Shown: piece by piece, positions 1 to 64,000 of the stretch
Layout of the letters: the number at the start of each line of letters is the position of its first letter
Numbering within the stretch: the first letter of the stretch is position 1
NCBI GenBank assembly: GCA_964036045.1
Contig: OZ038397.1
Coordinates: 19,965,742 to 20,029,741, forward strand
Source of the DNA: Eutreptiella sp. 'Long Island Sound 2002'
Taxonomy: Eukaryota > Euglenozoa > Euglenophyceae > Eutreptiales > Eutreptiaceae
DNA length: 64,000 bases
Reading direction: 5' to 3'
Program-made: the position numbers and the translations under genes
The notes under the pieces: model-generated
Told to the model about the DNA's origin: nothing
Database searches by the model: none
What the model saw: only the letters and a program-made list of their open reading frames with translations

Positions 1-85
1 TGACAACGGACCCCCACTACGTTGTCCGGCCCTGACAACGGACCCCCACTACGTTGTCCGGCCCTGACAACGGACCCCCACTACG

Positions 86-355
86 TTGTCCGGCCCTGAC
101 AACGGACCCCCACTACGTTGTCCGGCCCTGACAACGGACCCCCACTATGTTGTCCGGCCCGGACAACGGACCCCCCCTATGTTGTCCGGCCCGGACAACG
201 GACCCCCACTATGTTGTCCGGCCCGGACAACGGACCCCCACTATGTTGTCCGGCCCGGACAACGGACCCCCACTACGTTGTCCGGCCCTGACAACGAACC
301 CCCACTACGTTGTCCGGCCCTGACAACGGACCCCCACTACGTTGTCCGGCCCTGA
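86..355 (+). repeat. Recurrent satellite variant block (copy 1 of about 5)
   Basis: A run of consecutive TATG/CCGGAC units followed by a unit with CGAACCC in place of CGGACCC. The same order of variants recurs around 8662-8931, 15925-16194, 19927-20196 and 27327-27596. The 8.7 kb and 27.4 kb copies also share a CGGCGCGG change and a CAATGG change. These are paralogous segments copied within the array, not coding sequence. Confidence 0.7.
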
Positions 356-3300
356 CAACGGACCCCCACTACGTTGTCCGGCCCTGACAACGGACCCCCA
401 CTATGTTGTCCGGCCCTGACAACGGACCCCCACTACGTTGTCCGGCCCTGACAACGGACCCCCACTACGTTGTCCGGCCCTGACAACGGACCCCAACTAC
501 GTTGTCCGGCCCTGACAACGGACCCCCACTACGTTGTCCGGCCCTGACAACGGACCCCCACTACGTTGTCCGGCCCTGACAACGGACCCCCACTACGTTG
601 TCCGGCCCTGACAACGGACCCCCACTACGTTGTCCGGCCCTGACAACGGACCCCCACTATGTTGTCCGGCCCGGACAACGGACCCCCACTACGCTGTCCG
701 GCCCTGACAACGGACCCCCACTATGTTGTCCGGCCCGGACAACGGACCCCCACTACGTTGTCCGGCCCTGACAACGGACCCCCACTACGTTGTCCGGCCC
801 TGACAACGGACCCCCACTACGTTGTCCGGCCCTGACAACGGACCCCCACTACGTTGTCCGGCCCTGACAACGGACCCCCACTACGTTGTCCGGCCCTGAC
901 AACGGACCCCCACTATGTTGTCCGGCCCTGACAACGGACGCCCACTACGTTGTCCGGCCCTGACCACGGACCCCCACTATGTTGTCCGGCCCTGACAACG
1001 GACCCCCACTACGTTGTCCGGCCCTGACAACGGACCCCCACTATGTTGTCCGGCCCTGACAACGGACCCCCACTACGTTGTCCGGCCCGGACAACGGAAC
1101 CCCACTACGTTGTCCGGCCCTGACAACGGACCCCCACTTCGTTGTCCGGCCCTGACAACGGACCCCCACTACGTTGTCCGGCCCTGACAACGGACCCCCA
1201 CTACGTTGTCCGGCCCTGACAACGCACCCCCACTACTTTGTCCGGCCCTGACAACCGACCCCCACTACGTTGTCCGGCCCTGACAACGGACCCCCACTAC
1301 GTTGTCCGGCCCTGACAACGGACCCCCACTACGTTGTCCGGCCCGGACAACGGACCCCAACTACGTTGTCCGGTTCTGACAACGGACCCCCACTATGTTG
1401 TCCGGCCCGGACAACGGACCCCCACTATGTTGTCCGGCCCTGAAAACGGACCCCCACTACGTTGTCCGGCCCTGACAACGGACCCCCACTACGTTGTCCG
1501 GCCCTGACAACGGACCCCCACTATGTTGTCCAGCCCTGACAACGGACCCCCACTACGTTGTCCGGCCCGGACAACGGACCCCCACTACGTTGTCCGGCCC
1601 TGACAACGGACCCCCACTATGTTGTCCGGCCCGGACAACGGACCCCCACTACGTTGTCCGGCCCTAACAGCGGACCCCCACTACGTTGTCCGGCCCTGAC
1701 AACGGACCCCCACTACGTTGTCCGGCCCTGACAACGGACCCCCACTACGTTGTCCGGCCCTGACAACGGACCCCCACTATGTTGTCCGGCCCGGACAACG
1801 GACCCCCACTACGTTGTCCGGCCCTGACAACGGACCCCCACTAAGTTGTCCGGCCCTGACAACGGACCCCCACTACGTTGTCCGGCCCTGACAACGGACC
1901 CCCACTACATTGTCCGGCCCTGACAACGGACCCCCACTACGTTGTCCGGCCCTGACAACGGACCCCCACTACGTTGTCCGGCCCTGACAACGGACCCCCA
2001 CTACGTTGTCCGGCCCTGACAACGGACCCCCACTACGTTGTCCGGCCCTGACAACGGACCCCCACTACGTTGTCCGGCCCTGACAACGGACCCCCACTAC
2101 GTTGTCCGGCCCTGACAACGGACCCCCACTACGTTGTCCGGCCCTGACAACGGACCCCCACTACGTTGTCCGGCCCTGACAACGGACCCCCACTACGTTG
2201 TCCGGCCCTGACAACGGACCCCCACTACGTTGTCCGGCCCTGACAACGGACCCCCACTATGTTGTCCGGCCCGGACAACGGACCCCCACTACGTTGTCCG
2301 GCCCTGACAAACGACCCCCACTACGTTGTCAGGCCCGGACAACGGACGCCCACTACGTTGTCCGGCCCTGACAACGGACCCCCAATACGTTGTCCGGCCC
2401 TGACAACGGACCCCCACTACGTTGTCCGGCCCTGACAACGGACCCCCACTACGTTGTCCGGCCCTGACAACGGACCCCCACTACGTTGTCCGGCCCTGAC
2501 AACGGACCCCCACTACGTTGTCCGGCCCTGACAACGGACCCCCACTACGTTGTCCGGCCCTGACAACGGACCCCCACTACGTTGTCCGGCCCTGACAACG
2601 GACCCCCACTACGTTGTCCGGCCCTGACAACGGACCCCCACTACGTTGTCCGGCCCTGACAACGGACCCCCACTACGTTGTCCGGCCCTGACAACGGACC
2701 CCCACTACGTTGTCCGGCCCTGACAACGGACCCCCACTATGTTGTCCGGCCCTGACAACGGACCCCCACTACGTTGTCCGGCCCTGACAACGGACCCCCA
2801 CTACGTTGTCCGGCCCTGACAACGGACCCCCACTATGTTGTCCGGCCCGGACAACGGACACCCACTACGTTGTCCGGCCCTGACAACGGACCCCCACTAT
2901 GTTGTCAGGCCCGGACAACGGACGCCCACTACGTTGTCCGGCCCTGACAACGGACCCCCAATACGTTGTCCGGCCCTGACAACGGACCCCCACTACGTTG
3001 TCCGGCCCTGACAACGGACCCCCACTACGTTGTCCGGCCCTGACAACGGACCTCCACTACGTTGTCCGGCCCTGACAACGGACCCCCACTACGTTGTCCG
3101 GCCCTGACAACGGACCCCCACTACGTTGTCCGGCCCTGACAACGGACCCCCACTACGTTGTCCGGCCCTGACAACGGACCCCCACTACGTTGTCCGGCCC
3201 TGACAACGGACCCCCACTACCTTGTCCGGCCCTGACAACGGACCCCCACTACGTTGTCCGGCCCTGACAACGGACCCCCACTATGTTGTCCGGCCCTGAC

Positions 3301-5689
3301 AACAGACCCCCACTACGTTGTCCGGCCCTGACAACGGACCCCCACTATGTTGTCCGGCCCTGACAACGGACCCCCACTACGTTGTCCGGCCCGGACAACG
3401 GACCCCCACTACGTTGTCCGGCCCTGACAACGGACCCCGACTACGTTGTCCGGCCCTGACAACGGACCCCCACTATGTTGTCCGGCCCTGACAACGGACC
3501 CCCACTACGTTGTCCGGCCCTGACAACGGAACCCCACTACGTTGTCCGGCCCTGACAACGGACCCCCACTACGTTGTCCGGCCCTGACAACGGACCCCCA
3601 CTACGTTGTCCGGCCCTGACAACGGACCCCCACTACGTTGTCCGGCCCTGACAACGGACCCCCACTATGTTGTCCGGCCCTGACAACGGACCCCCACTAC
3701 GTTGTCCGGCCCTGACAACGGACCCCCACTATGTTGTCCGGCCCGGACAACGGACCCCCACTACGTTGTCCGGCCCTGACAACGGACCCCCACCATGTTG
3801 TCCGGCCCGGACAACGGACCCCCACTACGTTGTCCGGCCCTGACAACGGACCCCCACTACGTTGTCCGGCCCTGACAACGGACCCCCACTACGCTGTCCG
3901 GCCCTGACAACGGACCCCCACTACGTTGTCCGGCCCTGACAACGGACCCCCACTATGTTGTCCGGCCCAGACAACGGACCCCCACTACGTTGTCCGGCCC
4001 TGACAACGGACCCCCACTACGTTGTCCGGCCCTGACAACGGACCCCCACTACGTTGTCCGGCCCTGACAACGGACCCCCACTACGTTGTCCGGCCCTGAC
4101 AACGGACCCCCACTACGTTGTCCGGCCCTGACAACGGACCCCCACTACGTTGTCCGGCCCTGACAACGGACCCCCACTACGTTGTCCGGCCCTGACAACG
4201 GACCCCCACTACGTTGTCCGGCCCTGACAACGGACCCCCACTACGTTGTCCGGCCCTGACAACGGACCCCCACTATGTTGTCCGGCCCTGACAACGGACC
4301 CCCACTACGTTGTCCGGCCCTGACAACGGACCCCCACTACGTTGTCCGGCCTTGACAACGGACCCCCACTACGTTGTCCGGCCCTGACAACGGACCCCCA
4401 CTATGTTGTCCGGCCCTGACAACGGACCCCCACTACATTGTCCGGCCCTGACAACGGACCCCCACTATGTTGTCCGGCCCTGACAACGGACCCCCACTAC
4501 GTTGTCCGGCCCTGACAACGGACCCCCACTACGTTGTCCGGCCCTGACAACGGACCCCCACTATGTTGTCCGGCCCTGACAACGGACCCCCACTACGTTG
4601 TCCGGCCCTGACAACGGACCCCCACTATGTTGTCCGGCCCGGACAACGGACCCCCACTACGTTGTCCGGCCCTGACAACGGACCCCCACTATGTTGTCCG
4701 GCCCTGACAACGGACGCCCACTACGTTGTCCGGCCCTGACAACGGACCCCCACTACGTTGTCCGGCCCTGACAACGGACCCCCACTACGTTGTCCGGCCC
4801 TGACAACGGACCCCCACTACGTTGTCCGGCCCTGACAACGGACCCCCACTACGTTGTCCGGCCCTGACAACGGACCCCCACTATGTTGTCCGGCCCTGAC
4901 AACGGACCCCCACTACGTTGTCCGGCCCTGACAACGGACCCCCACTATGTTGTCCGGCCCTGACAACGGACCTCCACTATGTTGTCCGGCCCTGACAACG
5001 GACCCCCACTACGTTGTCCGGCCCGGACAACGGACCCCCACTACGTTGTCCGGCCCTGACAACGGACCCCCACTACGTTGTCCGGCCCTGACAACGGACC
5101 GCCACTACGTTGTCCGGCCCTGACAACCCACCCCCACTACGTTGTCCGGCCCTGACAACGGACCCCCACTATGTTGTCCGCCCCGGACAACGGACCCCCA
5201 CTACGTTGTCCGGCCCTGACAACGGACCCCCACTATGTTGTCCGGCCCTGACAACGGACCCCCACTACGTTGTCCGGCCCTGACAACGGACCCCCACTAC
5301 GTTGTCCGGCCCTGACAACGGACCCCCACTACGTTGTCCGGCCCTGACAACGGACCCCCACTACGTTGTCCGGCCCTGACAACCGACCCCCACTACGTTG
5401 TCCGGCCCTGACAACGGACCCCCACTTTGTTGTCCGGCCCTGACAACGGACCCCCACTACGTTGTCCGGCCCTGACAACGGACCCCCACTACGTTGTCCG
5501 GCCCTGACAACGGACCCCCACTACGTTGTCCGGCCCTGACAACGGACCCCCACTACGTTGTCCGGCCCTGACAACGGACCCCCACTACATTGTCCGGCCC
5601 TGACAACGAACCCCCACTATGTTGTCCGGCCCTGACAACGGACCCCCACTACGTTGTCCGGCCCTGACAACGGACCCCCACTATGTTGT

Positions 5690-7830
5690 CCGGCCCGGAC
5701 AACGGACCCCCACTACGTTGTCCGGCCCTGACAACGGACCCCCACTATGTTGTCCGGCCCGGACAACGGACCCCCACTACGTTGTCCGGCCCTGACAATG
5801 GACCCCCACTACGTTGTCCGGCCCTGACAACGGACCCCCACTACGTTGTCCGGCCCTGACAACGGACCCCCACTACGTTGTCCGGCCCTGACAACGGACC
5901 CCCACTATGTTGTCCGGCCCGGACAACGGACCCCCACTACGTTGTGCGGCCCTGACAACGGACCCCCACTACGTTGTCCGGCCCTGACAACGGACCCCCA
6001 CTACGTTGTCCGGCCCTGACAACGGACCCCCACTACGTTGTCCGGCCCCGACAACGGACCCCCACTACGTTGTCCGGCCCTGACAACGGACCCCCACTAC
6101 GTTGTCCGGCCCTGACAACGGACCCCCACTATGTTGTCCGGCCCTGACAACGGACCCCCACTACGTTGTCCGGCCCTGACAACGGACCCCCACTACGTTG
6201 TCCGGCCCGGACAACGGACCCCCACTACGTGGTCCGGCCCTGACAACGGACCCCCACTACGTTGTCCGGCCCTGACAACGGACCCCCACTACGTTGTCCG
6301 GCCCTGACAACGGACCCCCACTACGTTGTCCGGCCCTGACAACGGACCCCCGCTACGTTGTCCGGCCCTGACAACGGACCCCCACTATGTTGTCCGGCCC
6401 GGACAACGGACCCCCACTACGTTGTCCGGCCCTGACAACGGACCCCCACTACGTTGTCCGGCCCTGACAACGGACGCCCACTACGTTGTCCGGCACTGAC
6501 AACGGACCCCCACTACGTTGTCCGGCCCTGACAACGGACCCCCACTACGTTGTCCGGCCCTGACAACGGACGCCCACTACGTTGTCCGGCCCTGACAACG
6601 GACCCCCACTACGTTGTCCGGCCCTGACAACGGACCCCCACTACGTTGTCCGGCCCTGACAACGGACCCCAACTACGTTCTCCGGCCCTGACAACGGACC
6701 CCCACTACGTTGTCCGGCCCTGACAACGGACCCCCACTATGTTGTCCGGCCCGGACAACGGACCCCCACTACGTTGTCCGGCCCTGACAACGGACCCCCA
6801 CTATGTTGTCCGGCCCGGACAACGGACCCCCACTACGTTGTCCGGCCCTGACAATGGACCCCCACTACGTTGTCCGGCCCTGACAACGGACCCCCACCAC
6901 GTTGTCCGGCCCTGACAACGGACCCCCACTACGTTGTCCGGCCCTGACAACGGACCCCCACTATGTTGTCCGGCCCGGACAACGGACCCCCACTACGTTG
7001 TCCGGCCCTGACAACGGACCCCCACTATGTTGTCCGGCCCGGACAACGGACCCCCACTACGTTGTCCGGCCCTGACAATGGACCCCCACTACGTTGTCCG
7101 GCCCTGACAACGGACCCCCACCACGTTGTCCGGCCCTGACAACGGACCCCCACTACGTTGTCCGGCCCTGACAACGGACCCCCACTATGTTGTCCGGCCC
7201 GGACAACGGACCCCCACTACGTTGTGCGGCCCTGTCAACGGACCCCCACTACGTTGTCCGGCCCTGACAACGGACCCCCACTACGTTGTCCGGCCCTGAC
7301 AACGGACCCCCACTACGTTGTCCGGCCCTGACAACGGACCCCCACTACGTTGTCCGGCCCTGACAACGGACCCCCACTACGTTGTCCGGCCCTGACAACG
7401 GACCCCCACTATGTTGTCCGGCCCTGACAACGGACCCCCACTACGTTGTCCGGCCCTGACAACGGACCCCCACTACGTTGTCCGGCCCGGACAACGGACC
7501 CCCACTACGTTGTCCGGCCCTGACAACGGACCCCCACTACGTTGTCCGGCCCTGACAACGGACCCCCACTACGTTGTCCGGCCCTGACAACGGACCCCCG
7601 CTACGTTGTCCGGCCCTGACAACGGACCCCCACTATGTTGTCCGGCCCGGACAACGGACCCCCACTACGTTGTCCGGCCCTGACAACGGACCCCCACTAC
7701 GTTGTCCGGCCCTGACAACGGACGCCCACTACGTTGTCCGGCCCTGACAACGGACCCCCACTACGTTGTCCGGCCCTGACAACGGACCCCCACTACGTTG
7801 TCCGGCCCTGACAACGGACCCCAACTACGT
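5690..7830 (+). repeat. Higher-order repeat, about 40 units (1,280 bp), two copies
   Basis: Rare variants recur at fixed spacing. CAATGG is at 5797 and 7077 and GTTGTGCGG at 5941 and 7221, both 1,280 bp apart. CCCCCGCTACG is at about 6352 and 7600, and GACGCCC at 6473 and 7721, both 1,248 bp apart. Copy 1 spans roughly 5690-6680 and copy 2 roughly 6970-7830, with one to four units lost in the second. Edges are approximate. Confidence 0.75.
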
Positions 7831-9199
7831 TGTCCGGCCCTGACAACGGACCCCCACTACGTTGTCCGGCCCTGACAACGGACCCCCACTATGTTGTCCG
7901 GCCCTGACAACGGACTCCCACTACGTTGTCCGGCCCTGACAATGGACCCCCACTATATTGTCCGGCCCTGACAACGGACCCCCACTACATTGTCCGGCCC
8001 GGACAACGGACCCCCACTACGTTGTCCGGCCCTGACAACGGACCCCCACTACGTTGTCCGGCCCTGACAACGGACCCCCACTACGTTGTCCGGCCCTGAC
8101 AACGGACCCCCACTAGGTTGTCCGGCCCTGACAACCCACCCCCACTAAGTTGTCCGGCCCTGACAACGGACCCCCTCTATGTTGTCCGCCCCGGACAACG
8201 GACCCCCACTACGTTGTCCGGCCCTGACAACGGACCCCCACTATGTTGTCCGGCCCTGACAACGGACCCCCACTACGTTGTCCGGCCCTGACAACGGAGC
8301 CCCACTACGTTGTCCGGCCCTGACAACGTATCCCCACTACGTTGTCCGGCCCTAACAAAGGACCCCCACTACGTTGTCCGGCCCGAACAACGGACCCCCA
8401 CTACATTGTCCGGCCCTGACAACGGACCCCCACTACGTTGTCCGGCCCTGACAACGGGCCCCCACTACGTTGTCCGCCCCTGACAACGGACCCCCACTAC
8501 GTTGTCCGGCCCTGACAACGGACCCCCACTACGTTGTCCGGCCCTGACAACGGACCCGAACTACGTCGTCTGGCCCTGACAACGGACCCCCACTACGTTG
8601 TCCGGCCCTGACAACGGACCCCCACTACGTTGTCCGGCCCTGACAACGGACCCCCACTACGTTGGCCGGCCCTGACAACGGACCCCCACTACGTTGTCCG
8701 GCCCTGACAATGGACCCCCACTATGTTGTCCGGCCCGGACAACGGACCCCAACTATGTTGTCCGGCCCGGACAACGGACCCCCACTATGTTGTCCGGCCC
8801 GGACAACGGACCCCCACTATGTTGTCCGGCGCGGACAACGGACCCCCACTACGTTGTCCAGCCCTGACAACGAACCCCCACTACGTTGTCCGGCCCTGAC
8901 AACGGACCCCCACTACGTAGTCCGGCCCTGACAACGGACCTCCACTACGTTGTCCGGCCCGGACAACGGACCCCCACTACGTTGTCCGGCCCTGACAACG
9001 GACCCCAACTATGTTGTCCGGCCCTGACAACGGACCCCCACTACGTTGTCCGGCCCTGACAACGGACCCCCACTACGTTGTGCGGCCCTGACAACGGACC
9101 CCCACTACGTTGTCCGGCCCTGACAACGGACCCCCACTACGTTGTCCGGCCCTGACAACGGACCCCCACTATGTTGTCCGGCCCGGACAACGGACCCCC

Positions 9200-12100
9200 A
9201 CTACGTTGTCCGGCCCTGACAACGGACCCCCACTACGTTGTCCGGCCCTGACAACGGACCCCCACTACGTTGTCCGGCCCTGACAACGGACCCCCACTAC
9301 GTTGTGCGGCCCTGACAACGGACCCCCACTACGTTGTCCGGCCCTGACAACGGACCCCCACTACGTTGTCCGGCCCTGACAACGGACCCCCACTATGTTG
9401 TCCGGCCCGGACAACGGACCCCCACTACGTTGTCCGGCCCTGACAACGGACCCCCACTATGTTGTCCGGCCCGGACAACGGACCCCCACTACGTTGTCCG
9501 GGCCTGACAACGGACCCCCACTATGTTGTCCGGCCCGGACAACGGACCCCCACTACGTTGTCCGGCCCTGACAACGGACCCCCACTACGTTTTCCGGCCC
9601 TGACAACGGACCCCCACTACGTTGTCCGGCCCTGACAACGGACCCCCACTACGTTGTCCGGCCCTGACAACGGACCCCCACTACGTTGTCCGGCCCTGAC
9701 AACGGACCCCCACTACGTTGTCCGGCCCTGACAACGGACCCCCACTACGTTGTCCGGCCCTGACAACGGACCCCCACTATGTTGTTCGGCCCGGACAACG
9801 GACCCCCACTACGTTGTCCGGCCCTGACAACGGACCCCCACTATGTTGTCCGGCCCTGACAACGGACCCCCACTACGTTGTCCGGCCCTGACAACGGACC
9901 CCCACTACGTTGTCCGGCCCTGACAACGGACCCCCACTACGTTGTCCGGCCCTGACAACGGACCCCCACTACGTTGTCCGGCCCGAACAACGGACCCCCA
10001 CTACGTTGTCCGGCCCTGACAACGGACCCCCACTACGTTGTCCGGCCCTGACAACGGACCCCCACTATGTTGTCCGGCCCGGACAACGGACCCCCACTAC
10101 GTTGTCCGGCCCTGACAACGGACCCCCACTATGTTGTCCGGCCCGGACAACGGACCCCCACTACGTTGTCCGGGCCTGACAACGGACCCCCACTATGTTG
10201 TCCGGCCCGGACAACGGACCCCCACTACGTTGTCCGGCCCTGACAACAGACCCCCACTACGTTTTCCGGCCCTGACAACGGACCCCCACTACGTTGTCCG
10301 ACCCTGACAACGGACCCCCACTACGTTGTCCGGCCCTGACAACGGACCCCCACTACGTTGTCCGGCCCTGACAACGGACCCCCACTATGTTGTCCGGCCC
10401 TGACAACGGACCCCCACTACGTTGTCCGGCCCTGACAACGGACCCCCACTATGTTGTCCGGCCCTGACAACGGACCCCCACTACGTTGTCCGGCCCTGAC
10501 AACGGACCCCCACTATCTTGTCCGGCCCGGACAACGGACCCCCACTATGTTGTCCGGCCCGGACAACGGACCCCCACTATGTTGTCCGGCCCGGACAACG
10601 GACCGCCACTACATTGTCCGGCCCTGACAACGAACCCCCAATACGTTGTCCGGCCCTGACAACGGACCCCCACTACGCTGTCCGGCCCTGACAACGGACC
10701 CCCACTACGTTGTCCGGCCCTGACAACGGACCCCCACTATGTTGTCCGGCCCGGACAACGGACCCCCACTACGTTTTCCGGCCCTGACAACGGACCCCCA
10801 CTACGTTGTCCGGCCCCGACAACGGACCCCCACTACGTTGTCCGGCCCTGACAACGGACCCCCACTACGTTGTCCGGCCCTGACAACGGACCCCCACTAC
10901 GTTGTGCGGCCCTGACAACGGACCCCCACTACGTTGTCCGGCCCTGACAACGGACCCCCACTACGTTGTCCGGCCCTGACAACGGACCCCCACTATGTTG
11001 TCCGGCCCGGACAACGGACCCCCACTACGTTGTCCGGCCCTGACAACGGACCCCCACTATGTTGTCCGGCCCGGACAACGGACCCCCACTACGTTGTCCG
11101 GGCCTGACAACGGACCCCCACTATGTTGTCCGGCCCGGACAACGGACCCCCACTACGTTGTCCGGCCCTGACAACGGACCCCCACTACGTTTTCCGGCCC
11201 TGACAACGGACCCCCACTACGTTGTCCGGCCCTGACAACGGACCCCCACTACGTTGTCCGGCCCTGACAACGGACCCCCACTACGTTGTCCGGCCCTGAC
11301 AACGGACCCCCACTACGTTGTCCGGCCCTGACAACGGACCCCCACTACGTTGTCCGGCCCTGACAACGGACCCCCACTATGTTGTTCGGCCCGGACAACG
11401 GACCCCCACTACGTTGTCCGGCCCTGACAACGGACCCCCACTATGTTGTCCGGCCCTGACAACGGACCCCCACTACGTTGTCCGGCCCTGACAACGGACC
11501 CCCACTACGTTGTCCGGCCCTGACAACGGACCCCCACTACGTTGTCCGGCCCTGACAACGGACCCCCACTACGTTGTCCGGCCCGAACAACGGACCCCCA
11601 CTACGTTGTCCGGCCCTGACAACGGACCCCCACTACGTTGTCCGGCCCTGACAACGGACCCCCACTATGTTGTCCGGCCCGGACAACGGACCCCCACTAC
11701 GTTGTCCGGCCCTGACAACGGACCCCCACTATGTTGTCCGGCCCGGACAACGGACCCCCACTACGTTGTCCGGGCCTGACAACGGACCCCCACTATGTTG
11801 TCCGGCCCGGACAACGGACCCCCACTACGTTGTCCGGCCCTGACAACAGACCCCCACTAAGTTTTCCGGCCCTGACAACGGACCCCCACTACGTTGTCCG
11901 ACCCTGACAACGGACCCCCACTACGTTGTCCGGCCCTGACAACGGACCCCCACTACGTTGTCCGGCCCTGACAACGGACCCCCACTATGTTGTCCGGCCC
12001 TGACAACGGACCCCCACTACGTTGTCCGGCCCTGACAACGGACCCCCACTATGTTGTCCGGCCCTGACAACGGACCCCCACTACGTTGTCCGGCCCTGAC

Positions 12101-15100
12101 AACGGACCCCCACTATCTTGTCCGGCCCGGACAACGGACCCCCACTATGTTGTCCGGCCCGGACAACGGACCCCCACTATGTTGTCCGGCCCGGACAACG
12201 GACCGCCACTACATTGTCCGGCCCTGACAACGAACCCCCAATACGTTGTCCGGCCCTGACAACGGACCCCCACTACGCTGTCCGGCCCTGACAACGGACC
12301 CCCACTACGTTGTCCGGCCCTGACAACGGACCCCCACTATGTTGTCCGGCCCGGACAACGGACCCCCACTACGTTTTCCGGCCCTGACAACGGACCCCCA
12401 CTACGTTGTCCGGCCCTGACAACGGACCCCCACTACGTTGTCCGGCCCTGACAACGGACCCCCACTACGTTGTCCGGCCCTGACAACGGACCCCCACTAC
12501 GTTGTGCGGCCCTGACAACGGACCCCCACTACGTTGTCCGGCCCTGACAACGGACCCCCACTACGTTGTCCGGCCCTGACAACGGACCCCCACTATGTTG
12601 TCCGGCCCGGACAACGGACCCCCACTACGTTGTCCGGCCCTGACAACGGACCCCCACTATGTTGTCCGGCCCGGACAACGGACCCCCACTACGTTGTTCG
12701 GGCCTGACAACGGACCCCCACTATGTTGTCCGGCCCGGACAACGGACCCCCACTACGTTGTCCGGCCCTGACAACGGACCCCCACTACGTTTTCCGGCCC
12801 TGACAACGGACCCCCACTACGTTGTCCGGCCCTGACAACGGACCCCCACTACGTTGTCCGGCCCTGACAACGGACCCCCACTACGTTGTCCGGCCCTGAC
12901 AACGGACCCCCACTACGTTGTCCGGCCCTGACAACGGACCCCCACTACGTTGTCCGGCCCTGACAACGGACCCCCACTATGTTGTTCGGCCCGGACAACG
13001 GACCCCCACTACGTTGTCCGGCCCTGACAACGGACCCCCACTATGTTGTCCGGCCCTGACAACGGACCCCCACTACGTTGTCCGGCCCTGACAACGGACC
13101 CCCACTACGTTGTCCGGCCCTGACAACGGACCCCCACTACGTTGTCCGGCCCTGACAACGGACCCCCACTACGTTGTCCGGCCCGAACAACGGACCCCCA
13201 CTACGTTGTCCGGCCCTGACAACGGACCCCCACTACGTTGTCCGGCCCTGACAACGGACCCCCACTATGTTGTCCGGCCCGGACAACGGACCCCCACTAC
13301 GTTGTCCGGCCCTGACAACGGACCCCCACTATGTTGTCCGGCCCGGACAACGGACCCCCACTACGTTGTCCGGGCCTGACAACGGACCCCCACTATGTTG
13401 TCCGGCCCGGACAACGGACCCCCACTACGTTGTCCGGCCCTGACAACAGACCCCCACTACGTTTTCCGGCCCTGACAACGGACCCCCACTACGTTGTCCG
13501 ACCCTGACAACGGACCCCCACTACGTTGTCCGGCCCTGACAACGGACCCCCACTACGTTGTCCGGCCCTGACAACGGACCCCCACTATGTTGTCCGGCCC
13601 TGACAACGGACCCCCACTACGTTGTCCGGCCCTGACAACGGACCCCCACTATGTTGTCCGGCCCTGACAACGGACCCCCACTACGTTGTCCGGCCCTGAC
13701 AACGGACCCCCACTATCTTGTCCGGCCCGGACAACGGACCCCCACTATGTTGTCCGGCCCGGACAACGGACCCCCACTATGTTGTCCGGCCCGGACAACG
13801 GACCGCCACTACATTGTCCGGCCCTGACAACGAACCCCCAATACGTTGTCCGGCCCTGACAACGGACCCCCACTACGCTGTCCGGCCCTGACAACGGACC
13901 CCCACTACGTTGTCCGGCCCTGACAACGGACCCCCACTATGTTGTCCGGCCCGGACAACGGACCCCCACTACGTTTTCCGGCCCTGACAACGGACCCCCA
14001 CTACGTTGTCGGGCCCTGACAACGGACCCCCACTACGTTGTCCGGCCCTGACAACGGACCCCCACTACGTTGTCCGGCCCTGACAACGGACCCCCACTAC
14101 GTTGTGCGGCCCTGACAACGGACCCCCACTACGTTGTCCGGCCCTGACAACGGACCCCCACTACGTTGTCCGGCCCTGACAACGGACCCCCACTATGTTG
14201 TCCGGCCCGGACAACGGACCCCCACTACGTTGTCCGGCCCTGACAACGGACCCCCACTATGTTGTCCGGCCCGGACAACGGACCCCCACTACGTTGTCCG
14301 GGCCTGACAACGGACCCCCACTATGTTGTCCGGCCCGGACAACGGACCCCCACTACGTTGTCCGGCCCTGACAACGGACCCCCACTACGTTTTCCGGCCC
14401 TGACAACGGACCCCCACTACGTTGTCCGGCCCTGACAACGGACCCCCACTACGTTGTCCGGCCCTGACAACGGACCCCCACTACGTTGTCCGGCCCTGAC
14501 AACGGACCCCCACTACGTTGTCCGGCCCTGACAACGGACCCCCACTACGTTGTCCGGCCCTGACAACGGACCCCCACTATGTTGTTCGGCCCGGACAACG
14601 GACCCCCACTACGTTGTCCGGCCCTGACAACGGACCCCCACTATGTTGTCCGGCCCTGACAACGGACCCCCACTACGTTGTCCGGCCCTGACAACGGACC
14701 CCCACTACGTTGTCCGGCCCTGACAACGGACCCCCACTACGTTGTCCGGCCCTGACAACGGACCCCCACTACGTTGTCCGGCCCGAACAACGGACCCCCA
14801 CTACGTTGTCCGGCCCTGACAACGGACCCCCACTACGTTGTCCGGCCCTGACAACGGACCCCCACTATGTTGTCCGGCCCGGACAACGGACCCCCACTAC
14901 GTTGTCCGGCCCTGACAACGGACCCCCACTATGTTGTCCGGCCCGGACAACGGACCCCCACTACGTTGTCCGGGCCTGACAACGGACCCCCACTATGTTG
15001 TCCGGCCCGGACAACGGACCCCCACTACGTTGTCCGGCCCTGACAACAGACCCCCACTACGTTTTCCGGCCCTGACAACGGACCCCCACTACGTTGTCCG

Positions 15101-15300
15101 ACCCTGACAACGGACCCCCACTACGTTGTCCGGCCCTGACAACGGACCCCCACTACGTTGTCCGGCCCTGACAACGGACCCCCACTATGTTGTCCGGCCC
15201 TGACAACGGACCCCCACTACGTTGTCCGGCCCTGACAACGGACCCCCACTATGTTGTCCGGCCCTGACAACGGACCCCCACTACGTTGTCCGGCCCTGAC
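9200..15300 (+). repeat. Higher-order repeat, 50 units (1,600 bp), nearly four copies
   Basis: A block of 50 units is repeated almost without change. Marker GTTGTGCGG occurs at 9301, 10901, 12501 and 14101. TATCTTG occurs near 10515, 12115 and 13715. A 270-bp variant block starts at 9910, 11510, 13110 and 14710. Only a few bases differ between copies (for example CTAAG at about 11858 and GTTGTTCGGG near 12695), so this is the youngest large amplification visible. The first copy is incomplete on its left side. Confidence 0.93.
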
Positions 15301-15899
15301 AACGGACCCCCACTACGTTGTCCGGCCCGGACAACGGACCCCCACTACGTTGTCCGGCCCTGACAACGGACCCCCACTACGTTGTCCGGCCCTGACAACG
15401 GACCCCCACTACGTTGTCCGGCCCTGACAACGGACCCCCACTACGTTGTCCGGCCCTGACAACGGACCCCCACTACGTTGTCCGGCCCTGACAACGGACC
15501 CCCACTACGTTGTCCGGCCCTGACAACGGACCCCCACTATGTTGTCCGGCCCTGACAACGGACCCCCACTACGTTGTCCGGCCCTGACAACGGACCCCCA
15601 CTACGTTGTCCGGCCCTGACAACGGACCCCCACTACGTTGTCCGGCCCTGACAACGGCAACCACTACGTTGTCCGGCCCGAACAACGGACCCCCACTACG
15701 TTGTCCGGCCCTGACAACGGACCCCCACTACGTTGTCCGGCCCTGACAACGGACCCCCACTACGTTGTCCGGCCCTGACAACGGACCCCCACTACGTTGT
15801 CCGGCCCTGACAACGGACTCCCACTACGTTGTCCGGCCCTGACAACGGACCCCCACTACGTTGTCCGGCCCTGACAACGGACCCCCACTACGTTGTCCG

Positions 15900-18800
15900 G
15901 CCCTGACAACGGACCCCCACTACGTTGTCCGGCCCTGACAACGGACCCCCACTACGTTGTCCGGCCCTGACAACGGACCCCCACTATGTTGTCCGGCCCG
16001 GACAACGGACCCCCACTATGTTGTCCGGCCCGGACAACGGACCCCCACTATGTTGTCCGGCCCTGACAACGGACCCCCACTATGTTGTCCGGCCCGGACA
16101 ACGGACCCCCACTACGTTGTCCGGCCCTGACAACGAACCCCCACTACATTGTCCGGCCCTGACAACGGACCCCCACTACGTTGTCCGGCCCTGACAACGG
16201 ACCCCCACTACGTTGTCCTGCCCTGACAACGGACCCCCACTATGTTGTCCGGCCCGGACAACGGACCCCCACTACGTTGTCCGGCCCTGACAACGGACCC
16301 CAACTACGTTGTCCGGCCCTGACAACGGACCCCCACTACGTTGTCCGGCCCTGACAACGGACCCCCACTACGTTGTCCGGCCCTGACAACGGACCCCCAC
16401 TACGTTGTCCGGCCCTGACTACGGACCCCCACTACGTTGTCCGGCCCTGACAACGGACCTCCACTACGTTGTCCGGCCCTGACAACGGACCCCCACTATG
16501 TTGTCCGGCCCGGACAACGGACCCCCACTACGCTGTCCGGCCCTGACAACGGACCCCGACTATGTTGTCCGGCCCGGACAACGGACCCCCACTACGTTGT
16601 GTCCGGCCCTGACAACGGACCCCCACTACGTTGTCCGGCCCTGACAACGGACCCCCACTACGTTGTCCGGCCCTGACAACGGACCCCCACTACGTTGTCC
16701 GGCCCTGACAACGGACCCCCACTACGTTGTCCGGCCCTGACAACGGACCCCCACTACGTTGTCCGGCCCTGACAACGGACCCCCACTACGTTGTCCGGCC
16801 CTGACAACGGACCCCCACTACGTTGTCCGGCCCTGACTACGGACCCCCACTATATTGTCCGGCCCTGACAACGGACCCCCACTACGTTGTCCGGCCCTGA
16901 CAACGGACCCTCACTATGTTGTCCGGCCCTGACAACGGACCCCCACTACGTTGTCCGGCCCTGACAACGGACCCCCACTATGTTGTCCGGCCCTGACAAC
17001 GGACCCCCACTACGTTGTCCGGCCCGGACAACGGACCCCCACTACGTTGTCCGGCCCTGACAACGGACCCCCACTACGTTGTCCGGCCCTGACAACGGAC
17101 CCCCACTATGTTGTCCGGCCCTGACAACGGACCCCCACTACGTTGTCCGGCCCTGACAACGGACCCCCACTACGTTGTCCGGCCCTGACAACGGACCCCC
17201 ACTACGTTGTCCGGCCCTGACAACGGACCCCCACTACGTTGTCCGGCCCTGACAACGGACCCCCACTACGTTGTCCGGCCCTGACAACGGACCCCCACTA
17301 TGTTGTCCGGCCCTGACAACGGACCCCCACTACGTTGTCCGGCCCTGACAACGGACCCCCACTATGTTGTCCGGCCCGGACAACGGACCCCCACTACGGT
17401 GTCCGGCCCTGACAACGGACCCCCACTATGTTGTCCGGCCCGGACAACGGACCCCCACTACGTTGTCCGGCCCTGACAACGGACCCCCACTACGTTGTCC
17501 GGCCCTGACAACGGACCCCCACTATGTTGTCCGGCCCTGACAACGGACCCCCACTACGTTGTCCGGCCCTGACAACGGACCCCCACTATGTTGTCCGGCC
17601 CTGACAACGGACCCCCACTACGTTGTCCGGCCCGGACAACGGACCCCCACTACGTTGTCCGGCCCTGACAACGGACCCCCACTACGTTGTCCGGCCCTGA
17701 CAACGGACCCCCACTATGTTGTCCGGCCCTGACAACGGACCCCCACTACGTTGTCCGGCCCTGACAACGGACCCCCACTACGTTGTCCGGCCCTGACAAC
17801 GGACCCCCACTACGTTGTCCGGCCCTGACAACGGACCCCCACTACGTTGTCCGGCCCTGACAACGGACCCCCACTACGTTGTCCGGCCCTGACAACGGAC
17901 CCCCACTATGTTGTCCCGCCCTGACAACGGACCCCCACTACGTTGTCCGGCCCTGACAACGGACCCCCACTACGTTGTCCGGCCCGGACAACGGAACCCC
18001 ACTACGTTGTCCGGCCCTGACAACGGACCCCCACTATGTTGTCCGGCCCGGACAACGGACCCCCACTACGTTGTCCGGCCCTGACAACGGACCCCCACTA
18101 CGTTGTCCGGCCCTGACAACGGACCCCCACTACGTTGTCCGGCCCTGACAACGGACCCCCACTATATTGTCCGGCCCTGACAACGGACCCCCACTACGTT
18201 GTCCGGCCCTGACAACGGACCCCCACTATGTTGTCCGGCCCTGACAACGGACCCCCACTACATTGTCCGGCCCTGACAACGGACCCCCACTATGTTGTCC
18301 GGCCCTGACAACGGACCCCCACTACGTTGTCCGGCCCGGACAACGGACCCCCACTACGTTGTCCGGCCCTGACAACGGACCCCCACTACGTTGTCCGGCC
18401 CTGACAACGGACCCCCACTATGTTGTCCGGCCCTGACAACGGACCCCCACTACGTTGTCCGGCCCTGACAACGGACCCCCACTACGTTGTCCGGCCCTGA
18501 CAACGGACCCCCACTACGTTGTCCGGCCCTGACAACGGACCCCCACTAGGTTGTCCGGCCCTGACAACGGACCCCCACTACGTTGTCCGGCCCTGACAAC
18601 GGACCCCCACTACATTGTCCGGCCCTGACAACGGACCCCCACTACGTTGTCCGGCCCTGACAACGGACCCCCACTACGTTGTCCGGCCCTGACAACGGAC
18701 CCCCACTACGTTGTCCGGCCCTGACAACGGACCCCCACTATGTTGTCCGGCCCGGACAACGGACCCCCACTACGTTGTCCGGCCCTGACAACGGACCCCC

Positions 18801-21800
18801 ACTACGTTGTCCGGCCCTGACAACGGACCCCCACTACGTTGTCCGGCCCTGACAACGGACCCCCACTACGTTGTCCGGCCCTGACAACGGACCCCCACTA
18901 TGTTGTCCTGCCCTGACAACGGACCCCCACTACGTTGTCCGGCCCTGACAACGGACCCCCACTACGTTGTCCGGCCCTGACAACGGACCCCCACTACGTT
19001 GTCCGGCCCTGACAACGGACCCCCACTATGTTGTCCGGCCCTGACAACGGACCCCCACTACGTTGTCCGGCCCTGACAACGGACCCCCACTACGTTGTCC
19101 GGCCCTGACAACGGACCCCCACTACGTTGTCCGGCCCTGACAACGGACCCCCACTATGTTGTCCGGCCCTGACAACGGACCCCCACTACGTTGTCCGGCC
19201 CTGACAACGGACCCCCACTATGTTGTCCGGCCCTGACAACGGACCCCCACTACGTTGTCCGGCCCTGACAACGGACCCCCACTACGTTGTCCGGCCCGGA
19301 CAACGGACCCCCACTACGTTGTCCGGCCCTGACAACGGACCCCCACTACGTTGTCCGGCCCGGACAACGGACCCCCACTATGTTGTCCGGCCCTGACAAC
19401 GGACCCCCACTACGTTGTCCGGCCCTGACAACGGACCCCCACTACGTTGTCCGGCCCTGACAACGGACCCCCACTACGTTGTCCGGCCCTGACAACGGAC
19501 CCCCACTACGTTGTCTGGCCCTGACAACGGACCTCCACTACGTTGTCCGGCCCTGACAACGGACCCCCACTACGTTGTCCGGCCCTGACAACGGACCCCC
19601 ACTACGTTGTCCGGCCCTGACAACGGACCCCCACTATGTTGTCCGGCCCGGACAACGGACCCCCACTACGTTGTCCGGCCCTGACAACGGACCCCCACTA
19701 TGTTGTCCGGCCCGGACAACGGACCCCCACTACGTTGTCCGGCCCTGACAACGGACCCCCACTACGTTGTCCGGCCCTGACAACGGACCCCCACTACGTT
19801 GTCCGGCCCTGACAACGGACCCCCACTACGTTGTCCGGCCCTGACAACGGACCCCCACTACGTTGTCCGGCCCTGACAACGGACCCCCACTACGTTGTCC
19901 GGCCCTGACAACGGACCCCCACTACGTTGTCCGGCCCTGACAACGGACCCCCACTACGTTGTCCGGCCCTGACAACGGACCCCCACTATGTTGTCCGGCC
20001 CGGACAACAGACCCCCACTATGTTGTCCGGCCCGGACAACGGACCCCCACTATGTTGTCCGGCCCTGACAACGGACCCCCACTATGTTGTCCGGCCCGGA
20101 CAACGGACCCCCACTACGTTGTCCGGCCCTGACAACGAACCCCCACTACATTGTCCGGCCCTGACAACGGACCCCCACTACGTTGTCCGGCCCTGACAAC
20201 GGACCCCCACTACGTTGTCCTGCCCTGACAACGGACCCCCACTATGTTGTCCGGCCCGGACAACGGACCCCCAGTACGTTGTCCGGCCCTGACAACGGAC
20301 CCCAACTACGTTGTCCGGCCCTGACAACGGACCCCCACTACGTTGTTCGGCCCTGACAACGGACCCCCACTACGATGTCCGGCCCTGACAACGGACCCCC
20401 ACTACGTTGTCCGGCCCTGACTACGGACCCCCACTACGTTGTCCGGCCCTGACAACGGACCTCCACTACGTTGTCCGGCCCTGACAACGGACCCCCACTA
20501 TGTTGTCCGGCCCGGACAACGGACCCCCACTACGCTGTCCGGCCCTGACAACGGACCCCGACTATGTTGTCCGGCCCGGACAACGGACCCCCACTACGTT
20601 GTGTCCGGCCCTGACAACGNNNNNNNNNNNNNNNNNNNNNNNNNNNNNNNNNNNNNNNNNNNNNNNNNNNNNNNNNNNNNNNNNNNNNNNNNNNNNNNNN
20701 NNNNNNNNNNNNNNNNNNNNNNNNNNNNNNNNNNNNNNNNNNNNNNNNNNNNNNNNNNNNNNNNNNNNNNNNNNNNNNNNNNNNNNNNNNNNNNNNNNNN
20801 NNNNNNNNNNNNNNNNNNNCCCCACTACGTTGTCCGGCCCTGACAACGGACCCCCACTATGTTGTCCGGCCCTGACAACGGACCCCCACTACGTTGTCCG
20901 GCCCTGACAACGGACCCCCACTACGTTGTCCGGCCCTGACAACGGACCCCCACTACGTTGTCCGGCCCTGACAACGGACCCCCACTACGTTGTCCGGCCC
21001 TGACAACGGACCCCCACTACGTTGTCCGGCCCTGACAACGGACCCCCACTATGTTGTCCGGCCCTGACAACGGACCCCCACTACGTTGTCCGGCCCTGAC
21101 AACGGACCCCCACTATGTTGTCCGGCCCGGACAACGGACCCCCACTACGGTGTCCGGCCCTGACAACGGACCCCCACTATGTTGTCCGGCCCGGACAACG
21201 GACCCCCACTACGTTGTCCGGCCCTGACAACGGACCCCCACTACGTTGTCCGGCCCTGACAACGGACCCCCACTATGTTGTCCGGCCCTGACAACGGACC
21301 CCCACTACGTTGTCCGGCCCTGACAACGGACCCCCACTATGTTTTCCGGCCCTGACAACGGACCCCCACTACGTTGTCCGGCCCTGACAACGGACCCCCA
21401 CTACGTTGTCCGGCCCTGACAACGGACCCCCACTACGTTGTCCGGCCCTGACAACGGACCCCCACTATGTTGTCCGGCCCTGACAACGGACCCCCACTAC
21501 GTTGTCCGGCCCTGACAACGGACCCCCACTACGTTGTCCGGCCCTGACAACGGACCCCCACTACGTTGTCCGGCCCTGACAACGGACCCCCACTATGTTG
21601 TCCCGGCCCTGACAACGGACCCCCACTACGTTGTCCGGCCCTGACAACGGACCCCCACTACGTTGTCCGGCCCGGACAACGGAACCCCACTACGTTGTCC
21701 GGCCCTGACAACGGACCCCCACTATGTTGTCCGGCCCGGACAACGGACCCCCACTACGTTGTCCGGCCCTGACAACGGACCCCCACTACGTTGTCCGGCC

Positions 21801-23600
21801 CTGACAACGGACCCCCACTACGTTGTCCGGCCCTGACAACGGACCCCCACTATATTGTCCGGCCCTGACAACGGACCCCCACTACGTTGTCCGGCCCTGA
21901 CAACGGACCCCCACTATGTTGTCCGGCCCTGACAACGGACCCCCACTACATTGTCCGGCCCTGACAACGGACCCCCACTATGTTGTCCGGCCCTGACAAC
22001 GGACCCCCACTACGTTGTCCGGCCCGGACAACGGACCCCCACTACGTTGTCCGGCCCTGACAACGGACCCCCACTACGTTGTCCGGCCCTGACAACGGAC
22101 CCCCACTATGTTGTCCGGCCCTGACAACGGACCCCCACTACGTTGTCCGGCCCTGACAACGGACCCCCACTACGTTGTCCGGCCCTGACAACGGACCCCC
22201 ACTACGTTGTCCGGCCCTGACAACGGACCCCCACTAGGTTGTCCGGCCCTGACAACGGACCCCCACTACGTTGTCCGGCCCTGACAACGGACCCCCACTA
22301 CGTTGTCCGGCCCTGACAACGGACCCCCACTACGTTGTCCGGCCCTGACAACGGACCCCCACTACGTTGTCCGGCCCTGACAACGGACCCCCACTACGTT
22401 GTCCGGCCCTGACAACGGACCCCCACTATGTTGTCCGGCCCGGACAACGGACCCCCACTACGTTGTCCGGCCCTGACAACGGACCCCCACTACGTTGTCC
22501 GGCCCTGACAACGGACCCCCACTACGTTGTCCGGCCCTGACAACGGACCCCCACTACGTTGTCCGGCCCTGACAACGGACCCCCACTATGTTGTCCGGCC
22601 CTGACAACGGACCCCCACTACGTTGTCCGGCCCTGACAACGGACCCCCACTACGTTGTCCGGCCCTGACAACGGACCCCCACTACGTTGTCCGGCCCTGA
22701 CAACGGACCCCCACTATGTTGTCCGGCCCTGACAACGGACCCCCACTACGTTGTCCGGCCCTGACAACGGACCCCCACTACGTTGTCCGGCCCTGACAAC
22801 GGACCCCCACTACGTTGTCCGGCCCTGACAACGGACCCCCACTATGTTGTCCGGCCCTGACAACGGACCCCCACTACGTTGTCCGGCCCTGACAACGGAC
22901 CCCCACTATGTTGTCCGGCCCTGACAACGGACCCCCACTACGTTGTCCGGCCCTGACAACGGACCCCCACTACGTTGTCCGGCCCGGACAACGGACCCCC
23001 ACTACGTTGTCCGGCCCTGACAACGGACCCCCACTACGTTGTCCGGCCCTGACAACGGACCCCCACTACGTTGTCCGGCCCTGACAACGGACCCCCACTA
23101 CGTTGTCCGGCCCTGACAACGGACCCCCACTACGTTGTCCGGCCCTGACAACGGACCTCCACTACGTTGTCCGGCCCTGACAACGGACCCCCACTACGTT
23201 GTCCGGCCCTGACAACGGACCCCCACTACGTTGTCCGGCCCTGACAACGGACCCCCACTATGTTGTCCGGCCCGGACAACGGACCCCCACTACGTTGTCC
23301 GGCCCTGACAACGGACCCCCACTATGTTGTCCGGCCCGGACAACGGACCCCCACTACGTTGTCCGGCCCTGACAACGGACCCCCACTACGTTGTCCGGCC
23401 CTGACAACGGACCCCCACTACGTTGTCCGGCCCTGACAACGGACCCCCACTACGTTGTCCGGCCCTGACAACGGACCCCCACTACGTTGTCCGGCCCTGA
23501 CAACGGACCCCCACTACGTTGTCCGGCCCTGACAACGGACCCCCACTATGTTGTCCGGCCCTGACAACGGACCCCCACTACGTTGTCCGGCCCTGACAAC
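15900..23600 (+). repeat. Tandem duplication of about 4 kb of satellite
   Basis: Markers before the N gap repeat at an offset of 4,002 bp: variant blocks at 15925 and 19927 and at 16437 and 20439, and a 2-bp insertion (GTTGTGTCC) near 16600 and 20602. After the gap the same order of markers continues at smaller offsets: TACGGTGTCC at 17396 and 21147 (3,751), CGGAACCCC at 17993 and 21681 and CTAGG at 18546 and 22234 (3,688), and ACCTCC at 19531 and 23155 (3,624). The second copy has therefore lost pairs of units and is interrupted by the gap. Confidence 0.85.
20620..20819. other. Assembly gap of 200 N inside the satellite
   Basis: Exactly 200 N, a typical placeholder size. The bases on either side require the missing length to be 3 plus a multiple of 32, which 200 is not, so the stated size is not the true size. 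Any ORF crossing it is meaningless. Confidence 0.98.
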
Positions 23601-24120
23601 GGACCCCCACTATGTTGTCCGGCCCGGACAACGGACCCCCACTACGTTGTCCGGCCCTGACAACGGACCCCCACTATGTTGTCCGGCCCGGACAACGGAC
23701 CCCCACTACGTTGTCCGGCCCTGACAACGGACCCCCACTACGTTGTCCGGCCCTGACAACGGACCCCCACTACGTTGTCCGGCCCTGACAACGGACCCCC
23801 ACTACGTTGTCCGGCCCTGACAACGGACCCCCACTACGTTGTCCGGCCCTGACAACGGACCCCCACTACGTTGTCCGGCCCTGACAACGGACCCCCACTA
23901 CGTTGTCCGGCCCTGACAACGGACCCCCACTACGTTGTCCGGCCCGGACAACGGACGCCCACTACGTTGTCCGGCCCTGACAACGGACCCCCACTACGTT
24001 GTCCGGCCCTGACAACGGACCCCCACTACGTTGTCCGGCCCTGACAACGGACCCCCACTACGTTGTCCGGCCCTGACAACGGACCCCCACTACGTTGTCC
24101 GGCCCTGACAACGGACCCCC

Positions 24121-25312
24121 ACTATGTTGTCCGGCCCTGACAAAGGACCCCCACTACGTTGTCCGGCCCTGACAACGGACCCCCACTATGTTGTCCAGCC
24201 CTGACAACGGACCCCCACTACGTTGTCCGGCCCTGACAACGGACCCCAACTATGTTGTCCGGCCCTGACAACGGACCCCCACTACGTTGTCCGGCCCGGA
24301 CAACGGACCCCCACTACGTTGTCCGGCCCTGACAACGGAACCCCACTACGTTGTCCGGCCCTGACAACGGACCCCCACTATGTTGTCCGGCCCTGACAAC
24401 GGACCCCCACTACGTTGTCCGGCCCTGACAACGGACCCCCACTACGTTGTCCGGCCCTGACAACGGACCCCCACTACGTTGTCCGTCCCTGACAACGGAC
24501 CCCCACTATGTTGTCCGGCCCTGACAACGGACCCCCACTATGTTGTCCGGCCCTGACAACGGACCCCCACTACTTTGTCCGGCCCGGACAACGGACCCCC
24601 ACTACGTTGTCCGGCCCTGACAACGGACCCCCACTACGTTGTCCGGCCCTGACAACGGACCCCCACTATGTTGTCCGGCCCTGACAACGGACCCCCACTA
24701 CGTTGTCCGGCCCTGACAACGGACCCCCACTACGTTGTCCGGCCCTGACAACGGACCCCCACTACGTTGTCCGGCCCTGACAACGGACCCCGACTACGTT
24801 GTCCGGCCCTGACAACGGACCCCCACTACGTTGTCCGGCCCGGACAACGGACCCCCACTACGTTGTCCGGCCCTGACAACGGACCCCCACTACGTTGTCC
24901 GGCCCTGACAACGGACCCCCACTACGTTGTCCGGCCCTGACAACGGACCCCCACTATGTTGTCCGGCCCTGACAACGGACCCCCACTACGTTGTCCGGCC
25001 CTGACAACGGACCCCCACTATGTTGTCCAGCCCTGACAACGGACCCCCACTACGTTGTCCGGCCCTGACAACGGACCCCAACTATGTTGTCCGGCCCTGA
25101 CAACGGACCCCCACTACGTTGTCCGGCCCGGACAACGGACCCCCACTACGTTGTCCGGCCCTGACAACGGAACCCCACTACGTTGTCCGGCCCTGACAAC
25201 GGACCCCCACTATGTTGTCCGGCCCTGACAACGGACCCCCACTACGTTGTCCGGCCCTGACAACGGACCCCCACTACGTTGTCCGGCCCTGACAACGGAC
25301 CCCCACTACGTT
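24121..25312 (+). repeat. Higher-order repeat, 26 units (832 bp), two copies
   Basis: The ordered marker series GTCCAGCCC, CCCCAACTATG, a CCGGAC junction and CGGAACCCC starts at about 24190 and again at about 25022, 832 bp (26 units) later. The match fades after about 25300. Confidence 0.8.
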
Positions 25313-28300
25313 GTCCGGCCCTGACAACGGACCCCCACTACGTTGTCCGGCCCTGACAACGGACCCCCACTACGTTGTCCGGCCCTGACAACGGACCCCC
25401 ACTATGTTGTCCGGCCCTGACAACGGACCCCCACTACGTTGTCCGGCCCTGACAACGGACCCCCACTACGTTGTCCGGCCCTGACAACGGACCCCCACTA
25501 CGTTGTCCGGCCCTGACAACGGACCCCCACTATGTTGTCCGGCCCGGACAACGGACCCCCACTACGTTGTCCGGCCCTGACAACGGACCCCCACTACGTT
25601 GTCCGGCCCTGACAACGGACCCCCACTACGTTGTCCGGCCCTGACAACGGACCCCCACTATGTTGTCCGGCCCTGACAACGGACCCCCACTATGTTGTCC
25701 GGCCCGGACAACGGACCCCCACTACGTTGTCCGGCCCTGACAACGGAGCCCCACTACGTTGTCCGGCCCTGACAACGGACCCCCACTACGTTGTCCGGCC
25801 CTGACAACGGACCCCCACTACGTTGTCCGGCCCTGACAACGGACCCCCACTATGTTGTCCGGCCCGGACAACGGACCCCCACTACGTTGTCCGGCCCTGA
25901 CAACGGACCCCCACTACGTTGTCCGGCCCTGACAACGGACCCCCACTACGTTGTCCGGCCCTGACAACAGACCCCCACTACGTTGTCCGGCCCTGACAAC
26001 GGACCCCCACTACGTTGTCCGGCCCTGACAACGGACCCCCACTACGTTGTCCGGCCCTGACAACGGACCCCCACTACGTTGTCCGGCCCTGACAACGGAC
26101 CCCCACTACATTGTCCGGCCCTGACAACGGACCCCCACTACGTTGTCCGGCCCTGACAACGGACCCCCACTACGTTGTCCGGCCCTGACAACGGACCCCC
26201 ACTACGTTGTCCGGCCCTGACAACGGACCCCCACTACGTTGTCCGGCCCTGACAACGGACCCCCACTATGTTGTCCGGCCCGGACAACGGACCCCCACTA
26301 CGTTGTCCGGCCCTGACAACGGACCCCCACTATGTTGTCCGGCCCGGACAACGGACGCCCACTTCGTTGTCCGGCCCTGACAACGGACCCCCACTACGTT
26401 GTCCGGCCCTGACAACGGACCCCCACTACGTTGTCCGGCCCTGACAACGGACCCCCACTACGTTGTCCGGCCCTGACAACGGACCCCCACTACGTTGTCC
26501 GGCCCTGACAACGGACCCCCACTATGTTGTCCGGCCCTGACAACGGACCCCCACTACGTTGTCCGGCCCTGACAACGGACCCCCACTATGTTGTCCGGCC
26601 CTGACAACGGACCCCCACTATGTTGTCCGGCCCTGACAACGGACCCCCACTACGTTGTCCGGCCCGGACAACGGACCCCCACTACGTTGTCCGGCCCTGA
26701 CAACGGACCCCCACTACGTTGTCCGGCCCTGACAACGGACCCCCACTACGTTGTCCAACCCTGACAACGGACCCCCACTACGTTGTCCGGCCCTGACAAC
26801 CCACCCCCACTACGTTGTCCGGCCCTGACAACGGACCCCCACTATGTTGTCCGCCCCGGACAACGGACCCCCACTACGTTGTCCGGCCCTGACAACGGAC
26901 CCCCACTATGTTGTCCGGCCCTGACAACGGACCCCCACTACGTTGTCCGGCCCTGACAACGGACCCCCACTACGTTGTCCGGCCCTGACAACGGACCCCC
27001 ACTACGTTGTCCGGCCCTGACAACAGACCCCCACTACGTTGTCCGGCCCTGACAACGGACCCCCACTACGTTGTCCGGCCCTGACAACGGACCCCCACTA
27101 CGTTGTCCGGCCCTGACAACGGACCCCCACTACGTTGTCCGGCCCTGACAACGGACCCCCACTACGTTGTCCGGCCCTGACAACGGATCCCCACTACGTT
27201 GTCCGTCCCTGACAACGGACCCCCACTACGTTGTCCGGCCCTGACAACGGACCCCCACTACGTTGTCCGGCCCTGACAACGGACCCCCACTACGTTGTCC
27301 GGCCCTGACAACGGACCCCCACTACGTTGTCCGGCCCTGACAACGGACCCCCACTACGTTGTCCGGCCCGGACAACGGACCCCCACTATGTTGTCCGGCC
27401 CGGACAACGGACCCCCACTATGTTGTCCGGCCCGGACAACGGACCCCCACTACGTTGTCCGGCCCTGACAATGGACCCCCACTATGTTGTCCGGCGCGGG
27501 CAACGGACCCCAACTACGTTGTCCGGCCCTGACAACGAACCCCCACTACGTTGTCCGGCCCTAACAACGGACCCCCACTACGTTGTCCGGCCCTGACAAC
27601 GGACCTCCACTACGTTGTCCGGCCCGGACAACGGACCCCCACTACGTTGTCCGGCCCTGACAACGGACCCCCACTACGTTGTCCGGCCCTGACAACGGAC
27701 CCCCACTACGTTGTCCGGCCCTGACAACGGACCCCCACTACGTTGTGCGGCCCTGACAACGTACCCCCATTACGTTGTCCGGCCCTGACAACGGACCCCC
27801 ACTACGTTGTCCGGTCCTGACAACGGACCCCCACTATGTTGTCCGGCCCGGACAACGGACCCCCACTACGTTGTCCGGCCCTGACAACGGACCCCCACTA
27901 TGTTGTCCGGCCCGGACAACGGACCCCCACTACGTTGTCGGGCCCTGACAACGGACCCCCACTATGTTGTCTGGCCCGGACAACGGACCCCCACTACGTT
28001 GTCCGGCCCTGACAACGGACCCCCACTACGTTGTCCGGCCCTGACAACGGACCCCCACTACTGACAACGGACCCCCACTACGTTGTCCAGCCCTGACAAC
28101 GGACACCCACTATGTTGTCCGGCCCTGACAACAGACCCCCACTACGTTGTCCGGCCCGGACAACGGACCCCCACTATGTTGTCCGGCCCTGACAACGGAA
28201 CCCCACTACGTTGTCCGGCCCTGACAACGGACCCCCACTATGTTGTCCGGCCCTGACAACCGACCCCCACTACGTTGTCCGGCCCTGACAACGGACCCCC

Positions 28301-31300
28301 ACTACGTTGTCCGGCCAGGACAACGGACCCCCACTACGTTGTCCGGCCCTGACAACGGACCCCCACTACGTTGTCCGGCCCTGACAACGGACCCCCACTA
28401 CGTTGTCCGGCCCTGACAACGGACCCCCACTACGTTGTCCGGCCCTGACAACGGACCCCCACCACGTTGTCCGGCCCTGACAACGGACCCCCACTATGTT
28501 GTCCGGCCCGGACAACGGACCCCCACTACGTTGTCCGGCCCTGACAACGGACCCCCACTATGTTGTCCGGCCCTGACAACGGACCACCACTACGTTGTCC
28601 GGCCCTGACAACGGACCCCCACTACGTTGTCCGGCCCTGACAACGGACCCCCACTACGTTGTCCGGCCCTGACAACAGACCCCCACTACGTTGTCCGGCC
28701 CGGACAACAGACCCCCACTACGTTGTCCGGCCCGGACAACGGACCCCCACTACGTTGTCCGGCCCTGACAACGGACCCCCACTATGTTGTCCGGCCCGGA
28801 CAACGGACCCCCACTACGTTGTCCGGCCCTGAGAACGGACCCCCACTATGTTGTCCGGCCCGGACCACGGACCCCCACTACGTTGTCCGGCCCTGACAAC
28901 GGACCCCCACTACGTTGTCCGGCCCTGACAACGGACCCCCACTACGTTGTCCGGCCCTGACAACGGACCCCCACTATGTTGTCCGGCCCTGACAACGGAC
29001 CCCCACTACGTTGTCCGGCCCTGACAACGGACCCCCACTATGTTGTCCGGCCCTGACAACGGACCCCCACTACGTTGTCCGGCCCTGACAACGGACCCCC
29101 ACTATGTTGTCCGGCCCGGACAACGGACCCCCACTACGTTGTCCGGCCCTGACAACGGACCCCCACTATGTTGTCCGGCCCTGACAACGGACCCCCACTA
29201 CGTTGTCCGGCCCTGACAACGGATCCCCACTACGTTGTCCGGCCCTGACAACGGACCCCCACTACGTTGTCCGGCCCTGACAACGGACCCCCACTATGAT
29301 GTCCGGCCCGGACAACGGACCCCCACTACGTTGTCGGGCCCTGACAACGGACCCCCACTATGTTGTCCGGCCCTGACAACGGACCCCCACTACGTTGTCC
29401 GGCCCTGACAACGGACCCCCACTACGTTGTCCAGCCCTGACAACGGACCCCCACTACGTTGTCCGGCCCTGACAACGGACCCCCACTACGTTGTCCGGCC
29501 CTGACAACGGACCCCCACTACGTTGTCCGGCCCTGACAACGGACCCCCACTACGTTGTCCGGCCCGAACGGCGGACCCCCACTACGTTGTCCGGCCCGGA
29601 CAACGGACCCCCACTACGTTGTCCGGCCCTGACAAAGGACCCCCACTACGTTGTCCGGCCCTGACAACGGACCCCCACTACGTTGTCCGGCCCTGACAAC
29701 GGACCCCCACTACGTTGTCCGGCCCTGACAACGGACCCCCACTACGTTGTCCGGCCCTGACAACGGACCCCCACTACGTTGTCCGGCCCTGACAACGGAC
29801 CCCCACTATGTTTTCCGGCCCGGACAACGGACCCCCACTACGTTGTCCGGCCCTGACAACGGACCCCCACTACGTTGTCCGGCCCTGACAACGGACCCCC
29901 ACTACGTTGTCCGGCCCTGACAACGAACCCCCACTACGTAGTCCGGCCCTGACAACGGACCCCCACTACGTTGTCAGGCCCTGACAACGGACCTCCACTA
30001 CGTTGTCCGGCCCGGACAACGGACCCCCACTACGTTGTCCGGCCCTGACAACGGACCCCCACTACGTTGTCCGGCCCTGACAACGGACCCCCATTACGTT
30101 GTCCGGCCCTGACAACGGACCCCCACTACGTTGTGCGGCCCTGTCAACGGACCCCCACTACGTTGTCCGGCCCTGACAACGGACCCCCACTACGTTGTCC
30201 GGCCCTGACGACGGACCCCCACTATGTTGTCCGGCCCGGACAACGGACCCCCACTACGTTGTCCAGCCCTGACAACGGACCCCCACTATGTTGTCCGGCC
30301 CGGACAGCGGACCCCCACTACGTTGTCCGGCCCTGACAACGGACCCCCACTATGTTGTCCGGCCCGGACAACGGAGCCCCACTACGTTTGTCCGGCCCTG
30401 ACAACGGACCCCCACTATGTTGTCCGGCCCTGACAACGGACCCCCACTACGTTGTCCGACCCTGACAACGGACCCCCACTACGTTGTCCGGCCCTGACAA
30501 CGGACCCCCACTACGTTGTCCGGCCCGGACAACGGACCCCCACTATGTTGTCCGGCCCTGACAACGGACCCCCACTACGTTGTCCGGCCCTGACAACGGA
30601 CCCCCACTATGTTGTCCGGCCCTGACAACCGACCCCCACTACGTTGTCCGGCCCTGACAACGGACCCCCACTACGTTGTCCAGCCCGGACAACGGACCCC
30701 CACTACGTTGTCCGGCCCTGACAACGGACCCCCACTACGTTGTCCGGCCTTGACAACAGACCCCCACTACTTTGTCCGGCCCTGACAACGGACCCCCACT
30801 ACGTTGTCCGGCCCTGACAACGGACCCCCACTACGTTGTCCGGCCCTGACAACGGACCCCCACTATGTTGTCCGGCCCGGACAACGGACCCCCACTACGT
30901 TGTCCTGCCCTGACAACGGACCCCCACTATGGTGTCCGGCCCTGACAACGGACCCCCACTACGTTGTCCGGCCCTGACAACGGACCCCCACTACGTTGTC
31001 CGGCCCTGACAACGGACCCCCACTACGTTGTCCGGCCCTGACAACGGACCCCACTACGTTGTCGGGCCCGAACAACGGACCCCCACTACGTTGTCCGGCC
31101 CGGACAACAGACCCCCACTACGTTGTCCGGCCCTGACAACGGACCCCCACTATGGTGTCCGGCCTGGACAACGGACCCCCACTACGTTGTCCGGCCCTGA
31201 CAACGGACCCCCACTATGTTGTCCGGCCCGGACAACGGACCCCCACTACGTTGTCCGGCCCTGACAACGGACCCCCACTATGTTGTCCGGCCCGGACAAC

Positions 31301-34300
31301 GGACCCCCACTACGTTGTCCGGCCCTGACAACGGACCCCCACTACGTTGTCCGGCCCTGACAACGGACCCCCACTACGTTGTCCGGCCCTGACAACGGAC
31401 CCCCACTATGTTGTCCGGCCCTGACAACGGACCCCCACTACGTTGTCCGGCCCTGACAACGGACCCCCACTATGTTGTCCGGCCCTGACAACAGACCCCC
31501 ACTACGTTGTCCGGCCCTGACAACGGACCCCCACTATGTTGTCCGGCCCGGACAACGGACCCCCACTACGTTGTCCGGCCCTGACAACGGACCCCCACTA
31601 CGTTGTCCGGCCCTGACAACGGACCCCCACTACGTTGTCCGGCCCTGACAATGGACCCCGACTACGTTGTCCGGCCCTGACAACGGACCCCCACTACGTT
31701 GTCCGGCCCTGACAACGGACCCCCACTATGTTGTCCGGCCCTGACAACGGACCCCCACTACGTTGTCGGGCCCTGACAACGGACCCCCACTATGTTGTCC
31801 GGCCCTGACAACGGACCCCAACTACGTTGTCCGGCCCTGACAACGGACCCCCACTACGTTGTCCGGCCCTGACAACGGACCCCCACTACGTTGTCCGGCC
31901 CTGACAACGGACCCCAGGTACGTTGTCTGGCCCGAACAACGGACCCCCACTACGTTCACCGGCCCTGACAACGGACCCCCACTACGTTGTCCGGCCCTGA
32001 CAACGGACCCCCACTACGTTGTCCGGCCCTGACAACGGACCCCCACTACGTTGTCCGGCCCTGACAACGGACCCCCACTACGTTGTCCGGCCCTGACAAC
32101 GGACCCCCACTACGTTGTCCGGCCCTGACAACGGACCCCCACTACGTTGTCCGGCCCTGACAACGGACCCCCACTATGTTGTCCGGCCCGGACAACGGAC
32201 CCCCACTACGTTGTCCGGCCCTGACAACGGACCCCCACTACGTTGTCCGGCCCTGACAACGGACCCCCACTACGTTGTCCGGCCCTGACAACGAACACCC
32301 ACTACGTTGTCCGGCCCTGACAACGGACCCCCACTACGTTGTCCGGCCCTGACAACGGACCCCCACTACGTTGTCCGGCCCTGACAACGGGCCCCCACTA
32401 CGTTGTCCGGCCCTGACAACGGACCCCCACTACGTTGTCCGGCCCTGACAACGGACCCCCACTACATTGTCCGGCCCTGACAACGGACCCCCACTACGTT
32501 GTCCGGCCCTGACAACGGACCCCCACTACGTTGTCCGGCCCTGACAACGGACCCCCACTATGTTGTCCGGGCCGGACAACGGACCCCCACTACGTTGTCC
32601 GGCCCTGACAACGGACCCCCACTATGTTGTCCGGCCCGGACAACGGACCCCGACTACGTTGTCCGGCCCTGACAACGGACCCCCACTATGTTGTCCGTCC
32701 CGGACAACGGACCCCCACTACGTTGTCCGGCCCTGACAACGGACCCCCACTATGTTGTCCGTCCCGGACAACGGACCCCCACTACGTTGTCCGGCCCTGA
32801 CAACGGACCCCCACTACGTTGTCCGGCCCTGACAACGGACCCCCACTACGTTGTCCGGCCCTGACAACGGACCCCCACTATGTTGTCCGGCCCTGACAAC
32901 GGACCCCCACTACGTTGTCCGGCCCTGACAACGGACCCCCACTATGTTGTCCGGCCCTGACAACGGACCCCCACTACGTTGTCCGGCCCTGACAACGGAC
33001 CCCCACTACGTTGTCCGGCCCGGACAACGGACCCCCACTACGTTGTCCGGCCCTGACAACGGACCCCCACTACGTTGTCCGGCCCTGACAACGGACGCCC
33101 ACTACGTTGTCCGGCCCTGACAACGGACCCCCACTACGTTGTCCGGCCCTGACAGCGGACCCCCACTACGTTGTCTGGCCCTGACAACGGACCCCCACTA
33201 CGTTGTCCGGCCCTGACAACGGACCCCCACTACGTTGTCCGGCCCTGACAACGGACCCCCACTACGTTGTCCGGCCCTGACAACGGACCCCCACTACGTT
33301 GTCCGGCCCTGACAACGGACCCCCACTACGTTGTCCGGCCCTGACAACGGACCCCCACTACGTTGTCCGGCCCTGACAACGGACCCCCACTACGTTGTCC
33401 GGCCCTGACAACGGACCCCCACTACGTTGTCCGGCCCTGACAACGGACCCCCACTACGTTGTCCGGCCCTGACAACGGACCCCCACTATGTTGTCCGGCC
33501 CTGACAACGGACCCTCACTACGTTGTCCGGCCCTGACAAAGGACCCCCACTATGTTGTCCGGCCCTGATAACGGACCCCCACTACGTTGTCCGGCCCTGA
33601 CAACGGACTCCCACTACGTTGTCCGGCCCGGACAACGGACCCCCACTACGTTGTCCGGCCCTGACAACGGACCCCCACTACGTTGTCCGGCCCTGACAAC
33701 GGACCCCCACTATGTTCTCCGGCCCTGACAACGGACCCCCACTATGTTGTCCGGCCCCGACAACGGACCCCCACTACGTTGTCCGGCCCTGACAACGGAC
33801 CCCCACTACGTTGTCCGGCCCTGACAACGGACCCCCACTACGTTGTCCGGCCCAGACAACGGACCCCCACTACGTTGTCCGGCCCTGACAACGGACCCCC
33901 ACTACGTTGTCCGGCCCTGACAACGGACCCCCACTATGTTGTCCGGCCCGGACAACGGACCCCCACTACGTTGTCCGGCCCTGACAACGGACCGCCACTA
34001 CGTTGTCCGGCCCTGACAACGGACCCCCACTACGTTGTCCGGCCCTGACAACGGACCCCCACTACGTTGTCCGGCCCTGACAACGGACCCCCACTATGTT
34101 GTCCGGCCCGGACAACGGACCCCCACTACGTTGTCCGGCCCTGACAACGGACCCCCACTATGTTGTCCGGCCAGGACAACGGACCCCCACTACGTTGTCC
34201 GGCCCTGACAACGGACCTCCACTACGTTGTCCGGCCCTGACAACGGACCCCCACTACGTTGTCCGGCCCTGACAACGGACCCCCACTACGTTGTCCGGCC

Positions 34301-35394
34301 CTGACAACGGACCCCCACTACGTTGTCCGGCCCTGACAACGGACCCCCACTACGTTGTCCGGCCCTGACAACGGACCCCCACTATGTTGTCCGGCCCTGA
34401 CAACGGACCCCCACTATGTTGTCCGGCCCGGACAACGGACCCCCACTACGTTGTCCGGCCCTGACAACGGACCCCCACTATGTTGTCCGGCCCGGACAAC
34501 GGACCCCCACTACGTTGTCCGGCCCTGACAACGGACCCCCACTATGTTGTCCGGCCCTGAAAACGGACCCCCACTATGTTGTCCGGCCCTGACAACGGAC
34601 CCCCACTACGTTGTCCGGCCCTGACAACGGACCCCCACTATGTTGTCCGGCCCTGACAACTGACCCCCACTACGTTGTCCGGCCCTGACAACGGACCCCC
34701 ACTATGTTGTCCGGCCCTGACAACGGACCCCCACTACGTTGTCCGGCCCTGACAACGGACCCCCACTACGTTGTCCGGCCCTGACAACGGACCCCCACTA
34801 TGTTGTCCGGCCCTGACAACGGACCCCCACTACGTTGTCGGGCCCTGACAACGGACCCCCACTACGTTGTCCGGCCCTGACAACGGACCCCCACTACGTT
34901 GTCCAGCCCTGACAACGGACCCCCACTACGTTTTCTGGCCCTGACAACGGACCCCCACTACGTTGTCCGGCCCTGACAACGGACCCCCACTACGTTGTCC
35001 GGCCCTGACCACGGACCCCCACTATGTTGTCCGGCCCGGACAACGGAGTCCCACTACGTTGTCCGGCCCTGACAACGGACCCCCACTATTTTGTCCGGCC
35101 CGGACAACGGACCCCCACTACGTTGTCCGGCCCTGACAACGGACCCCCACTACGTTGTCCGGCCCTGACAACGGACCCCCACTACGTTGTCCGGCCCTGA
35201 CAACGGACCCCCACTACGTTGTCCGGCCCTGACAACGGACCCCCACTACGTTGTCCGGCCCTGACAACGGACCCCCACTATGTTGTCCGGCCCGGACAAC
35301 GGACCCCCACTATGTTGTCCGGCCCGGACAACGGACCCCCACTATGTTGTCCGGCCCGGACAACGGACCCCGACTATGTTGTCCGGCCCGGACA

Positions 35395-35410
35395 ACGGAC
35401 CCCCACTATG
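35395..35410. repeat. Target-site duplication, copy at the element's 3' end
   Basis: ACGGACCCCCACTATG, satellite sequence, ends directly at the element's A/T tail. The same 15-16 bp occur at 42450-42465 on the other side. The leading A may be chance, so the duplication is 15 or 16 bp. Intact paralogous satellite copies support duplication rather than deletion. Confidence 0.85.
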
Positions 35411-35942
35411 TTTTTTGCACTGAACGGCGCCTTTTGTGGCTGGCCAGGCCGGGGAGAAAGGCTCTTGCGCGCCAAGCTTTTTTGGGGAGGGGCGGGAGCC
35501 CGAAATCAAGTTCAATCGCGGGCTGAGTACCGCTGCACGTTGCTGTCCTCGTCTGCTTCATCTCAAAGAGACTTGGCAGCCCCGTTATAGACAACCGCAG
35601 GCCGGGGTCTCTGCTTGATACCCGAAGGCGGTGTGGTTGCGGATTGGGGGTTAGAGCATGACGGCTTGAGCACGGGGGGTGGCTTGGGGGAGGGATTCAT
35701 TTGCAGAAGTGACTGGTGAGTGCCAGTGTGGTAGTACTGATTGATTGCGCCGCTAGGGCTGTCGAGGGTCGGCGTGAGAAAATGTGTAAGTGTGGCTTTT
35801 TCAAAGAGATGACACGTTGGACGAGTGTGAGGACGATTGTGAGTTTGTGCTCGCGGGGGAGGGGGGGGCTGGTGCGAAGTACCTTGTTATGCGAGGAGAA
35901 GGGGCGGAAATGGGGGCGGAGGCGGCGAGGGGGGGTGCTGGT
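35411..35942 (-). other. Retrotransposon 3' UTR with short A tail
   Basis: 532 nt between the ORF2 TAG stop (35943-35945) and the satellite. In element sense it ends in GTGCAAAAAA, six A's joined to CATAGTGGGGG of the satellite. No AATAAA is present in the last 200 nt. A second A6 lies at 35478-35483, next to a small hairpin at 35464-35476 (CTTG, CGCGC, CAAG on the + strand). Short ORFs on both strands here have low complexity and no recognisable domain; I regard none as a gene. Confidence 0.8.
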
Positions 35943-38900
35943 CTAGGGGGGGGGGGGGAGGTTGAACATGTCCCTGATTGTGAGCGGCCGTTTGGGGGGC
36001 GGAGGCTCTGGCTGGGGTTGACTTGCGGTACCGCGTTTCAGTGATAGAGGCCGGACGGGCCTTGGGGGCTGGCGGCCGTGTTTTCGAGTTTTGGTGTGTG
36101 CCGCAGGAGATGGGGGGCGGGGGCGCTTTGGGGGCTTGTGTGCAACTTTGTCCGGGAGGGGGGGGGGAGGGTGGTAGGCGGGGGAGGGGCGTTGTTGGGC
36201 GGTGTGCGACGTGCTGTAGGGCGACCAGGGGCGTCCCCATGAGTTGGGGCCCGTAGGGGGGGTGAGCGGGGCTGGAGGGGGGTGGTCTTTTAGCCATTCC
36301 AGCGTGCGGTATAGGGCGCTGAGGAGCAGGGGAACACGATCCTTCAGGGCGAGTTTTAAGTCGTGACAGTGTGCTGGTTTTCTTCGGCCGGAGGGGGGGG
36401 TTGTGAGTTTGGTGTACAGCGTCATGGGAACAAGCCCCCGGACGAAATTGCGTCTCTCCCCCACGTGTGTGGTCGCGGACCACCATTGGGACACCACCGT
36501 GGTGAAGGGGGGGCGCCAGCATTGAATGTAGGTTTGGACCAGGTGTTCGCACGTTGGGCAGTGTGAGACGAAAGAGATAACATCCATCGGGTGCGGGTCG
36601 GGGCAAGCGTGGCAATGGCGAGGGCGCAAGTCGTCGTGGAAAGCAAATGGCGCCATGTTGAAATTTCCGGAGGACCATTTGAAAGGGAGGCCTTTGAACC
36701 ACGAAGTGTGATTGTAAAAATGGAAGCTGGACGGTGCGTGGATGTTTTCGTGTTTGTGGCGAGGGAGGAGATGCTTGATTGAGGTTGTAGTCAATTTGTG
36801 TATGACTGGGAGGGGGCCCCTGGATATGCACCCTATCGGGGGGGGGGGAAGGAGGGAGGGGTCCCAGACCATCACGTGGGCGGCCCACTTTGAGTAAGCA
36901 TCTGAGATTTCATTCCCCACGAACCCGGCGTGCCCCTTGATCCACCCCCAACCCTGGATCATCCCTGGGCGTAGGGAGGCCTGGATGGACTGGAGAGAGG
37001 ATTCCCACGTGCCGGCTGGCGAGCGTGATGGGAGGCCTGGGGGGGTGTTCGGAGAGAGAACAGTGATAACGTGGAGGTTGTCCCCTAGCACGGCGAAGGT
37101 GAGCTGCGGGTGAGATGCAAGGGCCCACCGTAGGAACATAATAGCGGCCCAGAACTCCGATCCCTCTGATGACTGGTACGGGGACGTTTGGCACAGTACC
37201 CATCTGGAGCCATTTGGAAAAAACAGGGTGGCCGCCGATCCGTAGCCCAAGGCGCCCGCTGAGCCATCCAAGTACACCCATGTCGTGCCGGGGGACGATG
37301 CGAGGAGGAGGGCAAGGGCTGCTTCACAACCCCATTCTTCGAGGTCGTCGGGTTCAAGGGAGTGAGGTTCATCTGGGAGCCGGTACAGCTCGCCATGCAG
37401 TGACGAGTCGAGTAGGACCCCGCCGTATGGCCCGGGGGGGGGGTTGAGGATGTATTCTTGAGGGTGAAGAAGGGGGGGGGTGAGCAGTTCGTGGCGCCCC
37501 GCCAGTTGAGGGAGGACAGAAATGGCTGGGTTTTGAAAGGTGTATTCTTTCTCGTTGCGGCGGAGACCGGGGTTTTTGATGGTGTGGGTGGTGCCGTCCG
37601 AAAACTGGAGTGTGGCCGATTCTGAGTGCACTTCCGTGACTGTACCTAGGTGGAACCCCAGGTCCTGGGGCGTCCGTTTTAACCTGTTGCCGAACTTGCT
37701 GTATTGTGGTGCCGGCTTGGTGGCTAGGAACCGGACCTGGACTTTTTCTTTTGGGAGGAAAAGGGAGGGGGGGCAGGAGGCCCAGAGGCCGGTGCTGTGG
37801 TATCGGAAGCCTATGGTGTGGCATGCGTCCATGATGGTGTCTTGGATTGGGTTGCGTGTGGTGGAGAGCATTGCTTCGGAAAAAGATTCGTTTGTCGAGG
37901 CCGGGCCGTCTCCGTTGAGGTACCTTATTGCGGTGTTTACCAGGGCCATGCAAATTGAAAAAGTGAAGTGGCGGAGTCCTAAGCCTCCCTGGTGGCGAGG
38001 GGTGTAGCGGGCCTTAGGGGAGACGAGGCGGGAGATCCTGTTGGCTCTGTCCGGGGAGGGGTCATGCGCAACATTTTGCCAGATCATGGCCTGAAGGGCC
38101 CCCAACTCGTTCAGGGCCAGGGGGTGTGCCATGAGGCGGTAGGAAAGAATAGGGATGAGTTGGACGTTCACCAAGAGAATGTATTCCGAAAGGGTGAGCT
38201 GGAGGGGTTGGAGGGTTGTGAAAAATGAGCGTATTTCCGACTTGGCCAATGCCAGTGTTTGTGCCTCATGGTTGGCGGTGAAGATGTATACCCCTAGGTA
38301 TTTGTAGCAATTGTGTGGTTGCCCCGTCTTTTGGTTTGTTGTCGACAGGGGGGTGCCCGAGGGGGAGGTGAAGGTTCTGGGGGGAGCTGTTCCCATAGCG
38401 TGGATCTCGGTTTTGCTGAGGTTAAGGTCTAGACCCCACTCCCTGGCGACCGTGTCGAAGAAGTTTAAAACTTGCTGTATGCGGTCCCCATTCTCTGATC
38501 GATAGAGGAGGTCGTCAACAAAGGCGTGGCCCGATTCGTGTGAGGAGGGGGGTGCAGTGACGTGGGACGGCAAGGCGAAGAGGAGCACATTCAGGTAGAG
38601 GCAGAAAAGGATTGGTGACATGGGGCATCCTTGCCGAACGCCTCTGGTTTGCAAGTGTGAGGAGTGGGTTTGACCTGACACCACTGGGAAGTCGCGAGGG
38701 GCACGGTACAAGGATTGAATGAGGTTTACAAGGGGCGTAGGAAAGTTCAGGCGGGATAGAACTGTGAAGAGGGTGGTGTGGGGGACGGAGTTAAAAGCCT
38801 TATTGAAATCAATGTAGAGGCTGTAGCTACCGACCGATTCCCGAAACGTGGATAAGAGGTTGAAAATGTGGTCCTGGCATCTGCGGTTCGGAAGCCCGCC

Positions 38901-40847
38901 GAACTGGGTGGGGTGTATGATGGAATGTTCAATGGCCGCTGCCAGTAGTTCTCGGTTGGCGTGTGTTGCAATTATTTTGTAAACGCTGTTCAGCAAGGCT
39001 ATAGGCCTGTAATTTACCGGGTTCATCACGTCCCCTTTCTTAAAAAGCAAGATAATGTTGGCTTCGAGCCATTTCTCGGGCAACGGCCGGTGGAGGTAGT
39101 AGTTGCATACCTTCCAAATGAATTGTTGGATAGGGGGGGGAGAGACGTGCAAAGTGTAGTTGTTTGTGAAGTCCCGCCCTCCCGCCTTGTTGGGCTTGGA
39201 CCTCTTAAGCGTGTTGCGTAACGATTCCCAGGTAATGTCAGGGAGGAGGCCGTGTTTTGTGGGTTCGGGGCAGGCGGGGGAGTGTGCGAGTAGGCGATCC
39301 ACTAGAGTGTTCGGCGGTGCATATTCGAGGCTGCCCCCCAGGGTGAGGAGTGTAGAAGAGAAAATAGAGCCCACTTCTTTGGGGGTGGAGACGAGCTGTG
39401 TGGTGCCCGGGCGCTTCAGCGTTATTTCACCTCGTTCCACGGGGTTGAGCGCCTCGTTGATGGTGCGTTTGATCCTAGTTTTCCTCACTAGGCACCGATG
39501 GATTTTGGTGGTTGCGGCCTTGTTCACTTTGGTTTCCCACTCCTTGACGAGTTTGTTGAGCGTGTCCATGGAAGCGGGGTAATTGGGATGGTTGGGGGGG
39601 GGCAGGGTTTGCAGGGACTCTTTGATTTTCTTTACCAGAGCCGAGGAGGTAGGGCGTGACGGCGTGGTGATACTGTGGTAACTGGTCGCCACTTCCTCCA
39701 GCACCACGTCTGTGAAAAGCTCGATGTCCGCCGAGGACAAGGACTCAAAGCGGGGGAGGGTAGACTCGCACCACCTCGCCAGGGGGGCAAGGGAGTCGTG
39801 GTGCTTGGAGCGTTCCCGCTCCGTCAGTTTTCGGAAAACTTTCCTCTTAGTGGTGGGAGCTTCGGTGAAAGGGTGAGGGGGGACTTGAGAGGTGTACGTG
39901 ACTGGGTGGTGGTCGGACGTTTTGTCGTCGGTTTGGATGGTTGCAGAGGTGGGGGCAAAAAATTCCGAGGCCGCCGGGGAGAGCAAAATGTGGTCAAGGC
40001 GGCTACTGCTTGCCCTGTACGGGGTGGGGTATCGGGAGAAGGACCGCTCGGTCGGGTGAAAGTGCCGAAAGGTATCGATGAGACGCGGCGGGTCGCTCGT
40101 GATCTGTCTGCGAAGCCACGGCCATTCGTTGTCCGTTTGGAGGTTCGATCCGTCTAGTTCAGGGCACATTATGCAATTGGTGTCCCCACCGAGGACGTGG
40201 TTAGGATACTGATGCATGAGTGGCCGTAGGATGTTTTCAATTTTTGAGCGGTGGACGTCCGTGCTTGGGGCGTATACCGAGACCAGCAAGGTGGGCGGGG
40301 CCCCCGGGAGAGTGAGAACGGCTGCCGCCAGCATCCCTTCTGTATCTAGTCGGGGAAGGGGGGTAACGAAGCGGGAGAGCCGGGGGGAACAGACCAAGAC
40401 GGAACCATGCTCGCCTCTGGAGTGTTTGTCTTGGCTGATATTCGAAACGATGGTGGCTTTAGTGCCCGAACCGTAGGCGTATACGTGGGGGAGGATGGGG
40501 GCGTGATTGATTTCTTGGAGGAAGAGGATGTCGAAGTCGTTCTTGAGGTGTCGGAGAATTTGGCTGCTCACTATGGGTTTCTTCTGCAAGTTGTGGGATA
40601 GAAAACGCAGTTCTGAAGGGAGGGGTATGGGGGGGCGGTGAGGCCGTTGGTAACCCTTCCGTAGGCGCGTTTTGGATCTCGGGGGGGGCGGGATAGGGGG
40701 GGGCTGGGGGGGCACTGGGGAGCCGGGCTGGCTGGGCTGGCTAAGGCAAAGAAAGTGCTGAATTTGGTCGGCCGGTATCCCGGCCGAGGTGAGCTCGTCG
40801 TCTAGCCCCTTGCCTGTGATGGTGGAAGCCGTGACTGGGCCAGTGGT
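35943..40847 (-). CDS. ORF2: LINE polyprotein (APE endonuclease, reverse transcriptase, RNase H)
   Basis: Replication protein of the element: it nicks target DNA, reverse-transcribes the element RNA from the nick and probably degrades the RNA strand. Residues are numbered from the GTG codon at 40715. The frame is open 44 codons further upstream, to 40847, just after an in-frame TGA (40848-40850). Order: proline-rich N-terminus; EEP/APE endonuclease about 36-275 (N42, E68, GGDTN 177-180 region, SRLDH 238-242, SDHH 267-270); linker; reverse transcriptase about 500-780 (NYRP 568-571, motif A D636, RGVRQGCPMSP 691-701, motif C FVDD 732-735); RNase H 1143-1282 (D1150, E1187, D1212, H1262, D1272); Cys/His motif 1368-1391; proline-rich tail to 1590. 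The first in-frame ATG is residue 128, inside the endonuclease, so initiation must be non-AUG or coupled to ORF1. The real start is unknown. Confidence 0.95.
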   Translation of the reverse strand, partial: TTGPVTASTITGKGLDDELTSAGIPADQIQHFLCLSQPSQPGSPVPPQPPPIPPPPRSKTRLRKGYQRPHRPPIPLPSELRFLSHNLQKKPIVSSQILRHLKNDFDILFLQEINHAPILPHVYAYGSGTKATIVSNISQDKHSRGEHGSVLVCSPRLSRFVTPLPRLDTEGMLAAAVLTLPGAPPTLLVSVYAPSTDVHRSKIENILRPLMHQYPNHVLGGDTNCIMCPELDGSNLQTDNEWPWLRRQITSDPPRLIDTFRHFHPTERSFSRYPTPYRASSSRLDHILLSPAASEFFAPTSATIQTDDKTSDHHPVTYTSQVPPHPFTEAPTTKRKVFRKLTERERSKHHDSLAPLARWCESTLPRFESLSSADIELFTDVVLEEVATSYHSITTPSRPTSSALVKKIKESLQTLPPPNHPNYPASMDTLNKLVKEWETKVNKAATTKIHRCLVRKTRIKRTINEALNPVERGEITLKRPGTTQLVSTPKEVGSIFSSTLLTLGGSLEYAPPNTLVDRLLAHSPACPEPTKHGLLPDITWESLRNTLKRSKPNKAGGRDFTNNYTLHVSPPPIQQFIWKVCNYYLHRPLPEKWLEANIILLFKKGDVMNPVNYRPIALLNSVYKIIATHANRELLAAAIEHSIIHPTQFGGLPNRRCQDHIFNLLSTFRESVGSYSLYIDFNKAFNSVPHTTLFTVLSRLNFPTPLVNLIQSLYRAPRDFPVVSGQTHSSHLQTRGVRQGCPMSPILFCLYLNVLLFALPSHVTAPPSSHESGHAFVDDLLYRSENGDRIQQVLNFFDTVAREWGLDLNLSKTEIHAMGTAPPRTFTSPSGTPLSTTNQKTGQPHNCYKYLGVYIFTANHEAQTLALAKSEIRSFFTTLQPLQLTLSEYILLVNVQLIPILSYRLMAHPLALNELGALQAMIWQNVAHDPSPDRANRISRLVSPKARYTPRHQGGLGLRHFTFSICMALVNTAIRYLNGDGPASTNESFSEAMLSTTRNPIQDTIMDACHTIGFRYHSTGLWASCPPSLFLPKEKVQVRFLATKPAPQYSKFGNRLKRTPQDLGFHLGTVTEVHSESATLQFSDGTTHTIKNPGLRRNEKEYTFQNPAISVLPQLAGRHELLTPPLLHPQEYILNPPPGPYGGVLLDSSLHGELYRLPDEPHSLEPDDLEEWGCEAALALLLASSPGTTWVYLDGSAGALGYGSAATLFFPNGSRWVLCQTSPYQSSEGSEFWAAIMFLRWALASHPQLTFAVLGDNLHVITVLSPNTPPGLPSRSPAGTWESSLQSIQASLRPGMIQGWGWIKGHAGFVGNEISDAYSKWAAHVMVWDPSLLPPPPIGCISRGPLPVIHKLTTTSIKHLLPRHKHENIHAPSSFHFYNHTSWFKGLPFKWSSGNFNMAPFAFHDDLRPRHCHACPDPHPMDVISFVSHCPTCEHLVQTYIQCWRPPFTTVVSQWWSATTHVGERRNFVRGLVPMTLYTKLTTPPSGRRKPAHCHDLKLALKDRVPLLLSALYRTLEWLKDHPPPAPLTPPTGPNSWGRPWSPYSTSHTAQQRPSPAYHPPPPLPDKVAHKPPKRPRPPSPAAHTKTRKHGRQPPRPVRPLSLKRGTASQPQPEPPPPKRPLTIRDMFNLPPPP
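35946..36284 (-). other. Proline-rich, basic C-terminal tail of ORF2
   Basis: Residues about 1478-1590 are rich in Pro, Lys, Arg and His with no fold I recognise, and give the long G-runs seen on the + strand. The last 15 residues include KRPLTIRDMF, which loosely resembles a PCNA-interacting (PIP) motif but lacks the leading Gln. Function unknown; possibly nucleic-acid or protein binding. Confidence 0.5.
36543..36614 (-). other. Cys/His (putative zinc-binding) motif of ORF2
   Basis: Residues 1368-1391: C-x2-C, then 13 residues, then H-C-x2-C-E-H. RNase H-bearing LINEs commonly carry a Cys/His motif downstream of RT/RNase H, thought to bind nucleic acid. The exact ligand set here is inferred. 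Confidence 0.65.
36870..37289 (-). other. RNase H domain of ORF2
   Basis: Residues about 1143-1282 match RNase HI: VYLDGSAG (D1150), SEFWAA (E1187), LGDNLHV (D1212), then IKGHAGFVGNEISDAYSK with H1262 and D1272. The full D-E-D-H-D set suggests an active nuclease that removes template RNA. Confidence 0.92.
38391..39083 (-). other. Reverse transcriptase core of ORF2
   Basis: Residues about 545-775. Visible motifs: LLFKKGD and NYRPIALLNSVYKIIA (fingers), YIDFNKAFNSV (motif A, D636), TRGVRQGCPMSP (motif B), FVDDLLYRS (motif C, D734 and D735) and LNLSKTEIHAMG (motif D region). The fingers and thumb extend beyond these limits. Motif C is FVDD rather than the usual LINE F/YADD. Confidence 0.96.
39891..40610 (-). 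other. APE-type endonuclease domain of ORF2
   Basis: Residues about 36-275 carry the EEP signature: FLSHNLQ (N42), FLQEINH (E68), VSVYAPS, LGGDTNCI (D178, N180), SRLDHILLS (D241) and TSDHHPV (D268, H269). All metal-binding and catalytic positions look intact. It should make the first nick in the target; the junction puts that nick in satellite sequence after CACTATG. Confidence 0.94.
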
Positions 40848-40932
40848 TCACTGAATCTTGGCCCTTTTGTGTTCAGGTAGAGGGGGCTGGACAGTGCAGG
40901 AGGCGGGTACCCGGCCCTCTGGCTTTCGTGGG
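40848..40932 (-). other. Spacer between ORF1 and the ORF2 open frame
   Basis: 85 nt from the ORF1 TAA (40933-40935) to the start of the open ORF2 frame, with a TGA in the ORF2 frame at 40848-40850. ORF2 is in a different frame from ORF1. No ATG lies on the - strand in any frame from 41045 down to 40409, so no AUG start for ORF2 is available here. I see no classic slippery heptamer, and the frames do not overlap. Confidence 0.8.
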
Positions 40933-42384
40933 TTAGCTTGCCTGTGGTATGTGTCGGAGGATTAGAGCGAGGCGAGGGACGGTACGAGGGACGGTTAGCC
41001 CAAACACTTCGTCTTCTCTCCGTCGAGGTATACCGTGGTGCCACTCATGGCGTGCGGCCCCCGTGAGGACCAGGAGAGAGCGGGCAAACAGGCGGATGCG
41101 AAAGGAGTCCCCGTTGGAGGGGTTCTTAAAGAACATTGTGGTGTCCGATTGGGAACCAAAAATGGACACTGGGTCGCCTAGCAAGGGGTCGTCCCCGTGG
41201 TAGCCGATGCCCTCTCCCGGGAGATACATTGTGCCCGTGATTTGGTTGGGAGGAGGGTGTGAGAGGCCTAGCCGCTCCAGCGCGGCATTGTAGGTTTGGA
41301 GGATGGAGGAAAACTCTTCCGGGATGGGGGACGTGGCGGCGACTTTGCTCGGGCCGAGGTATGCGTGGCCGAAGTGTTGGACTGAGCGCCCGTGGTACTT
41401 CTCCCACGTGTTGTCGTGGAGAATCTTTTTTACCGTTTCCTCTTGGCTTTCGGAGAATACGTCGCGGACGTAATAAAAACCAGCGGGGAGGCGGGGGTCG
41501 ATTTGAATATCCGAGGCGGGGGTGGGGGCACCGTGGTCGGGGGGTAGGAGGGTGGTCGCCTCGCCTCCTAGTGGAGCAAGCAGCGGGACGCTGGTCTCGG
41601 ACATCTCTTCGATGCGGCTTGGTCCCGGCGTTGGCGTAGCGGCGCCGGCGTCCTCCGGTGCCGCGTTCCACTCGCTGATGCGCTCAGTCAGCCCCGTAGC
41701 GGGCCTTTCACGAAGGGCGGTGACAAGTTGGGACACGAAGGCCGTGGACCCCAAGGCGGCTCCCGCTTGGAGGCGCTGCACTATGGGTCGCTCGTGCTCG
41801 GCCACATCCGGGCCTTGAGCGGGGAGGATCTTCTCGAGGGCGATGAGGTTGCGGTGTAGTGGGGCAAAGGCAGCGTCTCCATATTTGAAATCATGCGCTA
41901 GCAGCGCGGATTCCCCCTTTTCGTAGACCACGAGGTAGGCTTGTTGGTGTTCGTAGGGAGGCCTCGTGGGCTCGAACGACACGTACGGGCCAAGGAACCC
42001 CGCTTGGACGCGCAAGTCGAGAGCGTGCGCCGATCTTGGGGCCACTAGGAGCACGGCGGTCTTCGGGGCCTTAGATGAGTCGTATGAGGGCGGGGCCGGC
42101 GTCGCGTGGGCTCGCTCGGGGGCGCCCGAAGGCGCGGACCTCGCGTTGCCGTCGGATCGTGACGAGAACCGCACTAATTGCCCATCTATGCCATGAAAGA
42201 GAACAATGCCGCATGAGTGGAAGAAGCGGATAGCTAACGTTTGGACACCGGTCTTCATGACGTCGCACGGTGCGTGAGTGGTGTCAATCGCCACGACCAA
42301 GGAATCTTTAGACCGGAACATCGCTCCTAGGGGCGGTGAGGCGCCCCGTCCACCGGGCAGGTTGGCGATCATCATGGTGAGCAT
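40933..42384 (-). CDS. ORF1: unknown N-terminal region fused to AlkB-like Fe(II)/2OG dioxygenase
   Basis: 483 aa from the first ATG (42382-42384); the frame is open back to a TAA at the insertion junction (42448-42450), giving 21 more non-AUG codons. Residues 1-230 (numbered from this ATG) hold two hydrophobic, beta-rich stretches around a Ser/Pro/Ala-rich linker (about 75-108) and match no family I recognise. Residues 230-300 are a Pro/Ala-rich linker. Residues 300-483 are AlkB-like: NQITGTMYLPGEGIGYHGDD with the iron ligands H396 and D398, WHHGI with the distal histidine H450, and RLALILR with R471 and R477 for 2-oxoglutarate. AlkB enzymes oxidatively remove alkyl groups from nucleic acids. 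LINE ORF1 proteins usually carry RRM, CCHC, coiled-coil or esterase domains; none is evident here. Role in RNP formation, RNA or DNA protection or counter-silencing is inference. Confidence 0.9.
   Translation of the reverse strand: MLTMMIANLPGGRGASPPLGAMFRSKDSLVVAIDTTHAPCDVMKTGVQTLAIRFFHSCGIVLFHGIDGQLVRFSSRSDGNARSAPSGAPERAHATPAPPSYDSSKAPKTAVLLVAPRSAHALDLRVQAGFLGPYVSFEPTRPPYEHQQAYLVVYEKGESALLAHDFKYGDAAFAPLHRNLIALEKILPAQGPDVAEHERPIVQRLQAGAALGSTAFVSQLVTALRERPATGLTERISEWNAAPEDAGAATPTPGPSRIEEMSETSVPLLAPLGGEATTLLPPDHGAPTPASDIQIDPRLPAGFYYVRDVFSESQEETVKKILHDNTWEKYHGRSVQHFGHAYLGPSKVAATSPIPEEFSSILQTYNAALERLGLSHPPPNQITGTMYLPGEGIGYHGDDPLLGDPVSIFGSQSDTTMFFKNPSNGDSFRIRLFARSLLVLTGAARHEWHHGIPRRREDEVFGLTVPRTVPRLALILRHIPQAS
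40951..41487 (-). other. AlkB-like 2OG-Fe(II) oxygenase domain of ORF1
   Basis: Starts near LPAGFYYVRDVFS, like the entry strand of AlkB folds, and runs to the ORF1 C-terminus. Iron ligands H-x-D (HGD) and distal His (WHHGI), plus the paired arginines R-x5-R, are all present in the right order and spacing, so catalytic activity is plausible. Substrate (DNA or RNA, which lesion or mark) cannot be read from sequence. Confidence 0.9.
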
Positions 42385-42449
42385 TTCCGGAGCTTGTAGG
42401 TCTTTGTTTCTTTCCTTTCGGTCCCTAGCGATCACGGCTCGATACACTT
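42385..42449 (-). other. Retrotransposon 5' leader
   Basis: About 65 nt between the satellite junction and the first ORF1 ATG; purine-rich near the ATG (GGAAAGAAACAAAG). Too short to judge an internal promoter. It may be the natural 5' end or a slightly truncated one. Confidence 0.6.
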
Positions 42450-42465
42450 ACGGACCCCCACTATG
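42450..42465. repeat. Target-site duplication, copy at the element's 5' end
   Basis: ACGGACCCCCACTATG, identical to 35395-35410. Satellite phase resumes from here. Both copies carry the TATG variant. Confidence 0.85.
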
Positions 42466-44450
42466 TTGTCCGGCCCGGACAACGGACCCCCACTACGTTG
42501 TCCGGCCCGGACAACGGACCCCCACTATGTTGTCCGGCCCGGACAACGGACCCCCACTATGTTGTCCGGCCCGGACAACGGACCCCCACTACGTTGTCCG
42601 GCCCTGACAACGGACCCCCACTACGTTGTCCGGCCCTGACAACGGACCCCCACTACGTTGTCCGGCCCTGACAACGGACCCCCACTACGTTGTCCGGCCC
42701 TGACAACGGACCCCCACTATGTTGTCCGGCCCGGACAACGGACCCCCACTATGTTGTCCGGCCCGGACAACGGACCCCCACTATGTTGTCCGGCCCGGAC
42801 AACGGACCCCGACTATGTTGTCCGGCCCGGACAACGGACCCCCACTATGTTGTCCGGCCCGGACAACGGACCCCCACTACGTTGTCCGGCCCGGACAACG
42901 GACCCCCACTATGTTGTCCGGCCCGGACAACGGACCCCCACTATGTTGTCCGGCCCGGACAACGGACCCCCACTACGTTGTCCGGCCCTGACAACGGACC
43001 CCCACTACGTTGTCCGGCCCTGACAACGGACCCCCACTACGTTGTCCGGCCCTGACAACGGACCCCCACTACGTTGTCCGGCCCTGACAACGGACCCCCA
43101 CTATGTTGTCCGGCCCGGACAACGGACCCCCACTATGTTGTCCGGCCCTGACAACGGACCCCCACTACGTTGTCCGGCCCTGACAAAGGACCCCCACTAC
43201 GTTGTCCGGCCCTGACAACGGACCCCCACTATGTTGTCCGGCCCTGACAACGGACCCCCACTACGTTGTCGGGCCCTGACAACGGACCCCCACTACGTTG
43301 TCCGGCCCTGACAACGGACCCCCACTACGTTGTCCAGCCCTGACAACGGACCCCCACTACGTTGTCTGGCCCTGACAACGGACCCCCACTACGTTGTCCG
43401 GCCCTGACAACGGACCCCCACTACGTTGTCCGGCCCTGACAACGGACCCCCACTACGTTGTCCGGCCCTGACCACGGACCCCCACTATGTTGTCCGGCCC
43501 GGACAACGGACCCCCACTACGTTGTCCGGCCCTGACAACGGACCCCCACTATTTTGTCCGGCCCGGACAACGGACCCCCACTACGTTGTCCGGCCCTGAC
43601 AACGGACCCCCACTACGTTGTCCGGCCCTGACAACGGACCCCCACTACGTTGTCCGGCCCTGACAACGGACCCCCACTACGTTGTCCGGCCCTGACAACG
43701 GACCCCCACTACGTTGTCCGGCCCTGACAACGGACCCCCACTACGTTGTCCGGCCCTGACAACGGACCCCCACTATGTTGTCCGGCCCGGACAACGGACC
43801 CCCACTATGTTGTCCGGCCCGGACAACGGACCCCCACTATGTTGTCCGGCCCGGACAACGGACCCCAACTATGTTGTCCGGCCCGGACAACGGACCCCCA
43901 CTATGTTGTCCGGCCCGGACAACGGACCCCCACTACGTTGTCCGGCCCGGACAACGGACCCCCACTATGTTGTCCGGCCCGGACAACGGACCCCCACTAT
44001 GTTGTCCGGCCCGGACAACGGACCCCCACTACGTTGTCCGGCCCTGACAACGGACCCCCACCACGTTGTCCGGCCCTGACAACGGACCCCCACTACGTTG
44101 TCCGGCCCTGACAACGGACCCCCACTACGTGGTCCGGCCCTGACAACGGACCCCCACTATGTTGTCCGGCCCGGACAACGGACCCCCACTATGTTGTCCG
44201 GCCCGGACAACGGACCCCCACTGTGTTGTCTGGCCCGGACAACGGACCCCCACTATGTTGTCCGGCCCGGACAACGGACCCCCACTATGTTGTCCGGCCC
44301 GGACAACGGACCCCCACTACGTTGTCCGGCCCGGACAACGGACCCCCACTACGTTGTCCGGCCCTGACAACGGACCCCCACTACGTTGTCCGGCCCTGAC
44401 AACGGACCCCCACTACGTTGTCCGACCCTGACAACGGACCCCCACTACGT
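42450..44450 (+). repeat. Higher-order repeat, 12 units (384 bp), next to the element
   Basis: The order TATG, TACG, TATG, TATG, all with CCGGAC, then four TACG/CCTGAC, then four TATG/CCGGAC (the last preceded by CCCCGAC) runs from 42465 and restarts at 42849, 384 bp later. Similar blocks lie at about 43746-44111 (1,056 bp from 42690) and 44098-44431. The same series is cut by the element at 35410, so the insertion fell inside this repeat family. Confidence 0.85.
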
Positions 44451-46860
44451 TGTCCGGCCCTGACAACGGACCCCCACTACGTTGTCCGGCCCTGACAACG
44501 GACCCCCACTATGTTGTCCGGCCCTGACAACGGACCCCCACTACGTTGTCCGGCCCTGACAACGGACCCCCACTACGTTGTCCGGCCCTGACAACGGACC
44601 CCCACTACGTTGTCCGGCCCTGACAACGGACCCCCACTACGTTGTCCGGCCCTGACAACGGACCCCCACTACGTTGTCCGGCCCTGACAACGGACCCCCA
44701 CTACGTTGTCCGGCCCTGACAACGGACCCCCACTATGTTGTCCGGCCCTGACAACGGACCCCCACTACGTTGTCCGGCCCTGACAACGGACCCCCACTAC
44801 GTTGTCCGGCCCTGACAACGGACCCCCACTACGTTGTCCGGCCCGGACAACGGACCCCCACTACGTTGTCCGGCCCTGACAACGGACCCCCACTATGTTG
44901 TCCGGCCCTGACAACGGACCCCCACTACGTTGTCCGGCCCTGACAACGGACCCCCACTACGTTGTCCGGCCCTGACAACGGACCCCCACTACGTTGTCCG
45001 GCCCTGACAACGGACCCCCACTATGTTGTCCGGCCCTGACAACGGACCCCCACTATGTTGTCCAGCCCTGACAACGGACCCCCACTACGTTGTCCGGCCC
45101 TGACAACGGACCCCCACTACGTTGTCCGGCCCTGACAACGGACCCCCACTACGTTGTCCGGCCCTGACAACGGACCCCCACTACGTTGTCCGGCCCGGAC
45201 AACGGACCACCACTACGTTGTCCGGCCCTGATAACGGACCCCCACTACGTTGTCCGGCCCTGACAACGGACCCCCACTACGTTGTCCGGCCCTGACAACG
45301 GACCCCCACTACGTTGTCCGGCCCTGACAACGGACCCCCACTACGTTGTCCGGCCCTGACAACGGACCCCCACTACGTTGTCCGGCCCTGACAACGGACC
45401 CCCACTACGTTGTCCGGCCCTGACAACGGACCCCCACTATGTTGTCCGGCCCTGACAACGGACCCCCACTACGTTGTCCGGCCCTGACAACGGACCCCCA
45501 CTACGTTGTCCGGCCCTGACAACGGACCCCCACTACGTTGTCCGGCCCTGACAACGGACCCCCACTACGTTGCCCGGCCCTGACAACGGACCCCCACTAT
45601 GTTTTCCGGCCCTGACAACGGACCCCCACTACGTTGTCCGAGCCTGACAACGGACCCCCACTACGTTGTCCGGCCCTGACAACGGACCCCCACTACGTTG
45701 TCCGGCCCTGACAACGGACCCCCACTATGTTGTCCGTCCCTGACAACGGACCCCCACTACGTTGTCCGGCCCTGACAGCGGACCCCCACTATGTTGTCCG
45801 GCCCTGACAACGGACCCCCACTACGTTGTCCGGCCCTGACAACGGACCCCCACTATGTTGTCCGGCCCTGACATTGGACCCCCACTACGTTGTCCGGCCC
45901 TGACAACGGACCCCCACTATGTTGTCCGGCCCTGACAACGGACCCCCACTACGTTGTCCGGCCCTGACAACGGACCCCCACTACGTTGTCCGGCCCGGAC
46001 AACGGACCCCCACTACGTTGTCCGACCCTGACAACGGACCCCCACTACGTTGTCCAGCCCTGACAACGGACCCCCACTACGTTGTCCGGCCCTGACAACG
46101 GACCCCCACTACGTTGTCCGGCCCTGACAACGGACCCCCACTACGTTGTCCGGCCCTGACAACAGACCCCCACTACGTTGTCCGGCCCTGACAACGGACC
46201 CCCACTACGTTGTCCGGCCCTGACAACGGACCCCCACTACGTTGTCTGGCCCTGACAACGGACCCCCACTATGTTGTCCGGCCCTGACAACGGACCCCCA
46301 CTACGTTGTCCGGCCCTGACAACGGACCCCCACTATGTTGTCCGGCCCGGACAACGGACCCCCACTACGTTGTCCGGCCCGGACAACGGACCCCCACTAC
46401 GTTGTCTGGCCCTGACAACGGACCCCCACTATGTTGTCCGGCCCTGACAACGGACCCCCACTACGTTGTCCGGCCCTGACAACGGACCCCCACTATGTTG
46501 TCCGGCCCTGACAACGGACCCCCACTACGTTGTCCGGCCCTGACAACGGACCCCCACTACGTTGTCCGGCCCGGACAACGGACCCCCACTACGTTGTCCG
46601 GTCCTGACAACGGACCCCCACTACGTTGTCCGGCCCTGACAACGGACCCCCACTATGTTGTCCGGCCCTGACAACGGACCCCCACTACGTTGTCCGGGCC
46701 TGACAACGGACCCCCACTATGTTGTCCGGCCCGGACAACGGACCCCCACTACGTTGTCCGGCCCTGACAACGGACCCCCACTACGTTGTCCGGCCCTGAC
46801 AACGGACCCCCACTATGTTGTCCGGCCCTGACAACGGACCCCCACTACGTTGTCCGGCCC

Positions 46861-47390
46861 TGACAACGGACCCCCACTCCGTTGTCCGGCCCTGGCAATG
46901 GACCCCCACTACGTTGTCCGGCCCGGACAACGGACCCCCACTATGTTGTCCGGCCCTGACAACGGACCCCCACTATGTTGTCCGGCCCTGACAACGGACC
47001 CCCACTCCGTTGTCCGGCCCTGACAACGGACCCCCACTACGTTGTCCGGCCCGGACAACGGACCCCCACTACGTTGTCCGGCCCGGACAACGGACCCCCA
47101 CTACGTTGTCCGGCCCTGACAACGGACCCCCACTCCGTTGTCCGGCCCTGACAACGGACCCCCACTACGTTGTCCGGCCCTGACAACGGACCCCCACTAT
47201 GTTGTCCGGCCCTGACAACGGACCCCCACTATGTTGTCCGGCCCTGACAACGGACCCCCACTCCGTTGTCCGGCCCTGACAACGGACCCCCACTACGTTG
47301 TCCGGCCCGGACAACGGACCCCCACTACGTTGTCCGGCCCGGACAACGGACCCCCACTACGTTGTCCGGCCCTGACAACGGACCCCCACT
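46861..47390 (+). repeat. Higher-order repeat, 4 units (128 bp), four copies
   Basis: The rare variant CACTCCG occurs at 46877, 47005, 47133 and 47261, exactly 128 bp apart, with TACG and TATG units in matching order between them. Confidence 0.88.
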
Positions 47391-49087
47391 ATGTTGTCCG
47401 GCCCGGACAACGGACCCCCACTACGTTGTCCGGCCCTGACAACGGACCCCCACTACGTTGTCCGGCCCTGACAACGGACCCCCACTACGTTGTCCGGCCC
47501 TGACAACGGACCCCCACTACGTTGTCCGGCCCGGACAACGGACCCCCACTACGTTGTCCGGCCCTCACAACGGACCCCCACTATGTTGTCCGGCCCTGAC
47601 AACGGACCCCCACTACGTTGTCCGGCCCTGACAACGGACCCCCACTACGTTGTCCGGCCCTGACAACGGACCCCCACTACGTTGTCCGGCCCTGACAACG
47701 GACCCCCACTATGTTGTCCGGCCCGGACAACGGACCCCCACTACGTTGTCCGGCCCTGACAACGGACCCCCACTATGTTGTCCGGCCCGGACAACGGACC
47801 CCCACTACGTTGTCCGGCCCTGACAACGGACCCCCACTATGTTGTCCGGCCCGGACAACGGACCCCCACTACGTTGTCCGGCCCTGACAACGGACCCCCA
47901 CTACGCTGTCCGGCCCTGACAACGGACCCCCACTACGTTGTCCGGCCCTGACAACGGACCCCCACTACGTTGTCCGGCCCTGACAACGGACCCCCACTAT
48001 GTTGTCCGGCCCTGACAACGGACCCCCACTACGTTGTCCGGCCCTGACAACGGACCCCCACTACGTTGTCCGGCCCTGACAACGGACCCCCACTACATTG
48101 TCCGGCCCTGACAACGGACCCCCACTATGTTGTCCGGCCCTGACAACGGACCCCCACTATGTTGTCCGGCCCTGACAACGGACCCCCACTACGTTGTCCG
48201 GCCCTAACAACGGACCCCCGCTATGTTGTCCGGCCCTGACAACGGACCCCCACTATGTTGTCCGGCCCGGACAACGGACCCCCACTACGTTGTCCGGCCC
48301 TGACAACGGACCCCCACTATGTTGTCCGGCCCGGACAACGGACCCCCACTACGTTGTCGGGCCCTGACAACGGACCCCCACTACATTGTCCGGCCCTGAC
48401 AACGGACCCCCACTACGTTGTCCGGCCCTGACAACGGACCCCCACTACGTTGTCCGGCCCTGACAACGGACCCCCACTACGTTGTCCGGCCCTGACAACG
48501 GACCCCCACTATGTTGTCCGGCCCTGACAACGGACCCCCACTATGTTGTCCGGCCCGGACAACGGACCCCCACTACGTTGTCCGGCCCTGACAACGGACC
48601 CCCACTACGTTGTCCGGCCCTGACAACGGACCCCCACTACGTTGTCCGGCCCTGACAACGGACCCCCACTACGTTGTCCGGCCCTGACAACGGACCCCCA
48701 CTACGTTGTCCGGCCCTGACAACGGACCCCCACTATGTTGTCCGGCCCGGACAACGGACCCCCACTACGTTGTCCGGCCCTGACAGCAGACCCCCACTAC
48801 GTTGTCCGGCCCTGACAACGGACCCCTACTACGTTGTCCATCCCTGACAACGGACCCCCACTACGTTGTCCGGCCCGGACAACGGACCCCCACTACGTTG
48901 TCCGGCCCTGACAACGGACCCCCACTACGTTGTCCGGCCCTGACAACGGACCCCCACTACGTTGTCCGGCCCTGACAACGGACCCCCACTACGTTGTCCG
49001 GCTCTGACAACGGACCCCCACTACGTTGTCCGGCCCTGACAACGGACCCCCACTACGTTGTCCGGCCCTGACAACGGACCCCCAGCA

Positions 49088-49690
49088 TATTGTCCGGCCC
49101 GGACAACGGACCCCCACTACGTTGTCCGGCCCTGACAACGGACCCCCACTATGTTGTCCGGCCCTGACAACGGACCCCCACTACGTTGTCCGGCCCTGAC
49201 AACGGACCCCCACTACGTTGTCCGGCCCTGACAACCGACCCCCACTATGTTGTCCGGCCCTGACAACGGACCCACACTACGTTGTCCGGCCCTGACAACG
49301 GACCCCCACTATGTTGTCCGGCCCTGACAACGGACCCCCACTACGTCGTCCGGCCCTGACAACGGACCCCCACTACGTTGTCCGGCCCTGACAACGGACC
49401 CCCACTATGTTGTCCGGCCCTGACAACGGACCCCCACTACGTTGTCCGGCCCTGACAACGGACCCCCACTATGTTGTCCGGCCCTGACAACGGACCCCCA
49501 CTACGTTGTCCGGCCCTGACAACGGACCCCCACTACGTTGTCCGGCCCTGACAACGGACCCCCACTATGTTGTCCGGCCCTGACAACGGACCCCCACTAC
49601 GTTGTCCGGCCCTGACAACGGACCCCCACTATGTTGTCCGGCCCTGACAACGGACCCCCACTACGTTGTCCGGCCCGGACAACGGACTCC
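49088..49690 (+). repeat. Higher-order repeat, 5 units (160 bp)
   Basis: TATG units at 49152, 49248, 49312, 49408, 49472, 49568 and 49632 alternate at 64 and 96 bp, giving a five-unit period of 160 bp. Confidence 0.75.
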
Positions 49691-51539
49691 CACTACGTTG
49701 TCCGGCCCTGACAACGGACCCCCACTACGTTGTCCGGCCCTGACAACGGACCCCCACTATGTTGTCCGGCCCTGACAACGGACCCCCACTACGTTGTCCG
49801 GCCCTGACAACGGACCCCCACTACGTTGTCCGGCCCTGACAACGGACCCCCACTACGTTGTCCGGCCCTGACAACGGACCCCCACTCCGTTGTCCGGCCC
49901 TGACAACGGACCCCCACTACGTTGTCCGGCCCTAACAACGGACCCCCACCATGTTGTCCGGCCCTGACAACGGACCCCCACTACGTTGTCCGGCCCTGAC
50001 AACGGACCCCCACTCTGTTGTCCGGTCCGGACAACGGACCGCCACTACGTTGTCCGGCCCTGACAACGGACCCCCACTACCTTGTCCGGCCCTGACAACG
50101 GACCCCCACTACGTTGTCCGGCCCTGACAACGGACCCCCACTACGTTGTCCGGCCCTGACAACGGACCCCCACTACGTTGTCCGGCCCTGACAACGGACC
50201 CCCACTACGTTGTCCGGCCCTGACAACGGACCCCCACTACGTTGTCCGGCCCTGACAACGGACCCCCACTACGTTGTCCGGCCCTGACAACGGACCCCAA
50301 CTACGTTGTCCGGCCCTGACAACGGACCCCCACTACGTTGTCCGGCCCTGACAACGGACCCCGACTACGTTGTCCGGCCCTGACAACGGACCCCCACTAC
50401 GTTGTCCGGCCCTGACAACGGACCCTCACTACGTTGTCCGGCCCGGACAACGGACCCCCACTACGTTGTCCGGCCCTGACAACGGACCCCCACTACGTTG
50501 TCCGGCCCTGACAACGGACCCCCACTACGTTGTCCGGCCCTGACAACGGACCCCCACTACGTTGTCCGGCCCTGACAACGGACCCCCACTACGTTGTCCG
50601 GCCCTGACAACGGACCCCCACTACGTTGTCCGGCCCTGACAACGGACCCCCACTACGTTGTCCGGCCCTGACAACGGACCCCCACTACGTTGTCCGGCCC
50701 TGACAACGGACCCCCACTACGTTGTCCGGCCCTGACAACGGACCCCCACTACGTTGTCCGGCCCTGACAACGGACCCCCACTACGTTGTCCGGCCCTGAC
50801 AACGGACCCCCAATACGTTGTCCGGCCCTGACAACGGACCCCTACTACGTTGTCCGGCCCTGACAACGGACTGCCACTATGTTGTCCGGCCCTGACAACG
50901 GACCCCCACTACGTTGTCCGGCCCTGACAACGGACCCCCACTATGTTGTCCGGCCCTGACAACGGACCCCCACTACGTTGTCCGGCCCTGACAACGGACC
51001 CCCACTACGTTGTCCGGCCCGGACAACGGACCCCCACTATGTTGTCCGGCCCAGACAACGGACCCCCACTACGTTGTCCGGCCCTGACAACGGACCCCCA
51101 CTATGTTGTCCGGCCCTGACAACGGACCCCCACTACGTTGTCCGGCCCTGACAACGGACCCCCACTACGTTGTCCGGCCCTGACAACGGACCCCCACCAC
51201 GTTGTCCGGCCCGGACAACGGACCCCCACTACGTTGTCCGGCCCTGACAACGGACCCCCACTACGTTGTCCGGCCCTGACAACGGACTGCCACTATGTTG
51301 TCCGGCCCTGACAACGGACTCCCACTACGTTGTCCGGCCCTGACAACGGACCCCCACTATGTTGTCCGGCCCTGACAACGGACCCCCACTACGTTGTCCG
51401 GCCCTGACAACGGACCCCCACTACGTTGTCCGGCCCTGACAACGGACCCCCACTACGTTGTCCGGCCCGGACAACGGACCCCCACTATGTTGTCCGGCCC
51501 GGACAACGGACCCCCACTACGTTGTCCGGCCCTGACAAC

Positions 51540-54500
51540 GGACCCCCACTACGTGTTCCGGCCCTGACAACGGACCCCCACTACGTTGTCCGCCCCTGAC
51601 AACGGACCCCCACTATGTTGTCCGGCCCGGACAACGGACCCCCACTACGTTGTCCGGCCCTGACAACGGACCCCCACTACGTTGTCCGGCCCTGACAACG
51701 GACCCCCACTACGTTGTCCGGCCCTGACAACGGACCCCCACTACGTTGTCCGGCCCTGACAACGGACCCCCACTACGTTGTCCGGCCCTGACAACGGACC
51801 CCCACTACGTTGTCCGGCCCCGACAACGGACCCCCACTACGTTGTCGGGCCCTGACAACGGACCCCCACTACGTTGTCCGGCCCGGACAACGGACCCCCA
51901 CTACGTTGTCCGGCCCTGACAACGGACCCCCACTACGTTGTCCGGCCCTGACAACGGACCCCCACTATGTTGTCCGGCCCGGACAACGGACCCCCACTAC
52001 GTTGTCCGGCCCTGACAACGGACCCCCACTATGTTGTCCGGCCCTGACAACGGACTCCCACTACGTTGTCCGGCCCTGACAACGGACCCCCACTACGTTG
52101 TCCGGCCCTGACAACGGACCCCCACTACGTTGTCCGGCCCTGACAACGGACCCCCACTATGTTGTCCGGCCCGGACAACGGACCCCCACTACGTTGTCCG
52201 GCCCTGACAACGGACCCCCACTATGTTGTCCGGCCCTGACAACGGACCCCCACTACGTTGTCCGGCCCTGACAACGGACCCCCACTACGTTGTCCGGCCC
52301 TGACAACGGACCCCCACTATGTTGTCCGGCCCGGACAACGGACCCCCACTACGTTGTCCGGCCCTGACAACGGACCCCCACTATGTTGTCCGGCCCTGAC
52401 AACGGACCCCCACTACGTTGTCCGGCCCTGACAACGGACCCCCACTACGTTGTCCGGCCCTGACAACGGACCCCCACTATGTTGTCCGGCCCGGACAACG
52501 GACCCCCACTACGTTGTCCGGCCCTGACAACGGACCCCCACTACGTTGTCCGGCCCTGACAACGGACCCCCACTACGTTGTCCGGCCCTGACAACGGACC
52601 CCCACTACGTTGTCCGGCCCTGACAACGGACCCCCACTACGTTGTCCGGCCCTGACAACGGACCCCCACTACGTTGTCCGGCCCCGACAACGGACCCCCA
52701 CTACGTTGTCCGGCCCGGACAACGGACCCCCACTACGTTGTCCGGCCCTGACAACGGACCCCCACTACGTTGTCCGGCCCTGACAACGGACCCCCACTAT
52801 GTTGTCCGGCCCAGACAACGGACCCCCACTACGTTGTCCGGCCCTGACAACGGACCCCCACTATGTTGTCCGGCCCTGACAACGGACCCCCACTATGTTG
52901 TCCGGCCCTGACAACGGACTCCCACTACGTTGTCCGGCCCTGACAACGGACCCCCACTACGTTGTCCGGCCCTGACAACGGACCCCCAATACGTTGTCCG
53001 GCCCTGACAACGGACCCCCACTATGTTGTCCAGCCCGGACAACGGACCCCCACTACGTTGTCCGGCCCTGACAACGGACCCCCACTATGTTGTCCGGCCC
53101 TGACAACGGACCCCCACTACGTTGTCCGGCCCTGACAACGGACCCCCACTACGTTGTCCGGCCCTGACAACGGACCCCCACTATGTTGTCCGGCCCGGAC
53201 AACGGACCCCCACTACGTTGTCCGGCCCTGACAACGGACCCCCACTATGTTGTCCGGCCCTGACAACGGACCCCCACTATGTTGTCCCGCCCTGACAACG
53301 GACCCCCACTACGTTGTTCGGCCCTGACAACGGACCCCCACCACGTTGTCCGGCCCGGACAACGGACCCCCACTACGTTGTCCGGCCCTGACAACGGACC
53401 CCCACCACGTTGTCCGGCCCGGACAACGGACCCCCACTACGTTGTCCGGCCCTGACAACGGACCCCCACTACGTTGTCCGGCCCTGACAACGGACTGCCA
53501 CTATGTTGTCCGGCCCGGACAACGGACCCCCACTACGTTGTCTGGCCCTGACAACGGACCCCCACTATGTTGTCCGGCCCTGACAACGGACCCCCACTAC
53601 GTTGTCCGGCCCTGACAACGGACCCCCACTACGTTGTCCGGCCCTGACAACGGACCCCCACTACGTTGTCCGGCCCGGACAACGGACCCCCACTATGTTG
53701 TCCGGCCCGGACAACGGACCCCCACTACGTTGTCCGGCCCTGACAACGGACCCCCACTACGTGTTCCGGCCCTGACAACGGACCCCCACTACGTTGTCCG
53801 CCCCTGACAACGGACCCCCACTATGTTGTCCGGCCCGGACAACGGACCCCCACTACGTTGTCCGGCCCTGACAACGGACCCCCACTACGTTGTCCGGCCC
53901 TGACAACGGACCCCCACTACGTTGTCCGGCCCTGACAACGGACCCCCACTACGTTGTCCGGCCCTGACAACGGACCCCCACTACGTTGTCCGGCCCTGAC
54001 AACGGACCCCCACTACGTTGTCCGGCCCCGACAACGGACCCCCACTACGTTGTCGGGCCCTGACAACGGACCCCCACTACGTTGTCCGGCCCGGACAACG
54101 GACCCCCACTACGTTGTCCGGCCCTGACAACGGACCCCCACTACGTTGTCCGGCCCTGACAACGGACCCCCACTATGTTGTCCGGCCCGGACAACGGACC
54201 CCCACTACGTTGTCCGGCCCTGACAACGGACCCCCACTATGTTGTCCGGCCCTGACAACGGACTCCCACTACGTTGTCCGGCCCTGACAACGGACCCCCA
54301 CTACGTTGTCCGGCCCTGACAACGGACCCCCACTACGTTGTCCGGCCCTGACAACGGACCCCCACTATGTTGTCCGGCCCGGACAACGGACCCCCACTAC
54401 GTTGTCCGGCCCTGACAACGGACCCCCACTATGTTGTCCGGCCCTGACAACGGACCCCCACTACGTTGTCCGGCCCTGACAACGGACCCCCACTACGTTG

Positions 54501-55850
54501 TCCGGCCCTGACAACGGACCCCCACTATGTTGTCCGGCCCGGACAACGGACCCCCACTACGTTGTCCGGCCCTGACAACGGACCCCCACTATGTTGTCCG
54601 GCCCTGACAACGGACCCCCACTACGTTGTCCGGCCCTGACAACGGACCCCCACTACGTTGTCCGGCCCTGACAACGGACCCCCACTATGTTGTCCGGCCC
54701 GGACAACGGACCCCCACTACGTTGTCCGGCCCTGACAACGGACCCCCACTACGTTGTCCGGTCCTGACAACGGACCCCCACTACGTTGTCCGGCCCTGAC
54801 AACGGACCCCCACTACGTTGTCCGGCCCCGACAACGGACCCCCACTACGTTGTCCGGCCCGGACAACGGACCCCCACTACGTTGTCCGGCCCTGACAACG
54901 GACCCCCACTACGTTGTCCGGCCCTGACAACGGACCCCCACTATGTTGTCCGGCCCGGACAACGGATTCCCACTACGTTGTCCGGCCCTGACAACGGACC
55001 CCCACTATGTTGTCCGGCCCTGACAACGGACCCCCACTATGTTGTCCCGCCCTGACAACGGACTCCCACTACGTTGTCCGGCCCTGACAACGGACCCCCA
55101 CTACGTTGTCCGGCCCTGACAACGGACCCCCAATACGTTGTCCGGCCCTGACAACGGACCCCCACTATGTTGTCTAGCCCGGACAACGACCCCCACTACG
55201 TTGTCCGGCCCTGACAACGGACCCCCACTATGTTGTCCGGCCCTGACAACGGACCCCCACTACGTTGTCCGGCCCTGACAACGGACCCCCACTACGTTGT
55301 CCGGCCCTGACAACGGACCCCCACTATGTTGTCCGGCCCGGACAACGGACCCCCACTACGTTGTCCGGCCCTGACAACGGACCCCCACTATGTTGTCCGG
55401 CCCTGACAACGGACCCCCACTACGTTGTCCGGCCCTGACAACGGACCCCCACTACGTTGTTCGGCCCTGACAACGGACCCCCACCACGTTGTCCGGCCCG
55501 GACAACGGACCCCCACTACGTTGTCCGGCCCTGACAACGGACCCCCACTACGTTGTCCGGCCCTGACAACGGACCCCCACTATGTTGTCCGGCCCGGACA
55601 ACGGACCGCCACTACGTTGTCCGGCCCTGACAACGGACCCCCACTATGTTGTCCGGCCCTGACAACGGACCCCCACTACGTTGTCCGGCCCTGACAACGG
55701 ACCCCCACTACGTTGTCCGGCCCTGACAACGGACCCCCACTACGTTGTCCGGCCCGGACAACGGACCCCCACTACGTTGTCCGGCTCGAACAACGGACCC
55801 CCACTACGTTGTCCGGCCCGGACAACGGACCCCCACTACGTGTTCCGGCC
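51540..55850 (+). repeat. Duplication of about 2.1-2.2 kb of satellite
   Basis: The unusual variant ACGTGTTCC occurs at 51551, 53759 and about 55838. Variant blocks at 51810 and 54018 are 2,208 bp apart and those at 52642 and 54786 are 2,144 bp apart. Blocks at 53346 and 55425 are 2,079 bp apart, the odd base coming from a 1-bp deletion near 55189. Two long copies and the start of a third are present. Inside them lie 160-bp sub-repeats (about 52140-52500 and 54360-54720). Confidence 0.88.
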
Positions 55851-58800
55851 CTGACAACGGACCACCACTATGTTGTCCGGCCCGGACAACGGACCCCCAC
55901 TACGTTGTCCGGCCCTGACAACGGACCCCCACTATGTTGTCCGGCCCTGACAACGGACCCCCACTACGTTGTCCGGCCCTGACAACGGACCCCCACTACG
56001 TTGTCCGGCCCTGACAACGGACCCCCACTACGTTGTCCGGCCCTGACAACGGACCCCCACTACGTTGTCCGGCCCTGACAACGGACCCCCACTACGTTTT
56101 CCGGCCCTGACAACGGACCCCCACTATGTTGTCCGGCCCTGACAACGGACCCCCACTACGTTGTCCGGCCCTGACAGCGGACCCCCACTACGTTGTCCGG
56201 CCCTGACAACGGACCCCCACTACGTTGTCCGGCCCTGACAACGGACCCCCACTACGTTGTCTGGCCCTGACAACGGACCCCCACTACGTTGTCTGGCCCT
56301 GACAACGGACCCCCACTATGTTGTCCGGCCCTGACAACGGACCCCCACTACGTTGTCCGGCCCTGACAACGGACCCCCACTATGTTGTCCGGCCCGGACA
56401 ACGGACCCCCACTACGTTGTCCGGCCCTGACAACGGACCCCCACTATGTTGTCCGGCCCTGACAACGGACCCCCACTACGTTGTCCGGCCCTGACAACGG
56501 ACCCCCACTATGTTGTCCGGCCCTGACAACGGACCCCCACTACGTTGTCCGGCCCTGACAACGGACCCCCACTACGTTGTCCGGCCCTGACAACGGACCC
56601 CCACTATGTTGTCCGGCCCGGACAACAGACCCCCACTATGTTGTCCGGCCCGGACAACGGACCCCCACTACGTTGTCCGGCCCGGACAACGGACCCCGAC
56701 TATGTTGTCGGGCCCTGAAAACGGACCCCCACTACGTTGTCCGGCCCTGACAACGGACCCCCACTACGCTGTCCGGCCCTGACAACGGACCCCCACTATG
56801 TTGTCCGGCCCGGACAACGGACCCCCACTACGTTGTCCGGCCCTGACAACGGACCCCCACTATGGTGTCCGGCCCGGACAACCCACCCCCACTACGTTGT
56901 CTGGCCCTGACAACGGAGCCCCACTACGTTGTCCGGCCCGGACAACGGACCCCCACTACGTTGTCCGGCCCTGACAACGGACCCCCACTACGTTGTCCGG
57001 CCCTGACAACGGACCCCCACTATGTTGTCCGGCCCTGACAACGGACCCCCACTACGTTGTCCGGCCCTGACAACGGACCCCCACTATGTTGTCGGGCCCT
57101 GACAACGGACCCCCACTACGTTGTCCGGCCCTGACAACGGACCCCCACTATGTTGTCCGGCCCGGACAACGGACCCCCACTACGTTGTCCGGCCCTGACA
57201 ACGGACCCCCACTATGTTGTCCGGCCTGGACAACGGACCCCCACTACGTTGTCCGGCCCTGACAACGGACCCCCACTATGTTGTCCGGCCCGGACAACGG
57301 ACCCCCACTACGTTGTCCGGCCCTGACAACGGACCCCCACTACGTTGTCCGGCCCTGACAACGGACCCCCACTACGTTGTCCGGCCCTGACAACGGACCC
57401 CCACTATGTTGTCCGGCCCTGACAACGGACCCCCACTACGTTGTCCGGCCCTGACAACGGACCCCCACTACGTTGTTCGGCCCTGACAACGGACCCCCAC
57501 TATGTTGTCCGGCCCTGACAACGGACCCCCACTACGTTGTCCGGCCCTGACAACGGACCCCCACTACGTTGTCCGGCCCGGACAACGGACCCCCACTACG
57601 TTGTCCGGCCCTGACAACGGACCCCGACTATGTTGTCCGGCCCTGACAACGGACCCCCACTACGTTGTCCGGCCCTGACTGCGGACCCCCACTACGTTGT
57701 CCGGCCCTGACAACGGACCCCCACTACGTTGTCCGGCCCTGACAACGGACCCCCACTACGTTGTCCGGCCCTGACAACGGACCCCCACTATGTTGTCCGG
57801 CCCTGACAACGGACCCTCACTACGTTGTCCAGCCCTGACAACGGACCCCCACTACGTTGTCCGGCCCTGACAACGGACCCCCACTACGTTGTCCGGCCCT
57901 GACAACGGACCCCCACTACGTTGTCCGGCCCTGACAACGGACCCCCACTATGTTGTCCGGCCCTGACAACGGACCCCCACTATGTTGTCCGGCCCTGACA
58001 ACGGACCCCCACTACGTTGTCCGGCCCTGACAACGGACCCCCACTACGTTGTCCGGCCCTGACAACGGACCCCCACTACGTTGTCCGGCCCTGACAACGG
58101 ACCCCAACTATGTTGTCCGGCCCTGACAACGGACCCCCACTACGTTGTCCGGCCCTGACAACGGACCCCCACTCTGTTGTCCGGCCCTGACAACGGACCC
58201 CCACTACGTTGTCCGGCCCTGACAACGGACCCCCACTACGTTGTCCGGCCCTGACAACGGACCCCCACTACGTTGTCCGGCCCTGACAACGGACCCCCAC
58301 TACGTTGTCCGGCCCTGACAACGGACCCCCACTACGTTGTCCGGCCCTGACAACGGACCCCCACTATGTTGTCCGGCCCTGACAACGGACCCCCACTACG
58401 TTGTCCGGCCCTGACAACGGACCCCCACTACGTTGTCCGGCCCTGACAACGGACCCCCACTACGTTGTCCGGCCCTGACAACGGACCCCCACTACGTTGT
58501 CCGGCCCGGACAACGGACCCCCACCACGTTGTCCGGCCCTGACAACGGACCCCCACTACGTTGTCCGGCCCTGACAACGGACCCCCACTACGTTGTCCGG
58601 CCCTGACAACGGACCCCCACTACGTTGTCCGGCCCTGACAACGGACCCCCACTACGTTGTCCGGCCCTGACAACGGACCCCCACTACGTTGTCCGGCCCT
58701 GACAACGGACCCCCACTATGTTGTCCGGCCCTGACAACGGACCCCCACTACGTTGTCCGGCCCTGACAACGGACCCCCACTACGTTGTCCGGCCCTGACA

Positions 58801-60927
58801 ACGGACCCCCACTATGTTGTCCGGACCGGACAACGGACCCCCACTACGTTGTCCGGCCCTGACAACGGACCCCCACTATGTTTACCGGCCCTGACAACGG
58901 ACCCCCACTACGTTGTCCGGCCCTGACAACGGACCCCCACTACGTTGTCCGGCCCTGACAACGGACCCCCACTGCGTTGTCCGGCCCTGAGAACGGACCC
59001 CCACTACGTTGTCCGGCCCTGACAACGGACCCCCACTACGTTGTCCGGCCCTGACAACCGACCCCCACTATGTTGTCCGGCCCTGACAACGGACCCCCAC
59101 TATGTTGTCCGGCCCTGACAACGGACCCCCACTACGTTGTCCGGCCCTGACAACGGACCCCCACTACGTTGTCCGGCCCTGACAACGGACCCCCACTATG
59201 TTGTCCGGCCCTGACAACGGACACCCACTATGTTGTCCGGCCCTGACAACGGACCCCCACTACGTTGTCCGGCCCTGACAACGGACCCCCACTACGTTGT
59301 CCGGCCCTGACAACGGACCCCCACTATGTTGTCCGGCCCTGACAACGGACCCCCACTATGTTGTCCGGCCCTGACAACGGACCCCCGCTACGTTGTCCGG
59401 CCCTGACAACGGACCCCCACTATGTTGTCCGGCCCTGACAACGGACCCCCACTACGTTGTCCGGCCCTGACAACGGACCCCCACTATGTTGTCCGGCCCT
59501 GACAACGGACCCCCACTACGTTGTCCGGCCCTGACAACGGACCCCCACTACGTTGTCCGGCCCTGACAACGGACCCCCACTATGTTGTCCGGCCCTGACA
59601 ACGGACCCCCACTATGTTGTCCGGCCCGGACAACGGACCCCCACTACGTTGTCCGGCCCTGACAACACACCCCCACTACGTTGTCCGGCCCTGACAACGG
59701 ACCCCCACTACGTTGTCCGGCCCTGACAACGGACCCCCACTATGTTGTCCGGCCCGGACAACGGACCCCCACTACGTTGTCCGGCCCTGACAACGGACCC
59801 CCACTACGTTGTCGGGCCCTGACAACGGACCCCCACTACGTTGTCCGGCCCTGACAACGGACCCCCACTACGTTGTCCGGCCCTGACAACGGACCCCCAC
59901 TATGTTGTCCGGCCCTGACAACGGACCCCCACTACGTTGTCCGGCCCTGACAACGGACCCCCACTACGTTGTCCGGCCCTGACAACGGACCCCCACTCTG
60001 TTGTCCGGCCCGGACAACGGACCCCCACTACGTTGTCCGGCCCTGACAACGGACCCCCACTATGTTGTCCGGCCCGGACAACGGACCCCTACTACGTTGT
60101 CCGGCCCTGACAACGGACCCCCACTACGTTGTCCGGCCCTGACAACGGACCCCCACTACGTTGTCCGGCCCTGACAACGGACCCCCACTACGTTGTCCGG
60201 CCCTGACAACGGACCCCCACTACGTTGTCCGGCCCCGACAACGGACCCCCGCTACGTTGTCCGGCCCTGACAACGGACCCCCACTACGTTGTCCGGCCCT
60301 GACAACGGACCCCCACTACGTTGTCCGGCCCTGACAACGGACCCCCACTACGTTGTCCGGCCCTGACAACGGACCCCCACTACGTTGTCCAGCCCTGACA
60401 ACGGACCCCCACTATGTTGTCCGGCCCTGACAACGGACCCCCACTACGTTGTCCGGCCCTGACAACGGACCCCCACTATGTTGTCCGGCCCGGACAACGG
60501 ACCCCCACTACGTTGTCCGGCCCTGACAGCGGACCCCCAATACGTTGTCCGGCCCTGACAACGGACCCCCACTATGTTGTCCGGCCCGGACAACGGACCC
60601 CCACTACGTTGTCCGGCCCTGACAACGGACCCCCACTACGTTTTCCGGCCCTGACAACGGACCCCCACTACGTTGTCCGGCCCTGACAACGGACCCCCAC
60701 TACGTTGTCCGGCCCTGACAACGGACCCCCACTACGTTGTCCGGCCCTGACAACGGACCCCCACTACGTTGTCCGGCCCTGACAACGGACCCCCACTATG
60801 TTGTCCGGCCCTGACAACGGACCCCCACTACGTTGTCCGGCCCTGACAACGGACCCCCACTACGTTGTCCGGCCCTGACAACGGACCCCCACTACGTTGT
60901 CCGGCCCTGACAACGGACCCCCACTAT

Positions 60928-61440
60928 GTTGTCCGGCCCTGACAACGGACCCCCACTACGTTGTCCGGCCCTGACAACGGACCCCCACTATGTTGTCCGG
61001 CCCTGACAACGGACCCCCACTACGTTGTCCGGCCCTGACAACGGACCCCCACTATGTTGTCCGGCCCTGACAACAGACCCCCACTACGTTGTCCGGCCCT
61101 GACAACGGACCCCCACTATGTTGTCCGGCCCTGACAACGGACCCCCACTACGTTGTCCGGCCCTGACAACGGACCCCCACTATGTTGTCCGGCCCTGACA
61201 ACGGACCCCCACTACGTTGTCCGGCCCTGACAACGGACCCCCACTATGTTGTCCGGCCCTGACAACAGACCCCCACTACGTTGTCCGGCCCTGACAACGT
61301 ACCCCCACTATGTTGTCCGGCCCTGACAACGGACCCCCACTACGTTGTCCGGCCCTGACAACGGACCCCCACTATGTTGTCCGGCCCTGACAACGGACCC
61401 CCACTACGTTGTCCGGCCCTGACAACGGACCCCCACTATG
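60928..61440 (+). repeat. Dimeric higher-order repeat (64 bp)
   Basis: TATG and TACG units alternate strictly from 60928 to 61440, about eight dimers. CAACAGACC occurs at about 61072 and 61264, 192 bp (three dimers) apart. Confidence 0.8.
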
Positions 61441-64000
61441 TTGTCCGGCCCTGACAACGGACCCCCACTATGTTCTCCGGCCCTGACAACGGACCCCGAC
61501 TATGTTGTCCGGCCCTGACAACGGACCCCCACTACGTTGTCCGGCCCTGACAACGGACCCCCACTACGTTGTCCGGCCCTGACAACGGACCCCCACTATG
61601 TTGTCCGGCCCTGACAACGGACCCCCACTATGTTGTCCGGCCCGGACAACGGACCCCCACTACGTTGTCCGGCCCTGACAACGGACCCCCACTATGTTGT
61701 CCGGCCCGGACAACGGACCCCCACTACGTTGTCCGGCCCTGACAACGGACCCCCACTATGTTGTCCGGCCCGGACAACGGACCCCCACTACGTTGTCCGG
61801 CCCTGACAACGGACCCCCACTATGTTGTCCGGCCCTGACAACGGACCCCCACTACGTTGTCCGGCCCTGACAACGGACCCCCACTACGTGGTCCGGCCCG
61901 GACAACGGACCCCCACTACGTTGTCCGGCCCTGACAACGGACCCCCACTACGTTGTCCGGCCCTGACAACGGACCCCCACTATGTTGTCCGGCCCTGACA
62001 ACGGACCCCCACTACGTTGTCCGGCCCTGACAACGGACCCCCACTACGTTGTCCGGCCCTGACAACGGACCCCCACTACGTTGTCCGGCCCTGACAACGG
62101 ACCCCCACTACGTTGTCCGGCCCTGACAACGGACCCCCACTACGTTGTCCGGCCCTGACAACGGACCCCCACTATGTTGTCCGGCCCTGACAACGGACCC
62201 CCACTACGTTGTCCGGCCCTGACAACGGACCCCCACTATGTTGTCCGGCCCCGACAACGGACCCCCACTACGTTGTCCGGCCCTGACAACGGACCCCCAC
62301 TATGTTGTCCGGCCCGGACAACGGACCCCCACTACGTTGTCCGGCCCTGATAACGGACCCCCACTATGTTGTCCGGCCCGGACAACGGACCCCCACTACG
62401 TTGTCCGGCCCTGACAACGGACCCCCACTACGTTGTCCGGCCCTGACAACGGACCCCCACTATGTTGTCCGGCCCGGACAACGGACCCCCACCACGTTGT
62501 CCGGCCCTGACAACGGACCCCCACTACGTTGTCCGGCCCTGACAACGGACCCCCACTACGTTGTCCGGCCCTGACAACGGACCCCCACTACGTTGTCCGG
62601 CCCTGACAACGGACCCCCACTACGTTGTCCGGTCGTGACAACGGACCCCCACTACGTTGTCCGGCCCTGACAACGGACCCCCACTACGTTGTCCGGCCCT
62701 GACAACGGACCCCAACTACGTTGTCCAGCCCTGACAACGGACCCCCACTACGTTGTCCGGCCCTGACAACGGACCCCCACTATGTTGTCCGGCCCGGACA
62801 ACGGACCCCCACTACGTTGTCCGGCCCTGACAACGGACCCCCACTATGTTGTCCGGCCCTGACAACGGACCCCCACTACGTTGTCCGGCCCTGACAACGG
62901 ACCCCCACTATGTTGTCCGGCCCGGGAAACGGACCCCCACTACGTTGTCCGGCCCTGACAACGGACCCCCACTACGTTGTCCGGTCGTGACAACAGACCC
63001 CCACTACGTTGTCCGGCCCTGACAACGGACCCCCACTACGTTGTCCGGCCCTGACAACGGACCCCCACTACGTTGTCCAGCCCTGACAACGGACCCCCAC
63101 TACGTTGTCCGGCCCTGACAACGGACCCCCACTATGTTGTCCGGCCCGGACAACGGACCCCCACTACGTTGTCCGGCCCTGACAACGGACCCCCACTATG
63201 TTGTCCGGCCCTGACAACGGACCCCCACTACGTTGTCCGGCCCTGACAACGGACCTTCACTATGTTGTCCGGCCCGGGAAACGGACCCCCACTACGTTGT
63301 CCGGCCCTGACAACGGACCCCCACTATGTTGTCCGGCCCTGACAACGGACCCCCACTACGTTGTCCGGCCCTGACAACGGACCCCCACTACGTTGTCCGG
63401 CCCGGACAACGGACCCCCACTACGTTGTCCGGCCCTGACAACGGACCCCCACTACGTTGTCCGGCCCTGACAACGGACCCCCACTATGTTGTCCGGCCCG
63501 GACAACGGACCCCCACTACGTTGTCCGGCCCTGACAACGGACCCCCACTATGTTGTCCGGCCCTGGCAACGGACCCCCACTACGTTGTCCAGCCCTGACA
63601 ACGGACCCCCACTACGTTGTCCGGCCCTGACAACGGACCCCCACTACGTTGTCCGGCCCGGACAACGGACCCCCACTACGTTGTCCGGCCCTGACAACGG
63701 ACCCCCACTACGTTGTCGGGCCCTGACAACGGACCCCCACTACGTTGTCCGGCCCTGACAACGGACCCCCACTACGTTGTCCGGCCCTGACAACAGACCC
63801 CCACTACGTTGTCCGGCCCTGACAACGGACCCCCACTACGTTGTCCAGCCCTGACAACGGACCCCCACTACGTTGTCCGGCCCTGACAACGGACCCCCAC
63901 TATGTTGTCCGGCCCGGACAACGGACCCCCACTACGTTGTCCGGCCCTGACAACGGACCCCGACTGTGTTGTCCGGCCCTGACAACGGACCCCCAATACG

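Follow-up and report, generated by a model that had tools for sequence, protein, structure and literature searches.

We find that several families of non-LTR retrotransposons in a single genome, that of the euglenophyte Eutreptiella sp. 'Long Island Sound 2002', carry a putative AlkB-family dioxygenase within their own coding sequence. The domain ends the ORF1 of three diverged LINE families, a fourth encodes it in an ORF of its own on the 3′ side, and complete copies combine a spliced leader at one end with poly(A) and a target-site duplication. The chances are about even, in our judgment, that the ORF1 protein (ORF1p) is a working Fe(II)/2-oxoglutarate (2OG) dioxygenase that acts in cis on the RNA of its own element, taking off base methyl groups. 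Should the domain prove active, an RNA (or DNA) demethylase of their own would be standard equipment of several LINE families. Such elements would then be a natural system in which to ask whether retrotransposition is restrained by RNA methylation and whether a reverse transcriptase gets past blocking bases with the help of AlkB.

The window, by which we mean the whole stretch of 64,000 nucleotides analyzed here, consists of a 32-bp satellite apart from one 200-N run, and the satellite is interrupted by one LINE copy (Table 1) whose 3′ end carries a short poly(A), read as TTTTTT on the plus strand. Over 7.0 kb, this copy is 99.67–99.86% identical to three full copies (L030, L032, and L033), and it matches a fourth locus (L031), where the match ends 1.5 kb short of the usual 3′ end, at 99.76% identity over 5.5 kb; the window element is a young LINE. 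An earlier sequence-only reading of this DNA had placed ORF1 and ORF2 within one target-site duplication. A 16-bp direct repeat does flank the copy, but agreement of register arises by chance at about 1/32 in a 32-bp satellite, so the repeat is supportive only; unambiguous duplications were found at other copies, outside the window. Neither the window nor any of five loci matched an Rfam family. An APE-type endonuclease and a reverse transcriptase are present in ORF2 of the window copy and of families B and D (see below), and RNase H, which scores under the Pfam cut-off in the window, exceeds it in the scanned copies of families B and D. With no LTRs and with poly(A), target-site duplications, and 5′ truncation, the element is a LINE (non-LTR, APE type).

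Table 1. Features of the LINE copy in the window (positions in the window; residues refer to the ORF1 part or ORF2 as encoded there).
Feature	Positions	Strand	Basis
LINE copy, 5′-truncated, ~7 kb, in 32-bp satellite	35411-42449	-	Junctions read
Target-site duplication ACGGACCCCCACTATG, 16 bp, copy at the element's 3′ end	35395-35410	.	Read from sequence
Target-site duplication ACGGACCCCCACTATG, 16 bp, copy at the element's 5′ end	42450-42465	.	Read from sequence
ORF2, 1590 aa, endonuclease-reverse transcriptase-RNase H	35943-40715	-	Pfam
APE-type endonuclease (Exo_endo_phos), residues 40-269, E 1e-8, above cut-off	39909-40598	-	Pfam
Reverse transcriptase (RVT_1), residues 560-810, E 6.6e-32, above cut-off	38286-39038	-	Pfam
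RNase H, residues 1145-1277, 23.5 bits, under the 25.8-bit Pfam cut-off	36885-37283	-	Pfam
ORF1 3′ part, 504 codons + stop, last ~56% of the ~900-aa ORF1	40933-42447	-	Open frame
Predicted AlkB domain (2OG-Fe(II) dioxygenase), ORF1 C terminus	40936-41493	-	Pfam, PDB search, alignment, profile
H-x-D iron-binding motif, HGD, residues 417-419	41191-41199	-	Sequence and alignment A3
Second iron-binding histidine, H471 in WHHGI (469-473)	41035-41037	-	Sequence and alignment A3
R-x5-R, R492 to R498, 2-oxoglutarate binding	40954-40974	-	Sequence and alignment A3

The AlkB-ended frame of 483 aa upstream of ORF2, which had been taken for ORF1, exists and begins at the first ATG (M22, window position 42384), but it is not the whole ORF1: the open frame extends to 42447, the copy is 5′-truncated, and complete copies of the window's family, here called family A, are ~8.45 kb long with an ORF1 of ~900 aa (~903 aa in L030 from the first in-frame ATG, MNFTLF). 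One protein of 822 aa in the databases shares 99% identity with the window ORF and is extended at its N terminus. When the 2.28-Gb genome was searched with the 504-aa query, at least 85 places, the window's included, were found to encode this part of ORF1 at 99–100% identity (85 scored among 3351 first-look candidates, older copies lying outside the survey), and all 85 match residues 1–504, so that no copy lacking the AlkB part was seen within the family. The open frames are 974–1011 aa long at 58 of these places and at least 957 aa at 78; the remaining seven are shorter. Four family A loci that were fetched (L030–L033) are 99.7–99.8% identical to one another, and a protein search with alignment A1 returned 61 proteins, all of them 54–100% identical to the family A query. 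The 5′ truncation, like the further AlkB families and the spliced leader on full copies described below, goes beyond what the sequence-only reading had noted.

By sequence, the C terminus of ORF1 is a member of the AlkB family, and the HGD, WHHGI, and R-x5-R motifs that had first suggested this do stand in AlkB order (Table 1). Pfam PF13532 (2OG-FeII_Oxy_2) matches residues 372–479 of the window ORF1 at 31.7 bits (E 2.2e-7) and the ORF1 of L030 at 31.9 bits; against a curated cut-off of 31.2 bits, family A is borderline. Nothing besides this domain was found when the full ORF1s of families A, B, and C were scanned with Pfam, and NCBIfam gave no match for ORF1. In a phmmer search of the PDB, the window ORF1 matched Schizosaccharomyces pombe P8A3.02c, which is Ofd2 (5yl6; E 1.9e-12, residues 403–483), human ALKBH8 (3thp; E 2.3e-12, residues 319–481), and human ALKBH6 (7vjs; E 7e-9), and the three matches cover the H-x-D motif and the second histidine. 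The catalytic positions of alignment A3 (H117, D119, H171, R192, and R198) are invariant in its seven sequences, namely the window (A), two members of family B, one of C, one of D, and two single AlkB genes of the genome. Together with the domains of ORF2, these matches and residues bear out the proposal of an AlkB domain in the ORF1 of a real LINE. Predicted structures were of low confidence, with a pLDDT of 30 for AlphaFold on the full ORF1 from 20 family A rows and 43.6 for AlphaFold2 on the AlkB domain. A Foldseek search with the latter model gave 477 matches at E ≤10, seven of them at E ≤0.001; the best 50 of the 477 are AlkB-family by title, with TM scores of only 0.19–0.29 by query length, and the model is not a usable fold. 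It is thus sequence similarity that argues for AlkB homology.

The same fusion is present in two further families. A genome search with PF13532 gave at least 151 matches (150 scored of 1107 first-look candidates), around which 20 stretches were fetched that had been picked for long open frames or high scores, a choice biased to intact copies. In 13 of the 20, an AlkB frame is followed by an ORF2 like that of the window; nine of these belong to family B (L010, L015–L021, and L027) and four to family C (L011–L014). Families A, B, and C all have the domain at the C-terminal end of ORF1. ORF1 identity to family A is 25–27% in the aligned B and C copies; ORF2 identity is 41–42% between A and B and, between A and C, 34% in the endonuclease part and 41% in the reverse transcriptase part. 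In many B and C copies, ORF2 is split into several frames. PF13532 scores were 52.8 and 54.2 bits in family B, 44.4 and 47.5 in C, and 49.2 and 48.7 in family D. Because the AlkB domains of A, B, and C lie at the same place in homologous ORF1s, one old gain would be the simplest account of their origin. A search with the window's ORF2 detected no LINE ORF2 in L022–L026 and L028; of these, L022 and L028 were used in comparisons as single AlkB genes, and L023–L026 were excluded from later AlkB alignments.

Family D has a different layout. Its two copies (L029 and L058) are 99% identical over 4.2 kb, and the AlkB domain occupies the C terminus of a 365-aa frame that lies behind the end of ORF2 and overlaps it. 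The ORF2 frame of L058 encodes 1733 aa with endonuclease, reverse transcriptase, and RNase H, and L029 contains the ORF2 end only. ORF1 is absent from both copies, L058 being cut in the endonuclease region and L029 starting inside ORF2. With the 365-aa frame as query, at least 112 genome matches were obtained (scored from 16909 first-look candidates). Among the matches listed, eight span all 365 residues, at 78–100% identity, and others are partial; many have ~32–54% identity, often with stops, and the last listed fall mostly within long frames resembling the ORF1s of families A–C. In an AlkB tree, family D groups with the two single genes at 72% support, and the branches among A, B, C, and a bacterial gene have 47–48%. 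From its position and from the tree, a separate AlkB gain in family D is possible. The idea that AlkB stands beside ORF2 in every LINE copy of this host is ruled out by family E, which came from a reverse transcriptase search (150 scored of 61090 candidates) and is represented by one copy at C8:40.79 Mb with an ORF2 41% identical to that of A. In this copy, whose 5′ end is not established, no AlkB was found in 1.5 kb upstream or 1.9 kb downstream of ORF2; thus, AlkB may not be needed by all LINEs of the host.

Codon comparisons indicate that the AlkB domain is under purifying selection. Between two groups of family B (L010 and L015 versus L016, L017, L019, L020, L021, and L027), its dN/dS is 0.06–0.14 at dS 0.26–0.40 in 12 pairs, with bootstrap upper bounds all ≤0.24, about as low as the 0.12–0.17 of the rest of ORF1. 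L018, the AlkB part of which is frameshifted, was excluded; its AlkB dN/dS is 0.30 in between-group contrasts and 0.49–0.65 against other copies. Inside one B group, again with L018 excluded, values scatter from 0.04 to 0.90 at small dS, as expected of young copies that are drifting. In family C, six pairs gave 0.11–0.27. The low between-group dN/dS suggests that the lineages still transposing have retained the enzyme, and the choice of copies, which were taken for long open frames and so favors intact ones, leans the same way.

A profile of the A, B, and C domains matched ALKBH8 in the PDB at E 5e-28, and it also matched P8A3.02c, ALKBH6, NMAD-1, ALKBH7, ALKBH2, and ALKBH3. ALKBH8 is the best solved match of family B (E 2e-14) and of family C (E 5e-12). 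Ahead of AlkB, families A, B, and C share a conserved region; Pfam reported no RRM in the nine ORF1 members scanned, and no other RNA-binding domain was recognized there. In 3thp, the profile aligns from chain residue 77 onward, with a long gap ahead of the AlkB part. Scans of viral contigs gave no AlkB relatives, a scan of genome contigs for relatives gave one Verrucomicrobia AlkB-like gene with 26% identity, and a protein search with the family B AlkB region retained none of 529 candidates at E 0.01.

We infer that ORF1 binds RNA, that the domain is enzymatically active on RNA and works in cis, and that every round involves trans-splicing. In the proposed cycle, element RNA would be trans-spliced, receiving the host spliced leader, and both ORF1p and ORF2p would be made from it. 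ORF1p, the presumed RNA-binding partner of ORF2p, would coat the element RNA, and its AlkB domain would remove base methyl groups from the coated RNA in cis, so that blocking methyls do not halt target-primed reverse transcription or the host does not mark the RNA. Action on the element's own RNA is supported by the AlkB residues, the shared position in A–C, the family D frame, the low dN/dS, the 85 places, the leader with its duplications, and the orchid precedent discussed below; it is weakened by ALKBH8 being the nearest solved relative, by family E, by human L1 and ALKBH5, by the low-confidence folds, and by the lack of a recognized RNA-binding domain. ALKBH8 is not a demethylase but hydroxylates the wobble uridine of tRNA, and the title of its PDB entry 3tht speaks of tRNA hypermodification. 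For human L1, m6A is reported to help retrotransposition and ALKBH5 to suppress it (PMC7873242). Because human L1 profits from m6A, erasing this mark need not help a LINE, and the blocking methyls m1A, m3C, and m3U would be better candidate substrates than m6A.

The domain could instead act on DNA, clearing the cDNA, or the chromatin where the element inserts, of methyl marks or lesions and opposing host silencing, which we consider unlikely. To our knowledge, AlkB enzymes do not erase 5mC as a main activity, which counts against this reading, as do the closest solved relatives, ALKBH8, P8A3.02c, and ALKBH6, and a location in ORF1, presumed to coat RNA, favors RNA as the substrate. The LINE-domain profile does also match the DNA 6mA demethylase NMAD-1 (8haz; E 4e-10), and heavy cytosine methylation is reported for endogenous giant-virus regions of Euglena gracilis and their flanks, more so for the viral regions (PMC12455990), both of which speak for DNA.

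It is less likely still that the domain modifies tRNA as ALKBH8 does and thereby shifts host decoding toward the GC-rich ORFs of the element. ALKBH8 has the layout RRM-AlkB-methyltransferase, and the LINE domains have neither a methyltransferase nor a recognized RRM alongside AlkB. Because ORF1 ends with AlkB and lacks a C-terminal methyltransferase, the protein appears to fall outside the ALKBH8 family proper. Among solved structures, ALKBH8 nonetheless matches families B and C best and comes close to the top for A (E 2.3e-12 versus 1.9e-12), but a similarity of this degree does not determine the substrate, and a benefit acting in trans would go to all other elements too. That the domain is now non-catalytic, a module for binding RNA or protein or a mere passenger, seems improbable to a greater degree: the family E copy manages without it, but the five catalytic positions are invariant in all seven sequences, which represent four LINE families and two single genes, dN/dS between the family B groups is low, and the domain persists across families at 25% ORF1 identity. 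A chance motif match or an unrelated host gene beside the LINE is refuted by the Pfam and PDB E-values, by linkage that recurs in families A, B, and C, and by the repetition of the frame with the element in 85 scored places.

Acquisition of an AlkB-family domain by a retrotransposon has a precedent in Ty3/gypsy LTR elements of Phalaenopsis orchids, whose AlkB protein is reported to bind RNA and to demethylate m6A in vitro (PMC9289625). As described there, the orchid element carries AlkB as an additional, separate ORF, ALKBH5-like and recent (PMC9289625). The elements described here differ in being non-LTR, in having AlkB inside ORF1 or in a 3′ ORF, in comprising several diverged families of one genome, and in a domain closest to ALKBH8, P8A3.02c, and ALKBH6. 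These three proteins share the Fe(II)/2OG dioxygenase domain with the LINEs but are host enzymes outside mobile elements, and ALKBH8 additionally has an RRM. The replicases of some plant RNA viruses also carry AlkB, which is thought to repair or demethylate viral RNA; these are likewise selfish RNA replicators with an AlkB of their own, but there the domain belongs to a viral replicase and no reverse transcription is involved. LINE-type AlkB-RT fusions may already figure in fungal domain-architecture lists, and we do not claim absolute novelty. Among the open-license PMC full texts listed, judged by title and the start of the abstract, we found no AlkB LINE and no LINE starting with a spliced leader. 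The I-, Tad-, and L1-like groups are APE-type LINEs with RNase H, and our elements resemble such LINEs in having two ORFs, an endonuclease-reverse transcriptase-RNase H ORF2, poly(A), duplications of mostly ~13–18 bp, and 5′ truncation; they differ in the AlkB of ORF1 and in complete copies that start with the host spliced leader.

In families A, B, and C, full copies start with CACTTTCTGAGTGTCTATTTTTTTTCG or a near match. The genome has 1056 occurrences of this sequence with an A in front and GT behind; the first 100 of these places listed include an array on C2 with a spacing of 1303 bp, and others lie further apart. A 5S rRNA gene is close to the leader in all four loci read, all on C1. The spliced leader of E. 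gracilis is given as ACTTTCTGAGTGTCTATTTTTTTTCG (PMC6242988), and the agreement places the host among Euglena-type euglenids; in the published 46-chromosome, 2.37-Gb assembly of that species LINEs are reported to make up 1.49% of the genome (PMC11252322). For family A, the first 35 bases behind the leader have 302 exact matches in the genome, 206 of which also have the exact 25-base leader; six of the other 96 were read, and all six have the leader with small changes (a longer T run, single substitutions, and, in L064, a doubled leader). The leader is present at all 20 family A 5′ ends read, in L032 without its first few bases; these ends comprise the four in L030–L033 and ten others, all 14 from the list of 85 near-identical places, and the six loci with an inexact leader. 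It is likewise present in all nine family B copies and in both family C loci that reach that far, with mismatches in L011.

Target-site duplications directly adjoin the leader or are separated from it by a few extra bases. Of ten pairs of family A ends, nine have a duplication beside poly(A) by inspection, three of the pairs being called by a script; the target of L048/L049 is itself leader-like, L052/L053 has no recognizable 3′ end, and L030 and L033 also have duplications. In family B, six of nine copies have flanking repeats, five of 14–18 bp and one (L017) longer. The base preceding CACTTTC is A in 15 and T in four of 19 family A ends, and T in all nine family B copies. We dropped the idea that this family B T is a misread modified A of the leader, the T being part of the repeated target in four of the six repeat-flanked copies.

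Because complete copies begin with the spliced leader, reverse transcription probably works from trans-spliced LINE RNA, although the leader could also be an inherited part of the element's DNA. Retroposed genes of dinoflagellates hold spliced-leader relics, where trans-spliced RNA has likewise been copied back with its leader; there the copied RNAs are host mRNAs, and here they are autonomous LINEs of several families. A more specific role for AlkB, in which it would strip base methyls (for example, from cap-proximal leader nucleotides or other parts of the RNA) off the trans-spliced template and let copies reach leader nucleotide 1–2, strikes us as a long shot; if true, it would make the domain a retrotransposon-encoded RNA eraser acting on the template during reverse transcription. 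One family A locus (L064) has the leader followed by a second, shortened leader, which fits re-splicing in a later round, and slippage could have produced the same duplication.

In three LINE families, complete copies have the Euglena spliced leader at their 5' end, where it adjoins the target-site duplication (example positions are tabulated below), and one family A copy (L064) carries two leaders in tandem, the second of them shortened. At C25:10.86 Mb (L048/L049), a family A copy sits inserted within leader-like sequence, which indicates that leader-bearing stretches also serve as targets.

Positions of features in the window and in stretches fetched from the same genome (L-numbers)
Feature	Location	Remark
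Leader start, family A copies	L030:1024 onward; L033:1016	examples; others too
Leader start, family B copy	L015:871	example
Leader start, family C copy	L013:335	example
Family D ORF2 with long proline-rich tail at its end	L058:308-5506	tail: C-terminal 250 codons
Repetitive reading frame upstream of family E ORF2	L060:44-1588	515 aa
32-bp satellite	window 1-35394 and 42466-64000	about 57 kb, the rest of the window; one 200 N run inside

The proline-rich tail of the family D ORF2 twice matches the PCNA-binding pattern (QLTISHYF and QMKLPDFF); in those ORF2s of families A and B that were tested, the strict pattern was not found. For the repetitive frame that precedes ORF2 in family E there was no convincing Pfam match, the best (E = 0.012) falling under the cut-off.

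Family A ORF1s are numerous in the protein database, with 163 members in one cluster and 121 in another. A query with the AlkB part of one family B ORF1 gave no match there, although family B is repeated in this genome.

Among the 150 best matches to the reverse transcriptase domain (RVT_1) in the genome, some are LINE-type and most come from one numerous other family, in which the match is shorter and open frames are often 1658 aa; these are probably LTR retrotransposons. Within the units of the 32-bp satellite lie short inverted repeats around GGACAAC/GTTGTCC.
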